The notes below the pieces were generated by a model. It searched no databases, was not told the DNA's origin, and saw nothing but the letters and a program-made list of their open reading frames with translations. From contig NZ_CP129016.1 in NCBI RefSeq assembly GCF_020524085.2, forward strand, positions 1,544,001 through 1,608,000: DNA of 64,000 nt. Direction: 5' to 3'. This DNA comes from Halobacillus litoralis. Its GTDB lineage: Bacteria; Bacillota; Bacilli; Bacillales; Halobacillaceae. This document shows, piece by piece, positions 1-64,000 of the stretch. The position numbers and the translations under genes were made by a program. The number at the start of each line of letters is the position of its first letter. The stretch's first letter is position 1.

Positions 1-2
1 GA

Positions 3-800
3 AATGGAGAAGTCGATGGTTTTCCTGATGCGGAAGATGTTCCATGGGCAACCGAGAGCATCCTTGATCTGACCTCCCAGCAGATCATCCATGGGAATCC
101 TGATGGCACGTTCGCTCCTTTAAAAGATATTACGCGTGCGGAATTCGCCAGAGTGCTGGCTGCAACCATTCAACCTTCCTTCCGATCTGACCATTTGAGT
201 GAGAACGAAATCGCTCAAAAAACAGAAACTTTGCAGGAGGAAGTTTTCACAATTTTATACGATGATTTAAAGGAATACGGTGCAGGTAGCGAAGACCGTG
301 ATTATCAAAGAATTGAAGACGAAATGACTGAGTATGTAACGAGTGACTTTAACGAAGAAGTCGAAGAAACATATTATGAAGCATGCTTAAGCTGTGATAC
401 CTTATACTATGACAATAACTTCGCCTGGGACATTCATATGAATGTGATGGAGAATAACAGTGATAAGGTCATTGTTGAAACGGCACAGCTGGAAGCTTTC
501 ACATACACAGGTTCATTTAAAACCATTACTCTCATCAAAGAAGATGGCAAATGGAAGCTGGATGCGATTGTTAGTGAAGTCTTTGACGCTGATCGCCACC
601 TTGATATGACCGTGGAACAGGCCGAGGAAAGAATTTATGATCAGTTTAGTGTAAATGATGTCACTTACCTGAACACGTATGAGAAAGAAACAAAGGATTA
701 TGACGGAGATTCTTATATTACCGAAATCCATGTGTTCAAGAACAACGAAGATGGTGCTGAATTTGAAGTGGATGCATCAACGGGCGGGACTGACATCTAA
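3..800 (+). CDS. SLH-domain surface protein, 3' part (5' end outside window)
   Basis: The reading frame is open from the left edge, so this is the C-terminal part of a longer protein. The first ~50 residues form an SLH repeat (FPDAEDVPWA..., GNPDGTFAP, ITRAEFARVL), the module that anchors proteins to pyruvylated secondary cell-wall polymer. An acidic region of about 200 residues follows, containing EDGKWKLDAI, a motif also near the end of the SLH protein at 988-2049 (EDGKWKIYDI). The last residues (AEFEVDASTGG) resemble the end of a PepSY module. An ATG at position 153 would give 215 aa, but it lies inside the SLH repeat, so it is not the true start. The function of the C-terminal domain is unknown. 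Confidence 0.8.
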   Translation, partial: NGEVDGFPDAEDVPWATESILDLTSQQIIHGNPDGTFAPLKDITRAEFARVLAATIQPSFRSDHLSENEIAQKTETLQEEVFTILYDDLKEYGAGSEDRDYQRIEDEMTEYVTSDFNEEVEETYYEACLSCDTLYYDNNFAWDIHMNVMENNSDKVIVETAQLEAFTYTGSFKTITLIKEDGKWKLDAIVSEVFDADRHLDMTVEQAEERIYDQFSVNDVTYLNTYEKETKDYDGDSYITEIHVFKNNEDGAEFEVDASTGGTDI

Positions 801-819
801 GTAATGTATAAAAGTGAAA

Positions 820-896
820 GAGGCTGGGACAAAACTCAGTCTATTAAACAAAGAAGAGGCCTACGAACCAATTTGGTTTGTAGGCCTCTTCTTTTT
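820..896 (+). terminator. Long hairpin terminator with a repeat-like leader motif
   Basis: Arms of about 22 bases at 850-871 and 872-895 (AAGAAGAGGCCTAC and its complement) form a very stable stem ending in TTTTT. It should terminate the SLH gene ending at 800. The GAGGCTGGGACAAAA motif at 820-834 resembles an intergenic repeat motif found in many Firmicutes; that match is from memory. Confidence 0.75.
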
Positions 897-940
897 ATGT
901 TGTTATTTCTAAGTGGAACTGGTCCTGAGCAGACAAATGA

Positions 941-979
941 AAAACCGCTCCTAAGCTAAGAGGCTTTGGAGCGGTTTTG
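941..979 (-). terminator. Terminator of the SLH gene at 988-2049
   Basis: AAAACCGCTCC (943-953) pairs with GGAGCGGTTTT (969-979). Read on the minus strand, the stem is followed by a run of T, directly after the stop at 988. Confidence 0.8.
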
Positions 980-987
980 TAGGACGT

Positions 988-2049
988 TTAATACAGTAGC
1001 AAACCATCTTCCTCTGGGGACTGTATGTCGTAAATCTTCCATTTTCCATCTTCCTTATAGAAGCGGTAGGTCCCAACCTCAGAGATGGAGGAAGTCCAAA
1101 ATTTACTTCCATTTCGTTCATAAGGGAAAGTCACCGTTCTTTCCATTTCCCCCTGGGTAATCTTCACATCAGCGAATCGATTGGCAATATGAACCGCATG
1201 TCCTTGTTTCGGAGTAGTCACATCATATTCCACTGATGTACCATCTTCCATTCCTTTGATGTCGTATGAAATACTGATCGATTGCATCGTTCCATAATAT
1301 CCAGTGGTCCGGTCTTGTGTCGCTTTTAACTTTTCATAATTCTTCGTTTCAAGAGCAGAAGTCCATTCATCGGATAATTGGTGAATGAGGTTCAACAGGT
1401 ATTCTTCCGAAGGAGTATTACTTTGTTCTTTGTCTAGCGCACGCTTGATCATTACAATGGATTCTGCACGATTAGCGTTTTGGTTTGGCTTGAATTCTGT
1501 CGTGGATACCCCATGAATAATACCGACTTTACTCGCCTGATTGATCGCATCTAATGCCCAGTACTGAGATACGTCTTCAAACGTTTTGACAGATCCTTGA
1601 GAAAAGTCAATGCTATCTTCCGTCGCTCGAATAACAATGGAAGCAATTTCTGCTCGTGTAATAGGGCGGTTTGGTTCGAACTTATTTTCTCCCATCCCAT
1701 AAACGAGTCCATGGGAAGAAGCAATACGGACGTTCTCTTCATACCATTTTCCTTTAATATCTTCAAAATCCGTTCCACCCTCTACTTCCTTCAGGTCTAG
1801 AGCACGATTCAAAATGGCTACGAATTCAGCGCGAGTAATCGACTGGTAGGGTCGAATTTCTCTTCTCCCATCCGACATTTCATATCCCTCAACAAGAGAG
1901 GCTTTCGCGAACTGATCCAGTTCTTCATACGCCCAATGCCCCTCAATATCGATCGGTTCAAATGGATAAGCATGAGCTTGAAGATTAGGAATCAAAAAGA
2001 AAACCATAACCACAGACGTCATAAACATTAATTTTTTCAAAACATTCAT
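988..2049 (-). CDS. SLH-domain cell-surface protein (353 aa)
   Basis: This is a secreted wall-anchored protein of unknown activity. It starts with a signal peptide (MNVLKK, hydrophobic core, cleavage after about residue 27, QAHA). Three SLH repeats follow at roughly 33-82, 93-140 and 155-205; the first two keep ITRAE, while the third has the degenerate ANRAE. The C-terminal ~140 residues form an alpha+beta domain ending in YKEDGKWKIYDIQS, resembling the tail of the protein at 3-800, so the two may be paralogs. The start has AAAGGA just upstream. Its terminator lies at 941-979. It stands alone and diverges from the NlpC/P60-SLH gene at 2441. Confidence 0.85.
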   Translation of the reverse strand: MNVLKKLMFMTSVVMVFFLIPNLQAHAYPFEPIDIEGHWAYEELDQFAKASLVEGYEMSDGRREIRPYQSITRAEFVAILNRALDLKEVEGGTDFEDIKGKWYEENVRIASSHGLVYGMGENKFEPNRPITRAEIASIVIRATEDSIDFSQGSVKTFEDVSQYWALDAINQASKVGIIHGVSTTEFKPNQNANRAESIVMIKRALDKEQSNTPSEEYLLNLIHQLSDEWTSALETKNYEKLKATQDRTTGYYGTMQSISISYDIKGMEDGTSVEYDVTTPKQGHAVHIANRFADVKITQGEMERTVTFPYERNGSKFWTSSISEVGTYRFYKEDGKWKIYDIQSPEEDGLLLY

Positions 2050-2440
2050 CCTTTATATTATTTTTGCAAGGAATCTGGTTCCCAAATAAACGGGAAGCCT
2101 AGGATTCAGCGAGAGCTAGAATTTAAATCTTTCACAGGTACTATCATTTAATTAAAGAACCGAGGCAACAACAATTTGGTATGTAAATAGTTATAAAGGC
2201 TCTAATAAATGATAAAAAGAGCCACGCACCAGAGTAGCACAATCGTCACCCTTTTACAATCCTTCGTTCCAGCGGATGACACCTTGCGCATCATCATACT
2301 GAGAGCAGGTATAAATCAATGGTAATAAGGAGAAAAACAGAGGATTTGTTACACAGTTGTAAAATAATGTCGAAATATAGTGTGCTACGATAGTAAAAGA
2401 GAAAAAAATTCATTCATACATAATCGGGAGGTACACTCTT
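2050..2440. other. Divergent intergenic region between two SLH genes
   Basis: These 391 bases must hold promoters for both flanking genes, but I see no convincing -35/-10 pair. A short inverted repeat (GGCTCT at 2198-2203 with AGAGCC at 2218-2223) has no T run. I see nothing else. Confidence 0.5.
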
Positions 2441-3412
2441 TTGGGGAAGAAATTTTTTGGTGTCGTGTTAACTAGTCTTATGGCCATGGTCCTTTTTGTA
2501 CCACATACTCAGGCTGCATCTGTCTCAGGCGATGAAGTAATCAAACTTGCAAAAGAACATCTTGGAACACCGTATCAGTGGAGTGGAGAAACTCCCACTG
2601 GGTTTGATTGTTCCGGATTTACATACTACATAATGGACAAAGTAGGAGTCGATCTTTCAAGGGGTTCCTATGATCAATATAAACAAGGGACCTATGTATC
2701 GAAATCAAATCTACAAAAAGGTGACTTGGTTTTCTTCTCGGGTACACATAAGCAAGGAATTTCCCATGTAGGGTTTTATATCGGAGACGGGAATATGATT
2801 TCGGCTACTAAAAGTAGAGGTATTGCCATTGACCCAGTCTTTTCTGGTTATTGGGGAGATAAGTACACGGGGGCCAAAAGGTTCTTACATAACAGTTTTT
2901 TCAATGATGTATCCAGTGATTACTGGGCTTATGATGAAATTAAACAATTAAATAACGAAGGAATCATCAATGGTTATTCTGATGGAAGTTTTGGACCTAC
3001 AGATCATGTCACCAGAGCACAAGTAGCTATGATGGTGGGCAAATCATTAAACCTTAATCCCTCTTCATCTGCCCAATTCAAGGATGTTTCTTCTGCACAC
3101 TGGGCATATGGTTACATCAATGCGGCTGTGAATGCTGGTCTGATCACTGGTTATGAGAACGGTACATTCAAACCAGATGAAGCGATTACCAGATCGGAAA
3201 TAGCAGCGATCATCAATAGAGCTTTCGAATTCAGCACTAACAGCAATTCTTATCGTTTTAAGGATATGAGCTCTTCTCATTGGGCCTATGAGGATGTGTA
3301 CGCATTAGCTTCGAATTCCATCACTTCAGGGTATAACGACAACACATTCCGCCCTAATCAGGAAGCAACTAGAGCTGAATTCAGTGCTTTCTTGTATCGT
3401 GCTTTATATTGA
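2441..3412 (+). CDS. NlpC/P60 family cell-wall hydrolase with three SLH repeats
   Basis: This is a secreted peptidoglycan endopeptidase anchored to the wall polymer. A signal peptide (residues 1-26, ending HTQAA) is followed by an NlpC/P60 domain (about 30-145) with the catalytic cysteine in FDCSGF (C57) and histidine in ISHVGFYIG (H109). The family cleaves the gamma-D-Glu to diamino-acid bond. Three C-terminal SLH repeats begin near 154, 213 and 274; the TRAQ, TRSE and TRAE motifs are visible. The start is TTG at 2441, with CGGGAGGT eight bases upstream. The catalytic-domain-first, SLH-last order is typical of Bacillus wall-remodelling enzymes. It is a single gene with no clear partner. Confidence 0.92.
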   Translation: MGKKFFGVVLTSLMAMVLFVPHTQAASVSGDEVIKLAKEHLGTPYQWSGETPTGFDCSGFTYYIMDKVGVDLSRGSYDQYKQGTYVSKSNLQKGDLVFFSGTHKQGISHVGFYIGDGNMISATKSRGIAIDPVFSGYWGDKYTGAKRFLHNSFFNDVSSDYWAYDEIKQLNNEGIINGYSDGSFGPTDHVTRAQVAMMVGKSLNLNPSSSAQFKDVSSAHWAYGYINAAVNAGLITGYENGTFKPDEAITRSEIAAIINRAFEFSTNSNSYRFKDMSSSHWAYEDVYALASNSITSGYNDNTFRPNQEATRAEFSAFLYRALY

Positions 3413-3765
3413 ACCATATCATAAATATCTATAAATCAAATGGTTGATGATTAAACCTCTTTTTTAGGCTGGGTACCGAGCAAGGTATTGAATTGAAGGG
3501 GGTTATTATGTAGGTTATGGTTGCAGGTATTTTCACTTGCGGTTTGGTCATATGAAAAAAACTAAAATCATTATAGAAATATTAAATATAACGATAGCCC
3601 CCATTTCTTATCTCTTAAGAAATGGGGGCTATCGTTGTTGAAATCCATTATCAAAGTTGGCTTCTAATTATGAAAAATAGTACTTGTATGTGGATTAATT
3701 GTTCCGGGGCTTTTTTAATAAAACATTTATCTCTCGAAATAATAAGAGAGAAGGGAGGGATAATC
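3413..3765. other. Intergenic region with a large perfect hairpin
   Basis: The only structure is the hairpin at 3590-3636. The long open frame that starts at 3622 has no ribosome site at its beginning and runs through the hairpin, so I do not call it as a gene; only its last 29 codons look real (3766-3852). Confidence 0.5.
3590..3636. repeat. Perfect inverted repeat, terminator-like
   Basis: AACGATAGCCCCCATTTCTTA pairs with TAAGAAATGGGGGCTATCGTT around a five-base loop. The 21-bp stem is perfect and G-rich, but the T run after it is poor on either strand. It may terminate the SLH gene ending at 3412 or be a repeated intergenic element. Confidence 0.6.
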
Positions 3766-3852
3766 ATGGCGAAAGGAAACAAAAAACTTTCGAATAAAAA
3801 TGCACAAATTCATGATCGTAAAGAAGAGAAACAGCCGAGGGAAAAACAATAA
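3766..3852 (+). CDS. Small basic protein of unknown function (28 aa)
   Basis: This very short gene is supported by AAGGGAGGG six to eight bases ahead of ATG 3766. The product is strongly hydrophilic and rich in Lys, Glu, Asn and Gln (MAKGNKKLSNKNAQIHDRKE...), without a membrane segment or cysteine. It resembles the many tiny disordered proteins of Bacillaceae, some of them spore- or stress-related, but I do not recognise the family. The same frame is open upstream, yet only this start has a ribosome site. Confidence 0.55.
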   Translation: MAKGNKKLSNKNAQIHDRKEEKQPREKQ

Positions 3853-3961
3853 TAAAAAGTGTTCCCTCTAAGAGTGCTTTTTACTAACAATTGGGTGCCC
3901 GCATTTAGAAGGGAAATATAGTGAGTCCTTGATTCTCGGTGCAGTAGATCGCCATAGGATG

Positions 3962-3997
3962 GCGTAACACCAGAGGCAATAATCTCTGGTGTTACGC
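3962..3997. repeat. Perfect 14-bp inverted repeat
   Basis: GCGTAACACCAGAG (3962-3975) pairs with CTCTGGTGTTACGC (3984-3997) around an eight-base loop. A second stem (CCCC/GGGG, about 3999-4032) sits between it and the symporter gene. Neither has a T run. Together they probably end the minus-strand operon 10336-4044. Confidence 0.55.
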
Positions 3998-4043
3998 ACT
4001 TATGCCCCTGTAAAATAGTCTGTTGGGGTAAGCCTGTATTTGG

Positions 4044-5543
4044 TTAACTAGATTTCTCCAACACCAACTTTTCTTCTTTCGCTTTAGCCGTCAGTACACT
4101 CACAATCCCCATAATGACAAATGCCGAAGCTGCACTAAAGAACATGGCAATAAAAATATTTCCGATTAAATTCAGAGATGTAAAAGCTACATACAAGGAA
4201 GCCCCCGTAACCACAGCGGCGATCGCGCCATAATGATTTGCCCGGTTCCAGAAATATCCGAGAGTGATGGGCGCAATAATTCCGGATATGATCGCGGAAA
4301 AGCTGAACTGGATTAGGAAGGCCAAGGACTCTGGGCGTTCTAAAGAGAAGTAAAGGGACAGGAGTCCAACGACAATCAGTGATCCTTTCGCTACTTTCAA
4401 TGATTTGTTGTCCAATTCTTTGGCTGACATCTTTCTTGAAGTCAGTAAAGGTGCGACGACGCGGTAAAGGTCGTTTCCGATACTTGTTGTAATTCCTAAA
4501 TACAAGCTGTCGGTACTAGATAGGATGGCAGAGATGATACCGACAATCATGATGGCTGCGATGACACTCGGGAAAGCCTCAATGACATAGGTTGGAATGG
4601 CCGCATCGGCACTTTGCAAGCTTGGGAAAAGCACGCGGGCAGCGAGTCCACCGAGAACCATCAGCGTAGAAATGATGCAGAGCACCAACCCTGCGGATAA
4701 GGTGAATGGAGCCAGGTCTTCTTCTTTTTCAATCGATAGCACTTTGTTCAATAGATGTGGCATCAATACGAAACTGAATAGGAGGAACTGCACGGCCATG
4801 ATGGCGAGCGCACTGTTATAGGGACCGCCGTCGGCAATGGCTGCAGTCAGGTTCGGATCAATGCTATTCAGGCGATCGGTCAGCACTCCGAATACGTTCC
4901 ATCCTCCACCAATCGTCCAGAAAAAGGACACAACGATGAATACGGATGTAATGGCCATGAGAACCCCCTGGATGCCGTCCGTGATGATTTGCGCGAAGGC
5001 ACCGCCTAGGCCGATGTAAAGAATGGTAATAGCAACACCAATGATGATGCCCCAGAAATAAGGGATACCGATGACCGTTTCAAAAATGGTTGCAAGTCCG
5101 ACATTTTGTCCGACGATATAATAGACATTGAATAAGATCAGTAAAGAGACGATGGCTTGCAGGGCTTTCGAGTTGTAACGTTTTCCAAGCCATTCCGGAA
5201 GTGTCGACACATGACCGAATTTTTTCCCGTAACGCCAGAACGTTTTGGCGAAGAGAAGTAGTCCGACCCAGGAAACGCCGAAGCAGCCAAGGGTGTACCA
5301 GAGCACAGCGGTTCCGTGTTCGTAGGCGAGGCCTGGAACGCCGATGAATAGGTTGGCACTGGCGTAAGATGTTGCAAAGCTTGCGCCGACAAGCCAGGGA
5401 CTCACTTTTCCGCGGGCTGTAGCAAAACCGGCCATCGACTGGCTGTGAGCCCGCCCTTTTTTACCCACCCACGTCACAGCGGCAAAGTACACAGCTAATA
5501 AAAGGATGACGGTCCATAGTAATACACTGGAACTTGTAAGCAT
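4044..5543 (-). CDS. Sodium:solute symporter (SSS family), 499 aa
   Basis: This is an integral membrane carrier with about 13 hydrophobic segments and normal family length. The start region (hydrophobic helix then WVGKKGRAHSQSMAGFATARGKVSPW) and the later LSSTDSLYLGITTSIGNDLYR are typical of SSS transporters, which couple Na+ entry to uptake of organic acids, amino acids or vitamins. It is the last gene of the acetoacetate/thiolase operon; a 31-aa membrane peptide gene ends four bases upstream. The context suggests it imports the acid activated by the acyl-CoA synthetase at 7218-9161, perhaps acetoacetate or a related short oxo- or methylthio-acid. The substrate cannot be read from sequence. 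Confidence 0.88.
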   Translation of the reverse strand: MLTSSSVLLWTVILLLAVYFAAVTWVGKKGRAHSQSMAGFATARGKVSPWLVGASFATSYASANLFIGVPGLAYEHGTAVLWYTLGCFGVSWVGLLLFAKTFWRYGKKFGHVSTLPEWLGKRYNSKALQAIVSLLILFNVYYIVGQNVGLATIFETVIGIPYFWGIIIGVAITILYIGLGGAFAQIITDGIQGVLMAITSVFIVVSFFWTIGGGWNVFGVLTDRLNSIDPNLTAAIADGGPYNSALAIMAVQFLLFSFVLMPHLLNKVLSIEKEEDLAPFTLSAGLVLCIISTLMVLGGLAARVLFPSLQSADAAIPTYVIEAFPSVIAAIMIVGIISAILSSTDSLYLGITTSIGNDLYRVVAPLLTSRKMSAKELDNKSLKVAKGSLIVVGLLSLYFSLERPESLAFLIQFSFSAIISGIIAPITLGYFWNRANHYGAIAAVVTGASLYVAFTSLNLIGNIFIAMFFSAASAFVIMGIVSVLTAKAKEEKLVLEKSS

Positions 5544-5546
5544 CGT

Positions 5547-5642
5547 TTATCGTTCTCCTTTCTTCGTCGTGTAAAAATTCTTCCATATCAATAAACCGAG
5601 TAACCAGAATAAAGCGACAGCGATGAAGTAAGTAAGGATCAT
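5547..5642 (-). CDS. 31-aa single-pass membrane peptide, probable symporter accessory subunit
   Basis: The start ATG (5642) overlaps the stop of the DUF35 gene as ATGA, with CAGGAGG correctly placed upstream. Its stop lies three bases before the symporter start and its last codons contain that gene's ribosome site (GGAG). The product has one hydrophobic helix (ILTYFIAVALFWLLGLLIW) and a basic tail (KNFYTTKKGER), which predicts an inside C-terminus. Tiny one-helix partners encoded just before SSS carriers are known in other operons; that this is one is inference from position and topology. It is easily missed because of its size. Confidence 0.7.
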   Translation of the reverse strand: MILTYFIAVALFWLLGLLIWKNFYTTKKGER

Positions 5643-6061
5643 TTCGTTTCCTCCTGTTTTTTGAAAAATGGCAAGGGGTGTGGGCCGATTTCACTGATTT
5701 CCATTTCGACTTTTAGGTTATGTTTTAAGGCGGTTTCCTCTACCAATATATGAGTCAATAGAGATGGTCCTTCTTCAAGGGTGACGATGCCGACCACATA
5801 GGGCGTATGTTCCTGCCAGGCGGGATGTCCGGCCCGATGGATCACACTCCATGTTTTCAGCCTTCCCCGTCCGGATGCTTTTTTCCATGTTAACGAATCA
5901 TGAAAACAGTGTGGACAATGTTCGCGAGGGTAGAAGATCCACTGCTCACATTTGTCACATTGCTGAAGGCTGAGGTGTCCGGCTTGGATGCTTTCCCAGA
6001 AAGGCTGACTAACAGGTGTAATTGTAGGACGTGGCAGAGAAATGTTTTGTAGTTGGCTCAT
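5639..6061 (-). CDS. DUF35 zinc-ribbon/OB-fold acyl-CoA-associated protein (140 aa)
   Basis: An N-terminal rubredoxin-like zinc ribbon (C35, C38, C49, C52; CxxC-N10-CxxC) is followed by an OB-fold (about 60-125, GRGRLKTWSVIHRA, PYVVGIVTLEEG). DUF35 proteins have no catalysis of their own; they bind acyl-CoA and form tight complexes with thiolase-like partners, for example in archaeal HMG-CoA synthesis, PhlACB, and the Ltp2 aldolase of steroid side-chain breakdown. Here the gene overlaps the thiolase-like gene by four bases (ATGA at 6058-6061), so the pair is translationally coupled and very likely forms one enzyme. Confidence 0.88.
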   Translation of the reverse strand: MSQLQNISLPRPTITPVSQPFWESIQAGHLSLQQCDKCEQWIFYPREHCPHCFHDSLTWKKASGRGRLKTWSVIHRAGHPAWQEHTPYVVGIVTLEEGPSLLTHILVEETALKHNLKVEMEISEIGPHPLPFFKKQEETK

Positions 6062-7218
6062 CGTTCTCCTCCTAACACAAGGGCTGTCGTTTCGCTTAAT
6101 GTGGCTCCGTTCCCCGTCACAAGGGCTTGTCTCGCATCTGGTATTTGACGATTTCCAGCTTCGCCTCTCAATTGATGGACGGCTTCCACAACATGCGACA
6201 TGCCGCCGGCCAAGTCTGCCTGACCGAAGCCCAACTGACCGCCATGCGTGTTCAATGGATAATCCCCGTCATGACTGAAGCTATGGTTTTTGACAAAATC
6301 ACCGAACTCCCCTGGCTTACATAGACCAGCACTCTCAAGGGTGGTGGCCACGACACTTGTATAACAGTCATACAGTGAGAAAAGGTCGATGTCTTCAATG
6401 TTCGTACGAGCTTGGTCAAGCGCCCTTGGGATTGAATAGTTGAATGGCAGAGCGTCTATACTTGGCGCTTGGCTTACCGCCCGGTGTGTGATCTTTTCAC
6501 CAGCTCCTTTCAGATAGACCGGTTTATGCTTCCCTTCCGCTGCTTTTTCCGCAGATGTCACGACGACGGCTGCTCCACCGGCAACAGGCATGACGATTTC
6601 CAGCAGGTGAAGCGGATCGGCAATCATAGGAGAGGCGATAATATCTTCGACTTCAACGGGCTTGTTATAGAAAATCGCATCCGGGTTCAACTGAGCATTT
6701 TTCCTGTGCCAGTACGCGATCCTTGCAAAGTCTTCCTGCGTGGACCCGTACTCTTCCATGTGCTGTCTTTTTATGAGGGCATAGGAGGTATTGGCTCCCG
6801 ATGCACCGAAAGGCACATCAAATTCGCGGATCGGATTACGGTTTGGCGATCGTAATGTTTCCCCTTTTTCATTTTTGTTGGCTAAAACACAGACGACGGT
6901 TTCACACATGCCTGCCTGGATGGCTGCGGCGGCTCTCCAGATCATCCCTGGTCCGGTCGCTCCCCCGAGATCCACTGTGTTGGACATCGTGGGATCGATT
7001 CCCAGATACTCAGAAACCGTCGCCGGCACATGCTGCGGCGTTTCCCCGACTTGGGGTCCGACGAGCAGGCCGTCGACGTCTTCTTTGGAGATGCCGGCAT
7101 CCTGGATGGCGAGACGGACGGATTCTGCAATCAAACTTAAGGTGGTTTTTCCTTCTGAATAACGGACGGGCTTCAGCTCACCGATTCCGGTGATCGCCCC
7201 TTGAATTTGGCTGGCCAT
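6058..7218 (-). CDS. SCP2-thiolase-like protein, possible acyl-CoA retro-aldolase (386 aa)
   Basis: The protein has the thiolase fold and full family length, but it belongs to the lipid-transfer/SCP2 type. Where thiolases have the nucleophilic cysteine (CxSG), it reads DLGGATGPG, so the cysteine is replaced. It keeps SLYDCYTSVV and NTHGGQLGFG, the signature of the Ltp2-like branch. In that branch the thiolase-like protein plus a DUF35 partner cleaves 3-hydroxyacyl-CoA by retro-aldol chemistry rather than thiolysis. The DUF35 partner is the next gene with a four-base overlap, and the start overlaps the stop of the acyl-CoA synthetase by one base (TAATG). Aldolase activity is inference; a non-canonical thiolase or condensing enzyme is possible. 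Confidence 0.82.
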   Translation of the reverse strand: MASQIQGAITGIGELKPVRYSEGKTTLSLIAESVRLAIQDAGISKEDVDGLLVGPQVGETPQHVPATVSEYLGIDPTMSNTVDLGGATGPGMIWRAAAAIQAGMCETVVCVLANKNEKGETLRSPNRNPIREFDVPFGASGANTSYALIKRQHMEEYGSTQEDFARIAYWHRKNAQLNPDAIFYNKPVEVEDIIASPMIADPLHLLEIVMPVAGGAAVVVTSAEKAAEGKHKPVYLKGAGEKITHRAVSQAPSIDALPFNYSIPRALDQARTNIEDIDLFSLYDCYTSVVATTLESAGLCKPGEFGDFVKNHSFSHDGDYPLNTHGGQLGFGQADLAGGMSHVVEAVHQLRGEAGNRQIPDARQALVTGNGATLSETTALVLGGER

Positions 7219-9161
7219 TACACGAACTCCCTTTCTGAAAGCTGACGAAATGCTTGTAAGCTGGATGGATTACGTAAGGACGCTTCGTTTTTCACTTCTT
7301 CTCCTAAAGCGGCTGTTTTCGCTGCTCCTTCGACTCTTTTTCCATTGATGGTATGAGGGATTTCCTCCACTTGATAAATCCGCTTCGGTACATGACGAGG
7401 AGAAGCTTTGGTCCGGATTTGTCGCCGTATTTCTTTTGCCGAGTCTTCTGTAAGGTTTTCCGTCACCACACAAAGCACGATTTCTTCATCATGATCTTTC
7501 GGTAATCCGAAAACGACGCTGTCTTTGATTTCGTTGATATGGTCGACGACACCATAAATTTCAGCGGTACCAATGCGGACGCCGCCTGGATTCAATGTCG
7601 TATCGGCACGTCCATATATGATGAACGATTGGTCGATGGTCTGTTCAGCTAAGTCTCCATGTGTCCAAATCCCTGGCCGCTTAGAAAAATAGCTCTTCCT
7701 GTAACGTTCCTCTCCACCTTCACCGAAGAAGGTGAGCGGCATGCTCGGGAATGGTTTGGTGCAAACAAGGTCACCCTTTTCTTCGTAGACCGATGCTCCT
7801 CGCTCATCCAATACATCAACCGCCATTCCTAACGCTTTGCATGCAATTTCGCCTTGCTTCAATGGATGAACGGGTGATCCCATTACAAAACAGCCGATGA
7901 TTTCTGTTCCGCCGGAAATGGAAGCAAGGAACAGATTCTGTTTGATCGTTTGATAGATCCAGTTGTATTGCTCTGGTGCTAAAGGAGCCCCGCAGGATAG
8001 CAGACTTTTCAAAGTGTCGAGCGAGTGACTGCTTTTCAGATCGACGCCTGCCTTCATCAATGTATCCAGGTACTTAGGACTTGTGCCGAAATGGGTGATG
8101 CCCACTTCATCCGCAATGTCCCACAAATGGGTGAGGTAATCTTGCCTTACGGGAGAACCGTCGTACAATAAAATAGCCGCTTCACTGGCTAACCCTGAAA
8201 CGAGCCATGGATACATCATCCAGGCGGTATTGGTGTACCAGAACAACACATCATTTTGCTGGACATCGCAATGCAGCTGGTGTTCTTTCACATGTTGCAG
8301 GAGTGTCCCCCCGACCGAATGGACGATCGCTTTCGGCAGTCCCGTCGTTCCCGATGTATATAAAATGTATAAAGGATGATTAAAAGAAACGGGTTGGAAC
8401 GTTGGCTCTACTGCATCATTGTTGCAAAGTTCGTCCCAGGATAGAGATTGTAGTCCTTCAATATCCGTTTCACCTCCGAACGTCACAAGAGCAGATAGTC
8501 CTTCCAGATGTTCCGTCGTCTGCTTGATTTTTTCTTTGATCTGGAATGGCTTTTGCTTATATTGATAGGAGAGCGTAGCAATCAACACTTTCGGTTTCAC
8601 CTGACCGATGCGATCGACGATCCCTTTCGTCCCGAAGTCAGGGGAACAGGAGGTCCATGTCGCCCCGAGTGAAGTGGTCGCAAGCAAGGCGACCAACCCT
8701 TGGATATCGTTCGTCGTGACCCCGGCCACACAATCGCCTTCCTGTATACCTAATCGCTTTAACCCTTCCTGAGCTTTGGCAACTGATTGCCTTAGCTCAT
8801 GTAAAGTAATACTTCGTTGAATGCCTTCCTCATTCGCTTCATAGGCAACGATTCGATCAAGAGAACCGCGCAGTAAGTTTTCGGCGAAGTTCAACCGTGC
8901 TTCCGGAAACCAGGTACTATCCGGCATGGAAGTGCCTGGGACAAAAACACGGTCTCCCTTTTCTCCGATAATTCCCGCATAATCCCACACCGCTGACCAA
9001 AACTCTGAAAGGTGGGAAACGGACCAGCGGTGGAAACGTTCATAAGGGAAAAGCGGCTGGCCGGTATAGTCAGCAAAAGCTTTGATGTGCGATTGTTCTA
9101 TTCGTTCGCTCGATGGCTCCCATAGATAAGGGGAACGCTGAGCGGTGATCGTTGTATTCAT
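7218..9161 (-). CDS. aacS: Acetoacetyl-CoA synthetase (acetoacetate-CoA ligase), 647 aa
   Basis: This ATP-dependent enzyme activates acetoacetate, or a similar acid, to its CoA thioester through an acyl-adenylate. The N-terminal ACAS-type segment (LWEPSSERI..., WFPEARLNFAENLLRG) is typical of this subfamily. The AMP-binding motif is LYTSGTTGLPKAI (268-280), and the C-terminal domain has YGRADTTLNPGGVRIGTAEIY and the lysine motif TINGKRVE. It lies 20 bases after the thiolase gene and overlaps the next gene by one base. Acetoacetyl-CoA made here could be split by the upstream thiolase to two acetyl-CoA. Because the operon is SAM-controlled, other substrates such as sulfur-containing acids should be kept in mind. 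Confidence 0.88.
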   Translation of the reverse strand: MNTTITAQRSPYLWEPSSERIEQSHIKAFADYTGQPLFPYERFHRWSVSHLSEFWSAVWDYAGIIGEKGDRVFVPGTSMPDSTWFPEARLNFAENLLRGSLDRIVAYEANEEGIQRSITLHELRQSVAKAQEGLKRLGIQEGDCVAGVTTNDIQGLVALLATTSLGATWTSCSPDFGTKGIVDRIGQVKPKVLIATLSYQYKQKPFQIKEKIKQTTEHLEGLSALVTFGGETDIEGLQSLSWDELCNNDAVEPTFQPVSFNHPLYILYTSGTTGLPKAIVHSVGGTLLQHVKEHQLHCDVQQNDVLFWYTNTAWMMYPWLVSGLASEAAILLYDGSPVRQDYLTHLWDIADEVGITHFGTSPKYLDTLMKAGVDLKSSHSLDTLKSLLSCGAPLAPEQYNWIYQTIKQNLFLASISGGTEIIGCFVMGSPVHPLKQGEIACKALGMAVDVLDERGASVYEEKGDLVCTKPFPSMPLTFFGEGGEERYRKSYFSKRPGIWTHGDLAEQTIDQSFIIYGRADTTLNPGGVRIGTAEIYGVVDHINEIKDSVVFGLPKDHDEEIVLCVVTENLTEDSAKEIRRQIRTKASPRHVPKRIYQVEEIPHTINGKRVEGAAKTAALGEEVKNEASLRNPSSLQAFRQLSEREFV

Positions 9162-9181
9162 TGGGTTTGTCTCCTTTCGAG

Positions 9182-10336
9182 TTATGAATAAGGAACTTCA
9201 ATCAACAGGGCCATACCCTGTCCACCACCGCCGCAAAGGGAAGCGATGCCTTTTCCTCCGCCGCGTCGTTTCAGTTCATGGGCAAGGGTCAAAACGAGCC
9301 GGAATCCTGTGCCTCCTAAAGGGTGACCAAGAGCGATTGCGCCACCGTTCACATTGACCCGGTCATAATCGATGCCAAGCTCCCGGCAGCTGCCGATAAC
9401 AACACTGGCAAAAGCTTCATTGATTTCAAATAGATCGATATCCTCGGTCGTCAATTGGTGTCTGTCTAATAGTTCTTGGATCGCTTGCGATGGTTTGGTT
9501 TGTAAACTCGGATCAGGTCCGGCAATCTCTGACCAATCTATGATCTCGGCGAGTGGATCCTGGCCGAGTGATTCTGCTTTCTCTTTAGTGGTAACGATCC
9601 CAACGCTCGCCCCGTCCGTCATCTGCGACGCATTGCCTGCCGTAATCGTGCCTTCGTTGGAAAAGGCGGGGGAGAGGCTGGATAACTTTTCTACTGTCGT
9701 TCCTTTGCGGATGCCTTCATCTTCCTCGAGTAATCCTGTAAAAGGAGTGATTTCAGGTTGGAACCATCCATTTTCCTGAGCGTGAGATGCTCGTTGCTGG
9801 GAAAGGGCGGCATATTCATCTTGTTCCTCACGACTGATCTCGAAGGAGCGGTTTTTCTCATCGGTAAGAGCGCCCATCGAGACATCGGTTAAGGCACACC
9901 ATAAACCATCGTTCAGTAATGTGTCTTTTAGTAGGGCATGACCAAGTCCGGAAGAAGCACGTACAGGAGCGGTATGAGGTGCATTCGTCATCGAGTCGAA
10001 TCCACCGACGATGTATAACTCTCCTTCATTCAATTTCAGTCTTCGGGAGGCATCCGCAATCGTAGCGATCCCACCCAAACAGACATTATTCAATGTGATG
10101 GCAGGTGTACTGATTTCCACCCCCGCTTTATAAGCGACTTGCCTCGCAGGGTTTTGGCCGCCCCCAGCCTGAATCACTTGGGCAAGCAGCACACCATCCG
10201 CCTGTTTGGCTATCGGATTTTTCTCTAACAAAGCGCTTAGCGCATGCGATCCTAGCTCGGATGCGGTTTTCTTTTTCAAAGCCCCTTTCCACTTTCCGAA
10301 CGGGGTGCGGATGCCATCTAGTAGTACTGTAGTCAT
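9182..10336 (-). CDS. Acetyl-CoA acetyltransferase (thiolase), 384 aa
   Basis: A classical thiolase with all catalytic residues: nucleophile C86 (NNVCLGG), H338 (ALGHPLGGTG) and C368 (SLCGGGGQG). It interconverts two acetyl-CoA and acetoacetyl-CoA or cleaves longer 3-oxoacyl-CoA. It is the first gene of a six-gene minus-strand operon and has AAAGGAG correctly spaced before ATG 10336. The leader carries two complete SAM-I riboswitches (10410-10687) and a consensus promoter (10714-10742). Low SAM should therefore raise expression, which is unexpected for a general thiolase. Confidence 0.92.
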   Translation of the reverse strand: MTTVLLDGIRTPFGKWKGALKKKTASELGSHALSALLEKNPIAKQADGVLLAQVIQAGGGQNPARQVAYKAGVEISTPAITLNNVCLGGIATIADASRRLKLNEGELYIVGGFDSMTNAPHTAPVRASSGLGHALLKDTLLNDGLWCALTDVSMGALTDEKNRSFEISREEQDEYAALSQQRASHAQENGWFQPEITPFTGLLEEDEGIRKGTTVEKLSSLSPAFSNEGTITAGNASQMTDGASVGIVTTKEKAESLGQDPLAEIIDWSEIAGPDPSLQTKPSQAIQELLDRHQLTTEDIDLFEINEAFASVVIGSCRELGIDYDRVNVNGGAIALGHPLGGTGFRLVLTLAHELKRRGGGKGIASLCGGGGQGMALLIEVPYS

Positions 10337-10365
10337 CTATGTATCCACTCCTTTTTGTATAATAG

Positions 10366-10402
10366 AAAGAGCCCTCTTCACAAAAATAAGAAGAGGGCTC
10401 TT
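10366..10402 (-). terminator. Riboswitch-controlled terminator 2 (proximal)
   Basis: AAGAGCCCTCTTC and GAAGAGGGCTCTT form a 13-bp stem, followed on the minus strand by TCTATTAT. It lies between the proximal SAM-I aptamer and the thiolase start. Confidence 0.88.
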
Positions 10403-10409
10403 GGCTCTT

Positions 10410-10513
10410 CTTATCTTCCAGGATCATCTCCTGCAGGAATTAGCACCTTATCAAGCGTTTGCTTGATGGTTGCCGGGCGTCAACGGGCCAGTCCCTCTGC
10501 CTCTCTGGATAAG
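10410..10513 (-). promoter_or_regulatory. SAM-I (S-box) riboswitch 2, proximal to the thiolase operon
   Basis: On the minus strand the aptamer reads CTTATCCAGAGAGG, GAGGGACTGGCCC, GCCCGGCAACC, GGTGCTAATTCC and closes with GATAAG. It has all conserved S-box blocks: P1, the kink-turn, the J1/2-P3 core and the pseudoknot partner. SAM binding should favour the terminator at 10366-10402, so the operon is off at high SAM. Confidence 0.95.
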
Positions 10514-10530
10514 AATTAAGTATTCAATTG

Positions 10531-10566
10531 GAAAATATAAAACCTCTCTATCAGCGATAGAGAGGT
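10531..10566 (-). terminator. Riboswitch-controlled terminator 1 (distal)
   Basis: A perfect 12-bp stem (AACCTCTCTATC / GATAGAGAGGTT, 10541-10566) is followed on the minus strand by TTATATTTTC. It sits between the two SAM-I aptamers, so transcripts must pass two separate SAM checkpoints. Confidence 0.88.
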
Positions 10567-10584
10567 TAGAGATTATGTAAATCT

Positions 10585-10687
10585 CTTATCTTCCTGAGCG
10601 TTCACTCAGTAGGATTTGGCACCATGCTATGAATATAGCGGTTGCCGGGTTTCACAGGGCCAGTCCCTCCACCTCTCTGGATAAGAT
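10585..10687 (-). promoter_or_regulatory. SAM-I (S-box) riboswitch 1, distal
   Basis: On the minus strand it reads CTTATCCAGAGAGGTGGAGG, ACTGGCCC, AACCCGGCAACC, GGTGCCAAATCC and closes with GATAAG. All core blocks match the S-box consensus. P2-P4 differ clearly from the proximal copy, so this is not a recent duplication. Confidence 0.95.
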
Positions 10688-10713
10688 GTTCTTTCGTTAT
10701 TTGGTTAAGTGCC

Positions 10714-10742
10714 ATGTTAGCAAGGGAAAGGACAAGTGTCAA
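10714..10742 (-). promoter_or_regulatory. Sigma-A promoter of the SAM-controlled operon
   Basis: On the minus strand, -35 TTGACA (10737-10742), a 17-base spacer and -10 TAACAT (10714-10719). It lies just upstream of the distal SAM-I aptamer, so both riboswitches are in the leader. Confidence 0.85.
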
Positions 10743-11077
10743 TGCATTTTATAGAAAAGTGTGAAAATTTATTTTATTTGATCCCCAAGCTCAAGCGTTT
10801 TAGAAAACTAATAGATAGCTCAACCGCAGTGGTTTTCGCTAGTTTTCCGTATCTTTTTCGATTTTACAGGTGTTTAGGTTTTTTATGACCACCTAGGTTT
10901 GGTCTTATTAATAAAGTCGTTTTTATTAGGAGAAGCAGGAATTTGGATGAATCGTGTAGTAAATATTTAGTACAAGAATCTATTTTTATTCTTGTCATCC
11001 TCGTTATTACTAACATTCAAAAGAACCGACGGAGGGATGGAGGAGCGAGTGAAGATATCAAATAAGGGGGCATACAC
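10743..11077. other. Intergenic region with weak hairpins
   Basis: Between the operon promoter and the gene at 11078 there are short inverted repeats (GAAAACTA 10803 with TAGTTTTC 10847; ACAAGAAT 10972 with ATTCTTGT 10995), none clearly a terminator. I see no gene. Confidence 0.5.
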
Positions 11078-11293
11078 ATGGCAGAAGTATCTTCGATGAA
11101 ACAGGCTGTTGATGTTTTACTTAAAAAGGGATTATCCAAGCGGGACATCCTAACCAATGTAGATAACAGCCATTTCCCGTTTGAGGATGAAGAAGTTGTG
11201 ATGACTTTTATTGATCTACAAATTGAGTGTTCCTCTGATGATGAATTTGACAAGTTGGTCGAGTATTTATATGGATTTAATTTGAAACAATAA
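11078..11293 (+). CDS. Small acidic protein of unknown function (71 aa)
   Basis: A complete gene with AAGGGGG eight bases before ATG 11078. The product is acidic, without a signal peptide or membrane segment, and probably mostly helical (MAEVSSMKQAVDVLLKKGLS..., then FEDEEVVMTFIDLQIECSSDDEFDKLVEYLYGF). I do not recognise the family. It is transcribed on its own and ends before the terminator at 11408-11453. It is divergent from the SAM-controlled operon; no link to it can be shown. Confidence 0.65.
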   Translation: MAEVSSMKQAVDVLLKKGLSKRDILTNVDNSHFPFEDEEVVMTFIDLQIECSSDDEFDKLVEYLYGFNLKQ

Positions 11294-11407
11294 TAGATTT
11301 ATTCAATTTCGCTCTTTAGCTACTTATTTATAGGATCAGTAGGAGAGTGCAGATATTGCTTAGTAAGTGGTAGAGTCTAACTTTAGCTGTTATATCGAAT
11401 TGAAGAC

Positions 11408-11453
11408 TGGCGTAGTATCCTCAGTTTAGGTTGGGTACTACGCCATTTTTTTT
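11408..11453 (+). terminator. Rho-independent terminator
   Basis: TGGCGTAGTA (11408-11417) pairs with TACTACGCCA (11436-11445), followed by nine T. It ends the transcript of the 71-aa gene. The rest of 11294-11634 shows only a possible promoter for the next gene near 11530-11560 (TTAACA, TACTAA), which is weak. Confidence 0.9.
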
Positions 11454-11634
11454 GGTTATTAAAGCATATTATAGGGTCCTAAATGTGGTTTTTGAGTTGA
11501 AAACTTTAGTCTTGTTTATTTAAAAATAATTAACAATTCATCGTGCTTTTATACTAAAATAGAGGTTGTGTAAATAATGTGTGAATACATAAAGAGAAGA
11601 TTTTTCTTCGTAAAAGAAAGAGGAGAGTGAGTGA

Positions 11635-14600
11635 ATGTTTTTTAAAAAAGGAAAAATAGAGCGTGTACTTGTGCTTGCCATCCTGGCGCTTATTGTCTCG
11701 CTGGGAAATTCGGAGGTTAGTTATGCAGGTTCGGATGTTACTCCACCTGTACTAAATGATTTAACTGTTTCAAAAAAGGAAGCTACAGTAGGAGATGAAG
11801 TGACAATCACAGCTGATGTGATTGATGATTTATCAGGAGTAGATAGGGTTAGTATCAAGTATGAAGCGCCAGAAGGAACCGCAACAAAATACGTAACACT
11901 AAGGTTAAATGCTGCAACTAGCAAATATGAAGGTAGTCTTGAAATTGGAGATTACGATGTTGCAGGAGCATGGAAAATAGATTACTTATACGTAAAAGAT
12001 GTCCAGGATAACTATTATTATTACTATAATTCTGATGGTGGTTATGAGTATAAACGGGAAACCTCAGAGTATATAGATCTAAGTCCTTATAATATAGTAG
12101 TGTCGGGGACGGAAGAAGATAAACAGCCTCCAAAGCTAGACAATCTTCAAGTAACTCCTCTAGATGTAACAAAAAGGGATATTGTAAAGATATCAGCTGA
12201 AGTCAGTGATAATTTATCAGGGGTAGATAGGGTTAGTATCAAGTATGAAGCCCCAGAAGGAACCGCAACAAAGTACGTAACATTAAGGTTGAATGCTGAA
12301 ACTGGAAAATATGAAGGTAGCCTTGAAATTGGAGATTACGATGTTGCGGGAGCATGGAAAATAGATTACTTATACGTAAAAGATGCCCAGGATAACTATT
12401 ACTATTATTATAACTCTTACGGTGGTGCAGAGTATAAGCGGGAAACCTCAGAGTATATAGATTTAAGTCCTTATAATATAGTGGTATCTGGGACAGAAGA
12501 AGATAAACAGCCTCCAAAGCTAGACAATCTTCAAGTAACTCCCACTAATGTAAAAAGGGGAGAAGTAGTAAAGTTCAGTGCTCAGGTAAGTGATAATTTA
12601 TCAGGAGTAGATAGGGTCAGTATCAAATATGAAGCGCCAGAAGGAACCGCAACAAAGTACGTAACATTAAGGTTGAATGCTGAAACTGGAAAATATGAAG
12701 GTAGTCTTGAAATTGGAGATTACGATGTTGCGGGAGCGTGGAAAATAGATTACTTATACGTAAAAGATGCCCAGGATAACTATTACTATTATTATAACTC
12801 TTACGGTGGTGCAGAGTATAAGCGGGAAACCTCAGAGTATATTGATCTCAGCTCTCATGATGTAGTGGTAGAAGAAACAGATAAGATTGCACCAATAACA
12901 AGCGTGGATTTCACCTCATCCACTCCAATGAAGAATGGATGGTACCCTTCAAATGTTACAGCTACTTTAAGCGCAACAGATGAAGAAGCAGGTATCAAAA
13001 AGATAGAGTATCGGACAAATGAAGGAAATTGGATCGAATATACAGAGGCCTTCGAAATCAGCCAGGAAGGCGAAGTTCAGCTTGATTACCGAAGCGTAGA
13101 CCATGCTGGCAATATAGAGGAAATTCAAACCGAGATCATCAAAATAGATAAAACATCGCCGGTGACGACAACTTCTGAAATTCCTTCCGGCTGGGGTAAT
13201 GAAGAAATAGAGCTATCCTTAACGGCTAGAGATGAATCTTCAGGTGTAAGTTCTATTGAATATAGAATGAACGAAGGTGAGTGGACTGCCTACGATACAC
13301 CTATTACGATTGATGAAGAAGGTAAACATGTCATTGAATATCGAAGTACAGATCAAGCTGGGAACCAGGAAGAAATTCAGACGGTCGATGTCAATCTTGA
13401 TTTTGGATCCCCAGAAACTACAATGAGTTCCGTGAGTGATGTATGGCATAAATCCAATGTGGAAGTAACATTAAGTTCTTCAGATGGTTTGTCAGGCGTC
13501 TCAAGAACGGAATATAGAGTGAACGAAGAGGAATGGGCAACCTATGATACTTCTATTCTTGTTGAAGGAGAAGGAAGCAATAAAGTAGAATTCCGAAGCA
13601 TCGATCATGCTGGAAACGTAGAAGCGACACAAAGCAAAGTGATTAAAGTAGACAAAACCGCACCAGTGACCACAGCTGAAGAAGTACCGACGGACTGGTC
13701 CAATCAGGATGTTGAGCTAACCTTATCGTCTTCAGATGAGTTGTCAGGCGTGTCTTCCATCGAATATAAAATCAATGATGGCGAGTGGAAAGACTATAGT
13801 GATCCTATTAAGTTAGATCAAGAAGGATCGACAACGATTGAATTTAGAAGTAGTGATAACGTGGGTAATATAGAAGAAGTTCAAAATGAAACAATTAAAT
13901 TGGACAAAACGGCACCAGTTACTTCAGTTAACGGAGTCCCTGAAAAGTGGGCGAATAAAACGACAGAGATCACATTAACTTCTAAAGACCAATGGTCAGG
14001 TGTAGCTACGATTGAGTATAGAATGAACGAAGGGGAATGGACAGAGTATAGCGGTCCGATTACCTTCCAGCAGAAGGGCGAAAATGTCATTGACTATCGC
14101 AGTGTCGATACAGCTGGGAACGTAGAAGAGTTTAAGAGTTTAACTGTGAAATATGACGATCATGCTCCACAAACATCAGCTAGTGATGTAGGTAATCAAT
14201 GGCATAACTCCGAAGTAGAGGTATCCTTGAGTTCCACTGATCCATTATCCGGAGTGGCTAAGACAGAATACCGAATCAATAAGGGAGAATGGAAAGAATA
14301 TACGACTCCTGTATTGATTGATGAAGAAGGCAGCCACACTGTTGATTATCGCAGTATCGATTATGCGGGCAACAAAGAAGAGGATAAAAGCATCACAATT
14401 ATGCTGGATACAACGGCTCCAGATACAGCAATGAGTACTGAAAAGCGAGATGGTGATTTGGAGGTAACCCTGAGTTCTTCCGATGTACTGTCTGGGGTGA
14501 GCAAGACAGAATATCGAATCAATCAAGGAGAATGGAAGGAATATAACTCTGTAATTCAATTAAGCGAAGAAGGAACTCACACTGTCGACTATCGTAGTAT

Positions 14601-15192
14601 CGATTATGCAGGGAATGTGGAAGTAATCCAATCTACGGAGTTAACGATAGACAAACCTTCCAATGACGGTACTTTTAAAGATATCAAAGGCCATTGGGCG
14701 GAAGACAAAATAAATTATTTAGTACAAAATAACTTATTATCGGGGTATAAAGACGGTACCTTCCAACCTGATGTAAATATAACGAGGGCTGAAGCAGCAA
14801 CCGTTATTTCCAGGGAACTAGAACTTGAGAAGATTGGATCTGACTTTACAGATGTTTCAGAAGATCACTGGGCGAGCGGGTACATTGGTGCAGCCGCCAA
14901 GGCCAATATCCTCTCAGGCTACAAGGATGGAACCTTTCACCCGGATGAAAATTTAAGTCGAGCAGAAATGGCAACCATCGTTTCAAGAGCTTATCAATTA
15001 CAAGGCCAAACCGATATTTTCTCAGATACGAAAGGGCACTGGGCGGATTCCTATATTCAAACCCTGGCAGCCAATAATATAACAGTTGGGTACCCGGATG
15101 GAACCTTCAAACCGGAACAGGAAATTACCAGAGCTGAATTTGCCTCTTTTGTAGCGAGAGTATTGGAAGACAGCTTCAGAGTAACTGACTGA
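11635..15192 (+). CDS. Large SLH-anchored surface protein with Ig-like and OmpL47-like repeats (1185 aa)
   Basis: This is a secreted modular wall protein, probably an elongated stalk, adhesin or S-layer-associated protein. The signal peptide spans residues 1-31 (ending VSYA). Residues 35-418 are three 128-aa repeats that are almost identical (LSGVDRVSIKYEAPEGTATK, YLYVKD, QDNYYYYYNS). Residues about 415-1005 are seven repeats of ~84 aa of the OmpL47 beta-domain type (SGVSSIEYRMNEGEW, DYRSIDYAGN). Residues 1013-1185 are three SLH repeats with ITRAE, LSRAE and ITRAE. No enzyme motif is visible. AGAGGAG precedes ATG 11635. The repeats at DNA level invite copy-number change. Confidence 0.9.
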   Translation: MFFKKGKIERVLVLAILALIVSLGNSEVSYAGSDVTPPVLNDLTVSKKEATVGDEVTITADVIDDLSGVDRVSIKYEAPEGTATKYVTLRLNAATSKYEGSLEIGDYDVAGAWKIDYLYVKDVQDNYYYYYNSDGGYEYKRETSEYIDLSPYNIVVSGTEEDKQPPKLDNLQVTPLDVTKRDIVKISAEVSDNLSGVDRVSIKYEAPEGTATKYVTLRLNAETGKYEGSLEIGDYDVAGAWKIDYLYVKDAQDNYYYYYNSYGGAEYKRETSEYIDLSPYNIVVSGTEEDKQPPKLDNLQVTPTNVKRGEVVKFSAQVSDNLSGVDRVSIKYEAPEGTATKYVTLRLNAETGKYEGSLEIGDYDVAGAWKIDYLYVKDAQDNYYYYYNSYGGAEYKRETSEYIDLSSHDVVVEETDKIAPITSVDFTSSTPMKNGWYPSNVTATLSATDEEAGIKKIEYRTNEGNWIEYTEAFEISQEGEVQLDYRSVDHAGNIEEIQTEIIKIDKTSPVTTTSEIPSGWGNEEIELSLTARDESSGVSSIEYRMNEGEWTAYDTPITIDEEGKHVIEYRSTDQAGNQEEIQTVDVNLDFGSPETTMSSVSDVWHKSNVEVTLSSSDGLSGVSRTEYRVNEEEWATYDTSILVEGEGSNKVEFRSIDHAGNVEATQSKVIKVDKTAPVTTAEEVPTDWSNQDVELTLSSSDELSGVSSIEYKINDGEWKDYSDPIKLDQEGSTTIEFRSSDNVGNIEEVQNETIKLDKTAPVTSVNGVPEKWANKTTEITLTSKDQWSGVATIEYRMNEGEWTEYSGPITFQQKGENVIDYRSVDTAGNVEEFKSLTVKYDDHAPQTSASDVGNQWHNSEVEVSLSSTDPLSGVAKTEYRINKGEWKEYTTPVLIDEEGSHTVDYRSIDYAGNKEEDKSITIMLDTTAPDTAMSTEKRDGDLEVTLSSSDVLSGVSKTEYRINQGEWKEYNSVIQLSEEGTHTVDYRSIDYAGNVEVIQSTELTIDKPSNDGTFKDIKGHWAEDKINYLVQNNLLSGYKDGTFQPDVNITRAEAATVISRELELEKIGSDFTDVSEDHWASGYIGAAAKANILSGYKDGTFHPDENLSRAEMATIVSRAYQLQGQTDIFSDTKGHWADSYIQTLAANNITVGYPDGTFKPEQEITRAEFASFVARVLEDSFRVTD
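11737..12888 (+). repeat. Three tandem 384-nt coding repeats
   Basis: The units begin at 11737, 12121 and 12505. Units 2 and 3 are nearly identical over more than 250 bases (from the LSGVDRVS codons to the SEYIDLS codons). Unit 1 differs slightly more. They are direct in-frame repeats suited to recombination. Confidence 0.92.
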
Positions 15193-15222
15193 CAATAATG
15201 AATCATCATAGAATCTGAGCAT

Positions 15223-15264
15223 AAAAACACCTTCACAGTCTTATAAACTGTGAAGGTGTTTTTT
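15223..15264. terminator. Terminator after the large SLH gene
   Basis: AAAAACACCTTCACAGT pairs with ACTGTGAAGGTGTTTTTT around a seven-base loop, with A and T runs on both sides. Confidence 0.92.
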
Positions 15265-15443
15265 AATAGACCTTACTCCGTTTCTAAAAATGGAAAGGGA
15301 TTCCTGTGCTTTTTATTGAATATCTAACGTAGGTGGTTGTTCGTGTTAATGGGAATATGGTTACGTGAACGTTCAATAGATTGAAAACCTTAAAAAATAA
15401 CATCTACTTATTTATAAAAGAGGCATTTCCAGGAGGTATTGAA

Positions 15444-15854
15444 ATGATTAAAAAATTATTCTTTTACGTATTCATCATGTTCGCTCTTAGCGCTTGCAGC
15501 GAGCAGAGTGTATCGGAAGAAGAACTTATCACAATAGAAGAGGTGCAAACGGCTATTACAGATCAAGGATTGGCTCTAGAGGATGCAGATTTACCAAGCA
15601 TCAATGCTTTCACAAGAGAATTAAATGGTGTTTCTCCTGAAGCATATTTTATAGATGGTAATACGCTCTCTATTTATGTATTTCCTTCCACAGATGCACG
15701 AAAAGAAGGAATGGATGATTTTGAAGAAAAATCAGCTGCAGCTGGAGTCGTTGAACACGAAAAGTACATGCATAAAAACATCTTGGTATTTTACGAATTT
15801 GGAAATGAGGAAACGGATAGTAAATTGAAATCTGCAATAAATGGATTAGAGTAA
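15444..15854 (+). CDS. Small lipoprotein of unknown function (136 aa)
   Basis: The signal peptide has a lipobox (ALSAC, lipid-carrying Cys18), so the protein should be anchored on the outer face of the membrane. I chose ATG 15444 because CCAGGAGG lies eight bases upstream; an in-frame start at 15381 would add 21 residues and break the signal peptide. The mature part is acidic (EEELITIEEVQTAITDQG..., DADLPSINAFTREL) and recalls small Bacillus lipoproteins of unknown role. It is a single gene, closed by the terminator at 15918-15955. Confidence 0.8.
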   Translation: MIKKLFFYVFIMFALSACSEQSVSEEELITIEEVQTAITDQGLALEDADLPSINAFTRELNGVSPEAYFIDGNTLSIYVFPSTDARKEGMDDFEEKSAAAGVVEHEKYMHKNILVFYEFGNEETDSKLKSAINGLE

Positions 15855-15917
15855 TCCTGTGATTGATTCAAGTTATCGGCTCAGATCTCTCCTGAAGTAC
15901 TCGAAGTGATGAAATGT

Positions 15918-15955
15918 AAACAGAGTAGCATCCTATTTAGGATGCTACTCTGTTT
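15918..15955. terminator. Bidirectional terminator between convergent genes
   Basis: AAACAGAGTAGCATCCTA pairs with TAGGATGCTACTCTGTTT. It separates the lipoprotein gene (+) from the SLH pseudogene (-). Confidence 0.88.
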
Positions 15956-15974
15956 CTGTTGAGAAAGGGAATAT

Positions 15975-17180
15975 TTAAGGATTGTAATAATAATCAGGAT
16001 CATTCATGAAGCGGTTAAAGACATTCCATCCTTGTTGCTCTTTAACTTCATAGGTTTCAGTATTCGTGGCTGCTCCATTTTCAAAATTAATTTTCCAATC
16101 GTTAATAAAGAAAGACCAGGTTGAATTATTGTAAATGATGGTTTGGAAATGGTTATCCTTTACATGTTTGATCCCGTCTTGTGCGAAGCAGAACATAGAG
16201 TTATCTGTATCCATAACCCCAATTCTATTCATCTCTCCATTTTTTGCATAAAATAATTGTCCACACGTCACATTGGAGCTCTGAACTTCTGTTGCAACTA
16301 ATACATCAGGATTACTATCAAGGACATACAAGTTTTGTTGTGATTCGTTGTATGTGAAGCTTCCGATGGCAACTTTTTGATCCATCGGCGACGAGTCGCC
16401 TAGTTGTAATGTCATTTCATAATAGCCTGAATGGAGAATGTCCCCTTCGTTGGCTCCAGCCCAAGGCAAGTCATTGATTGTCGTTTTCTCGTTATCTGCA
16501 AATACCCGAAGTTTATAAGAACGGTGAAGGCCGTCAAACGTAGTTTCCAATCGTGCAGGTGAACCTGGTACACGAAACTCTGGATTGATGGTAGCACCTA
16601 AAACTTTGGCAAATGCAGCACGAGTAATATCATTTCATGGTTTGAATGTTCCATCCGTGTACCCGTTAATAATCCCTTTAGAATTTAAGTCCAAGATACT
16701 CTCCTGTGCCCATGGGAATATATGATCATCAGTAAATCCCTGAGGGTTCCCTTCACGGTTGATGGAATACGCACGGTCTACGATGAGAGTCACTTCAGCT
16801 CGGGTTATGTATGCATTCGGTTTAAAAGTCTGGTCTGGATATCCAGAAATGATTCCCTTTTCATACGCGACACGAACAGCATCTGAATAATACTTGCCCT
16901 TTGGAACATCCACAAACGGATTGCTTTGTTGCGGAGCAGCTTCTGGATATAAGTCTTTGATCACCATTAAAGCCACTTGGCCCCGAGTTACTTCTTCCTT
17001 CGGTTTAAATGATCCATCGGGATATCCGCTAATGATTCCATGATTGCTCAAATATAAGATTTCACTTTTGGCCCATGGTACCTGATCTAAATCCGGGTAA
17101 GATTCCGACGCGTTCACAGTGAGCATCGGAATTGTAAGGAAAACATAGAGTACGAAAATTGATGATAAGATTTTCTTCAA
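15975..17180 (-). pseudogene. SLH-domain surface protein interrupted by an in-frame TGA
   Basis: One reading frame runs from TTG 17180 (GGAGGAA six bases upstream) to TAA at 15975, broken only by a TGA at 16635-16637. Before the stop are a signal peptide and two and a half SLH repeats (GYPDGSFKP, GYPDQTFKP, GYTDGTFKP). After it, in the same frame, the third repeat continues as NDITRAAFAKVLGATI, followed by a C-terminal domain of about 200 residues of unknown type. The stop replaces one codon between FKP and NDITRA. It could be a nonsense mutation, a base-calling error, or a readthrough site. Translation from an internal ATG at 16550 would give only the unanchored C-terminal domain. Confidence 0.85.
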
Positions 17181-17431
17181 AGTAGATTCCTCCTTCTTTT
17201 CTAGGTCTAATTATAGTAGATAACCAGACGGAATGGTAATTTTATACTGGAATTCCATAACAGTAACAGTTCTGAATTACTAGATTGAGTGCTAGTTTTT
17301 TTAAGTACATTCAGTAGCATCCTATAAATATCCATGTTTCTCCTATTACATATTTATGAATTGATACCAAGAATGGAAGAGTAACTTCTTTTATTATGAG
17401 GGGTTTTTCTCCACCAAGTTATTTTTAAATA

Positions 17432-17461
17432 CAAAAAAGAAGGCCGTAAAATACGGCCTTC
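17432..17461 (-). terminator. Terminator of the succinate-semialdehyde dehydrogenase operon
   Basis: GAAGGCCGTA and TACGGCCTTC form the stem; the minus strand continues with TTTTTT. The 17181-17431 interval shows nothing else beyond the SLH gene's leader. Confidence 0.9.
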
Positions 17462-17474
17462 CCTTCCATACACT

Positions 17475-18893
17475 TTACAACCCTACTGATATATATTTTG
17501 TCTCCAAATATTCCTCAATCCCATGGTGACCGCCTTCCCGGCCTAAACCACTCTGTTTAAACCCACCAAATGGTGCTTGTGGCGTGGAAGGGAGTCCGTC
17601 ATTGAGTCCGACTATTCCGTATTCCAGTTGCTCACAGATTCGGATGCCTTTTGTCAGGTTCTCTGTGAAACAGTAAGCTGCTAGACCGTAGATCGAATCA
17701 TTGGCTCTTTGAAGCGCTTCCTCTTCGGTCTTGAATGTAGTGATGGGAACAACGGGACCAAAGGTTTCTTCGTTCATGCAAATCATCTCATCATTGGCGC
17801 TTGTAATCACAACTGGATCCTGGAAGAGTCCTTCCTGTTCAGATCCTTGATAGACAATTCGTCCACCTTTTTCAGTGGCATCTTCTACGTGTTTTTGGAC
17901 TTTGGCTACCGCTTTTTCATCTATAAGCGGACCAAGATCAACACCTTCTTCGAGCCCGTTTCCTACTTTAAGTTTCTTCACTTCTTCTACAAACCTGTCC
18001 GTAAAGGATTCCACGATTGATTCGTGGACGTAAATCCGGTTGGAGCAAACGCAAGTCTGACCGGCATTCCTGAATTTCGCACCGATGACACCTGCTACGG
18101 CTTTATCAAGATCAGCGTCATCCATCACAATGACGGGGGCGTGGCCGCCAAGCTCAAGGGATATTTTTTTCACTGTGTCAGCTGACCCTTTCATCAAAAG
18201 TTTCCCAACTTCTGTCGATCCTGTAAACGTTAACTTCCGGACACGATCATCTTCCAACCATGATTCCCCGATAGCTTTCGGATCACCTGTCACGACGTTG
18301 ATCACTCCTTTTGGCATACCTGCCTCTTCCGCAAGAGCAGCCAATTTGATTGCGGTGATCGGTGTTTGTTCGGCAGGCTTGATGACAACGGTGCATCCTG
18401 TAGCGAGCGCAGGTGCGACTTTTCTAGTAATCATCGCCGCTGGGAAGTTCCACGGAGTAATGACGGCTACAACTCCGACGGGTTGTTTATGGACAAACAA
18501 TCGTTTGTTTCGCTGTGTAGCAGGTATTTGTTCGCCATAGACACGTTTGGCTTCCTCGGCATACCAGGAGATGAATCCGTTGGCGTAGTTCATTTCCCCA
18601 AGGGATTCTTTCAACGGCTTCCCTTGCTCCTGGGTCATGGTGCGCGCGAGGTCTTCCTTATGTTCATTGATAAGGTCGAACCACTTTCGAATGACTTCGC
18701 TTCGTTCATAGGCAGAGAATTGCGACCAGTTTTTGAAAGCATCAGATGCCGCATCGACCGCTTGTTCAGCTTCGTTTTTTCCGCCTTTTGGAACGGTCGC
18801 CATCACCTCCAGGTTCGAGGGATTGGTGACTTCAATTGTAGGGAGGTTGTGCCCTGAGTCTTGTCCATTTATTTTCATATAATAGCTTTCCAT
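17475..18893 (-). CDS. gabD: NAD(P)-dependent succinate-semialdehyde dehydrogenase (472 aa)
   Basis: An aldehyde dehydrogenase of normal length with catalytic Glu247 (SLELGGHAP) and Cys281 (NAGQTCVCS), and the nucleotide-binding segment FTGSTEVGK. The pattern GGHAPVIVMDDADLDKAV and the C-terminal PFGGFKQSGLGREGGHHGIEEYLE fit the GabD subfamily, which oxidises succinate semialdehyde to succinate. It is the last gene of a three-gene operon after a permease and an Fe-dependent alcohol dehydrogenase. That order fits 4-hydroxybutyrate to succinate semialdehyde to succinate. The semialdehyde substrate is a family inference; glutarate semialdehyde is an alternative. Confidence 0.85.
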   Translation of the reverse strand: MESYYMKINGQDSGHNLPTIEVTNPSNLEVMATVPKGGKNEAEQAVDAASDAFKNWSQFSAYERSEVIRKWFDLINEHKEDLARTMTQEQGKPLKESLGEMNYANGFISWYAEEAKRVYGEQIPATQRNKRLFVHKQPVGVVAVITPWNFPAAMITRKVAPALATGCTVVIKPAEQTPITAIKLAALAEEAGMPKGVINVVTGDPKAIGESWLEDDRVRKLTFTGSTEVGKLLMKGSADTVKKISLELGGHAPVIVMDDADLDKAVAGVIGAKFRNAGQTCVCSNRIYVHESIVESFTDRFVEEVKKLKVGNGLEEGVDLGPLIDEKAVAKVQKHVEDATEKGGRIVYQGSEQEGLFQDPVVITSANDEMICMNEETFGPVVPITTFKTEEEALQRANDSIYGLAAYCFTENLTKGIRICEQLEYGIVGLNDGLPSTPQAPFGGFKQSGLGREGGHHGIEEYLETKYISVGL

Positions 18894-18910
18894 GTTTGGC
18901 CTCCTAATGA

Positions 18911-20296
18911 TTATGAGATCTTTCTATCCTTTTCTTCGAGATCTTTCGTGAAAATCTCGTCGTTTTCTCCGGAGAAGAACTGCTTGCCATAGACTAATAG
19001 TGTAAGCAGTACGCCGACAGCGAAGGCCCAGGTCGCGCCTTTCGTTGCTAAAACGGCTCCGATGATTCCGGCGATTCCAAGGTCACGGTGGCTGCGGGAT
19101 TCCAGAATCCCTACACGGACACTGACATACCCCTGAATAAGCAGAGTTAACGCGAGTGCAATGCCTAGAATCGGTTCAACAAGAGTGACAATAGGCATCA
19201 AGATTAACCCTGTATTCGTACCCCAGCGGAACGATCCGGATCCGCCGAAGAGGGAATGCATGGCTTTTTTCCCTTCTTTGAAACGCTCAATGACAACGAC
19301 CTGCATGGCTGCCCAAAGGGGTCCGGCCATGGTCACATCAGGACCGAGGATACTCATAATGGAATTACGACCACCGAAAATCAAGTGTGCACGGTTCTCG
19401 TTATAGTCAATTTTCTCGTCTTGACGGACATCATCAGCTTCAGCAATCAATGCTTTACTCTGCAATACGTCGCCGAACAGTACAATATAAGCAGCTAATA
19501 CGGTCGGGATGGCTTGAACAAAAAGCATGAGCGAAGGGAAGCCTACCCCGAAGACCGTGTATTCACTCCACAAAGTGCCGAAGTCAGGATTGATCAGTCC
19601 CCACTCAATGGTCGGCCAAGGAGCTTCTCCGAAAAGAGGACCAATGACAACTGCTAGAATAATAATAGGAAAGATACCTAGTTTTCCAATAAGTCCCCAA
19701 ACCGCACTTGAATTTTTCAGTTTATTGAAATGTTTAGAGAAAATAATGTAGAAAGCAATTCCCACAGCAATGGAAATCGTCCAAGGGAACGATTCGAATC
19801 GTCCGCCTACTTCAAAGACAGAAATGACAGCGGCAAAACCGGCTCCTAGAATGACCCCGGATTTAATGGCGGGAGGCACAAAGGAAACGACTTTCTTTGC
19901 AAGTCCTGTGGCCCCTAATAGGATAGAAAACAATCCGAGTGTTAGCTGGAAGGCGACGAGGGCATGAACCCGGTCAACGCCTTCAGGGAAGGTGGATACA
20001 TAAGCCATGATGAGAGGGATTGCTGGGGTGATCCATCCCGGCACTACAGGATCTCCGAGTAAGTGGTGAGTCAAGTATAGAATTCCATTTAGTAGCACGA
20101 CAGCCAGCGCCACTTCAAAGGGCATGCCAAGCAATTCAATCATTAACGGAATGGCGGCCAAGTCCACAGCGCACATCATCAGTCCTTGAACATAGTCCGG
20201 CCATTCGAATTTGTAATGCACAAAAGGGAGTCTTAGTTTAAATGGTCCTAACGGAATGTAAGGAGATTCTTCTCCATGTTTTCGATTTTTCCACAT
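18911..20296 (-). CDS. NCS2/SLC23-like permease (461 aa)
   Basis: A multi-spanning membrane protein with about 12-14 hydrophobic segments. The overall layout (PGWITPAIPLIM near the first third, SFVPPAIKSGVILGAGFAAVI in the middle, GGRNSIMSILGPDVTMAGP later) resembles the nucleobase-ascorbate/xanthine-uracil and sulfate-permease-like fold, but it is divergent from known purine carriers. It lies between an Fe-alcohol dehydrogenase and a succinate-semialdehyde dehydrogenase gene under a sigma-54 promoter. A carboxylate such as 4-hydroxybutyrate is therefore a more likely cargo than a nucleobase; that is inference from context. Confidence 0.75.
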   Translation of the reverse strand: MWKNRKHGEESPYIPLGPFKLRLPFVHYKFEWPDYVQGLMMCAVDLAAIPLMIELLGMPFEVALAVVLLNGILYLTHHLLGDPVVPGWITPAIPLIMAYVSTFPEGVDRVHALVAFQLTLGLFSILLGATGLAKKVVSFVPPAIKSGVILGAGFAAVISVFEVGGRFESFPWTISIAVGIAFYIIFSKHFNKLKNSSAVWGLIGKLGIFPIIILAVVIGPLFGEAPWPTIEWGLINPDFGTLWSEYTVFGVGFPSLMLFVQAIPTVLAAYIVLFGDVLQSKALIAEADDVRQDEKIDYNENRAHLIFGGRNSIMSILGPDVTMAGPLWAAMQVVVIERFKEGKKAMHSLFGGSGSFRWGTNTGLILMPIVTLVEPILGIALALTLLIQGYVSVRVGILESRSHRDLGIAGIIGAVLATKGATWAFAVGVLLTLLVYGKQFFSGENDEIFTKDLEEKDRKIS

Positions 20297-20326
20297 TTGG
20301 ATTACCTCTTTTCTTTGAGATTTAAT

Positions 20327-21475
20327 CTAGTAAGCGGATTGGTAGATCTTTTCAATCTGTTCCTTAGACAACTTGCGGGGGTTATTATTCAACAGACGTT
20401 CGATTTTGCTGGCATCTTCGGCCATTTCTGTAATCGCGCTTTCTGGAATATCGAAAGAACGAAGACCAGATGGGATGTTGACTTCCTGACATAAGCGTTC
20501 CATAGCTTGGACAGCCTGATCCGCGGCTTCTTTATCGGAAAGTCCAGCGGTGTTTTCTCCAAGGGCTGTAGCAATTTCTCGAAAGCGCTCCACACAAGCA
20601 ATTTTATTCCACTCCATAACATAGGGAAGAAGCAGAGCATTACTGACCCCATGGGCGATGTGGTATCGTCCACCGAGTGGATAGGCGAGGGCATGAACTG
20701 CTCCAACACCTGCATTTCCAAAGGCCATCCCCGCCATCAAGCTTGCGGTGGCCATGTTTTCCCGGGCTTCCAAATGATCCGGGTTGGCGTAGGCTTTCGG
20801 TAAATTTTTCGCGATCATTTTCATCGCGTGGATCGCCAATGCGTCGGTGATCGGGGAAGCGTGAACAGAAATGTAAGCTTCAATGGCATGCACTAGAGCG
20901 TCGACGCCGCTCGCAGCCGTTACCGACGGGGGCATGGTGAGTGTCATTTCAGGCGCGATGATGGCGACATCCGGCAGCAAGTGATCACTGACCATGCCTT
21001 TTTTTAACTGGGCTTCTGTATCTGAAAGAATGGATATGTTCGTCACTTCAGATCCTGTACCTGCCGTAGTAGGAAGGGTGATGATGGGCGCACCTTTAGC
21101 TGGTACGAGATCCGTGCCGAGGAGTTCTGATAATTCACCTTCGAATGGGGCGAATGCGGAAGCGCTTTTGGCGATGTCGATGGCACTTCCTCCACCGATC
21201 GCAATCAATCCATCATGGCCGCCATTTAGGAATGTTTGAGAACATTCCTCTACAATCCCCAATTCAGGATCTGGTTTCACACCATTAAAGACTTCATAAC
21301 TCTTCCCTTTCAATAGGGAGGTGACTTGATCGACCACCCCGACCTGCTGGAGGATTTCATCCGTGACAATCAAAGGATTGGATACACCCAGCCGTTCTAT
21401 TTCCTCAAGAAGGGTTTCGGTAGCTCCATGACCTGTAATTAATTTGTTGGCAATTTTAAATGTTGAGATAGACAT
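20327..21475 (-). CDS. Iron-containing alcohol dehydrogenase, probable 4-hydroxybutyrate dehydrogenase
   Basis: A group III Fe-dependent alcohol dehydrogenase (382 aa). It has the NAD-binding segment GGGSAIDIAKSA, the TTAGTGSEVTNISI motif and metal ligands in HAIEAYIS and YHIAHGVSNALLLPYVMEWN. I chose ATG 21475 because AAGGAG lies about ten bases upstream; an in-frame ATG at 21523 overlaps the -12 side of the sigma-54 promoter. The enzyme should oxidise a primary hydroxy-acid to its semialdehyde for the downstream dehydrogenase. First gene of the operon, it is driven by the sigma-54 promoter at 21512-21528 and probably repressed through the cre at 21572-21585. The exact alcohol is inferred. 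Confidence 0.85.
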   Translation of the reverse strand: MSISTFKIANKLITGHGATETLLEEIERLGVSNPLIVTDEILQQVGVVDQVTSLLKGKSYEVFNGVKPDPELGIVEECSQTFLNGGHDGLIAIGGGSAIDIAKSASAFAPFEGELSELLGTDLVPAKGAPIITLPTTAGTGSEVTNISILSDTEAQLKKGMVSDHLLPDVAIIAPEMTLTMPPSVTAASGVDALVHAIEAYISVHASPITDALAIHAMKMIAKNLPKAYANPDHLEARENMATASLMAGMAFGNAGVGAVHALAYPLGGRYHIAHGVSNALLLPYVMEWNKIACVERFREIATALGENTAGLSDKEAADQAVQAMERLCQEVNIPSGLRSFDIPESAITEMAEDASKIERLLNNNPRKLSKEQIEKIYQSAY

Positions 21476-21511
21476 CGAATTGATTCTCCTTTCTCTGGTT
21501 ACTTTTATACA

Positions 21512-21528
21512 TGCAAATTTCATGCCAA
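21512..21528 (-). promoter_or_regulatory. Sigma-54 (SigL) promoter
   Basis: On the minus strand TTGGCATGAAATTTGCA has GG and GC separated by ten bases, matching the -24/-12 consensus. It lies 37 bases before the alcohol dehydrogenase start, and the neighbouring gene encodes a sigma-54 activator. Confidence 0.92.
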
Positions 21529-21571
21529 CTTATAAAAAGTCTGAAAATACAGGCAATTAAAAGGATGTTTC

Positions 21572-21585
21572 TGAAAGCGCTATCA
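21572..21585 (-). promoter_or_regulatory. cre box (CcpA site) behind the sigma-54 promoter
   Basis: TGAAAGCGCTATCA matches the TGWAANCGNTNNCA consensus at every fixed position. It lies about 45 bases upstream of the -24 element. CcpA bound here could block contact between activator and polymerase, as reported for the levanase operon of Bacillus subtilis. Confidence 0.8.
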
Positions 21586-21602
21586 TTAAAGGGTTTAATT
21601 TT

Positions 21603-21618
21603 GATTCATATTTTAATC
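21603..21618. promoter_or_regulatory. Possible activator-binding site (UAS)
   Basis: GATTCATATTTTAATC is an imperfect palindrome (GATT/AATC ends) about 75-90 bases upstream of the sigma-54 promoter, the usual distance for an enhancer site. This is a positional guess. Confidence 0.35.
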
Positions 21619-21621
21619 GAA

Positions 21622-21662
21622 AATGGGGAGGGTGATTAAAAAAATAATCACTCTCCCCATTT
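21622..21662 (-). terminator. Hairpin overlapping the end of the activator gene
   Basis: AATGGGGAGGGTGATT and AATCACTCTCCCCATT form a 16-bp stem with one mismatch, containing the stop codon of the activator gene. A short TTTT follows on the minus strand. It should end the activator transcript before the sigma-54 promoter. Confidence 0.7.
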
Positions 21663-23243
21663 CTTCATCTTCTGAACAATTGTAGACTGACTTACTTGCA
21701 AAGCTTCCGCTGCTTTTCGTGTTGTTTTATAAATCCAGAGTGCTTTTGTAATCTTCTCGCGTTCTAGTTCTTCCACTGCTTGTTTTAATGGAACAATGTC
21801 GTCATCATCTTTTGACCTTGAGCGCTTTCTTGCATGGATAAGTTCTCCTGGAAGCTGATCTCTTTCGATTTCCTCTGATGGGGAAATGACGACTAATTGC
21901 TCCATCAAATTTTTTAACTCGCGGATATTCCCAGGCCATTCATAGTCCGATAGAAGGTCCAAGGCATCTAAACTTAATGATCGGTCCATTCCATATGATG
22001 AAGAATATTCTTCTAAAAAGAGCTGCGCAAGTGGAATGATTTCTTTCTTTCGTTGTCGAAGTGGAGGGACATGGATAGGTACGACGTTGATCCGATAATA
22101 CAAATCTTCACGGAATTCCCCGGATGCCACCAATTTTTTCAGGTCCTTGTGAGAAGCTGCCAGAATACGGACATTGATATGTTTGAGCTTCGACGAGCCG
22201 ACAGGATAAAATGCCTGGTCTTCAATGACTTTCAACAGTTTGACCTGTAATTCTAGAGGAAGATCTCCGATTTCATCTAAAAACAGGGTCCCGTGGTCGG
22301 CAACTTCAAGGAGTCCCTTTTTCCCTTTTGTTAAAGCTCCTGTAAATGCGCCCGGTTCATAACCGAACAATTCAGCTTCGATTAAATTAGAAGGAAGAGC
22401 TCCGCAATTCAGTTCCAAAAAATTTTGTTGGGATCGTGGGGATTTTTCGTGGATGTGTTTGGCGATCATTGTTTTTCCTACACCCGTCTCTCCGTGCAAG
22501 AGAACTTGGGCATCGGTTTTGGCTACACGCTCAATGATGGTGATGATTTCTTTCATCTTTTCACTCGTATAGAAGGGGAAAGCTTCCGATTTGGAGTACG
22601 CCTCCTTTGAACTTTGACGGAGGTTCTTCAACTCCTGGAGGTCTTCCATTTCATGCTTTAATTCAAGAAGCTCGGTAATGTCTCTGACACTATTGATGAC
22701 GTATAGGATTTCTTGATTTTTGGAAAAGATTGGAGTCCCTGAAACAATGATATTCCGACCGTTGGAGATTTTCTGCATCAAGGTGACAGGGCGCTTTTCT
22801 TTGATCACCTGAAGAGAAGCAGACTTGGAAATGTACTCTGCTTTTATGATGTCATTCATATGATAGCCGATTAGTTGATCGGAACGGAGGTCGGTAATCC
22901 TTTCATAGGATTGGTTGACCATCACTGTAATCCCTTCACCATTCGTGATAAAAACACCATCATGAAGGGAATTGATGATATCGTTGAATATCGGGCTTTC
23001 CAAAATTTCGCTATATTGATGGTCGTTGGATTGTGTGGTGGCAGCATATTCTCGTAATGGTCCATCTATGATCTGTTCCAGTGTTTTATAGAGACTTCCT
23101 CCCTCAATGAAGTCTTGTAGATCATCGGGAGATAATCTGCCAACGACGTCTCCATTGTCGTTCACGACTTCAATGCTATCTTTATTAGAATCCGAAAACA
23201 GTTCAATCGCACGGTTTATTTGATCATGGATATGTAAGGGCAT
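21648..23243 (-). CDS. Sigma-54-dependent transcriptional activator with PAS sensor (531 aa)
   Basis: An enhancer-binding protein. Residues ~22-46 resemble half a CBS domain (IEVVNDNGDVVGRLSPDDL), a PAS domain spans ~82-195 (NSLHDGVFITNGEG, VRDITE), and the AAA+ domain starts near 230. It has Walker A GETGVGKT (251-258), the sigma-54 contact loop GAFTGA (298-303) and Walker B GTLFLDEIGD. A Fis-type helix-turn-helix ends the protein (TTRKAAEALQVSQSTIVQKM). GGAGG sits ahead of ATG 23243. It lies directly upstream of the operon with the sigma-54 promoter, so it almost surely activates it. The ligand sensed by the N-terminal part is unknown. Confidence 0.93.
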   Translation of the reverse strand: MPLHIHDQINRAIELFSDSNKDSIEVVNDNGDVVGRLSPDDLQDFIEGGSLYKTLEQIIDGPLREYAATTQSNDHQYSEILESPIFNDIINSLHDGVFITNGEGITVMVNQSYERITDLRSDQLIGYHMNDIIKAEYISKSASLQVIKEKRPVTLMQKISNGRNIIVSGTPIFSKNQEILYVINSVRDITELLELKHEMEDLQELKNLRQSSKEAYSKSEAFPFYTSEKMKEIITIIERVAKTDAQVLLHGETGVGKTMIAKHIHEKSPRSQQNFLELNCGALPSNLIEAELFGYEPGAFTGALTKGKKGLLEVADHGTLFLDEIGDLPLELQVKLLKVIEDQAFYPVGSSKLKHINVRILAASHKDLKKLVASGEFREDLYYRINVVPIHVPPLRQRKKEIIPLAQLFLEEYSSSYGMDRSLSLDALDLLSDYEWPGNIRELKNLMEQLVVISPSEEIERDQLPGELIHARKRSRSKDDDDIVPLKQAVEELEREKITKALWIYKTTRKAAEALQVSQSTIVQKMKKWGE

Positions 23244-23360
23244 GTTTTGACCTCCGTATAGGGCTGATATGTCATTTTATCATATTCGTAATAGGAGGGA
23301 GGCATCCTTCGTTTAAGGAGGAGGGAAAGCTTAAGCTTAGATAGGTAGGTGAAATGGCAT

Positions 23361-23390
23361 AAAGAAAAAGCACCCCTGAATGAGGTGCTT
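23361..23390 (-). terminator. Terminator of the acyltransferase gene
   Basis: AAGCACC and GGTGCTT close a short stem; the minus strand continues TTTTTCTTT. It lies 42 bases beyond the stop at 23432. Confidence 0.8.
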
Positions 23391-23431
23391 GAGACTTACA
23401 TAAAGATTTGGAAAGTAATTACGAAATTCAA

Positions 23432-25462
23432 CTAATTCGTAGAAGACTTCTGCTTTTTATTTTCGTAAAAATAGTTCAGTGCAGCAGATACTTTTTCACC
23501 AACGAAAGGAGTCAGCGTTTCCGCATAGGTCCTCGTCAAATGGTGCCCATCCTGATAAACCAATACATTTCCGATAATCGGTTTACAGACTTCCTCTTCA
23601 CAGAACTTATCCGTCAAATCCGCATAGTACACATTATCCAAATCAAGGGTATCAATGTCGTCTGATAAATCCTCAAGATCATTCTCCGTCGTACAGTCCT
23701 TGGCATTAGCGCCATGTTCATCGATACAAGTCGGGATATCAAACTCAGCTCTTGGATTGTCTTTTAAAGCAAACACGTTGATGTCATGTTCACCAAGCTC
23801 TTCCCATTGATCCACATAACCCTCAGGAATTCCTTCCCACTCTGTAGCATCGGCGGTTGTGTAAACCAGATCAGGTTTCTTCTCAATCAATTCGTCCATG
23901 ACACTATCATTCCACTCTGCGCATGTTTTTTGATCGAGTTCTGTCGTCAATAAATAAGACTCGCTGGAGAATCGGCAGGCACTACGTGTATAGTTCAGAA
24001 TTTTGATGTTCTCTTCATTCGCATAAGCTTCCAATGGAGCCAACCAGTGGGCACTATGGGAGCCTCCGACTAAGGCAATCGTATAATCGGGGTTGTCGAC
24101 TTCTCCATACTCACACAGAATGACTTCTGCCTCTTCCATTCCTTGGTGGCACCCATCATCATAACTTTTCGGTGTTTCTTCTTTTGCCTGTAAAACACTA
24201 GGTGCGAAAGGTTCATCTGAATGGAACTCATCATCGGTTGCCATCACTAAGGCACCAGGATAATCATTGCTGTTCGATATTTCCACACTGGCCGAAGCGA
24301 ATTGCGCATCCTTTACGTACCAGGACCAGGATCCATTTAAAAGGACAACTGGAACAGCAATAGCCACTAGAATAAATGCTAACTTCGGTTTCGACTGTAT
24401 TTTTTTGTTTCTGATAGGCTTTTCAAATAGGTTCGTAGTCACATAGGATAATACGACGGCCAACCCGATAATCAATAAACCGTGTGTGATAGGAACCGTG
24501 TCATTTCCAATGATGTTGAAATATAAGATTAGTAGCGGCCAATGCCATAGGTAGAAACCGTATGAAATTCCACCGAACCGAACCAACGGTTTCGCACTTA
24601 ACAGCTGGTGTACTCCAAGTTTTCCACCACTATTCCCAGCAATCAAGATCAACACCGCTGACAGAACCGGCCACAGAGCCGCATATCCAGGGAAAACAGT
24701 CGACACTTGTAAGAGCAGACCACAGCATACTAGTCCTAATAAACCCAACCAGCCAATGACTAGATTCGTAGATTTATTCAAGGAGATATTGGCAATGACC
24801 AGAGAGAGGATGCCCCCCACTGCAAATTCCCAAGCCCTAGCGAATGTATCAAAATAAGCCCATGGCTGATTCACTGAAGTCTTATAGACGGAATAGCTGA
24901 TGGACAAGACAAAAATCACAATCAACGTATAGAACAAAGAGTTTCTTGTTTTCATGTTTAACTTCTTTGCGATCGCTATGGAAGTGAGCAATACCAAGGT
25001 CCAAATAATATAAAATTGAAACTGGGTACTCATGGCCCAAAAATGCTGGACTGGGCTGGCGACGTTATTCTGCGCCAAATAATCCACCGAGTTACTAGCC
25101 AGCTGCCAATTTTCAAAATAGACTAAAGAAGCAGCGACTTCCTGAATAATAGATGACCACTGAGACTGAGGTAGGAAATAAAAACTAGTAATAATGACAA
25201 AGATTAGTACTGAGAATGCTATTGGAAATAACCTTTTTCCCAGTTTTAGCAGGAATCCAAATACATCTACTTTTCCTGTTCTTTCAAACATATTTAAAAG
25301 AGAGATCGTTATTAAAAATCCGGATACGACGAAGAATACATCGACGCCACCTGAAACGTTACCTAACCAGATATGGTAAACAGCGACTAAAATGGCAGCG
25401 ATCGCCCGTAATCCTTCTATTTCCGGCCTGAATTTTCTTTTCTTTTCTTTATATAGATTCAT
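23432..25462 (-). CDS. OatA-like membrane O-acyltransferase with SGNH domain (676 aa)
   Basis: The N-terminal half is an acyltransferase-3 membrane domain with about ten helices; it begins FRPEIEGLRAIAAILVAVYH, with the catalytic-type histidine at the end of that stretch. The C-terminal extracellular half is an SGNH/GDSL-like domain with the modified block GGSHSAHW and DGHHLT near the end. Such proteins move acetyl groups across the membrane onto peptidoglycan or wall polysaccharide. I chose ATG 25462 because GGAGG precedes it closely; an upstream frame extension lacks a ribosome site. Since the window holds five SLH genes, acetylation of the SLH-binding wall polymer is an attractive but unproven role. 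Confidence 0.88.
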   Translation of the reverse strand: MNLYKEKKRKFRPEIEGLRAIAAILVAVYHIWLGNVSGGVDVFFVVSGFLITISLLNMFERTGKVDVFGFLLKLGKRLFPIAFSVLIFVIITSFYFLPQSQWSSIIQEVAASLVYFENWQLASNSVDYLAQNNVASPVQHFWAMSTQFQFYIIWTLVLLTSIAIAKKLNMKTRNSLFYTLIVIFVLSISYSVYKTSVNQPWAYFDTFARAWEFAVGGILSLVIANISLNKSTNLVIGWLGLLGLVCCGLLLQVSTVFPGYAALWPVLSAVLILIAGNSGGKLGVHQLLSAKPLVRFGGISYGFYLWHWPLLILYFNIIGNDTVPITHGLLIIGLAVVLSYVTTNLFEKPIRNKKIQSKPKLAFILVAIAVPVVLLNGSWSWYVKDAQFASASVEISNSNDYPGALVMATDDEFHSDEPFAPSVLQAKEETPKSYDDGCHQGMEEAEVILCEYGEVDNPDYTIALVGGSHSAHWLAPLEAYANEENIKILNYTRSACRFSSESYLLTTELDQKTCAEWNDSVMDELIEKKPDLVYTTADATEWEGIPEGYVDQWEELGEHDINVFALKDNPRAEFDIPTCIDEHGANAKDCTTENDLEDLSDDIDTLDLDNVYYADLTDKFCEEEVCKPIIGNVLVYQDGHHLTRTYAETLTPFVGEKVSAALNYFYENKKQKSSTN

Positions 25463-25512
25463 ATAAAGCCTCCGTTTTCTGTTCAATACCGTTACACATT
25501 TTACCATAGAAC

Positions 25513-25716
25513 GTGGACCGGATGTTATCCCCTATAGAGGTTTTTATCTTCGTAATAAATAACAGTTTTAAAAAAAGAAGAAGAGGAGGCATTATAGTTT
25601 CCCTAGTGCCCTGGATTAAATGGGCGTTATGGATGCTGCTGTTGTTATTGATTTGGGTCTTGATCGCTTTTATTATGCTGACGGTTGGTGTGTTGATTAG
25701 TTTAGGGCCGGTATAA
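25513..25716 (+). CDS. Small single-helix membrane protein, start uncertain
   Basis: The frame runs from ATG 25513 and codes for one strong hydrophobic helix (WALWMLLLLLIWVLIAFIML) with a basic stretch before it. GGAGG at 25585-25589 lies inside the frame and is not well placed for ATG 25513. The next candidates are ATA 25594 (four bases after it) and GTG 25606 (16 bases after it), giving a product of 36-40 residues. The hydrophobic core looks genuine, but the family is unknown. Confidence 0.4.
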   Translation: MDRMLSPIEVFIFVINNSFKKRRRGGIIVSLVPWIKWALWMLLLLLIWVLIAFIMLTVGVLISLGPV

Positions 25717-25844
25717 GAGAATACTTGTGATTACTCAATTAACCTTAGCAGTGATTTAATCAAACAACCTGTACTAAAAGGTAGAACGTGAATAACTCAT
25801 CATTCAGAGAAACAGATCTATAATCATGAAAGGAGAAACCATCT

Positions 25845-26450
25845 ATGAAGACACTCTTACTCACAGGCTTTGAGCCATTCCTAGACTTTCCTATTAACCC
25901 GACGAATCAAATCGTAAAGGAACTGAAAAGTGAAGAGCTGAATGGATATCGGATCGAAGGACGGATTCTTTCCGTTGATTATAACAATTCAGGGCGGGAA
26001 ATTTTAGAACATATTTATGAAGTTGAACCGGATGCAGTCCTCTCACTCGGACTTGCTGCCGGCCGTTACAAAATTACACCTGAGCGAATTACGATCAACT
26101 GTAACGAAAGCAATGAAAAGGATAACGAAGGGAACACACCTGACGGGGATCCCATTCAAAAAGAGGGACCGGATGGATTGTTTTCTACTCTGCCAATAAA
26201 ACGTTTTGTTGAAGACTTACAAGCGAGAGGGTATCCGGCTGAGGTATCCAATACCGCAGGGACTTACCTTTGTAACCATGTGATGTATCAAGTGCTTTAT
26301 CATTTTCATGTGAATGATCAGAAGGTCCCTGCAGGTTTTGTTCATATTCCAGCGTCTCATGATTTGGCTGTTCAGCACGGGAAACTGCCAAGCTGGTCAC
26401 AGAAAGATTTGACTGATGCCGTGAAACATATCATTCAACTGCTGCCATGA
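25845..26450 (+). CDS. pcp: Pyroglutamyl-peptidase I (pyrrolidone-carboxylate peptidase), 201 aa
   Basis: A cytoplasmic cysteine peptidase of family C15 that removes N-terminal pyroglutamate. The catalytic triad is visible: Glu80 (ITPERITIN), Cys143 (NTAGTYLCNHVMY) and His167 (GFVHIPA). The start motif LLTGFEPF is typical, as is the length. AAAGGAG precedes ATG 25845. It is a single gene, closed by the terminator at 26462-26487. Confidence 0.95.
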   Translation: MKTLLLTGFEPFLDFPINPTNQIVKELKSEELNGYRIEGRILSVDYNNSGREILEHIYEVEPDAVLSLGLAAGRYKITPERITINCNESNEKDNEGNTPDGDPIQKEGPDGLFSTLPIKRFVEDLQARGYPAEVSNTAGTYLCNHVMYQVLYHFHVNDQKVPAGFVHIPASHDLAVQHGKLPSWSQKDLTDAVKHIIQLLP

Positions 26451-26461
26451 GTGTAGGAAAG

Positions 26462-26487
26462 TGTCTGGTTGAAGACCAGACTTTTTT
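26462..26487 (+). terminator. Terminator of pcp
   Basis: GTCTGGT pairs with ACCAGAC, followed by TTTTTT, 12 bases after the stop. Confidence 0.88.
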
Positions 26488-26557
26488 CTGAGTATGATAA
26501 GAAAGCCCCGTGAATCTAGTTTGTAGTGAATACCTAAGAGGTCAATCAGACCATACT

Positions 26558-26599
26558 AGCATATGAATCCAGAATGTTGGATGCATATGCTTTTTTTTT
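26558..26599 (+). terminator. Second terminator-like hairpin without an upstream gene
   Basis: AGCATATG (26558-26565) pairs with CATATGCT (26584-26591), with an internal AATCC/GGAT pairing, followed by nine T. It lies 70 bases after the pcp terminator and 40 bases before the next gene, so it may end a short RNA or attenuate that gene. Confidence 0.65.
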
Positions 26600-26639
26600 G
26601 CATCTTTCATTACTATACTGAACGGGGTGTGGGCAAGGG

Positions 26640-27092
26640 ATGGAAACTGTTTTCTGCTATTACAGGAAGTCTATTAATTTGGGAGACTCATGGACTCCAG
26701 TCCAGCGCATTGTCCACCAGGATAAAGTGTTGTTTGATTATTGTTTATCCAATAACTTGAATGTCCTTAAAAGGTTCAGTGACCTAGGGTATTTAGGTTC
26801 ACCGTTTCAACGTCCTGAATTGCTGCAAATCAGAAAGATCATAGAAAAACCTAAAAACAAAGCTGATTTACTCCTCTTCTATAGCATCGCTGGTTTGAGA
26901 ACGGAGATGAAATCGAATGCTAAGTTGGTTTTAGAAGTGGTGGAGATCATTGGGAAGGTGCATTTTTATAGAGAAGAGATGACGCTGGACTCCAAGAGGT
27001 TGGAACTATACATGAAAGGAGCCGCTAGCAGCGAATTGTTTAATCATGGCCAAGCCTTCATCCCTTCAACGGATAAGAAGGAAGAAGCGTGA
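26640..27092 (+). CDS. Hypothetical protein (150 aa)
   Basis: A 150-residue frame from ATG 26640 to the terminator at 27096-27127. The product has no signal peptide or membrane helix; it is basic in the middle (RPELLQIRKIIEKPKNKADLLL) and looks helical. I do not recognise the family. The ribosome site is unusual: AAGGG abuts the ATG with no spacing, and an in-frame stop sits 21 bases upstream, so the true start may be internal. The good terminator after it supports a transcribed gene. Confidence 0.5.
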   Translation: METVFCYYRKSINLGDSWTPVQRIVHQDKVLFDYCLSNNLNVLKRFSDLGYLGSPFQRPELLQIRKIIEKPKNKADLLLFYSIAGLRTEMKSNAKLVLEVVEIIGKVHFYREEMTLDSKRLELYMKGAASSELFNHGQAFIPSTDKKEEA

Positions 27093-27095
27093 ATA

Positions 27096-27127
27096 AAAAA
27101 ACAACCTGCCCTAAGACAGGTTGTTTC
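27096..27127. terminator. Bidirectional terminator
   Basis: AAACAACCTG pairs with CAGGTTGTTT; an A run precedes and a T-rich stretch follows. It lies between the hypothetical gene (+) and the AGCS symporter (-). Confidence 0.88.
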
Positions 27128-27137
27128 TATCATCATA

Positions 27138-28556
27138 TTAGCTTGCTTTCGATCGCGTATAGTGCTGCTGGTGTATATAATCATTAAAGTAATGGTTCGT
27201 TTCTTTCACGATCACTTTATAAAGAAGCAATAAAGCGATTAAGTTGGGAATCATCATCAAGGCATTCGCCATGTTGGCAAACGCCCAAACAAGATCAAGC
27301 TGCATGACGGCACCCATAAAGGTTGCAGTAATGTAGATGAAACGATATGGAACGATATAGCGCAGGCCTAAGAGGTATTCGAAGCACTTCTCTCCGTACA
27401 TGTACCACCCGACAATCGTTGAAAAGCCGAAGAAGATGACGGAAAAGGCTACGATGTATTCGCCTATAGTACCTAATGCGTGTCCGAATGCCGCACTTGT
27501 AAGAGCACCACCGTCCAGGCCGGTCGCGTGTTGAACACCTGAGATCGCTCCACCGGATGGATCCCAGAACCCTGTCATGATCAGGACAAGTCCAGTCATG
27601 GTACAAACGACGATGGTCACGATGAACGTACCTGTCATGGCCACGAGCGCTTGTTTTACTGGGTGATCGGTTTTAGCGTTACCGGCGATTAATGCCGCTG
27701 TACCTAAACCAGCTTCGTTTGAGAAAATACCACGTGATACACCGCTTCTGACAGCTTCCATGACGACAACCCCAGCGAAACCACCAGCTGCGGATACCGG
27801 ACTGAATGCGTATTGGAAGATCATTTCAAAAGCAGGGACGATCGCCTCGTAATTGGCGATAATGATGAATAAAGCCCCGCCAATATAAAGGAAGGCCATG
27901 ATTGGTACGAAAAATCCTGCCACTGTACTGATCCGCTGGATGCCTCCGAAAATGATCAGTCCAGTCAGGATCGCGAGCACAGCTCCTGTAAACCAGCCAT
28001 TGATATGGAAGCTTTCTGTCATAACATCTGAGATGGTATTGGACTGAACACTGTTTCCGATTCCTAAAGCTGCAAAGGCACCGAATAACGCAAATGCCAC
28101 CGCGAGCCATTTCCACTTCTTTCCGATGCCTCGTTCTACATAATACATTGGCCCACCGGAATATTCTCCGTTCTCATTTTTTACTCGATACTTCATCGCA
28201 AGGAGGGCTTCGGAGTATTTGGTCGCCATCCCTAGCAGGCCGACAATCCACATCCAGAAAATCGCGCCAGGTCCACCGAGCGTCAAAGCTGTAGCAACAC
28301 CTGCGATATTTCCGTTACCTATGGTCGCTGATAGCGCTGTCATTAAAGTTTTGAAGTTACTGATATCCCCTTGGGAATCCTCGGATGTTTCTGTTTTTTC
28401 CTCTTTCGTAAATGCTAGTTTAAAGGCGTAGAACAGTTTGCTGAACTGCAGCCCTTTTAGCATAATGGTCAAGAACAACCCTGTCCCGAATAACAGGACC
28501 AAACTGGGTGTTCCCCATAGTACATCATTGATTTGGTTCAATACGTCTAGCATCAT
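27138..28556 (-). CDS. Alanine/glycine:cation symporter (AGCS family), 472 aa
   Basis: A sodium- or proton-coupled amino-acid carrier with about 11 membrane segments. The family blocks are clear: GNGNIAGVATAL near residue 80, GGPMYYVERGIGKKW, RSGVSRGIFSNEAGLGTAALI in the middle, and TFMGAVMQLDLVWAFANMANALM toward the end. Length is normal. GGAGGG precedes ATG 28556, with a second ATG directly after it. It is a single gene; a cre-like palindrome lies about 110 bases upstream between it and the YrhK-like gene. Confidence 0.92.
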   Translation of the reverse strand: MMLDVLNQINDVLWGTPSLVLLFGTGLFLTIMLKGLQFSKLFYAFKLAFTKEEKTETSEDSQGDISNFKTLMTALSATIGNGNIAGVATALTLGGPGAIFWMWIVGLLGMATKYSEALLAMKYRVKNENGEYSGGPMYYVERGIGKKWKWLAVAFALFGAFAALGIGNSVQSNTISDVMTESFHINGWFTGAVLAILTGLIIFGGIQRISTVAGFFVPIMAFLYIGGALFIIIANYEAIVPAFEMIFQYAFSPVSAAGGFAGVVVMEAVRSGVSRGIFSNEAGLGTAALIAGNAKTDHPVKQALVAMTGTFIVTIVVCTMTGLVLIMTGFWDPSGGAISGVQHATGLDGGALTSAAFGHALGTIGEYIVAFSVIFFGFSTIVGWYMYGEKCFEYLLGLRYIVPYRFIYITATFMGAVMQLDLVWAFANMANALMMIPNLIALLLLYKVIVKETNHYFNDYIHQQHYTRSKAS

Positions 28557-28662
28557 TACCCTCCTAATCCTGTTGTAACCGTCTATGTAGGGCGGTCTTT
28601 TAAAATGTCCATGTTCTACCCTATCACGTTTTCATCTATAAACGTTCGTTGAAACACCAAAA

Positions 28663-28676
28663 TATAAGCGCTTACA
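28663..28676. promoter_or_regulatory. cre-like box between divergent genes
   Basis: TATAAGCGCTTACA (TGTAAGCGCTTATA on the other strand) matches the cre consensus with one mismatch and is nearly palindromic. It could serve the AGCS symporter (-) or the YrhK-like gene (+). Confidence 0.55.
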
Positions 28677-28758
28677 TTTGTGTGTAATGAACAAATGCAG
28701 TATTTTCTCGTTATAAAACGAGTATGGAAAGGGAAGGGTTTTAATAGGAGGTGAGAGG

Positions 28759-29052
28759 ATGGCGAACCAAAAGTCAGACAAGCAGAAGTATATCGATCTT
28801 CATGTAGGGAAACATGATGTCTTTTTTAAAAAAACGTATGACATTCTTTATACCATCAATGACGTCCTGCTTGGATTATGGTTTTTGATCGGTAGTATCT
28901 TTTTTTATTTCGAACCTTTAAAAAACTGGGGTGTGACACTCTTTGTCCTCGGAAGTATTCAAATGCTCATTCGACCGACGATCCGGCTTGTTCATTACTT
29001 TCATATGAGGAAGGAATATGGAAAGCAATATGATAAGACAAGTGGTTCATGA
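28759..29052 (+). CDS. YrhK-domain membrane protein (97 aa)
   Basis: A small protein with two membrane helices (DVLLGLWFLIGSIFFYF and WGVTLFVLGSIQMLIRPTI) and hydrophilic ends. The start pattern with IDLHVGKHDVFFKKTYDILY, followed by ND-LLGLWFLIGS, matches the YrhK domain of Bacillus; the role of the family is unknown. AGGAGGTGAGAGG precedes ATG 28759. It is a single gene ended by the bidirectional terminator at 29101-29142. Confidence 0.75.
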   Translation: MANQKSDKQKYIDLHVGKHDVFFKKTYDILYTINDVLLGLWFLIGSIFFYFEPLKNWGVTLFVLGSIQMLIRPTIRLVHYFHMRKEYGKQYDKTSGS

Positions 29053-29100
29053 TCATCCTTTTGAGACCATGAGACTCCTCATCGTAAAGGAACGTGAAAA

Positions 29101-29142
29101 AAGCGAAGCATCCAATGAGATCGTGGATGCTTCGCTTTTTTT
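29101..29142. terminator. Bidirectional terminator
   Basis: AAGCGAAGCATCCA pairs with TGGATGCTTCGCTT, with A and T runs on the two sides. It ends both the YrhK-like gene (+) and the nucleosidase gene (-). Confidence 0.92.
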
Positions 29143-29195
29143 CAAACGGCGAGAAGTTTACTCCATACGCCATGGTCATGCATAAACTCTATTTT

Positions 29196-30059
29196 CTATT
29201 TAGAAATATACTCTTTCACAACTTCATAGACATAATCCTGGTTCGCTTCAGCCGTGTCTGGATTATATTCTCCGCCATTCGTTTTGTTATTGGATAGTGT
29301 GCGAATGCCGAGGTAAGGCACATCATAGGCTTTGGCGATTTGCGCACCGGCCGCTCCTTCCATCTCCTCGACAGATGTGCCGAAGTTCTCATGGAACCAC
29401 TGGATGCGGTCGACTTCATTGTTCCAGACGTCTGCAGAACCGATTGTACCCTCGACGACTTTTCCTTCTTTATGAGTATCTTTGACATCTTTGGCAGCTT
29501 TGAGCAGTTCTTTGTCACCTTCAAAATAACGGATGTTTTCAGCATCAGGGTCTTCTCCGGCACTGCCTTCAGACGCCATGAGATCCATAGGAATCCATTC
29601 TTTCGGTGCGATGCCTTCTTCATCTTCTCTATGCCCAGTCTTCAATGAACCGATGTTGACTGTTCTTTCTCCCAGGACGATATCAAATACATGCAAGTCA
29701 GGATCGTGACCGCCGGATGTTCCTTGGTTGATGATGGCAGCCGGGTTGAATTTTTCAATAGCGATCGCCGTAGCGGCGGCTGTATTTTCCATACCTTTTC
29801 CTGTTTTCATGACAATCACAGGATAGCCATCGACTTTACCTTTATAAAAGACGAAGTTCCCGGAGGTTTCTTCTTCTACATCCTCAAGCTTTGCTGCAAA
29901 ATTTTCTGCTTCAATAGGCATCGGTCCCTGGATCAGGATCGGCTGTTGTTCGTTTTCTTCAGCGGATGCCTCCCCTTCTGTGGAACTCTGACATCCGGCC
30001 ACGAAAGATAAGATGAGAGTGATGAATAGTAAGATTGCTAGGTTGCGAATGTTTTTCAT
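29196..30059 (-). CDS. Lipoprotein of the MTA/SAH nucleosidase (phosphorylase) family, 287 aa
   Basis: A signal peptide with lipobox (FVAGC, Cys23) places the enzyme outside the membrane. The mature domain follows the PNP/UDP-1 fold: IIVLIQGPMPIEAE-like start, GKGMENTAAATA near residue 90, INQGTSGGHDP, and late VEEMEGAAGAQIA with the ribose-contacting Met-Glu pair. Cytoplasmic MTAN splits methylthioadenosine and S-adenosylhomocysteine; a secreted version probably hydrolyses external purine nucleosides so that the base can be taken up. The leader carries a guanine-type purine riboswitch, which supports a purine-scavenging role over methionine recycling. The exact substrate is unknown. Confidence 0.85.
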   Translation of the reverse strand: MKNIRNLAILLFITLILSFVAGCQSSTEGEASAEENEQQPILIQGPMPIEAENFAAKLEDVEEETSGNFVFYKGKVDGYPVIVMKTGKGMENTAAATAIAIEKFNPAAIINQGTSGGHDPDLHVFDIVLGERTVNIGSLKTGHREDEEGIAPKEWIPMDLMASEGSAGEDPDAENIRYFEGDKELLKAAKDVKDTHKEGKVVEGTIGSADVWNNEVDRIQWFHENFGTSVEEMEGAAGAQIAKAYDVPYLGIRTLSNNKTNGGEYNPDTAEANQDYVYEVVKEYISK

Positions 30060-30115
30060 GAGTAGCTCTCCCTTGATGTAGTTTTCAATCCAACGTAGCT
30101 CGTATTCGGGGTAAT

Positions 30116-30156
30116 AAAAAAACCTGGAAAGTAGAATCTACTACCTTCCAGACTAA
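30116..30156 (-). terminator. Purine-riboswitch terminator
   Basis: On the minus strand CTGGAAGGTAGTAGA pairs with TCTACTTTCCAG, followed by seven T. Its 5' arm (TAGTCTGG) can instead pair with CCAGACTA inside the aptamer, giving an antiterminator. The design is an off-switch at high purine. Confidence 0.88.
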
Positions 30157-30223
30157 AAAGTTAAAGCTCAATCTCAGCGGAATGCTGAAAATTACAGTTG
30201 CGTTTATGCAACTGTACAGCTTC

Positions 30224-30296
30224 AACCCGTAGTCTGGTTCTTTCAATGGGAACCAGGTAGAGACGCTCAGACCTTATTACTGAGAATATACGAGTG
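30224..30296 (-). promoter_or_regulatory. Purine riboswitch aptamer, guanine type
   Basis: On the minus strand: P1 ACTCG...CGGGT, J1/2 TATATTC, P2 CTCAG/CTGAG with loop AATAAGG, J2/3 CGTCTCTACC, P3 TGGTTC/GAACCA and J3/1 GACTACG. The discriminating base in GAC is C, as in guanine/hypoxanthine sensors (adenine sensors have GAT). It differs from the most common J2/3 (GTTTCTACC) by one C. Confidence 0.88.
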
Positions 30297-30316
30297 CGTA
30301 ATGTGATTGTGTTGCT

Positions 30317-30345
30317 ACTATAACAAACACTCCTAAGATAAACAA
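30317..30345 (-). promoter_or_regulatory. Probable promoter of the purine-riboswitch transcript
   Basis: On the minus strand -10 TATAGT (30317-30322), 17-base spacer, -35 TTGTTT (30340-30345, weak). It lies about 20 bases before the aptamer. Confidence 0.6.
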
Positions 30346-30543
30346 CCTAAAACTGAACATTTAAATTATATTAAGGAAAAACATTCGTTTTTTTATGATT
30401 TGAAATCAATAATTGGTTTGATGTGTTGGAATGAATTAGTTAAATACGGATATAGACGGGGCGGACATTATTTCTGTGTGTATGCTTGAACGAAGTGTAA
30501 ATGATAAAGATCAAGTGTCTGTGATCGGCCCATCTGGCTTCAT
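30346..30543. other. Intergenic region with no recognised element
   Basis: An AT-rich stretch between the purine-riboswitch promoter and the end of the PilZ-like gene. I see no gene or convincing hairpin. Confidence 0.5.
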
Positions 30544-30921
30544 TTATGTCTCATTTCTACTTTCTTGGTTATTGGAGTAAACCTTGAGTGCTTCCACTAA
30601 CTTTTTACTTTCCGATTCATCCAAGTCCATATAAATTCCATAATTGAATTCAGCCACTTTTTTCTTCCAGACAATGGTCCCGGGTAGTAGGAAAGGTTGG
30701 CCATTTAGGCTGAAGCTGATGGACAATTTCACCTCATGCCCATCCTGGTGAGGGAGGTCTAAGTTTGTATTTAACTTCATCCCATGAGGGCTGATATTTA
30801 TGATTCGTGCTTCCCCTTTTGAAGAATTTACCTCTTTTATGCCAACTCTATGAATACGGAAGTAAGCTTCAACCGGTTCTTTGAAATCATAACGGAAGTA
30901 ATCTTTTCTTTTATATCTCAT
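30544..30921 (-). CDS. PilZ-domain-like protein (125 aa)
   Basis: The product begins MRYKRKDYFRYDF and later has NISPHGMKL, matching the two halves of the PilZ c-di-GMP motif (RxxxR and D/NxSxxG). The first arginine appears replaced by lysine (KDYFR). It continues as a beta-barrel (VKLSISFSLNGQPFLLPGTIVW, FNYGIYMDLDES), about 120 residues as expected for a stand-alone PilZ. ATG 30921 is chosen because GGGAGG and AGGAG lie just upstream; an in-frame start at 30951 would sit before that site. The target process (motility, wall or exopolysaccharide) is not visible here. It is a single gene. Confidence 0.72.
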   Translation of the reverse strand: MRYKRKDYFRYDFKEPVEAYFRIHRVGIKEVNSSKGEARIINISPHGMKLNTNLDLPHQDGHEVKLSISFSLNGQPFLLPGTIVWKKKVAEFNYGIYMDLDESESKKLVEALKVYSNNQESRNET

Positions 30922-31141
30922 GCTCCTACCTCCCAGTCTGATCATTTTCATCTTTGTACGTTCATCATACGTTCCTGCAATCGGGATGACAAGATATGGA
31001 TGTAGCGTTAAGGTGATGAAACCTGGGTATAGATAAAGGGGATGGAAGTGATTTAGAAGCGAAACCGTTTATGAGATAATGAACGGGAACGATTAATCTG
31101 ATAGGATATTTAAATAAAACCGATATAAAGGAGTTTTTGTA

Positions 31142-32191
31142 ATGGGAAAGTTTGTTGGCTATGTTGGAACCTATACAAAACAGGATAGTAAAGGTGTATA
31201 TCAGTTCACTCTGGATACAGATAATAAAGAATTGAAAGATGTGAAGTTAGCTGCTGAGTTGGGTAATCCGACGTATGTGACGGTGAGTGATGACCAGAAG
31301 AATCTATATGCCGTTACAAAAGAAGGAGAAAACGGTGGCGTTACAGCCTTCTCCATTCAAGATGGAACAGGAGAGCTGACCAAATTAAATCTCCAAACCG
31401 CTGCAGGCTCACCTCCGTGTCATGTAAGTGTCGATCACGAGAAGAACACGGTGGTAACGGCGAATTATCATACAACAAATATCGTATCCTACTTAACCAA
31501 TGAAGATGGATCGTTGAATCCACCTACATCTGTCATTGAACACGAAGGCACGGGTCCTCATGAGCGTCAGGAAAAACCGCACATGCATTATGCCGGTTTC
31601 ACACCTGATGAAAAATACGTCATTGCGATTGACCTGGGAAGTGACCGTGTAATTACTTACGCCGCAGATCAAGGGGATTTAACTCAAGTTCAAGTATTCA
31701 ACACAGAACCTGGCAGTGGTCCAAGACACATCACTTTCCATCCGAACCAAAAGTACGCATATGTCATGACAGAGCTGAGCTCAGAAGTTCTTGTCCTTCA
31801 CTATGACGAGAAAGACGGTAGTTTCACACAGCATCAGGCGATTAAAACAATTCCGGAAACCTTTAACGAAACCAATGACGGAAGTGCCATCCATATTTCT
31901 TCAGATGGACAATTTGTGTACGCGGGAAATCGAGGACATAACTCTATTGCCTCATACAAGGTCGATCAAGACACTGGTCAGTTAACGTTTATAGAATGGA
32001 CATCCACAGAGGGAAATTGGCCGCGTGACTTTGTGTTGGATCCTTCTGAGGAATTCTTAATTGCGACGAACCAGAAGTCAAACACGATGTCCTTGTTTGA
32101 AAGGGACAAGAATGCTGGGAAGCTATCCCTCGTTCAATCGGACGTACATGTTCCTGAACCTGTTTGTGTGAAATTTATTGGGGATGCGTGA
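31142..32191 (+). CDS. pgl: 6-phosphogluconolactonase-type lactonase, beta-propeller (349 aa)
   Basis: A soluble seven-bladed beta-propeller of the YkgB/Pgl lactonase family: FVGYVGTYTKQDSKGVYQF at the start, then regular blade motifs such as LGNPTYVTVSDDQKNLYAV, SGPRHITFHPNQKYAYVM, SSDGQFVYAGNRGHNSIA and NWPRDFVLDPSEEFLIATNQ. The family hydrolyses 6-phosphogluconolactone in the oxidative pentose-phosphate pathway, although some members act on other sugar lactones. AAAGGAG precedes ATG 31142. It is a single gene ended by a strong terminator. Confidence 0.85.
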   Translation: MGKFVGYVGTYTKQDSKGVYQFTLDTDNKELKDVKLAAELGNPTYVTVSDDQKNLYAVTKEGENGGVTAFSIQDGTGELTKLNLQTAAGSPPCHVSVDHEKNTVVTANYHTTNIVSYLTNEDGSLNPPTSVIEHEGTGPHERQEKPHMHYAGFTPDEKYVIAIDLGSDRVITYAADQGDLTQVQVFNTEPGSGPRHITFHPNQKYAYVMTELSSEVLVLHYDEKDGSFTQHQAIKTIPETFNETNDGSAIHISSDGQFVYAGNRGHNSIASYKVDQDTGQLTFIEWTSTEGNWPRDFVLDPSEEFLIATNQKSNTMSLFERDKNAGKLSLVQSDVHVPEPVCVKFIGDA

Positions 32192-32235
32192 GACGACAAT
32201 AGGATAAGGTTATCAAAGAGTCTCATCAATCGTTA

Positions 32236-32277
32236 AATATAGCGTAACGACAAGATTTTCTTGTCGTTACGCTATTT
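32236..32277. terminator. Terminator after the lactonase gene
   Basis: An almost perfect stem of about 20 bp (AGCGTAACGACAAGA / TCTTGTCGTTACGCT) with a three-base loop, followed by ATTTATTATTTG. Confidence 0.85.
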
Positions 32278-32371
32278 ATTATTTGTTTTTTCCTACCTCG
32301 ATTCAATCATTAGGGTAAAAGACTTTAAATAAGGTTTATTGTTAGCAATCTATTATTTTTGAAAAACATAA

Positions 32372-32400
32372 TTGACACCGCTTACATATAGTCATATAAT
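32372..32400 (+). promoter_or_regulatory. Consensus sigma-A promoter of glpFK
   Basis: TTGACA (32372-32377), a 17-base spacer and TATAAT (32395-32400), a perfect match to both hexamers. Such a strong promoter fits control at the level of termination and catabolite repression. Confidence 0.93.
32373..32386 (+). promoter_or_regulatory. cre-like box overlapping the glpFK promoter
   Basis: TGACACCGCTTACA matches the cre consensus with one mismatch (C instead of A at position 4). It overlaps the -35 element, so bound CcpA would exclude polymerase. Confidence 0.7.
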
Positions 32401-32434
32401 GTGAACAACAAGTTAAGTATGTGACGGAGATTTG

Positions 32435-32492
32435 GAGACTCACACTTTTGCCGAACGTATATCGTTCGGTAATTCGTGTGGGTCTCTTTTTT
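32435..32492 (+). terminator. glp leader terminator (probable GlpP antitermination target)
   Basis: GAGACTCACAC (32435-32445) pairs with GTGTGGGTCTC (32476-32486), followed by TTTTTT; an inner stem CCGAACG/CGTTCGG sits in the loop. A terminator in the leader of glpF is the known arrangement for GlpP-mediated antitermination by glycerol-3-phosphate. GlpP itself is not in the window. Confidence 0.85.
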
Positions 32493-32533
32493 ACGCATAT
32501 ACTTCAAAATTATGGAAAAAAGGAGTGTTTAAG

Positions 32534-34883
<2,350 letters not shown>

Positions 34884-34901
34884 CAATCGAGAATATAATG
34901 G

Positions 34902-34942
34902 AGCGCAGAATCTACGAGGCCCGTGGATTCTGCGTTTCTTTA
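34902..34942 (+). terminator. Terminator of glpFK
   Basis: GCGCAGAATCTAC pairs with GTGGATTCTGCG(T), followed by TTTCTTT. The remaining bases to 35175 show no gene. Confidence 0.85.
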
Positions 34943-35175
34943 CTAGCATTATTCAGATTGATTTCGAACGTCCTTTTAGCAACTACTTTTCCATTGAAGA
35001 TGCTAGAAGTTATTGGTTCACCTCTCCGGGCACTTCTTAGAAATCATACCATTGGATAGAAAATGATAAAGTAGAATTTCCCCCTTAGCCGAAGGTTGTG
35101 TTTGTCAATGCTCCGTAAGAGGAAGAAGGGATAAAGGGAATGTAAATAGGTTTCCCAGCAGGGAGGAAGTTGAAT

Positions 35176-35784
35176 ATGACGATGCGGCAGATCCTGTTTT
35201 TAATTAGTTGGGCATCCTTTGTTTTGTACGCTGTATTATTTGCCCCAGATGAAAATGAAGGGTACTTCCATCAATTAGTGACAATGGATGATCCGGACGC
35301 TTTTTTGTTGATGGTGTTCAGCTTTCTTGGGATCTATCCGCTCGTTTTTACTGCCTTGCTGCTAGGAGAAGATAATAACCATTTGCCGTTATGGCCTTTT
35401 GTTCTGGGAATGTTCTTCCTTGGAGCATTTGCCTTAATGCCCTACTTCTTCTTATCAAAAGTGGAGGACTCAAGAAAGCCAAGGGTTCCTGTATTCATGT
35501 TAAATAGGCTTCATTCCCGTGTTTTTCACCTGCTTTTATTTATGGGTACCATTACTTTATTGATTTATGGGGTGACTCAGGGCGATTTTGAATTTTATGT
35601 AGAAGCTTTTAAGGAATCTCAATTTGTTCATATCATGTCGATCGATTTCGTTGTATTGACATTTTTGTCTACATTCGTAGTGTATTGGAAAGAACGCAGG
35701 AGAGGGAGGTACAACCAGAAGCATTGGCTCGGAATGGTCCCTATCTTTGGAGCACTCCTCTATCTGCTTCAGAAAAAAGAGTGA
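35176..35784 (+). CDS. Multi-pass membrane protein of unknown function (202 aa)
   Basis: Five to six hydrophobic segments: ILFLISWASFVLYAVLF, FLLMVFSFLGIYPLVFTALL, LWPFVLGMFFLGAFALMPYF, VFHLLLFMGTITLLIYGV, FVVLTFLSTFVVYW and MVPIFGALLYLLQ. The charged linkers contain DNNHLPLWP and ERRRGRYNQKHWLG. The layout resembles uncharacterised membrane proteins shared by Bacillaceae and cyanobacteria; no function is known to me. ATG 35176 lies nine bases after GGAGG; a TTG at 35170 is too close. Single gene. Confidence 0.7.
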   Translation: MTMRQILFLISWASFVLYAVLFAPDENEGYFHQLVTMDDPDAFLLMVFSFLGIYPLVFTALLLGEDNNHLPLWPFVLGMFFLGAFALMPYFFLSKVEDSRKPRVPVFMLNRLHSRVFHLLLFMGTITLLIYGVTQGDFEFYVEAFKESQFVHIMSIDFVVLTFLSTFVVYWKERRRGRYNQKHWLGMVPIFGALLYLLQKKE

Positions 35785-35931
35785 AAGAACCGCTCGATTC
35801 TCATAAAGATTTTCTCCATGTGTTTGAATTTGTGCCATGTTGGGTAAATGATTCCTATAAAAAGATAGAAACCGTCATTTTTCTACAAATTCTTAAAAAG
35901 AGACCGATAACATAAGAGGAGGGAGCTTATT

Positions 35932-36096
35932 ATGAGAGAAGATATGATTAGAATCCTTGATCAAAGGGATTATCTTGTGAAAGAGAATGAACGACTTCAG
36001 GAAGAGTTGGAACAAGAACGAATGAAGGTTCTTCAAATGAAAAAGGAACAAGAGGAACAACTGGAAAAACAAACACTCTCCACAATGGGAGCCTAA
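35932..36096 (+). CDS. Small coiled-coil protein (54 aa)
   Basis: A short gene with GAGGAGGGAG well placed before ATG 35932 and a terminator after it. The product is almost entirely one amphipathic, highly charged helix (ENERLQEELEQERMKVLQ, KKEQEEQLEKQ) and should form a coiled coil. I do not recognise the family. It starts 147 bases after the membrane protein gene and may share its transcript. Confidence 0.6.
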   Translation: MREDMIRILDQRDYLVKENERLQEELEQERMKVLQMKKEQEEQLEKQTLSTMGA

Positions 36097-36113
36097 AGAA
36101 TCTTTTAAATGGG

Positions 36114-36158
36114 ACTCAAACGGATGAAGCATCAGTCTTCACTGGTTTGGGTTTTTTT
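36114..36158 (+). terminator. Terminator after the coiled-coil gene
   Basis: ACTCAAAC...GAAG pairs with CTTC...GGTTTGGGT, followed by seven T. Confidence 0.75.
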
Positions 36159-36417
36159 GTGTGTAAAAATAGTGATGATCAGGCCTTTTTTATAAATGAA
36201 AAAACGTTACATAAAGATAGAAGAAATGATAAATGCCTATCATCCCGTGGATCACAGGGCAGAAAAATAACGAGTGAAAATCCTAATTGTTACCTAGGAT
36301 TAAAAAGGGGGAGCAAGACACTCTTTTAATAAAGGACATATTTAAGTCGTTGTTTAAACAAATGAGGTTATCTAAACTTTCTTATAAGATGAGTTAATTT
36401 TATGAGGAGGTTTCAAT
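36159..36417. other. Intergenic region before the glycan locus
   Basis: It contains a small stem (AATCCTA 36279 / TAGGATT 36301) and the palindrome at 36350. A 60-codon frame here (36147-36329) has no ribosome site and starts in the terminator, so it is not called. Confidence 0.5.
36350..36361. promoter_or_regulatory. 12-bp palindrome, possible operator
   Basis: TTGTTTAAACAA is a perfect palindrome about 55 bases before the first gene of the glycan locus. No protein can be assigned; one of the locus regulators is a candidate. Confidence 0.4.
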
Positions 36418-37436
36418 GTGGAAACGATAGAAGAACTCGAATCTGTCATGTGTAGACCAACAGAGGCATTAGTTGAAGATATAAAGAAGATCGAAGGGGA
36501 TCTTTTGATTCTTGGAGTAGGCGGGAAGATGGGACCTACGTTAGCGAAACTTGCTAAGAATGCGATTGATCAGGCGGAAGTTCAGAAAAAAGTAGTAGGC
36601 GTTTCAAGGTTCTCTAATGAAACCCTTCAGGAGGAACTCTATGAACATGGGATTGAGACGATTGCTGCGGATTTATTAAATGAGGAAGAACTTCAGGCGT
36701 TACCTGAAATGGAAAATGTCATTTATATGGCAGGAAACAAATTCGGCACGACCGGAAATGAACATTTCACGTGGGCAATGAACACTTATTTACCATAGGG
36801 AGAGTGGCTGAGAAGTTCAAAAACTCCAGAATTGTGTCCTTTTCTACAGGAAATGTGTACCCTCAGACACCGGTCGGTCATGGCGGAGCGTCGGAGGAAC
36901 ATGCCACAGGACCAGTCGGCGAATATGGCCAATCCGCTTTAGGGAGAGAGCGCGTCTTTACGCACTTTTCTCACAAATATGGAACGCCTTTGTTACACCT
37001 GCGTCTGAACTATGCGATCGATCTGCGTTACGGTGTTTTATTGGAAGTCGCCAAAGCAGTGAATGAAGGCACACCGATTGATTTGAATATGGGTCACGTG
37101 AATGTCATCTGGCAGGGCGATGCGAACGAAGTGGCCATTCGTTCCCTATTACATTGCGATTCCCCTCCTGTCACCTTGAATATCACAGGTCCGGAGACAC
37201 TGTCTGTGAGATGGCTCGCTGAGAGACTTGGTGAAAAGCTCCACAAGCAGCCGGTTTTTGCGGGAGAAGAGCAAGTGACGGCATTGTTGAGCAATGCTTC
37301 TCGAGCTCATGAAGTATTCGGGTACCCGAACATCGGCATCCGTCAAATGCTGGATTGGACAGCGGATTGGGTGAAAGGACAGGGACAGGTGCTGGATAAA
37401 CCGACCCACTTTCAAGAACGAAAGGGGCAATACTGA
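36418..37436 (+). pseudogene. NAD-dependent epimerase/dehydratase-family gene with a frameshift
   Basis: The first part (GTG 36418, GGAGG seven bases upstream) codes for a Rossmann start (LLILGVGGKMGPTLA) and runs to MENVIYMAGNKFGTTGNEHF, TWAMNTYLP, then hits TAG at 36796. The rest of the protein continues in another frame from IGRVAEKFKNSRIVSFSTGN to the stop at 37436. Restoring one base near 36790-36797 would join NTYLP to GRVAEKF, the expected continuation, so one gene is broken by a -1 shift. Family: SDR-extended sugar or sugar-acid oxidoreductase/epimerase. It overlaps the next gene by one base (TGATG). Either a real lesion or a sequencing error. Confidence 0.85.
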
Positions 37437-38497
37437 TGGCACAAACCTTATCATCCCCGATTCGTACGTTGCTGCATGAAGGGACGGTCATTCCGGCACA
37501 CCCGCTTGCTTTGAACAAGAATCGCACGCTGGATGAAGAAAGGCAGCGGGCTTTGACGAATTACTACATCTCAAGCGGAGTCGGTGGAATCGCGGTCGGT
37601 GTCCATACGACTCAATTTGAAATCAGGGACGAAGAGATAGATTTGTACGAAACAGTACTGCGGATGGCGATTGAAGAAATCGAACAAGCGAATCTCTCTC
37701 GCCCGTTCATTAAAGTGGCTGGCGTCGTAGGAGAAGTTGAACAAGCGCGGGAAGAAGCGAGAATAGCGGAAAGTTTGGGGTATGATCTTGCACTTGTTAG
37801 TATGGGTGGCCTTTCCCATTTAAATGAAGAAGAGCATTTAGATAGAGTGAAGGCCGTGGCAGAAATCATGCCGGTCTTCGGCTTTTATCTGCAGCCGGCC
37901 GTAGGTGGACGTGTCTTCTCTTATGAGTTCTGGCGTGCGTTTGCTGATATTCGAGGGGTATGTGCCATCAAACTCGCCCCCTTTGACCGGTATCAAACCA
38001 TTGATGTGGTGAGGGCCGTATGTCATTCAAACAGAATGGGTGACATCGCCTTGTACACCGGGAATGATGATCATATTGTGGATGATCTGCTGACCACTTT
38101 CCGTTTCAGGGTCGATGGAAAAGAGGTATCGAAGTCGATAGTCGGCGGGCTGCTTGGCCAATGGGCGGTCTGGACGTCTAATGCAGTCACGCTGCTTGAG
38201 CAAGTGAAAGCAGCGAAACAAAACGGACTCATTCCTTCTGAATTGTTAACAGCAGGTGCGGAACTGACGGATGCGAATGCGGCTATTTTTGATGCGGCGA
38301 ATGGTTTTAAAGGAAGTATTGCCGGCATCAATGAGGTTTTGAGGCGTCAAGGTTTATTGCGAGAACGCATATGTCTGAAGGAACACGAAAGGCTCAGTCC
38401 AGGGCAGGAGAAAGAACTTGATCGCATTCATCGAGACTACCCCCACTTAAATGATGATGCATTCGTAAAGAATCACATGCAAACAGGGGTTTTATAA
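37436..38497 (+). CDS. Dihydrodipicolinate synthase (DapA)-family aldolase (353 aa)
   Basis: A TIM-barrel class I aldolase/lyase. Schiff-base lysine K179 (CAIKLAPFDRYQ) and the Tyr of the YxxP motif (Y151, FYLQPAVGG) are present. It is longer than true DapA (~295 aa) and sits in a sugar locus, so lysine synthesis is unlikely. Relatives cleave or dehydrate keto-deoxy sugar acids or act as sugar-acid lyases, which suits the products of an uronate pathway. It overlaps both neighbours (TGATG at 37434; its stop overlaps the lyase start by one base), so translation is coupled. The substrate is unknown. Confidence 0.82.
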   Translation: MAQTLSSPIRTLLHEGTVIPAHPLALNKNRTLDEERQRALTNYYISSGVGGIAVGVHTTQFEIRDEEIDLYETVLRMAIEEIEQANLSRPFIKVAGVVGEVEQAREEARIAESLGYDLALVSMGGLSHLNEEEHLDRVKAVAEIMPVFGFYLQPAVGGRVFSYEFWRAFADIRGVCAIKLAPFDRYQTIDVVRAVCHSNRMGDIALYTGNDDHIVDDLLTTFRFRVDGKEVSKSIVGGLLGQWAVWTSNAVTLLEQVKAAKQNGLIPSELLTAGAELTDANAAIFDAANGFKGSIAGINEVLRRQGLLRERICLKEHERLSPGQEKELDRIHRDYPHLNDDAFVKNHMQTGVL

Positions 38498-40560
38498 TGT
38501 CGACATTTTCAGAAGAGAAACGAACCAACAAATCCACAGATGTTCGGAGATTTTTTTATTCGCGTGGAGACCGTAATGAAATAAAAAATCTGACTCTCCA
38601 ATACTGGAAAGGAGAGGCGGATGAAGTGATTGAACGGGCTCGTCTCGCGAGTGAAAACACGTTTGTATTTACGCATCGTTGGGACATGGAACGCTGTGAA
38701 ACACCGGTCACCTTTCCGAACGAAATCGATTGGACGTTCCAGTTTCAGGATGATTTTGAATGGACGGTGAACTTGAATCGTGCGCGGTTCATGGCAGAAC
38801 TGGGGCAGGCTTACTGGTTAACCGGTGAGGAGAGCTTTGCAAGTCATTATATCCGGCTGATGAAAGACTGGATTCGTCAGAACCCATTGTCAGAGGAAGA
38901 AATACTCGAAAGCCGGTCCCGTCATTATAATGTCAAGGATACATGGAGGAAGCTCGACAGCGGAATCCGGATCTGCAACTGGATCAAAGGATATTTCTGT
39001 GTCAGGGAGTCTGAGATATGGGGAGAAGCGGAAGAGGAGTTGTTCAAGGAGGCGCTTGCACTTCATGGACACTATCTGAGTATCGCTTATACCCCTCATG
39101 ATCAGCAAAGCAACTGGGGATTTTTAGAGACGAATGGATTATTCCAAATTGCTTTGTTATTTCCGCACATTGAAGGTTCAGCCCAATGGATGGAGTTGGC
39201 TTTAGAGCGGATGGGAGTTATGTGTCAGCTTCAAGTTTTTGAGGATGGGATGCATAATGAACAAAGCCCTATGTATCACCATGAAGTCCTGCACTGCTTA
39301 TTTGAAACGGTCCTGCTGGCAAGAAAAAATCAATGGTCCATTCCGGACATCATGGAGGATACGTTGAATCGAATGTTCACGGCTTCGCTTTCTTTTGTGA
39401 AGCCTAGTGGTTACCAGCCGATGACGAGCGACAGTGATCATACGGACATCAGAGACGTGTTATCCCGCGGTGCCTTGCTGAATGAAAGAAGTGATTTGAA
39501 GCATCAAGGATATGATGTCCTGGATTTTGAAGGCATTTGGTATTACGGGAAAAATGGCTTTGATGTTTACGAAGAACTGGAAGCAACGGAACCTGACTTC
39601 TGTTCGACTCATCTAGAGCAAAGTGGATATAGCATCATGCGGAATGGATGGTCTCCCGACGACCATTATCTTCTTTTTGATGGCGGTCATATGGATATGA
39701 TCAGGGCACACGGTCACGATGACTTTCTTCATTACGACTTAGTTGTGCATGGATCGGATATGATCATTGATCCAGGGCGTTACACGTATAAAGAGAATGA
39801 ACACCGTCAATATTTCAAGGAATCTTTCCAGCATAACACCTGCAGTGTGGATGACTGTTCTATTTCCACATATCTCGATTCGTGGCATTGGGAAGATGTC
39901 GCCCAGCCTTTGAACAGGTATTGGAGAGGGGATAAGGAGTACGATTATGTTCAGTCCGGTCACGATGGATACATGAGGCTCGAAGACCCTGTTCAGGTCA
40001 TGCGGCAGATATTGTTCGTCAAACCTCATTATTGGCTGCTGGTCGATTCGTTCAAGTCCAAGCATGTCCACGATTTTGCTCAGCACTTTCACTTCGCTGA
40101 ACATGCAGCCCTTACTAATGATTCTTCCAAACGCAAAATTCAAGTCAAGGGAGGAGAAGGAGGGCATTTGGACATGACGTATCTTCAGAATGTCTCATTG
40201 ACTCAGGAAGACTGCTGGATTTCTAGAGATTACAACCAAAAGTTGAAGTCTACGAAAGTAGTAGCTCGACAAAAAGGGAGCGGACAGACGACGTTCGTCA
40301 CAGTACTGAATCCCTATCGTGATGATGAACACCCCGACATGGAAATCCACGAAGTCGATGTCTATAATACTCGTTCAGAGAAGATGTCGAAGGGTGAGGT
40401 CACAGCCTTTGAAGTGAAAAGGGGAGAAGAAAGCGAGGTCGTATTATTCTCCCATGATGGTCCGAAAAGCTTTCAATTTGAGGAAACGCAAATGACCGGG
40501 GAGGTCCTTTTGATTAAGCGCAGCTGTGATGGAGAGGAACGGTTCATCATTAAAGTCTAG
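38497..40560 (+). CDS. Heparinase II/III-family polysaccharide lyase, cytoplasmic (687 aa)
   Basis: The N-terminal (alpha/alpha) toroid (about 60-350: YWLTGEESFASHYIRLMKDW, NWGFLETNGLFQIALLFP, HNEQSPMYHHEVLH) is followed by a beta-sandwich. The heparinase II/III motif lies at residues 403-409 (R-A-H-G-H-D-D) with FLHYDLVVHGSDMIIDPGRY. Such lyases (PL12, PL15, PL17, PL21) cleave uronate-containing glycans by beta-elimination. There is no signal peptide, so it should act on imported oligosaccharides, like oligo-alginate or oligo-heparin exolyases. It is the third gene of a coupled set and is ended by the hairpin at 40608-40663. Confidence 0.87.
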   Translation: MSTFSEEKRTNKSTDVRRFFYSRGDRNEIKNLTLQYWKGEADEVIERARLASENTFVFTHRWDMERCETPVTFPNEIDWTFQFQDDFEWTVNLNRARFMAELGQAYWLTGEESFASHYIRLMKDWIRQNPLSEEEILESRSRHYNVKDTWRKLDSGIRICNWIKGYFCVRESEIWGEAEEELFKEALALHGHYLSIAYTPHDQQSNWGFLETNGLFQIALLFPHIEGSAQWMELALERMGVMCQLQVFEDGMHNEQSPMYHHEVLHCLFETVLLARKNQWSIPDIMEDTLNRMFTASLSFVKPSGYQPMTSDSDHTDIRDVLSRGALLNERSDLKHQGYDVLDFEGIWYYGKNGFDVYEELEATEPDFCSTHLEQSGYSIMRNGWSPDDHYLLFDGGHMDMIRAHGHDDFLHYDLVVHGSDMIIDPGRYTYKENEHRQYFKESFQHNTCSVDDCSISTYLDSWHWEDVAQPLNRYWRGDKEYDYVQSGHDGYMRLEDPVQVMRQILFVKPHYWLLVDSFKSKHVHDFAQHFHFAEHAALTNDSSKRKIQVKGGEGGHLDMTYLQNVSLTQEDCWISRDYNQKLKSTKVVARQKGSGQTTFVTVLNPYRDDEHPDMEIHEVDVYNTRSEKMSKGEVTAFEVKRGEESEVVLFSHDGPKSFQFEETQMTGEVLLIKRSCDGEERFIIKV

Positions 40561-40607
40561 AACACTTCTTCCAGTTACATTTTTTTCAGGGCAAAAGTGG
40601 ATCCCTT

Positions 40608-40663
40608 CGCCTCCTTTGGGTTTATGCGTAGTAAGATTGTGCGCATAGCTCCTAAAGGAGGCG
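40608..40663. terminator. Long hairpin between convergent genes
   Basis: CGCCTCCTTTGGG pairs with CCTAAAGGAGGCG; the inner part (ATGCG/CGCAT) extends the stem. A short TTTCATT follows. It separates the lyase gene (+) from the response regulator (-). Confidence 0.75.
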
Positions 40664-40736
40664 TTTCATTCCCGAACCTACTGCTCTGTTAAGGTGAGGA
40701 ATAAACAGGTTTAAAATGATTGATTCCTGCTTGACT

Positions 40737-41792
40737 TCAACTGATCCCTTTTCTTTTTCTATACTGCGTCGGTGTCAGACCAATATGTTTTTTGAAAGTC
40801 TTGGTGAAGTGTGGATAATCGTTATACCCTAGATTCTCGGCGATTTCATAGGTTTTATATAAAGGGTTGTTGAGCAGCTCTTTCGCTTTCTCTATTTTTA
40901 ACTTCGTCAGATACTGCTTAAAGCTGACGCCAACTTCTGATTTGAATTCCATACTGAAATACGAAGGAGACATATTGATCGTATCCGCCACTTCACTTAA
41001 TGTGAGCTTCTCCTCTGTAAAGTTTGCTTCAATATAACGGACAGCCGTCCGTATGCTGTTTCGATGGCCGATGTTCCGGAAGGATCTGATTTCATCCAGG
41101 ATGGCTTTGCACAAACGATTCAATTCCGCTGTCATCTCCGTCCGCTCCCGTGAAAAATCGATGTGAGTGAACAACGGATGGGTATGGAAGGTTGAATGAT
41201 GAGCTTCCAACTCCCCCTGTAAATACACCGTTAAATCTGAGTACATGCCTCGCATCACTTCAGGATCCACCTGCAGGTGATTCAACTTCTTCGATAATTC
41301 CTCTGTCGTCCGTAAGACCTGATCCTCCTCGAGTAACCAAAGGTGTTCACCAAGGGTCTCCGCATACGATTTGATCATGAGCAGGCATTCGCTTCGCTGC
41401 TTGGAAGACGTGTGATCATTTTCAAGCTGTCGGTAAACCTTCCTTAAAGAGGATAAAAACTGATCCGGCTTTATAGGTTTGAGCAAAAAATCAACCACGC
41501 CATAGCGGATTGCTGTCTGCGCATATTCGAATTCGTCATACCCGGATATGATGATGAATTTGGTCTGCGGATTTCTTTCCTTCACCTCTTTAATGAAACG
41601 TAACCCATTCATTTTTGGCATACGAATATCAGTAATAATCAGGTCTGGATTGATTTCTTCCTGCAATTGCAGTGCTTCGCACCCATCTTTCGCTTCCCCT
41701 GCTATTTCAAATCCTGTGTCATTCGAGCGGACCAACGCAGCGATGCTCTTTTTTATCAATTTTTCATCATCTACAGTAATCGCTTGATACAT
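40737..41792 (-). CDS. YesN-type response regulator with AraC helix-turn-helix (351 aa)
   Basis: Receiver domain (1-120) with phospho-acceptor D55 (LIITDIRMPKMNGL), a linker of about 130 residues, and a C-terminal AraC/XylS DNA-binding domain (SEVADTINMSPSYFSMEFK, NLGYNDYPHFTKTFKKHIG). The usual partner, a YesM-type histidine kinase, lies directly upstream with a two-base gap. In Bacillaceae such pairs switch on neighbouring carbohydrate ABC importers and lyases, so the ABC operon at 43770 and the lyase operon at 36418 are the likely targets. Confidence 0.93.
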   Translation of the reverse strand: MYQAITVDDEKLIKKSIAALVRSNDTGFEIAGEAKDGCEALQLQEEINPDLIITDIRMPKMNGLRFIKEVKERNPQTKFIIISGYDEFEYAQTAIRYGVVDFLLKPIKPDQFLSSLRKVYRQLENDHTSSKQRSECLLMIKSYAETLGEHLWLLEEDQVLRTTEELSKKLNHLQVDPEVMRGMYSDLTVYLQGELEAHHSTFHTHPLFTHIDFSRERTEMTAELNRLCKAILDEIRSFRNIGHRNSIRTAVRYIEANFTEEKLTLSEVADTINMSPSYFSMEFKSEVGVSFKQYLTKLKIEKAKELLNNPLYKTYEIAENLGYNDYPHFTKTFKKHIGLTPTQYRKRKGIS

Positions 41793-41794
41793 GG

Positions 41795-43624
41795 TTAAGC
41801 CTCCTTCTTTGTTTCATGTGTCAGATAGGGCAGTGTGATGACGATAACCGTCCCTTTCTCATTCGATCGCTCTATGGTCAACCCATACGGCTGTCCAAAG
41901 GTCGCGTGCAGACGTCTGTGGACATTGTTCATGCCGATCCTCTTCGTCGACTTCTTCTCATCTGAAGGTTCATTGGTTCGGAAAGCCTGATTGTATGTAT
42001 CTTTCGTTGTCTCATCCATTCCGTTCCCATGATCCACGATGAACAAGGAGTAGCCGAATTCATTTCTTTTCCCGTAAATGCCTATGAAGGAGGGAGCTAA
42101 TCCGTGTTCCTCATATCCATGGATGAAGGCATTCTCAAGAATCGGCTGCAAAGTGATGCGTGTGGCTAGGACCTCCTTAATGTCTTCCTCCTTGACATCG
42201 TAGACGACGTTCAAATCTTCAAAGCGTTCTTGTTGAATATCCAAATACGAACGGATCTGCTGGATTTCCTCCTTCAACGTGACGACTTTCTTGGAATTGC
42301 TGACATTATATCTGAACATGTCTGCTAGAGAGGTCGTCATCCTGCTGATCATCAGTTGGTTTTCAATAATGGCATGGGAGTTGATGAGTTCGAGTGTGTT
42401 GTATAGAAAATGAGGATTAATCTGCGATTGCATCGCTCGCAATTCCGACTCCCTGTTTTTGATCTCCAGTTCTTTCTCTTTGAGCTTAGAATGGTGAATT
42501 TCTTCAATCAGGCGATTGAGCTCTTCTGTCATATTGTAAAAGCTGTCATACAGGTCACTGACTTCATCATTCCGGTATAAGCGGAGAGGTTTGATTTTGT
42601 TGAATTTCAATCGACCGGATTGCGCTTTTTTCATAAGCTTCTGCAAGTTGATCAATGAATAGGTCAAAGAAAAGGAGAATCCTCCAACAAACAATAAGGC
42701 GACGCCGATGAGCGCAAGGCCAATCCAAATGGTAAGGTTCCTGAAGCTCATCAAATTGGTCATGACGGCCTGCATCGGGACATTGGCTATCATCGTCCAG
42801 TTGGACTGATCCGATCGGTCCATGACCATGAGGGTCCGTTTGTCTTCGATTTGGTTGATGAGGAAGTTCTGGCTTTCTGTCTGATTCTCTTCATAATCAA
42901 AGGTTTGGCCAAGCTCTGTCTGATCAGGGTGGAATATGATTCTATGGTTTTCGTTGACAATCCAGACGCGGTTGAAGTGACTCTCGGTTACTTCATTGAT
43001 AATGTTGTCGATTTGATTGAGACGCAGATTGATGATCAGTAAACCGGAGGTCTCGAACGTTTGGACATCATAGACTTTGCGGACCACGGTTAATACAGGT
43101 GTGTCGCGGATGAAGTCGATATTCATAATCTGGTAAGCATCCAATTGTTCGGTTTGTTCAAGAAGCTCCTGATTTCTATTTCGAATCTGATTCATGTTTA
43201 AAAAGTGATTGACTTGGCTGTAATTGTTGACTTGCATTCCAAATTGGTTGATGAGTGAAATGCCGAAAATATCAGATCTTCCTTCTAAAATATTGGAAAA
43301 GGCTTCTTCTTTGATATCCTTGTCCAATATAAACCGATCATAACGGCTGGTGGAACCGGGTGATAAATCCAAATATCGTTGAATCGGAGACATGGATACG
43401 ATCGGGACGGTGGATTGTTCTAAGTCATTCAAGTAAAAGTCCAAATATTCGTTCGTTTGAGCTAGGAGATGCTGGCTGTTTTGGACGGCATTATTTTCAA
43501 TCGTCTTCGTCGATTTTCCATACCAGAAGAATCCAAGGACAAGCAGGGGAATACATACAAAAACAAGAATGATCATAAAAAGCTTCGTGTGGATCGAGTT
43601 CTTTTTCAGTAGAGAAAATTTCAT
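41795..43624 (-). CDS. YesM-type sensor histidine kinase (609 aa)
   Basis: A membrane sensor with one helix near residues 14-36, an extracellular Cache-like domain (~40-290), a second helix (~298-322), a HAMP segment, and the LytS/YesM-type kinase core with phospho-acceptor His405 (QSQINPHFLYNTLELI). The ATP-binding part has ILENAFIHGYEEHG and FIVDHGNGMD. It lies upstream of its response regulator and is divergent from the ABC-importer operon, which suggests it senses the imported oligosaccharide, perhaps with help from the binding protein. Confidence 0.93.
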   Translation of the reverse strand: MKFSLLKKNSIHTKLFMIILVFVCIPLLVLGFFWYGKSTKTIENNAVQNSQHLLAQTNEYLDFYLNDLEQSTVPIVSMSPIQRYLDLSPGSTSRYDRFILDKDIKEEAFSNILEGRSDIFGISLINQFGMQVNNYSQVNHFLNMNQIRNRNQELLEQTEQLDAYQIMNIDFIRDTPVLTVVRKVYDVQTFETSGLLIINLRLNQIDNIINEVTESHFNRVWIVNENHRIIFHPDQTELGQTFDYEENQTESQNFLINQIEDKRTLMVMDRSDQSNWTMIANVPMQAVMTNLMSFRNLTIWIGLALIGVALLFVGGFSFSLTYSLINLQKLMKKAQSGRLKFNKIKPLRLYRNDEVSDLYDSFYNMTEELNRLIEEIHHSKLKEKELEIKNRESELRAMQSQINPHFLYNTLELINSHAIIENQLMISRMTTSLADMFRYNVSNSKKVVTLKEEIQQIRSYLDIQQERFEDLNVVYDVKEEDIKEVLATRITLQPILENAFIHGYEEHGLAPSFIGIYGKRNEFGYSLFIVDHGNGMDETTKDTYNQAFRTNEPSDEKKSTKRIGMNNVHRRLHATFGQPYGLTIERSNEKGTVIVITLPYLTHETKKEA

Positions 43625-43735
43625 GATTCCCCTCCCTGGGTAATATTTTGAATATTTATAATTTTATTGAAAAAAACACAAACTTTCAAATGGAATGACA
43701 TTTTTTATTTTCACTAACAGCTTTAGAATAAGGGT

Positions 43736-43749
43736 TGTAAGCGATAACA
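43736..43749 (+). promoter_or_regulatory. cre box of the sugar ABC operon
   Basis: TGTAAGCGATAACA fits the CcpA consensus at all fixed positions. It lies 20 bases before the binding-protein gene, downstream of any likely promoter (-10 candidate TAGAAT at 43724), so it should act as a roadblock when better sugars are present. Confidence 0.85.
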
Positions 43750-43769
43750 AACATTGAGGGGGAAAAAAG

Positions 43770-45104
43770 ATGGCAGGCAAGTGGTTGAAAATTTCCGTAC
43801 TTATTATGGCTTTTGCGTTCATTTTAACAGGTTGCTCGGATGAATCCGGCGGTGAGGCAGGTACGAATTCTGATCAAACCGAAATCACGTTAGGTTTTTA
43901 TTCCTCAGGAAGTGCTGATGAGAAGATGAATGAATTGATCCAGAAGTTCGAAGAGGAACATCCGGACATCAAAGTCAAGACACAGAATGCTCCGTATCAA
44001 CAGTTCTTCCAAAAGCTGGACACTCAAATAGCAGGAGGAACCGCACCTGATGTCTGGTTGTCTGACGGGGTGTTCGTCCAGAAATATGCCGAACGTGGAG
44101 CGGCGAAGGATTTGACGGAGTGGATCAATGAAGATTTAGAAAAAGATGAATACTATGGCTTGGATTTTAATAAAGACTCAGATGGAAAGTATTGGGGCGT
44201 CCCTCAAGGAATACAAATCGGAGCTCTTTTTTATAACAAAGATATGTTCGATCAAGCGGGTGTCGAGTATCCGGATGAGAGCTGGACATGGGAAGATCTG
44301 AAAGAAGCAGGTGCAAAGTTGACGATCGATACAGATGGCATGAAAGCGGATGACGCTTCTTTCAAACCGGATAGTGTGAAACAGTACGGTTTGACGTTCT
44401 TCAATATTACCGAAGGCTGGATGCCTGTCATGAAGTCTTATGGTGGAGGAGTTCTCGGGGAAGATTTACGGAATTCAATCATTGATTCTGAAGAAAACAA
44501 AGAAGCGATCAATTATATCGTCGATGGAATGGAACGAGGAATTTTCACAGACCCTTCCGACCTTCAGGCATTCCAAAGCCCGATGTCTCCATTCCCGAGT
44601 GAAACAGCAGCGATGCGAATCGGGATTTACGCAAGGACGCTCGCCGCTAACGAAACAGGCGTGAATTATGATGTGACGGTGCTGCCGAAGGGTCCGGATG
44701 GAGAGAGATTCTCACCGACAATCGCGAACTCATGGGTCATCAGTGAAAGTGCTTCCGATGAAAAAGCGAAAGCGGCCTGGGAATGGGTGAAGTATTGGGT
44801 TCAGGAAGATGAAGTTCAAAAAGAATGGGCGGCTTTGGGTGAAGCGGTGCCTGTGAAGAAATCTGTTGCGAACTCTGAACTATTCTTAGAATCCGGCGAC
44901 AAACCAGCCAACAAGCAGGCATTCTTGGACAGCTTTGAGCATGCGGGTACGTTGGACGTCAACGCGGTTTGGTCTGAATGGGTCAAGAAATTCGGTGACA
45001 ACATCAACCGGGCTTTTCTCAATGAAACGAGCGTAGAGGAAGCGCTGGAAAACGCAGACGAGGAAGTGCAAAAAGTATTGGATGAATTTTACGAAAACCA
45101 ATAG
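43770..45104 (+). CDS. Sugar-binding lipoprotein of an ABC importer (444 aa)
   Basis: A solute-binding protein of family 1. The signal peptide has a lipobox (ILTGC, Cys22). The mature part shows typical blocks: GSADEKMNELIQKFEEEHPD, GTAPDVWLSDGVFVQKYAE, GALFYNKDMFDQAG and WEWVKYWVQEDEVQKEWAALG. It captures an oligosaccharide outside the membrane for the two permeases that follow. GAGGGGG precedes ATG 43770. First gene of an operon running to at least 51623, behind a perfect cre and divergent from the YesMN-type genes. Confidence 0.93.
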   Translation: MAGKWLKISVLIMAFAFILTGCSDESGGEAGTNSDQTEITLGFYSSGSADEKMNELIQKFEEEHPDIKVKTQNAPYQQFFQKLDTQIAGGTAPDVWLSDGVFVQKYAERGAAKDLTEWINEDLEKDEYYGLDFNKDSDGKYWGVPQGIQIGALFYNKDMFDQAGVEYPDESWTWEDLKEAGAKLTIDTDGMKADDASFKPDSVKQYGLTFFNITEGWMPVMKSYGGGVLGEDLRNSIIDSEENKEAINYIVDGMERGIFTDPSDLQAFQSPMSPFPSETAAMRIGIYARTLAANETGVNYDVTVLPKGPDGERFSPTIANSWVISESASDEKAKAAWEWVKYWVQEDEVQKEWAALGEAVPVKKSVANSELFLESGDKPANKQAFLDSFEHAGTLDVNAVWSEWVKKFGDNINRAFLNETSVEEALENADEEVQKVLDEFYENQ

Positions 45105-45116
45105 AGAAGAAAGTGT

Positions 45117-46139
45117 GTGGCTGATATGAGCGATAACTTAAAACCGAAGAATGAATTCCCTGATCAGCAAGGGGGGAATAAGCAAAAGAAATCCAGGTTG
45201 ACATTAGCCAAGCAAAAGAAACCTAAACCACCGAAGAAGAAGTGGTTGACGAATGAGGGGAAATGGGGACTTTTCATGATTTCCCCTTACCTCATTCAGT
45301 TCATCGTCTTTATTGCCTTCACGTTGATTGCATCGTTATACTTCAGCTTTTCCAGGTACGATATGTTGAACGCCCCCCAATGGATCGGGCTTGATAATTA
45401 CGATAAATTGATCAACGATCCTGTTTTCTGGAAGTCCTTATGGAACACCATTTATTTCACCGTCCTATTTGTCCCTACCCAGACCATTCTCGCTTTGATT
45501 CTGGCCACGGCTCTGAATCAAAGTTTGAAAGGATTGAAGCTTTACCGGATGGCCCACTTCATTCCTGTCATTTCATCTTGGACGGTTGTGTTGTATGTGG
45601 CGGATGCCATCTTCAATCCCCGCTTTGGATTAGCAAACGACTTGTTATTGAAACTTGGGATGGAGCCGCAGCAATGGTTGAACGATGAAAACCTGGTCAT
45701 TCCGGTTTTGGTCGCTGTCGCCGTTTGGAAAGGAATCGGTTATATGATGATCATTTTCCTAGCCGGATTGCAAAATGTTCCGGAAGATCTTTACGAAGCA
45801 GCGGATATCGAAGGGGCAGGAGTGCTGCAGAAGTTCAGGCATGTAACGGTACCCTTGATTTCTGGTACCACGTTCCTCGTTCTTGTCCTGAGTACCATCA
45901 CGACATTCCAAGCGTTTGAACAAATCTATGTCATGACTGGCAACTCCGGAGACATAACGGCCGCAGGTGGTCCGAATAATGCAAGTATGGTGCTTATGCT
46001 TTATTTGTTCCAGCAAGGGTTCGCCTTCTTGAAGATGGGCTATGCCTCAGCCATTGCCTGGGTGCTGTTCCTGATCTTATTTGCGATTACGCTCGTCCAA
46101 GTGAAACTGCAGAACAAGTGGGTGCATTATGAGAAATAG
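45117..46139 (+). CDS. Sugar ABC transporter permease, MalF/UgpA type (340 aa)
   Basis: The cytoplasmic N-terminus is long and lysine-rich (SRLTLAKQKKPKPPKKKW), followed by six membrane helices. The EAA loop that contacts the ATPase reads YEAADIEGAGVLQKFRHVTV. GTG 45117 follows the previous stop by 12 bases; the ribosome site is weak (GAGAAGAAAG), and ATG 45126 is an alternative. It pairs with the permease at 46160. No ATPase gene is present nearby, so a shared MsmX-type ATPase must energise the importer. Confidence 0.9.
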   Translation: MADMSDNLKPKNEFPDQQGGNKQKKSRLTLAKQKKPKPPKKKWLTNEGKWGLFMISPYLIQFIVFIAFTLIASLYFSFSRYDMLNAPQWIGLDNYDKLINDPVFWKSLWNTIYFTVLFVPTQTILALILATALNQSLKGLKLYRMAHFIPVISSWTVVLYVADAIFNPRFGLANDLLLKLGMEPQQWLNDENLVIPVLVAVAVWKGIGYMMIIFLAGLQNVPEDLYEAADIEGAGVLQKFRHVTVPLISGTTFLVLVLSTITTFQAFEQIYVMTGNSGDITAAGGPNNASMVLMLYLFQQGFAFLKMGYASAIAWVLFLILFAITLVQVKLQNKWVHYEK

Positions 46140-46159
46140 AGGATCCAGAGGTGTTATCT

Positions 46160-46987
46160 ATGAAAAATCCCAATAGGAAAAGGAAGATTATCAGTTACCT
46201 AGTCATAACGTTCAGTGCTCTGATCATGCTGACGCCCTTTGTGGCGGCAGCGCTGAACTCTTTGAAATCCTACACTCAATATACGGCTATACCGGTCGAA
46301 TGGATTCCCAATCCTTTCAAATGGGAGAACTATATAGAAGTGTGGCGGATGACGGATTTCGCTCAATACGGGTGGAACAGTTTGGTAGTGACGGTGCTGT
46401 CCGTACTTGGAGCACTGTTCTCCTGTTCTATGGTCGCGTACGCGTTTGCCCGTTTGGAATTTCCTTTTAAAAATTCTTTGTTCGTCATGGTTCTTGGAAC
46501 CTTGATGATCCCGCCAGTCGTCATGATCATCCCGCAATTTATCATCTTTAAGAACATGGGTTTTTTAGATACGCTCGTTCCCTTGTGGATATTGGAATGG
46601 CTGGCCCAACCGTTCGGTGTTTTCCTGATGAGGCAGGCGTTCCTATCCATCCCTAAAAGTTATGAGGAGGCAGCGAAATTGGATGGATGTTCTCCGTTTC
46701 AAACCTATTGGAGAATCTTCCTGCCGATGTGTAAGCCGCAGTTAGCGACACTGACGATTTTTACATTCATGACTAAATGGAACGAAATCATGGCCCCTGT
46801 GATCTACCTATCCTCTGAGGAGAAATTCACGCTTCCCATCGGGGTATTGTCGATGTCTGGTGCCTGGTTCGGTAAGGAGCAGTACTTGGTGGCCGCGGCA
46901 TTGATGACATTGATCCCTATCCTGATCGTGTTCCTCTTCACGGAGAAGTTTTTCGTCCGTGGAGCCAGTTCATCAGGTCTGAAATAA
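46160..46987 (+). CDS. Sugar ABC transporter permease, MalG/UgpE type (275 aa)
   Basis: Six membrane helices with the EAA loop YEEAAKLDGCSPFQTYWRIFLP and the typical MalG-type ending FLFTEKFFVRGASSSGLK. ATG 46160 is chosen because AGAGG lies seven to eight bases upstream; an in-frame GTG at 46151 touches that site. It is the second membrane subunit of the importer encoded from 43770. Confidence 0.92.
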   Translation: MKNPNRKRKIISYLVITFSALIMLTPFVAAALNSLKSYTQYTAIPVEWIPNPFKWENYIEVWRMTDFAQYGWNSLVVTVLSVLGALFSCSMVAYAFARLEFPFKNSLFVMVLGTLMIPPVVMIIPQFIIFKNMGFLDTLVPLWILEWLAQPFGVFLMRQAFLSIPKSYEEAAKLDGCSPFQTYWRIFLPMCKPQLATLTIFTFMTKWNEIMAPVIYLSSEEKFTLPIGVLSMSGAWFGKEQYLVAAALMTLIPILIVFLFTEKFFVRGASSSGLK

Positions 46988-47025
46988 AATGCTTGGCGAT
47001 TCCCGTTCATAGGATGTGACTCCAT

Positions 47026-47940
47026 ATGAAAAAAAGGATGCTGTTTGTTGGACAAAGAGAAATTTGGAATAAAGTAGAACGAGTAGCTGAAGAATTTCCT
47101 CTACTTTCGGTAACGCCCTTATTGAAGGATCGGGGGATAGATCAAAGCTTGGATCAACTCTCTTTATCTACTTTTGATGTTGTTCTTACTCCTATGTTTG
47201 AGAGTGGGAAGGTGAAGAGAAGGTTCCCTGAAAAAACGGTTTGTGAATTGACATGCTCTCCAATGGCATTGAACGCAGCCTTGACCAAGTGCCTTTTCAG
47301 CCAAAGCCTGAATTCGGAAGGCAAGGTGAGCATTGATTATAGAAACAAAGAGGAAATCCGCATGCAGGTGATGGAAGAAAACCTTCCGCTTGATCAGCTT
47401 GAAATCTTTGAACATACGAAAGAGATGAATGTGAATGACATCCTCGCTCACCATATGTGTGGTTTGGAGAATCATCAGGTGACAAGCATCATCACCACTC
47501 ATCCTCGTGTCTTCCAAGCTTTCAAGGCGATGAGGGAGGAGGTCCATTTAATTACTCCAACCCACTCCTGCATCAGGAAAGAAATTCAAAAACTTGTGGA
47601 CCAATGGAGTTCTCTCGGCCCTTCCTTCCCTTACCGACTGGAAGGTCAGAAGTCACTGCAACACATGAAAAATATAGGTATCAGTGGAGCGACCATCTAT
47701 CGTCTGATTGGATTATGCCGGACATTAGGCAGAGACAGAATGACGGCCGCGGAATTAGCGAAGGGGTTCTCCATTACCTTGAGAAGTGCACGTCGGATTC
47801 TGACGACACTTGAAAACCACAGCCTTGCGACAATCATCGGAGAAGAGCAGATCGGAGGAAGAGGGCGCCCGAGATATGTCTATCAAGTGGATCTTTCCTC
47901 GTTTGAAGAAGGAATGACATCCCTGCATGCCCTGGGATGA
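47026..47940 (+). CDS. Winged-helix regulator with an unrecognised N-terminal domain (304 aa)
   Basis: The C-terminal ~90 residues are a winged helix: LGRDRMTAAELAKGFSITLR, SARRILTTLENHSLATIIGE and the wing GGRGRPRYVYQVDL. The N-terminal ~200 residues form alternating strands and helices (MLFVGQREIWNKVERVAEEF, FDVVLTPMFESG, VTSIITTHPRVFQAFKAM) and recall a sensor domain like that of PrpR, or a NAD-binding fold, but I cannot place it. It lies in the middle of the glycan operon after the permeases, so it probably regulates the locus in response to an intermediate. Its family may be poorly described. Confidence 0.65.
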   Translation: MKKRMLFVGQREIWNKVERVAEEFPLLSVTPLLKDRGIDQSLDQLSLSTFDVVLTPMFESGKVKRRFPEKTVCELTCSPMALNAALTKCLFSQSLNSEGKVSIDYRNKEEIRMQVMEENLPLDQLEIFEHTKEMNVNDILAHHMCGLENHQVTSIITTHPRVFQAFKAMREEVHLITPTHSCIRKEIQKLVDQWSSLGPSFPYRLEGQKSLQHMKNIGISGATIYRLIGLCRTLGRDRMTAAELAKGFSITLRSARRILTTLENHSLATIIGEEQIGGRGRPRYVYQVDLSSFEEGMTSLHALG

Positions 47941-47965
47941 ATAGCTATTCTCTGAAAGGAGGAGT

Positions 47966-48751
47966 ATGATGAGTCGATTTTTCATAAATACCGTCCTTCT
48001 CGAAAAAAATCGTTGGGAGCCAGGGCGGAACCCTTCCCTTCGTGTCAGTGATTGGATGGGAAGGATGCAGTCCGATGGGTTTGATGGCATTGAATTATGG
48101 GAGAACCATGCGATGAAAAACTCAGAAGAAGAAGTGGAAGCTCTCAAGGATCACCCATTGCCGATTGAAATCTTTAATTCGTATGTCGGTTTTGATGACG
48201 ATCAGGAAAAAGAGAGAGCTGAAGCGGCAGCGATGATTCGCCGATTACACCCGAAGCGAGTGAAGTTCAACTTTGGAAATTCGAAAGCTTCGTTGAATGT
48301 GTATATTCGTAATTTTAATGATTGGAAGGACCAGCTCCCTGAAGATTGCGAGCTTTTGTGTGAGTGTCATCCAGGGACCGTCATGGAAGACCCCAGCACT
48401 GCGCGGGAGCTACTTGAACAACTGGAATCGGTGGGTGTCAAAGCGATAACCCATCCATTTCATGAGCAGGTGAATCTGAATGATTGGTTCAATTACTTAG
48501 GAGACAAAATCGTTCACGCACATGTGAGTCTTTTTAAGGACCATGCTTTTCATTCGTTGGAAGATGAACCGGATTTGATCCATGAACGTCTCCAAATTCT
48601 TAAAGAACGCCGGTATCGAGGAACCTTCTCTATGGAATTTACAAAAGGAGTAGCTGAAGCGAGTGAAACCCTGCAAGAAATTTATGCGCATGCGGTGAAA
48701 GACTTCTCCTATTTAAAGAAACAATTGCAAACACAGGAGGTGCAAAGATGA
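47966..48751 (+). CDS. Sugar phosphate isomerase/epimerase-like TIM-barrel protein (261 aa)
   Basis: It resembles the xylose-isomerase-like AP_endonuc_2 family: DGFDGIELWENHA (strand with metal-ligand Glu), RVKFNFGNSKAS, LLCECHPGTVMEDPSTAREL (ligands Glu and His), KIVHAHVSLFKDHAFH and the last FSMEFTKG (ligand Glu). Such enzymes isomerise or epimerise keto-sugars or inositol derivatives with a divalent metal. AAGGAGGAG precedes ATGATG at 47966. It overlaps the next gene by four bases (ATGA). The sugar acted on is unknown. Confidence 0.8.
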   Translation: MMSRFFINTVLLEKNRWEPGRNPSLRVSDWMGRMQSDGFDGIELWENHAMKNSEEEVEALKDHPLPIEIFNSYVGFDDDQEKERAEAAAMIRRLHPKRVKFNFGNSKASLNVYIRNFNDWKDQLPEDCELLCECHPGTVMEDPSTARELLEQLESVGVKAITHPFHEQVNLNDWFNYLGDKIVHAHVSLFKDHAFHSLEDEPDLIHERLQILKERRYRGTFSMEFTKGVAEASETLQEIYAHAVKDFSYLKKQLQTQEVQR

Positions 48752-49749
48752 TGTTAACCGTCGGTGTAATCGGTGGAGGACTGATTGCGAGAGAACATCT
48801 GGAAGCCATCCAAACCATGAACGACCTTCATTCGGTAGCCTTAGCGGAGATCGATTCTTCCAAAAGAGATGCTTTAGCTGGAGAGTACGGGCTAAATGGT
48901 TATACCGACTACAAACAAATGATCCAGGAAACCACGCCGGACATTGTCATCATTACCCTGCCCCATCACTTACATAAGGAGGCAGCGCTATTTTCTGCCC
49001 AAAAAGGTTGTCACCTACTGCTGGAAAAACCGATGGCCTTAAACTCTGAAGAGTGTGAGGAAATTATGAAAGCTGCTGCAGAGCACAAGGTGCAGTTGCT
49101 GGTCGGACATATTCAGCACTATTTCCGGGAAAATAGGATGGCGAAGCGGGTGATCCAAGAGCTTGAGCTGGGCGACTTGGTGTTCATCAATGAAACGCGT
49201 CATCTCAACTACTTTACGGATGACCGGCCGGCATGGTTTCTGGATCCGGCATGCTCAGGAGGCGGCATCATTATGAACATTGGAGCTCACTGTATTGATA
49301 AGGTTCAATGGGTTGTTGATGAGCTTTTCACGAAGGTCACCTCCAACTTATCGTATCGATTCCCAGGAATTGAGGGGGCTGGACTGCTTCACTTGGAGAC
49401 AGATTCAGGAATTCCCGTCAGTATTTCGATATCAGGGTACACCCCGGTCCCTCGGCATGTGACAGAATTCGTTTTTACAAAAGGTATGATGAAAGTTGAA
49501 GTAGGAAAAGGAGTGTGGGTCAGTAAAGATGGAAGGTATGAACAAGTCTACGTTTCCAATCAGAACCAACCTTTTCAAGATCAGTTGATTGAGTTGATCG
49601 ATGGAATTACAGGGAAAGCTCCTATTGAAAATACGGGGGAGTATGGCAAGTCCATCGTTCAAGTCATTGAAGCTATCTACCAATCGAATCAGGAAGCGAA
49701 GACTATCCGTTTATCTCATTCGTTACACAGGAAGGAGGGACTCGTTTGA
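48748..49749 (+). CDS. Gfo/Idh/MocA-family NAD(P)-dependent oxidoreductase (333 aa)
   Basis: The N-terminal Rossmann domain starts GVIGGGLIAREHLEAIQ and has the diagnostic EKP (LLLEKPMALN). The C-terminal alpha/beta domain has GGGIIMNIGAHCIDKVQWV, with the conserved histidine in GAHCIDK. Members oxidise or reduce sugars, sugar acids and inositols, and in some cases take part in NAD-dependent glycoside cleavage (GH109/GH4-like chemistry). It is coupled to both neighbours: ATGA with the isomerase gene, and its stop overlaps the TTG start of the GH20 gene. It is likely part of breakdown of the imported oligosaccharide. Confidence 0.87.
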   Translation: MMLTVGVIGGGLIAREHLEAIQTMNDLHSVALAEIDSSKRDALAGEYGLNGYTDYKQMIQETTPDIVIITLPHHLHKEAALFSAQKGCHLLLEKPMALNSEECEEIMKAAAEHKVQLLVGHIQHYFRENRMAKRVIQELELGDLVFINETRHLNYFTDDRPAWFLDPACSGGGIIMNIGAHCIDKVQWVVDELFTKVTSNLSYRFPGIEGAGLLHLETDSGIPVSISISGYTPVPRHVTEFVFTKGMMKVEVGKGVWVSKDGRYEQVYVSNQNQPFQDQLIELIDGITGKAPIENTGEYGKSIVQVIEAIYQSNQEAKTIRLSHSLHRKEGLV

Positions 49750-51623
49750 ACTTAAGATTGGAAGGCGATATGGAAGAATTTCAAGCAGCGCTGGACGAGC
49801 TCGTAGAAGTCTATGGATGCTCACTGAATAAAGAAGGTGGTCTGCAGATTGAGGTGCACCGGTGGGAGCATAAAAACTTAAAGGTCACTTTGAATGAAAA
49901 GGATGGATCTATTTTTTACAACCAGCCGATTCATTTTTTCAGGGCGTTGGGATTATTGCTGGAAAAAGCGGCTCAAACTTCTACTTTCACGATTGAGGAA
50001 ACCCCGCAGTTCACGATGAACGGAATCATGCTCGACTGCTCCAGGAACGGTGTCATGAAGCCGGAACAAATCAAAACGATGATCCGGATGATGGCTGTGA
50101 TGGGTTTGAATATGCTGATGCTTTATATGGAAGATACATATGAGATTGAAGAGCAGCCCTACTTTGGCTACAGGCGCGGTCGCTACAGTCAAAATGAATT
50201 GAAGGAATTGGACGATTACGCAGCTGGTTTTGGGATCGAACTGATTCCAAGCATTCAGACGCTTGCTCATTTGTCGACCTTTTTGCGGTGGGATGGGAAT
50301 GAAGCGTTGAAGGATACTTCTGATATCCTGCTCGCAGGTGCAGAAGAAACCTACGAACTGATTGAGCAGATGATCTCCTCCGTGATGCAGCCATTTCGGA
50401 CGAAACGAATCCATATCGGTATGGACGAGGCACACTTGTTAGGCCGAGGACAATATTTGAAGAAACATGGGTACCGTCCAAGCTTTGAAATCATGAACGA
50501 TCATTTGAAGGAAGTATTGCAGATCACTCGAAATAAAGGTCTTGATCCGATGATATGGAGTGACATGTACTTCCGGATGGCTTCTGATCAAGGACACTAC
50601 TACGACTTGGATGCACAAATTCCAGAAGAGGTCACTGAGGAGATGCCGAAAGATGTACAGTACGTCTACTGGGACTACTACCATGAAGATGAAGAATTTT
50701 ACCGCGCGTTCCTGCAAAAACATCAGTCATTCGGACCAAAACCTTTATTTGCTGGCGGTATCTGGACCTGGAATGGCGTTTCCATCCATTATCCAAAAAC
50801 CTTCCGTGTGATTGAGGCTTCTTACGGGGCTTGTAAAAAAGAAGGCATCGAAGAAGTCTTCTCCACCCTTTGGGGGGATAATGGGGCGGAAACCAACCCT
50901 TTTCTAAGTCTTTTAGGACTCCAGCTTATTGCTGAACATGGATATGCCGAAGAGCCTGATATGGAAAAGGTCAGGGGGCGATTTGCCTTCTGCACAGGAG
51001 CAGATATGGATGCTTTTCGAAAAGTCGGAGAGCTGGATCGACCTCCGGGAGTAGAGGAGGGCGAGTTGGAACCCGCTAACCCATCCAAATATTTGTTGTG
51101 GCAGGACCCCTTCGTCGGTTTGTTTGATAAACAAGGGGAAGGATTACCTTTGAACACTTATTATGAAGACCTCCATCGTCAATTGGAGCGGGCGAAGAAG
51201 GATGTAGGTTCCAGGAGTTGGATCCTGGAGGTGCCCGGTCAAATCTGTGCTGTCTTAAGCCTGAAAAGCGAACTCAATCATCAGTTGAAGACCGCTTATG
51301 AGGAAAAAGATTCTAAAGCTCTGCAACAGATGAAAGAACAACTTCTGCCCAACCTATTTCTGGAGGTAGAGCGGTTAAGAGACATGCATTATGAACAGTG
51401 GATGAAAGTGAACAAGCCTTTTGGATGGGAAGTTTTGGACATTCGATATGGGGGAGTAATGGCAAGGCTTCGGACAGCGATCCGTAGACTGTCCGACTAT
51501 TTGGAAGGTCATATTACAGAAATTCCTGAACTTGAAGAAGCAAGGCTTCCTTTTTCATCGCGTGAAAACGGGTATGTCAGGTGCAATGATTATCAGAGCA
51601 TCGCATCGGCGAACCCGCTTTAA
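49746..51623 (+). CDS. GH20 beta-N-acetylhexosaminidase-like enzyme, cytoplasmic (625 aa)
   Basis: The N-terminal ~85 residues resemble the GH20b domain. The catalytic TIM barrel (about 88-430) begins FTMNGIMLDCSRNGVMKPEQ and has the catalytic pair D227-E228 (HIGMDEAHLLGRGQ), used for substrate-assisted removal of terminal GlcNAc or GalNAc. The C-terminal ~190 residues are helical. There is no signal peptide, so it works on imported oligosaccharides. The start is TTG 49746, with GGAGGG seven bases upstream and overlap with the previous stop. Together with the heparinase-like lyase it implies a substrate with both uronate and N-acetylhexosamine. Confidence 0.87.
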   Translation: MNLRLEGDMEEFQAALDELVEVYGCSLNKEGGLQIEVHRWEHKNLKVTLNEKDGSIFYNQPIHFFRALGLLLEKAAQTSTFTIEETPQFTMNGIMLDCSRNGVMKPEQIKTMIRMMAVMGLNMLMLYMEDTYEIEEQPYFGYRRGRYSQNELKELDDYAAGFGIELIPSIQTLAHLSTFLRWDGNEALKDTSDILLAGAEETYELIEQMISSVMQPFRTKRIHIGMDEAHLLGRGQYLKKHGYRPSFEIMNDHLKEVLQITRNKGLDPMIWSDMYFRMASDQGHYYDLDAQIPEEVTEEMPKDVQYVYWDYYHEDEEFYRAFLQKHQSFGPKPLFAGGIWTWNGVSIHYPKTFRVIEASYGACKKEGIEEVFSTLWGDNGAETNPFLSLLGLQLIAEHGYAEEPDMEKVRGRFAFCTGADMDAFRKVGELDRPPGVEEGELEPANPSKYLLWQDPFVGLFDKQGEGLPLNTYYEDLHRQLERAKKDVGSRSWILEVPGQICAVLSLKSELNHQLKTAYEEKDSKALQQMKEQLLPNLFLEVERLRDMHYEQWMKVNKPFGWEVLDIRYGGVMARLRTAIRRLSDYLEGHITEIPELEEARLPFSSRENGYVRCNDYQSIASANPL

Positions 51624-51707
51624 TAGATCATAGAGAAGGTTGTGATAGTCAAGGTTGGCAAATCGATTCTTAAGACGCAGGTGTATTAAAAATACAGGAG
51701 GGTTTTG

Positions 51708-52664
51708 ATGATGAAATTATCTAAGAGAATAGGTTGGCTGACAGGTTTATGTGCAATGGCTTTCGTTTTCGCATTTCTCCCTGGAACCATCTCAGCAGAA
51801 ACAGCATCCGGCAAAGATAAAGCGATGTGGGCTTGGTTCCCGAATGAGGACATTAACACGGAGGAATCAAGAGAAGAGATGGTTTCCTTTGCTGAAGAAA
51901 AAGGTGTGAACGTGATTTACTTGAATATTGGGGCAAGAGAGGATCTGCCTTATATCCAAAAGCATCCCGAACAATACCAAGCGTTTATCCAGCTTGCACA
52001 TGCCAACGGAATTGAAGTCCATGCGCTAGATGGAGCGGCGGAATGGGCGTTAGCTGAAAATAGGCATGTCGCCTTATCCCGTTTGTTCGATGTACTGGAC
52101 TATAACCGGACAGTTGAAGAAGACGAAAAGTTTGACGGTATCCAGTTTGATATTGAGCCTTATTTGCTGGATGAGTGGGATACGGATGAAAGAACGGAAG
52201 TCATCGACCAATATTTGAAAGGGTTGCATGTGATCGACTCTATCGTACAATCTCCTAAAATGAAGAGTGATTTTGAGTTCATGGTAGCTATGCCGTTCTG
52301 GTTTGATGGAGAAAAATATGAAACCACGTATAAAGGCGTAACTCAGCCCCTTTCCGATCATGTCATGGATACCGTAAGTGATGGTGTGGCCATCATGGCT
52401 TACCGTGATTTTGCAGAAGGAAGAGATTCCATTTCGTATCATACCGAGCACGAAGTCGATTATGCCAATCAGATTGGAAGCAAAGTCATTCTTGGAGTGG
52501 AAACTCAATATTTGGAACCTTATGAGAAGGTGTCCTTTTTTGAAGAAGGGGAAGCCTATATGAATGAACAGCTGCAAATACTGGATGAGCTTTATGAGAA
52601 TGAACCATCCTATGCTGGGCAGGCGATTCATAAATATCAAAGCTACCAGACGATGAAGCCGTAA
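51708..52664 (+). CDS. Secreted TIM-barrel-like protein, putative glycoside hydrolase (318 aa)
   Basis: A signal peptide (ending TISAE, about residue 30) is followed by a domain with the layout of a glycoside-hydrolase barrel: KAMWAWFPNEDINTEESREE, VNVIYLNIGAREDLP, GIEVHALDGAAEW, FDGIQFDIEPYLLDEWD (acidic pair at a strand end), DGVAIMAYRDFAEG and VILGVETQYLEP. The DIEPY and ETQ positions look like candidate catalytic or binding acids. No named family comes to mind. GGAGGG precedes tandem ATGs at 51708 and 51711. It follows the GH20 gene by 85 bases and may act outside on the same glycan. Confidence 0.7.
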   Translation: MMKLSKRIGWLTGLCAMAFVFAFLPGTISAETASGKDKAMWAWFPNEDINTEESREEMVSFAEEKGVNVIYLNIGAREDLPYIQKHPEQYQAFIQLAHANGIEVHALDGAAEWALAENRHVALSRLFDVLDYNRTVEEDEKFDGIQFDIEPYLLDEWDTDERTEVIDQYLKGLHVIDSIVQSPKMKSDFEFMVAMPFWFDGEKYETTYKGVTQPLSDHVMDTVSDGVAIMAYRDFAEGRDSISYHTEHEVDYANQIGSKVILGVETQYLEPYEKVSFFEEGEAYMNEQLQILDELYENEPSYAGQAIHKYQSYQTMKP

Positions 52665-52718
52665 CTTAGTAGAATCCACTCTCGTTAGGTATTCTATTTG
52701 TGCTCCCTTGTTTAAAGA

Positions 52719-52758
52719 AAAACATACCATCACTGAATTTTCAGTGATGGTATGTTTT
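52719..52758. terminator. Terminator of the glycan operon
   Basis: AAACATACCATCACTGAA pairs with TTCAGTGATGGTATGTTT, with A and T runs on both sides. Confidence 0.92.
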
Positions 52759-52911
52759 TGTATGTACGACAACATGGAACACTGATATCTTCTAAGCAGC
52801 TATTCCTTTAGCGTAAAGTTAACCTCATATTCTTCTTTCTCCTCCCCTTCCTCGTTTAGGCTCAGTTCAGATTGGGGGATGATGCCTGAAAATAAGTAGG
52901 GAGGAGTTTTA

Positions 52912-52925
52912 ACGTTTTAAAACGT
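52912..52925. promoter_or_regulatory. 14-bp perfect palindrome, probable operator
   Basis: ACGTTTTAAAACGT lies 32 bases before the amidohydrolase start, where a promoter would be expected. The binding protein is unknown. Confidence 0.5.
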
Positions 52926-52956
52926 ATTTGTAAGGGGGGAAGGAATAAGAAAATTT

Positions 52957-54093
52957 ATGATAGGAGTGAGTGAACGTATGGAATATAAAGGTCACCCATC
53001 CATTGAAACCATCTACAAACATTTACACGAGCACCCGGAAATCAGCTGGCAGGAAAATAATACGACCGATTACATAGAAAGACGATTAGGAAAGACGAGC
53101 TTCAAAGTTCAACGTTTTGATGAATGCCCGGGGTTGGTCGCAGAACTTGGTCAAGGAGAACCATGTGTGGCCCTTCGTGCAGACATGGATGCTCTTTGGC
53201 AGGAAGTGGACGGAGAATTCAAAGCCAACCATTCATGTGGACATGATGCCCACATGTCGATTGTTCTTCATGCTCTTTTTGCGCTGGAAGAGAAACAAGC
53301 GGAATGGGAAGGGACGTTACGCGTCATTTTTCAGCCGGCAGAGGAAACGATTGAAGGCGCTCTTGCTATGGTAGAAAAGGGAGTCATGGATGATGTGGAT
53401 TACCTTTTCGGCCTCCATTTGAGACCAATCCAGGAGTTGAGGTCAGGAGAGTTTGCCCCAGCTATTCAACACGGGGCTGTACGTTTCCTCGAAGGACGGA
53501 TAGAAGGAGAAGACGCTCATGGAGCGCGACCGCATCTAAATAAAAATGCGATTGAATTAGGTGCAGAATTGGTTCAGTTGCTTAATAACATCCACGTGGA
53601 TCCAATGGTCCCCCACTCCGCTAAAGTGACCTCGTTCCACAGCGGAGGGAAAAGTACGAATATCATTCCAGGTCAAGCGACGTTTTCCATTGATCTAAGA
53701 GCTCAGACGAATGAAGTTATGGATGAATTGGTGGCTAAAGTAAAATCAGTCTGTGATGCCCTATCAAACTTGCATGGTGTGAGTATTCAAGTGGAGGAGA
53801 AGGGAAAAGTTCCAGCGGCAGTGGTCAGTGAGGAAGCAGCCGGTTATTTAGAACGAGCTATTCTTAAGGTCATAGGGGAAGATGCTTTAAAAGCAACCAT
53901 TCAAACGACCGGAGGAGATGATTTTCACTTTTACACGATACAAAGGCCTGAGTTGAAGGCATCGATGCTTGCCGTCGGTTGTGATTTGCAGCCAGGGCTG
54001 CATCATCCGAATATGACATTTGATCAAAGCGTTATGACTGATGCTTCTCGTGTTTTAGTAGAGGCGGTGATTGGTGTTTTGGGAAACAGATAA
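52957..54093 (+). CDS. M20-family metallopeptidase / amidohydrolase (378 aa)
   Basis: It resembles the aminoacylase/hippurate-hydrolase group: LRADMDALWQEV, metal ligands in HSCGHDAHMSIV, the catalytic Glu pair in FQPAEETIEGA, and the dimerisation domain DAHGARPHLNKNAIELG. The family removes acyl groups from N-acyl amino acids or cleaves small peptides. ATG 52957 has AAGGA at longer spacing, while ATG 52978 has AGGAG eleven bases before it, so the start is uncertain by seven residues. It lies nine bases before the frame of the aldo/keto reductase, probably co-transcribed, behind a 14-bp palindrome. Confidence 0.87.
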   Translation: MIGVSERMEYKGHPSIETIYKHLHEHPEISWQENNTTDYIERRLGKTSFKVQRFDECPGLVAELGQGEPCVALRADMDALWQEVDGEFKANHSCGHDAHMSIVLHALFALEEKQAEWEGTLRVIFQPAEETIEGALAMVEKGVMDDVDYLFGLHLRPIQELRSGEFAPAIQHGAVRFLEGRIEGEDAHGARPHLNKNAIELGAELVQLLNNIHVDPMVPHSAKVTSFHSGGKSTNIIPGQATFSIDLRAQTNEVMDELVAKVKSVCDALSNLHGVSIQVEEKGKVPAAVVSEEAAGYLERAILKVIGEDALKATIQTTGGDDFHFYTIQRPELKASMLAVGCDLQPGLHHPNMTFDQSVMTDASRVLVEAVIGVLGNR

Positions 54094-54183
54094 GGAGTCA
54101 TTGTGCATTCTTTTGTTTCTGTTGGAAAAGCATGTGGTAAACAATGTAAGAATATGAACTTTTCCAAGGGAGATGTAAAAGTG

Positions 54184-55110
54184 ATGAAAAAGAAACAGCT
54201 AGGAAAGTCAGATTTACAGGTGAACCCGATCGGACTTGGGACAAACGCTGTCGGTGGCCACAACATTTATCCGAACTTGGATGAAGAGGCCGGAAAAGAC
54301 GTGGTCCGCACAGCTTTGAATCATGGAATGAATTTCTTGGATACAGCTTACATCTATGGACCTGAACGTTCCGAAGAACTGGTCGGAGAGGTCATGAAAG
54401 AGTATAAAAGGGATGAAATTGTTCTCGCAACGAAAGGAGCTCATCAATTCAAGGGAGAAGATGTCGTTTTTAACAATGAACCTTCCTTTTTGAAAAAATC
54501 GGTGGAAGACAGCCTTCAACGCTTGAGTACGGACTATACCGACCTCTACTACATCCATTTTCCTGACGAGAAGACACCGAAGGACGAAGCGGTGGGTGCA
54601 TTGAAAGAGTTGAAAGATGAAGGAAAGATACGGTCCATTGGGGTTTCCAACTTCTCGGTGGAGCAACTGAAAGAAGCCAACAAAGACGGTTATGTGGATG
54701 TCATCCAAGGGGAGTACAATCTCTTCAAGCGCAAAGCGGAAAACGAAATGCTGCCCTACACGGCTGACAATCAAATCTCATTCGTTCCCTACTTCCCATT
54801 TGCCTCCGGTCTTCTGGCTGGAAAATATGATGAGAATACGACGTTTGATGATTTCCGTGCGAAGAACCCTCTTTTCCAGGGAGAGAACTTTAAACAAAAT
54901 TTAGCTAAAGTCGATCAGTTAAGGCCTATAGCGGAAGAGAAGAGAGTGGAGGTTCCTCATATTGTGTTGGCCTGGTACTTGCATCAGCCATCCATTGATG
55001 CCGTCATTCATGGGGCGAAGCGTACGGAACAGGTAGTTGATAACTTGAAGACGTTGGATGTGCAATTGACTGATCAAGAAATTTCGAAAATCAGTGAGAT
55101 TTTTTCTTAA
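54184..55110 (+). CDS. Aldo/keto reductase (308 aa)
   Basis: An (alpha/beta)8 NADPH-dependent oxidoreductase. The catalytic tetrad is in place: Asp and Tyr in [15 protein letters not shown], Lys in LATKGAHQF, His in [11 protein letters not shown]. The cofactor part contains [17 protein letters not shown] and late [13 protein letters not shown] prefer the GTG/ATG pair at 54181/54184 because AAGGGAG lies eight bases before the GTG; an in-frame start at 54103 would add an N-terminus unlike the family. It follows the M20 gene and is ended by the terminator at 55139-55179. The substrate is unknown. Confidence 0.9.
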
Positions 55111-55138
55111 GCAGATTTGTTTGAAATTGATTATGTAG

Positions 55139-55179
55139 AAAAACGTTCACCTCTGATTGATAAGGGGTGAACGTTTTTT
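55139..55179. terminator. Bidirectional terminator
   Basis: AAAAACGTTCACC pairs with GGTGAACGTTTTTT. It lies between the aldo/keto reductase (+) and the GntR-family gene (-). Confidence 0.9.
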
Positions 55180-55228
55180 CATTGCATTATTCGTGAGGCG
55201 TAAACGCAAAGCATATGATTTTTCTTTT

Positions 55229-55942
55229 TTAATCTTTAATCATATCCTCATTATTCTTGATCATCTCAGTGACAGCTTTTTTCGGATCAAAGAGCTTTTC
55301 GCCTTTCAAAAATTCCAGGTGTTCTTTATGGGTAGCTAAAGTTCTTTCAATCCCTCCCGGATCTTTGAAATGCACCATTTTCGGACGAATCAATTCATAA
55401 ATCGTTCGTCCAATTTCCATTGTGAACGGATTTTCAGTTTCCTCTAAAATGGCATAGTGGAATTCTAAATCGATGTCCACAAGCTCCTCTGGAGTCAAGT
55501 CAGGAGTCATACGTTCCACTTGAGATTGATACACCGCTTCAATCTTGTCCAGATCTTTCTTTTCTTTCGTAATGACCATGTTCATCAGCAGCATTTCAAA
55601 ATGTTGGCGAAATTCGATAAGCTGCTCGAGGTTATGACTATGCATGATCAAACTGAAGACAAGCGGGTTCATCGTCAACTTGGAAGAGTTATCAGTAATG
55701 AACATTCCTTCTCCGCGTTTGATTTGAATAACACCGATCGACTCAAGGATCTTGATTGCTTCCCGGACAGGTGTACGGCTCACTCCTAATTGTTCAATCA
55801 GCTCCATTTCGGTCGGCAATTTATCTCCAGGTTTCAGCTTCCCCTCAATTAAATAATCCTTGATCAAGGAAACAATCCCCATCGTCTTTGTTTGATTCGG
55901 GTGAATTCTGTTGAATGTAAGATTCAATAAAAACATCCTCAC
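55229..55942 (-). CDS. FadR/GntR-family regulator with FCD domain (237 aa)
   Basis: The N-terminal winged helix reads DKLPTEMELIEQLGVSRTPV, REAIKILESIGVIQIKRGEG. The C-terminal all-helical FCD ligand domain has metal/ligand positions in DIDLEFHYAILEET and a late THKEHLEFLKG. It is divergent from the hydroxy-acid operon at 56130, with a perfect palindrome between them, so it should repress that operon until an acid intermediate binds. The start is uncertain: GTG 55942 has no clear ribosome site, whereas TTG 55927 has GAGG nine bases upstream (232 aa). Confidence 0.9.
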   Translation of the reverse strand: MRMFLLNLTFNRIHPNQTKTMGIVSLIKDYLIEGKLKPGDKLPTEMELIEQLGVSRTPVREAIKILESIGVIQIKRGEGMFITDNSSKLTMNPLVFSLIMHSHNLEQLIEFRQHFEMLLMNMVITKEKKDLDKIEAVYQSQVERMTPDLTPEELVDIDLEFHYAILEETENPFTMEIGRTIYELIRPKMVHFKDPGGIERTLATHKEHLEFLKGEKLFDPKKAVTEMIKNNEDMIKD

Positions 55943-56024
55943 ATAAAAGTATTTTAATATTTCAGAATTTTACATAGAAAGCCGTTTACATCGTTAGAAT
56001 ATTCAGATAATATACTGTATATAA

Positions 56025-56044
56025 TACATCATACATATGATGTA
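56025..56044. promoter_or_regulatory. Palindromic operator of the GntR-family regulator
   Basis: TACATCAT-ACAT-ATGATGTA has perfect 8-bp arms. It overlaps or closely follows the likely promoter (TTTACA 55985-55990, TAATAT 56008-56013; TATAAT at 56020-56025 is an alternative -10), ideal for repression of the operon and autoregulation. Confidence 0.75.
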
Positions 56045-56129
56045 CACGTCAATAGCTTTTATTTATCGGTCATGTATTGAAAATGATCTTCATTGAAGTT
56101 CAGGAAAAATTCAGGAAAGGAGGAGAAAG

Positions 56130-57500
56130 ATGATAGAAGTCATTGAAGCACTGATTCAAACCACTGCAAAGGATCGGGTCACTACAAATGAGACGGTTTT
56201 GGCTCAGCACAGTAAAGATGAGGCTTACTTAGAACCAAGGAACCCTGATGTAGTCGTTTTTCCAGAAACGAGTGAGGAAGTTTCTGAAATCATTAAGATA
56301 GCCAATGGATTTCAAGTTCCTGTTGTTCCATTTGGATTGGGGACAAGTCTGGAAGGACATGTGATTCCTTACCACGGTGGAATCAGTCTTGATTTTTCAT
56401 TGATGAACCAGCAAATCGAAGTCAAACCGGATGATTTCCTTGTAACGGTCGATCCTGGTGTGACACGGTCGCAGCTGAATAAGAAGTTAAAGCCGTATGG
56501 TCTATTCTTTTCTGTTGATCCAGGGGCGGACGCTACCCTTGGTGGAATGGCCGCTACGAATGCAAGTGGAACGACCGCTGTGAAGTATGGAGTGATGAAA
56601 GACCAGGTGAGGAGCTTAGAGGTGGTGCTTCCGAATGGGAAGGTCATTCAAACAGGGACACACGCAGCGAAGTCTTCCTCTGGATACCACTTGAGCAGTC
56701 TGTTTGTAGGATCAGAAGGAACCCTCGGCTGCATTACTAAGCTCACGCTTCAGGTCTACGGAATTCCTGAAAAAATCGTCGCTGCCCGTGTATCTTTCAG
56801 GGATTTGAATCAAGCGGTGGAAGCAGTCATTCACTTGTTATCTGCAGGCATTGAGCTCGCAAGGGTGGAGCTCGTTGACGAGGTATCGATCAAACAAGTA
56901 AACGAGTCGAATGATAAGAATTTCAGGGAAGCACCGACCTTATTCATCGAATTCCATGGCAATAAAGCGAGTGTCCAGCATGACATTTCTTTTGCTGAAG
57001 AGTTATTAGCTGATGCAGATGGAATGGATATCGAGTTTGAAAAAGATGTGAAAGGAAGAAATGAGTTGTGGGAAGCGCGTCATAACCTTGCGTATTCTTT
57101 CGTTCACGGACATCCTGGGAAGAAAATGATGGTCACTGATGTCTGTCTGCCGATCTCTCAGTTAGCGCGTGGCATCCAACATGCACGCGAACAAATGGAT
57201 GCGCTTTCACTTGATGGTGCTTTACTTGGTCATGTGGGGGATGGGAATTTTCATGCGTTACTTATGATTGATCCCGACAATTCGGAAGAGAAGCAGAAAG
57301 CGGATCTGTTCAATGAAGCGATCGTCCATCATGCCCTTCAAAGAGGGGGAACATGTACGGGAGAACATGGAGTAGGAGTCGGGAAAATGAAATACCAGAA
57401 GTTGGAACATGGAGATTCATTTGAAGTGATGCAGCAAATTAAAATGGCGCTTGATCCGAATCAAATCATGAACCCTGGAAAGATTTTCGATAGGGTATAG
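56130..57500 (+). CDS. FAD-linked 2-hydroxy-acid dehydrogenase, GlcD/D-lactate type (456 aa)
   Basis: A flavoenzyme of the PCMH/VAO type. The FAD-binding domain spans ~35-215 (VVPFGLGTSLEGHV, DPGADATLGGMAATNASGTT, FVGSEGTLGCITKLTL), and the C-terminal FAD-oxidase domain has LGHVGDGNFHALLMIDP and TCTGEHGVGVGKMKY with the conserved histidines. Members oxidise glycolate, D-lactate, D-2-hydroxyglutarate and similar acids. AAAGGAGGAG precedes ATG 56130. First gene of a catabolic operon with a TRAP transporter; which acid it oxidises is not evident. Confidence 0.9.
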   Translation: MIEVIEALIQTTAKDRVTTNETVLAQHSKDEAYLEPRNPDVVVFPETSEEVSEIIKIANGFQVPVVPFGLGTSLEGHVIPYHGGISLDFSLMNQQIEVKPDDFLVTVDPGVTRSQLNKKLKPYGLFFSVDPGADATLGGMAATNASGTTAVKYGVMKDQVRSLEVVLPNGKVIQTGTHAAKSSSGYHLSSLFVGSEGTLGCITKLTLQVYGIPEKIVAARVSFRDLNQAVEAVIHLLSAGIELARVELVDEVSIKQVNESNDKNFREAPTLFIEFHGNKASVQHDISFAEELLADADGMDIEFEKDVKGRNELWEARHNLAYSFVHGHPGKKMMVTDVCLPISQLARGIQHAREQMDALSLDGALLGHVGDGNFHALLMIDPDNSEEKQKADLFNEAIVHHALQRGGTCTGEHGVGVGKMKYQKLEHGDSFEVMQQIKMALDPNQIMNPGKIFDRV

Positions 57501-57511
57501 GGGGCGGAATA

Positions 57512-58510
57512 ATGAAAAAAGTATCGTTTTGGTTGGTTTCTCTATTATTCTTAATGGTTTTGGCTGCATGTGGAAGTGATGATGCTTCTTCTGATGGCGG
57601 CGATGAAACATACACACTCCAAGCTGGTCATTCTTTACCAGAGGATCACCCTTATCATTTAGGGTTCCTTGAAATGGCGGAAAACGTGGAAGAACGAACA
57701 GACGGACGAGTGAAAATCGAAGTATTCCCGAACAGTGAAATCGGGGCAGAGCGCGAACTGACGGAAGGGATGACGCTTGGAACGGTAGACCTTGTCGTAT
57801 CATCAACCGCTCCTGTCACGAATTTTGTTCCAGAATTGGCCGTCCTTGATGCTCCATTTATCTTTAAGAATCGTGAAGAGGCGGTCAACGTTTTAGAAGG
57901 GGAAGTAGGAGATACGCTCTTTTCCACAATGAAAGAAGAAGGAATCATCGGACTCTCATGGGGAGAAAACGGCTACAGACATGTGACGAACAGTGTGCGT
58001 CCAATTGAAAAGCCTGCCGATTTGGAAGGGTTGAAAATCCGTACCCAGGAAAACGAAATTCACTTGGCAGCTTTCGAGGAATTAGGAGCGCAGCCGACAC
58101 CGATGGCTTGGACAGAGGCGTTGACGGCCCTGCAGCAAGGAGTCGTGGATGCACAGGAGAACCCGGCGATTGTTGCCGACCAGTTCAAGCTCTATGAAGC
58201 CAACCAGGAACACATGACGTTAACAGGCCACGTGTATTCCGTTGCCATTTATATGATGAGTCAGCAAACCTACGATGAACTTCCGGAAGAACTCCGTGAC
58301 ATCGTTATGGAAGAAGGACAGAAAGTCGGTGCGATGGAACGAGAAATGATTGTAGAGATGGAAAAAGAGTCCTTGCAAACATTGAAGGATGAAGGTATGC
58401 AGATCATCGAAGAAGTCGATACACAGCCTTTCCAGGAAGCCGTGAAACCTGTGTATGATCAAATCGAATATCAGGACTTATTGAACCAAATACTTGATGC
58501 GCAAGAGTAA
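57512..58510 (+). CDS. TRAP transporter solute-binding lipoprotein, DctP type (332 aa)
   Basis: The signal peptide has a lipobox (VLAAC, Cys20). The mature part has family blocks: LQAGHSLPEDHPYHLGFLEM, GRVKIEVFPNSEIGAERELT, LEGLKIRTQENEIHLAAFEE (with the Arg that binds the substrate carboxylate), ALQQGVVDAQENP and QFKLYEANQEHMTLTGHVYS. It captures a carboxylate outside the cell. It lies 11 bases after the dehydrogenase gene; a terminator follows before the small permease, which would make this protein more abundant than the membrane subunits. Confidence 0.93.
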   Translation: MKKVSFWLVSLLFLMVLAACGSDDASSDGGDETYTLQAGHSLPEDHPYHLGFLEMAENVEERTDGRVKIEVFPNSEIGAERELTEGMTLGTVDLVVSSTAPVTNFVPELAVLDAPFIFKNREEAVNVLEGEVGDTLFSTMKEEGIIGLSWGENGYRHVTNSVRPIEKPADLEGLKIRTQENEIHLAAFEELGAQPTPMAWTEALTALQQGVVDAQENPAIVADQFKLYEANQEHMTLTGHVYSVAIYMMSQQTYDELPEELRDIVMEEGQKVGAMEREMIVEMEKESLQTLKDEGMQIIEEVDTQPFQEAVKPVYDQIEYQDLLNQILDAQE

Positions 58511-58519
58511 TGTGGAACA

Positions 58520-58552
58520 GGGAAGGTGAGTTTTTCCCTTCCCTTTTTCTTC
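58520..58552 (+). terminator. Attenuating terminator between TRAP binding protein and permeases
   Basis: GGGAAGG (58520-58526) pairs with CCTTCCC (58537-58543), followed by TTTTTCTTC. It can reduce readthrough into the permease genes. Confidence 0.8.
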
Positions 58553-58573
58553 ATTCAGAGAGGAGGAGTTATC

Positions 58574-59068
58574 ATCCAATCGTTCTTAAAATACATAAAC
58601 CTGGGGATGAAACATTTCCTGAATCTTTTGCTGGCTGTATTGACCGTTTCTGTATTTATGCAGGTGGTCTTCCGTTTTCTTATTGAACAGCCATTGGCAT
58701 GGACGGAAGAATTGGCTCGGTACTGCCTGATTTGGATCACTTTTCTGGGGGCGGCTTATGCCATGTCGCTGAGAGCCCATCTGGGCGTGGAGTTTTTCGT
58801 GAATTCCTTTCCTTTATTAGGGAGAAAAATCATGGCCGTTCTCGCAGGCATCGTCAGTCTTTCGTTTTTTTCCATCCTTGTCATTTACGGATTTCAGCTT
58901 GTAAATAAATCAACGAGCCAGACATCACCCGTCCTCGATCTGCCGATGGGATTTGTCTACCTTGTCATTCCGATCAGTGGCATTTTTCTTATCATTAACC
59001 TACTCGCCAATACCATTTCAGATGTGTTGAAAAAGGAGGGCGAATCTCATGACGATCCTGCTCTTTAG
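58574..59068 (+). CDS. TRAP transporter small permease, DctQ type (non-canonical start)
   Basis: Four membrane helices with RFLIEQPLAWTEELARYCLI and LGAAYAMSLRAHLGVEFFVN, typical of DctQ. The ribosome site GGAGGAG (58562-58568) is followed by ATC ATC CAA, not by ATG, GTG or TTG. The spacing points to ATC 58574 (or 58571) as start, rare but feasible. The alternative GTG 58526 lies inside the terminator stem, and the next ATG (GMKHF, about 58607) has no ribosome site. A one-base change from ATG to ATC would explain it. It overlaps dctM by 20 bases. Confidence 0.8.
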   Translation: MQSFLKYINLGMKHFLNLLLAVLTVSVFMQVVFRFLIEQPLAWTEELARYCLIWITFLGAAYAMSLRAHLGVEFFVNSFPLLGRKIMAVLAGIVSLSFFSILVIYGFQLVNKSTSQTSPVLDLPMGFVYLVIPISGIFLIINLLANTISDVLKKEGESHDDPAL

Positions 59069-60314
59069 TATCTTGATTATCCTTTTCTTAATCAATGTCC
59101 CGATTGCTGTCACGCTCGGAATGGCGGCGACCATCGTTTTTCTCATTGAGGGGAATTTATCGATCATCGTTATTGTTCAGCGCATGTTCAATTCGGTCGA
59201 CTCTTTTCCATTATTAGCGGTTCCCTTTTTCATTCTAGCTGGAAAGCTAATGGAAAACGGCGGCATCTCCCGGCGGTTGATTCATTTTGCTGATGTCATT
59301 GTCGGCAGAGTCAGAGGCGGCTTGGCCATTGTTTCCATCGTTGCCTGTGCCTTTTTTGCTGCGATTTCGGGATCTGCCGCGGCTACCACTGCAGCCGTTG
59401 GTTCTTTGCTGATCCCTGCAATGGTGAAAAAAGGCTATGACAAAAGCTTTTCGACTGCTTTGCAAGCGGCTGGAGGGACTGTAGGAATCATGATTCCTCC
59501 GAGTGTACCCCTTGTTCTTTATGGGGTAACGGCCGGCGTTTCGATCAGCGATTTGTTCCTTGCTGGAATTATTCCAGGGGTTTTAGTCGTCGGCTCTTTG
59601 ATTGTTTTAGTCTTTTTCATTTCTGTGAAAGAGGGATATGGGGGCGGTGAGTCCCACTCCTTTAAAGAGTTTTTGAGAGCGTTTGCGGATGCGATCTTAG
59701 CTCTTTTGATGCCTGTCATCATCTTGGGAGGGATCTATGGTGGAATTTTCACCGCTACTGAAGCAGCGGTTGTGGCTGTTGTTTACGGATTGATTGTTGG
59801 AGTCTTCATCTATAGAGAAATCAAACTCCCGGACTTGACCGAAATCTTCTCCTCATCTGTCGTCATTTCAGCTGTCATCATGTTCATCATCGCGGGTGCA
59901 TCTGCTTTCGGTTATTACTTGACGCGCCAACGAATCCCCGCCCAATTGACAGAAACGATGCTTGGAGTGACGGATAATTGGATCATCGCTTTGTTGATCA
60001 TTAATCTCTTACTCATATTTGTTGGGATCTTTTTGGAAACATCAGCAGCGATCATCATACTGACACCGATCCTCGTTCCTATCGCTAATGCGATGGGCAT
60101 TGATCTTACGCATTTCGGCATTATTATGATCGTCAATTTAGCGATCGGCTTTATTACTCCTCCTGTGGGAGTCAACTTATTCGTTGCTGCAAATATTTCC
60201 GGGACAAAATTTGAAAAGTTAGTTCGAGCCATCATCCCATTCATTATCATTATGATTATCGATGTACTGATCGTTTCATTCTTACCATTTTTGAGCCTGT
60301 GGTTCATTCAATAG
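59049..60314 (+). CDS. TRAP transporter large permease, DctM type (421 aa)
   Basis: About 12 membrane helices; it starts with a helix and has PIAVTLGMAATIVFLIEG, FPLLAVPFFILAGKLMENGG, AISGSAAATTAAVGSLLIPA, MIPPSVPLVLYGVTAGVSIS and GFITPPVGVNLFVAANISG. It is the ion-coupled channel-forming subunit that moves the acid delivered by the binding protein. GGAGGG precedes ATG 59049, which overlaps the end of the small permease. Fourth gene of the operon. Confidence 0.95.
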   Translation: MTILLFSILIILFLINVPIAVTLGMAATIVFLIEGNLSIIVIVQRMFNSVDSFPLLAVPFFILAGKLMENGGISRRLIHFADVIVGRVRGGLAIVSIVACAFFAAISGSAAATTAAVGSLLIPAMVKKGYDKSFSTALQAAGGTVGIMIPPSVPLVLYGVTAGVSISDLFLAGIIPGVLVVGSLIVLVFFISVKEGYGGGESHSFKEFLRAFADAILALLMPVIILGGIYGGIFTATEAAVVAVVYGLIVGVFIYREIKLPDLTEIFSSSVVISAVIMFIIAGASAFGYYLTRQRIPAQLTETMLGVTDNWIIALLIINLLLIFVGIFLETSAAIIILTPILVPIANAMGIDLTHFGIIMIVNLAIGFITPPVGVNLFVAANISGTKFEKLVRAIIPFIIIMIIDVLIVSFLPFLSLWFIQ

Positions 60315-60333
60315 AAAGACGAGGAGGGGTTAT

Positions 60334-61401
60334 GTGAAAACTTATCGATTAGCTGTACTGCCAGGAGACGGCATTGGTCCTGAAGTCGTGGAGGAAGGGA
60401 TGAAAGTTTTGGACGCTTTAACCAAAGCAGATTCGTCCTTCCAGTTAGAGACGACATCCTTTGACTGGAATTCTGAACATTACTTGAAGCACAAACGCAT
60501 GATGCCTGAAGACGGTCTGTCCACTTTAAAAGAGTATGATGCGATCTTCTTCGGGGCCATTGGCGACCGGCGTGTCCCTGAACACATTCCGATTTGGGAC
60601 CTGATCATGCCAATCCGCAAAAACTTTCATCAATATGTGAACCTTCGCCCGATCAAACAATTGCCTGGCGTACAAAGTCCCATTCAAGCGGATGGACCAA
60701 TAGACTTCTACGTTTTCAGAGAGAACGCAGAAGGCGAGTATTCCAACATCGGTGGCCGGTTGTATCAAGAAACATCTGATGAACTGGCGATTCAAAATAC
60801 GGTGATAACGAAAAAAGGTGTGCAGCGATTGGCCCGCTATGCCTTCGACTACGCTCAGAAAAGCGATGTAAAAAAAGTCGTGAATGCGACGAAATCCAAT
60901 GCGATTGTCCACTCGATGAGACTGTGGGATGAGTCAGTCAAAGAGGTGGCTAAGAATTATGAAGGAATAGCAGTCGAGGATGTTTATATTGACGCATTGG
61001 TTGCACATTTAGTCCAGCGCCCGGAATCCTTTGACGTCATTGTTGCTTCCAATTTGTTCGGCGATATTTTAACAGATCTTGGAGCAGCGCTTGTTGGTGG
61101 ATTAGGGTTATCACCATCCGCCAACCTTAATCCAGAAGGGGATTTTCCATCCATGTTTGAGCCGATTCATGGGTCTGCTCCTGATATCACAGGAAAACAA
61201 ATGGCCAATCCGATTGCTCAAATATGGTCGGCGGCTTTAATGTTGGAGCATTTAGGAAGGAAAGACTTGAGTTTGATAGTGATGAACGCCATTGAACAAG
61301 TCATAGAAACGAGGACAGCTTTGACTCCTGATATGGGAGGAAGCGCGAAAACGTTTGAAACCGGTGACGCTATTGTCAAACAAATCTACCATCAGATGTA
61401 G
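60334..61401 (+). CDS. Tartrate/D-malate dehydrogenase-like beta-decarboxylating dehydrogenase (355 aa)
   Basis: A member of the isopropylmalate/isocitrate dehydrogenase fold. It has LPGDGIGPEVVEEGMKVLDA, the substrate-specificity segment IWDLIMPIRKNFHQYVNLRP, the catalytic Tyr in ENAEGEYSNIGG, Lys in VVNATKSNAI, and metal/NAD ligands in IVASNLFGDILTDLGAA and EPIHGSAPDITGK. DLIMPIRKN marks the TtuC/DmlA group acting on tartrate and D-malate. The start is GTG 60334 after GAGGAGGGG. With the SDR and ALDH genes it forms the enzymatic second half of the operon. Exact substrate unproven. Confidence 0.9.
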   Translation: MKTYRLAVLPGDGIGPEVVEEGMKVLDALTKADSSFQLETTSFDWNSEHYLKHKRMMPEDGLSTLKEYDAIFFGAIGDRRVPEHIPIWDLIMPIRKNFHQYVNLRPIKQLPGVQSPIQADGPIDFYVFRENAEGEYSNIGGRLYQETSDELAIQNTVITKKGVQRLARYAFDYAQKSDVKKVVNATKSNAIVHSMRLWDESVKEVAKNYEGIAVEDVYIDALVAHLVQRPESFDVIVASNLFGDILTDLGAALVGGLGLSPSANLNPEGDFPSMFEPIHGSAPDITGKQMANPIAQIWSAALMLEHLGRKDLSLIVMNAIEQVIETRTALTPDMGGSAKTFETGDAIVKQIYHQM

Positions 61402-61413
61402 GAGGATAACTCT

Positions 61414-62169
61414 ATGAATTTTCGAAACAAAAATGTTGTCGTGACAGGGGCTAATGGTGGAATGGGACAAGTCATTACGAAACGGTTTTTAGAAGAAGGA
61501 GCGAAAGTAGCGGCTCTTGATCTGCAGGTCGATCAGGTGAAAAAGTGGAAAAACGAATACGGCGATCAATTCGAGGTCATTTCCGCAAACCTTACAGAGG
61601 AAATAGAAGTGAGGGAGGCTATCGAGAAAGCGACGGAATTTCTGGGACCTATCTCCATTTTAGTGAATACTCTAGGAATCGCTCAGCCTGCGACACCGAT
61701 TGATGAAGTGGAAGTGGCCGACTGGGATCGTCTTTTGGCTGTAAATACGACTTCTTTATTTCTTATAAACAAAGAAGTGGTAAAAGGAATGAAAGAGCAG
61801 CGTGCTGGTGTAATCACCAATGTTGCTTCTATTGCCGCTGAGCGTCCGCGGCCGGGTTTGAATGCCTATGTCACATCAAAAGGAGGCGCTTTAGCTTTTA
61901 CAAAAGCGCTCGCCATTGAACTGGCTGAATACAAAATCCGTGTGAATGCAATCAATCCGGGTCCATCAGATACAAGTATGCTGGGGAAATTCAGCCCAGA
62001 AGGTGGTGACGTAGATCAGGTGAAAGAAGATACGTTTAAGAAAAGTGTGCCTCTAGGGGAGTTGGTGACTCCTGGAGATATCGCGGAAGCGGCCCTTTAT
62101 TTGAGTTCTGACGGTGCACGGATGGTGACAGGAAGTGTTCTGAACGTTGACGGCGGACGAGGACTTTAA
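61414..62169 (+). CDS. SDR-family oxidoreductase (251 aa)
   Basis: A classical short-chain dehydrogenase with NAD(P) motif TGANGGMGQ (11-19) and catalytic S139, Y152, K156 (YVTSK). The C-terminus ends in SSDGARMVTGSVLNVDGGRG, typical of FabG-like SDRs. AGGAGG lies before ATG 61414, 12 bases after the previous stop. It probably oxidises a hydroxyl of the imported acid or reduces a keto group in the same pathway. Confidence 0.92.
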   Translation: MNFRNKNVVVTGANGGMGQVITKRFLEEGAKVAALDLQVDQVKKWKNEYGDQFEVISANLTEEIEVREAIEKATEFLGPISILVNTLGIAQPATPIDEVEVADWDRLLAVNTTSLFLINKEVVKGMKEQRAGVITNVASIAAERPRPGLNAYVTSKGGALAFTKALAIELAEYKIRVNAINPGPSDTSMLGKFSPEGGDVDQVKEDTFKKSVPLGELVTPGDIAEAALYLSSDGARMVTGSVLNVDGGRGL

Positions 62170-62190
62170 TAAGAGGAAAGGGATGAAGGT

Positions 62191-63627
62191 ATGAAGCACA
62201 TGTATGTTGGTGGTGAATGGGTAGAAAGTGAGGATAAAAGAACGGTAGCTACGAAAGATCCAGCGACCCAAGAAGTCATTGCAGAAGTACCAAGGGGTGG
62301 CAAAGACGATGTTCATCGAGCTGTATTGACCGCACGACATACCTTTGAATCGGAGGAATGGCAGGACTTTGCCGCTGAAGAGCGCGGGAGGATTCTTTTT
62401 GACATGGCAAGAAGGATCAGAGCATCGGCTGAAGAGTTCGCTCAACTGGAAACAAAGGATACAGGAAAGCCGATTTCTCAAGCCCGAGGGGATGTGGAAG
62501 CTGCTGCCCGTTATTTTGAATATTACGCAGGCATGGCTGATAAGATTTTTGGAGAAACGATCCCGGTCCAGTCGGATGTATTGGATTACACGGTGAGGGA
62601 GCCGGTGGGAGTGACGGCTCATATTATTCCCTGGAACTATCCGATCCAGATCACTTCACGGAGTACAGCTGCTGCCATTGCCACAGGGAATACTGTTGTC
62701 GTAAAGCCGGCGGAGGATACACCTCTTACAGCCCTTAAACTCGCAGAACTTTTTGATGAAACATCTTTGCCTAAAGGTGTATTCAATGTCATTACGGGCT
62801 ACGGAAAAGAAGCCGGGGATGCGTTGATTCATCATCCAGAGGTCAACCATATCACCTTTACCGGTTCTGTCCAGACGGGGAGGCTTGTCATGGAAGCAGG
62901 TTCAAAGAATATTGTTCCTGTCACGTTGGAACTTGGAGGCAAGTCCCCGAATATCGTTTTTGCTGATGCCAAGTTGGACGAGGCTGCGAAGTGGATCGTC
63001 AAATCGATTGTCCAGAATGCCGGTCAGACGTGTTCGGCTGGTTCGCGTCTTCTCATTGAAGAAGGAATAAAGGGAGAATTTTTACAACGAATCCAGAAAC
63101 AAATGGAGAGCTTAAAGCTGGGGAGAGGGTTGGATGACCCTGACCTGGGTCCCGTATTGTCGCAAAAGCAATACGAACGGATTGAAATGTTTTTGGACAT
63201 TGCGAAGAAGGAACACGCATCGTTTTTAACAGGAGGGGAGCGCGTCCATGTAGATGGATGTGAAAATGGATATTTTCTTGCCCCGACCATCATTGATGGA
63301 CTTGATCCTCAAAGTGAAGTAGCGCAGGAAGAAATATTCGGACCAGTGCTCAGCGTGTTCACTTTCAAAGAAGAAAAAGAAGCCATTCATCTGGCCAATG
63401 ACACCCCTTATGGATTGGTGACAGGGGTATGGACGGAAAACATCGGACGAGCTCACCGGCTGGCTAAGAAAATAAGAGCCGGACAGGTATTCATCAATAA
63501 CTATGGAGCTGGGGGAGGCATCCAGATGCCTTTTGGTGGATACAAAAAAAGTGGCTTTGGCAGGGAGAAGGGCCTTGAAGCATTGAACAACTATACGATC
63601 CTGAAGAATGTTGCGGTCAAGATGTAA
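62191..63627 (+). CDS. NAD(P)-dependent aldehyde dehydrogenase (478 aa)
   Basis: An ALDH of normal length with catalytic E247 (TLELGGKSPN) and C281 (NAGQTCSAGS), cofactor motif FTGSVQTGR, and C-terminal INNYGAGGGIQMPFGGYKKS. The pattern is closest to the betaine-aldehyde/hydroxyacid-semialdehyde group. It is the last gene of the operon beginning at 56130 and lies 21 bases after the SDR. It should turn the aldehyde formed by the preceding dehydrogenases into an acid. Confidence 0.92.
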   Translation: MKHMYVGGEWVESEDKRTVATKDPATQEVIAEVPRGGKDDVHRAVLTARHTFESEEWQDFAAEERGRILFDMARRIRASAEEFAQLETKDTGKPISQARGDVEAAARYFEYYAGMADKIFGETIPVQSDVLDYTVREPVGVTAHIIPWNYPIQITSRSTAAAIATGNTVVVKPAEDTPLTALKLAELFDETSLPKGVFNVITGYGKEAGDALIHHPEVNHITFTGSVQTGRLVMEAGSKNIVPVTLELGGKSPNIVFADAKLDEAAKWIVKSIVQNAGQTCSAGSRLLIEEGIKGEFLQRIQKQMESLKLGRGLDDPDLGPVLSQKQYERIEMFLDIAKKEHASFLTGGERVHVDGCENGYFLAPTIIDGLDPQSEVAQEEIFGPVLSVFTFKEEKEAIHLANDTPYGLVTGVWTENIGRAHRLAKKIRAGQVFINNYGAGGGIQMPFGGYKKSGFGREKGLEALNNYTILKNVAVKM

Positions 63628-63659
63628 ACGTACTTTTTTTATTACCTTATGAATCAATG

Positions 63660-63684
63660 AAAACTTCTAACGTTGGAGTTTTTT
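63660..63684 (+). terminator. Weak terminator after the aldehyde dehydrogenase gene
   Basis: AAAACTTC (63660-63667) pairs with GGAGTTTT (63675-63682), with one G-T pair, followed by TT. Confidence 0.6.
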
Positions 63685-63711
63685 AACTCTATATGAAAAG
63701 GAGATGGGGGC

Positions 63712-63999
63712 TTGGAAAAAGAAAGGAAGAGAAAACAGGATGATCGGTTCAGGATTGCCAACAGGGAAGCACTGATTGGGGTCGCTCTTGCTGTGTTCAA
63801 TTTCATTTGGTGGTTTGCTTTCGCTTACGGTCTCGGAGATCGAACACCCGAAGACTACTCCTATGTCTTCGGGTTACCTTCCTGGTTCTTTTACAGTTGT
63901 GTGTTAGGATTCATCATTATGACTTTACTCGTCATTTTTGTGGTGAAGGTCTGGTTTGTGGAAGTGCCTTTTGATGAAGAGGATGGTGAACGGACATGA
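63712..63999 (+). CDS. DUF997/YhdT-family membrane protein (95 aa)
   Basis: Two membrane helices (LIGVALAVFNFIWWFAFAYG and WFFYSCVLGFIIMTLLVIFV) joined by GDRTPEDYSYVFGLPSWFFY, the signature of the DUF997/YhdT family. These small proteins are usually encoded just before a PanF-type sodium/pantothenate or related SSS symporter. The start is TTG 63712 with AAAAGGAG eight bases upstream. Its stop overlaps an ATG at 63996 (ATGA), so the next gene is translationally coupled and is probably that symporter. Confidence 0.85.
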   Translation: MEKERKRKQDDRFRIANREALIGVALAVFNFIWWFAFAYGLGDRTPEDYSYVFGLPSWFFYSCVLGFIIMTLLVIFVVKVWFVEVPFDEEDGERT

Positions 64000-64000
64000 A
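63996..64000 (+). CDS. Start of the next gene, probably an SSS symporter (5 bases only)
   Basis: An ATG overlapping the stop of the DUF997 gene (ATGA) opens at the window edge. The product is inferred from the usual neighbour of DUF997 genes and cannot be seen. Confidence 0.4.

Follow-up and report, generated by a model that had tools for sequence, protein, structure and literature searches.

A tandem SAM-I riboswitch leader was found upstream of an acyl-CoA ligase, aldolase and thiolase operon in Halobacillus litoralis, and most related loci of the Bacillota carry SAM-I at the same place. The window, as we call the whole stretch of 64,000 nucleotides that was analysed, holds leader and operon on the minus strand (Table 1). 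Judged from the sequence, the operon is very probably under OFF control by SAM-I; a methionine-linked scavenging role for its genes is probable. Taken as a whole, the locus would on balance be best explained by a SAM-repressed, starvation-induced route that scavenges a 3-hydroxy (or 3-oxo) acid with a link to methionine supply.

Table 1. Leader elements and operon genes, in order of transcription, with window positions
Feature	Position	Strand	Evidence
Promoter TTGACA-N17-TAACAT, sigma-70/A type, 10/12 consensus	10714..10742	-	Sequence scan; similar sites in relatives
SAM-I riboswitch aptamer 1	10583..10687	-	RF00162, 95.5 bits, E 1e-21, full length (model 1-108)
Intrinsic terminator 1, 12-pair stem and U tract	10541..10567	-	Terminator scans
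SAM-I riboswitch aptamer 2	10408..10515	-	RF00162, 93.1 bits, E 5e-21, full length (model 1-108)
Antiterminator 2: P1 3' strand with terminator 2 5' arm and loop, 14-pair helix, -14.0 kcal/mol	10380..10421	-	Pairing prediction
Intrinsic terminator 2, 13-pair stem, loop of 10, -22.5 kcal/mol, weak U tract	10367..10402	-	Sequence, pairing prediction
THL: acetyl-CoA C-acyltransferase family, thiolase motifs, both Cys present	9182..10336	-	TIGR01930, 400.3 bits (cut-off 240.55)
AACS: AacS-family acid-CoA ligase, pocket unlike canonical AacS	7218..9161	-	TIGR01217, 695.5 bits (cut-off 520.9)
THLx: SCP2-thiolase-type, predicted Sal-type retro-aldolase (Y283, C285, Q328, Q333)	6058..7218	-	Thiolase_C_1, residues
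DUF35 (zf-ChsH2 and OB_ChsH2_C), presumed THLx partner	5639..6061	-	Domain matches
31-aa membrane-type peptide, perhaps a small symporter subunit (a guess)	5547..5642	-	Sequence
Sodium:solute symporter (SSF / SSS)	4044..5543	-	PF00474, 184.1 bits

The region 10366-10742 runs from the -35 box through the end of terminator 2. Aptamers were called with Rfam cmscan, and both copies exceeded the gathering score of RF00162 (44.4); the two complete canonical switches proposed in the initial annotation, with one terminator per aptamer, were thus confirmed. The copies are 67 nt apart and both keep the SAM-I core (J1/2 AGAG; P3 stretches GCAACC and GGTGC). Taken alone, the promoter was no better than chance (1 site in its stretch; shuffles 1.0, sd 1.1). 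In 40 of 42 relatives, however, a site matching at least 9 of 12 positions was present within 90 nt upstream of aptamer 1; among random stretches from the same loci, 95 of 840 had one.

Pairing prediction gave a clear expression platform for copy 2. Copy 1 has a clear terminator as well, but a weak antiterminator: the 5' arm of terminator 1 pairs partly with the 3' strand of P1 (5 pairs, -7.7 kcal/mol, versus -16.4 kcal/mol for the terminator). Terminator 2 was not listed by the rule-based scan, whose rule does not admit its loop and weak U tract. In the stricter terminator scan, 13 of 77 aptamers had no hairpin and 8 more had only hairpins weaker than -5 kcal/mol; the looser scan placed a hairpin behind every aptamer. 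The first start codon (10336) lies 30 nt past terminator 2 with no gene between, which argues that the leader controls the thiolase operon directly, as first proposed. A hidden methionine gene as the true target was considered and rejected, as none lies between the leader and THL in the window.

The downstream genes named in the initial annotation were confirmed, except that the 'thiolase-like' protein (THLx) is better called aldolase-like. AACS passes the curated equivalog cut-off for acetoacetate--CoA ligase (TIGR01217), and its nearest ligases are those of six Halobacillus records (92-94% identity). The 31-aa peptide had no family match in Pfam or NCBIfam, and the symporter stayed under the cut-off of all 10 NCBIfam models that it matched. 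By eye, SLH-like repeat proteins surround the operon (window 11635-15192 on the plus strand, also 2441-3412 and 16635-17180); one of them has 1185 aa with long internal repeats.

The genome contains 13 SAM-I aptamers, 11 of them besides the window pair. Around these 11, 7-14 kb was read; 10 proteins were checked against NCBIfam and/or Pfam and the rest were named by eye (among them metK, metC, metH and metP/Q). The aptamers precede metI-yitJ (both proteins over the NCBIfam cut-off), metNPQ (tandem), a second metNPQ, metY (TIGR01326, over cut-off), an S-methyltransferase gene (mmuM-like; PF02574), metY-metX (MetX being encoded behind this second metY), cysH (over cut-off), a TauE-family permease gene divergent from cysH (PF01925), msrA (PF01625) and metK. 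The two MetN proteins reached 407 and 394 bits with TIGR02314, below its cut-off of 500. Outside methionine and sulfur genes, SAM-I has no other target in the genome than the window operon. A tandem leader as such is no oddity here, since another pair precedes metNPQ in the same genome (G000:C1:1920963-1921069 and 1921296-1921404; locus L015).

In the assembly used, a conserved part of the metK frame (by eye; L022 825-2051; G000:C1 1983824-1985050) is interrupted by one in-frame TAG. metK is usually essential, and the codon may be either a sequencing error or a true nonsense codon. Elsewhere in the window a purine riboswitch (RF00167, 70.2 bits; 30210-30313, minus strand) precedes a gene (29196-30059, minus strand) for a lipoprotein-like protein of the phosphorylase superfamily (PF01048), next after which comes an amino-acid-carrier-like gene (by eye; 27138-28556).

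A search with AACS as query gave 66 loci in named genomes, 44 of Bacillota and 22 of others. A covariance model made from the 13 aptamers of the genome itself was run on the window and L024-L105 (83 sources). The same leader, for which the initial annotation had envisaged a survey of relatives, was indeed widespread: SAM-I lay upstream of AACS on the same strand at 42 of the 44 Bacillota loci (two aptamers at 33, one at 9) and at 0 of the 22 non-Bacillota ligase loci. The genus names with SAM-I were 12: Halobacillus, Gracilibacillus, Lentibacillus, Saliterribacillus, Salimicrobium, Aquibacillus, Oceanobacillus, Fredinandcohnia, Bacillus, Lederbergia, Heyndrickxia and one record named Paenibacillus. 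Ligase identities among the SAM-I loci went down to 63%. At the two remaining Bacillota loci, L076 (Oceanobacillus rekensis) and L077 (Cytobacillus citreus), no SAM-I was found near the operon even at E up to 5; elsewhere in these genomes there were 9 and 6 matches, respectively. THL of L076 is preceded on its own strand by a MetY homologue (67%; 419-1702), from which a single 221-aa frame separates it.

The operon is patchily distributed: of 397 genomes sampled from the order, 24 have THLx. Within the family of the window, 17 of 44 genomes have the ligase; the 16 besides its own, which overlap with the 44 loci above, all carry two aptamers, some of which are truncated where the stretch ends. 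A link to MTA salvage was considered and dropped: mtnA (TIGR00512) occurred in 7 of 17 genomes with the ligase and in 9 of 27 without it (one of the nine weak).

In the ligase tree (66 rows) the 43 SAM-I rows and L076 formed one side of a branch (95.7), and the SAM-I state changed twice, which is best read as one gain and one loss. The tree was made without L146 and L148-L150 (repeats of L074, L073, L097 and L064) and without the distant L101, L103-L105 and L110; L098, L099, L100 and L102 have no full ligase frame, and L110 (Rhodococcus), whose ligase is 28% identical, and L111 (Vibrio), which has a different ligase, were set aside. Among 15 Halobacillus leaders the first aptamers formed one clade (99/95), so the first copy is older than the Halobacillus species sampled. 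The second aptamers of these leaders were not resolved in the aptamer tree, and aptamer trees beyond Halobacillus gave no resolution. All 46 core columns were unchanged in 27 of 34 first aptamers and in 31 of 34 second ones, in agreement with the initial view that both copies are retained.

Behind the leader, the first recognised gene at the 42 loci was THL in 27, AACS in 7, MetY in 6 and an OsmC-like gene in 2, where 'first recognised' allows for intervening unrecognised frames, such as transposase genes in L073. Leader and ligase thus stay together while the first gene varies. The loci with MetY first are L067-L070, L072 and L097 (B. timonensis, Bacillus sp. HNG and Fredinandcohnia; 73-74% to the genome's own MetY). 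The L067 protein belongs to the O-acetylhomoserine sulfhydrylases and carries a CoA_binding_2 domain at its C-terminus. The presence of MetY, homocysteine synthase, in the operon is the strongest direct tie to methionine; apart from MetY in these six loci, a sulfur role is known for no operon gene.

Ten loci (L065-L070, L072-L074 and L097) have an MFS protein instead of the symporter. That of L067 matched TIGR00883 (451 bits, cut-off 443); its nearest named models, shikimate and ProP transporters, both stayed below cut-off. The OsmC-like gene lies between the tandem SAM-I leader and THL in two Lentibacillus loci (L055 and L056; 4269-4751), and its product scores best, though under the cut-off, with the model OsmC-related (seleno)protein. 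L083 lacked a recognisable THLx and DUF35, and L075 a recognisable DUF35; L102 is a cut contig. By eye, ectABC-like (ectoine) genes follow AACS in L083 (Oceanobacillus polygoni, 8472-10693). In L073/L148 (Heyndrickxia sporothermodurans) the ligase is separated from the single SAM-I aptamer by transposase genes, and control may therefore be broken there. On the same contig as the B. timonensis operon, a further SAM-I aptamer (L116 2064-3101) precedes an SsuE-type FMN reductase gene (over cut-off) and a fragment of an NtaA/DmoA-type monooxygenase gene, a unit that looks like organosulfur scavenging under SAM-I.

The product of the third gene had been annotated as 'thiolase-like plus DUF35', which is not what its residues indicate. 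THLx lacks the nucleophilic Cys that thiolases carry in the N-terminal half; in 0 of 45 THLx rows was it present in the VDLGG[AS] stretch. The best PDB match of THLx was 9MYR (E 8.2e-92). This is CtSal bound to Shy DUF35, a bile-acid retro-aldolase in which Tyr302 and Cys304 (YDCY) are catalytic and Cys304 is proposed to be activated by Gln347 and Gln352 (PMC12329534). The corresponding residues Y283, C285, Q328 and Q333 were present in 45 of 45 THLx rows. THLx is therefore probably a retro-aldolase of the Sal type rather than a thiolase, and should split 3-hydroxyacyl-CoA into acetyl-CoA and an aldehyde or ketone.

The pairing of an SCP2-thiolase-type protein with an adjoining DUF35 gene is shared with CtSal-ShyDUF35 and with 6OK1, which we take to be the Ltp2-ChsH2 complex; the YDCY stretch and the two Gln are shared with CtSal. 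Unlike the steroid retro-aldolase systems, the window operon has no steroid genes that we noticed around it, its DUF35 stands as a short protein of its own and has four Cys, and its symporter and ligase suggest a small acid.

Two genomes (L067 and L068) contain, besides the SAM-I operon, a SAM-I-free sister copy (L145 and L144, respectively) with the order AACS-THLx-DUF35-THL-MaoC-like and a divergent MFS gene. This layout resembles L077 and plasmid loci of Mesorhizobium, Sulfitobacter, Rhizobium and Shinella. The alphaproteobacterial loci L106-L109 (ligase-THLx-DUF35-MaoC-MFS) adjoin sugar-ABC, SDR and class II aldolase genes, and no substrate follows from this context. Comparison of the 43 SAM-I ligases with the three sister rows (L077, L144 and L145, the last two near-identical) gave nine fixed differences (columns 179, 269, 318, 360, 390, 394, 399, 412 and 524), six of which fall between 318 and 412. 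The same test gave 2 fixed columns in THLx, 1 in THL and 2 in DUF35. Around the gain of SAM-I control, the ligase changed near its pocket more than the later enzymes did.

Columns 394 and 412 split the SAM-I ligases from all seven alphaproteobacterial rows, and 318 and 390 from six of the seven. Column 318 follows the W(I/V)T stretch at a distance of two to three positions. In alignments with acetyl-CoA synthetases, column 390 corresponds to the Val of VGEP, and column 417, a Gly in all rows, to Trp414 of Salmonella Acs. The acyl pocket of Acs is presumably lined by Val310, Thr311 and Val386, among others. Trp414 is likewise described as lining it in two reports (PMC6122825, PMC10455477).

Compared with canonical AacS (TIGR01217; PDB 4WD1), AACS shares the family score and the Gly at the position of Trp414, and differs in the acyl-pocket region (AWMMYPW and SCGAPL versus GWMMWN and TGSP). 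The pocket residues Y317, P318, C390 and A392 stand against W, N, T and S in 4WD1 and in 16 of 16 canonical rows, a comparison that comprised neither L081 nor L082, both of which were included in the sister comparison. The alphaproteobacterial L082, without SAM-I, shares P318 and C390 and has no telling genes in its neighbourhood; L076, also without SAM-I, keeps P318. The initial proposal of a methionine-related acid as substrate is in part, and indirectly, supported by these shifted pocket residues and by MetY in the operon of six relatives.

From these parts a mechanism can be proposed in which the tandem leader acts as two OFF switches in series. At high SAM each aptamer would hold P1, the antiterminator would be blocked and transcription would stop at terminator 1 or 2; at low SAM the polymerase would pass both terminators. 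The operon would then be a member of the methionine (S-box) regulon, expressed when methionine or SAM is scarce. An organic acid would be imported by the SSS symporter (an MFS symporter in some relatives) and loaded on CoA by the AacS-family ligase with its own pocket. THLx and DUF35 would split the 3-hydroxyacyl-CoA into acetyl-CoA and an aldehyde, and/or THL would split a 3-oxoacyl-CoA. The acid is most likely tied to methionine supply, in that it may carry sulfur or a methylthio or sulfonium group, or may feed the MetX/MetY route. Given the expected shut-down by SAM and the linkage to MetY in some species, either the second product or the acetyl-CoA is probably used to make methionine. That relatives keep leader and operon paired suggests that methionine synthesis receives sulfur or building blocks from these genes.

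The make-up of the operon would suit a 3-hydroxy acid that bears sulfur. One candidate, which we regard as a long shot, is a sulfonium or methylthio 3-hydroxy acid such as the algal osmolyte gonyol (5-dimethylsulfonio-3-hydroxypentanoate), and we know of no genes for gonyol metabolism. It would be used under methionine starvation by uptake through an osmolyte-type symporter, CoA ligation in the re-shaped AacS pocket and retro-aldol cleavage to acetyl-CoA and a sulfur-bearing aldehyde, with the methylthio group passed on to methionine, and with MetY co-encoded in some species. Marine bacteria metabolise gonyol, some of them releasing methanethiol (PMC7221440).

The operon could instead serve plain use of acetoacetate or 3-hydroxybutyrate, with SAM control arising because MetX spends acetyl-CoA in homoserine O-acetylation and MetY releases acetate; the operon would then supply acetyl-CoA whenever methionine synthesis is on. 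AACS does pass TIGR01217, a thiolase with its motifs is present, and MetX and MetY both lie behind SAM-I in this genome. A TIGR00366-family gene (below cut-off) also lies beside the ligase in L107, one of the four alphaproteobacterial plasmid loci examined; the family presumably holds short-chain fatty acid transporters. We nevertheless consider this explanation rather unlikely. Acetoacetate or 3-hydroxybutyrate fits the family name of the ligase and leaves the aldolase, which that route does not need, and the changed pocket unexplained: residues 317, 318, 390 and 392 differ from those of every canonical AacS row. Moreover, acetyl-CoA is in general rarely limiting.

Alternatively, the leader may have been captured by operon rearrangement from a metY unit, as the arrangement in B. 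timonensis could suggest, leaving a control without metabolic sense. MetY as first recognised gene in 6 of 42 loci and a single gain that accounts for the SAM-I rows would agree with such an origin. Against it stands retention: the leader is kept in 42 of 44 loci, under 12 genus names and down to 63% ligase identity, 33 times in tandem, with aptamer core positions mostly intact and with leader and ligase still joined where the first gene has changed. Capture of this kind therefore seems improbable to us. That the aptamers have changed their ligand and report another metabolite is very improbable. The spermidine-sensing variants of SAM-I provide a precedent in Bacillaceae-type genera, and they differ in J1/2 and the P3 internal loop (PMC10853860). 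Both window copies, in contrast, match the SAM-I consensus and the genome's own metI, metN and metK aptamers in AGAG, GCAAC and GTGC; with this canonical core, a spermidine variant was considered and rejected. Scavenging of an acid tied to methionine supply thus remains our preferred reading.

Tandem SAM-I leaders as such are known already: 164 double and 1 triple arrangements are given in a review of tandem riboswitches (PMC9481103). The window leader likewise places two complete units of the same class, each an aptamer with its terminator, ahead of a single operon, and pseudo-cooperative OFF control is expected; its target here is an acyl-CoA ligase, aldolase and thiolase operon. A steeper response from two switches in series, which the review calls pseudo-cooperative, can fairly be inferred, as the initial annotation had it. 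The leader class and the transcription-termination mechanism are also those of the Bacillaceae S-box regulon, with metI, metNPQ, metY, cysH, msrA and metK as co-members, and the difference is again the target, since we know of no other acyl-CoA operon among the members of that regulon. A search of the open-licence literature found no report of SAM-I or S-box control of acetoacetyl-CoA synthetase or thiolase; given that scope, the absence does not show that such control is unpublished. What appears new is SAM-I control of an acyl-CoA operon, with one gain on the ligase tree; MetY as first operon gene in six relatives; a ligase that differs from its SAM-I-free sisters mainly at or near the acyl pocket; and a 'thiolase-like' protein with the four Sal active-site residues, probably an aldolase.

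With this finding the SAM-I regulon gains an entire catabolic operon, seen under 12 genus names. The two genomes that hold one copy under SAM-I and a sister copy without it amount to a natural experiment, and the fixed differences between the two groups lie mainly at and near the acyl pocket of the ligase. Which acid is wanted when SAM is low is therefore a question that can be tested directly, with one enzyme and a panel of acids, and the answer could uncover a new pathway for scavenging organosulfur compounds or methyl donors in saline habitats.
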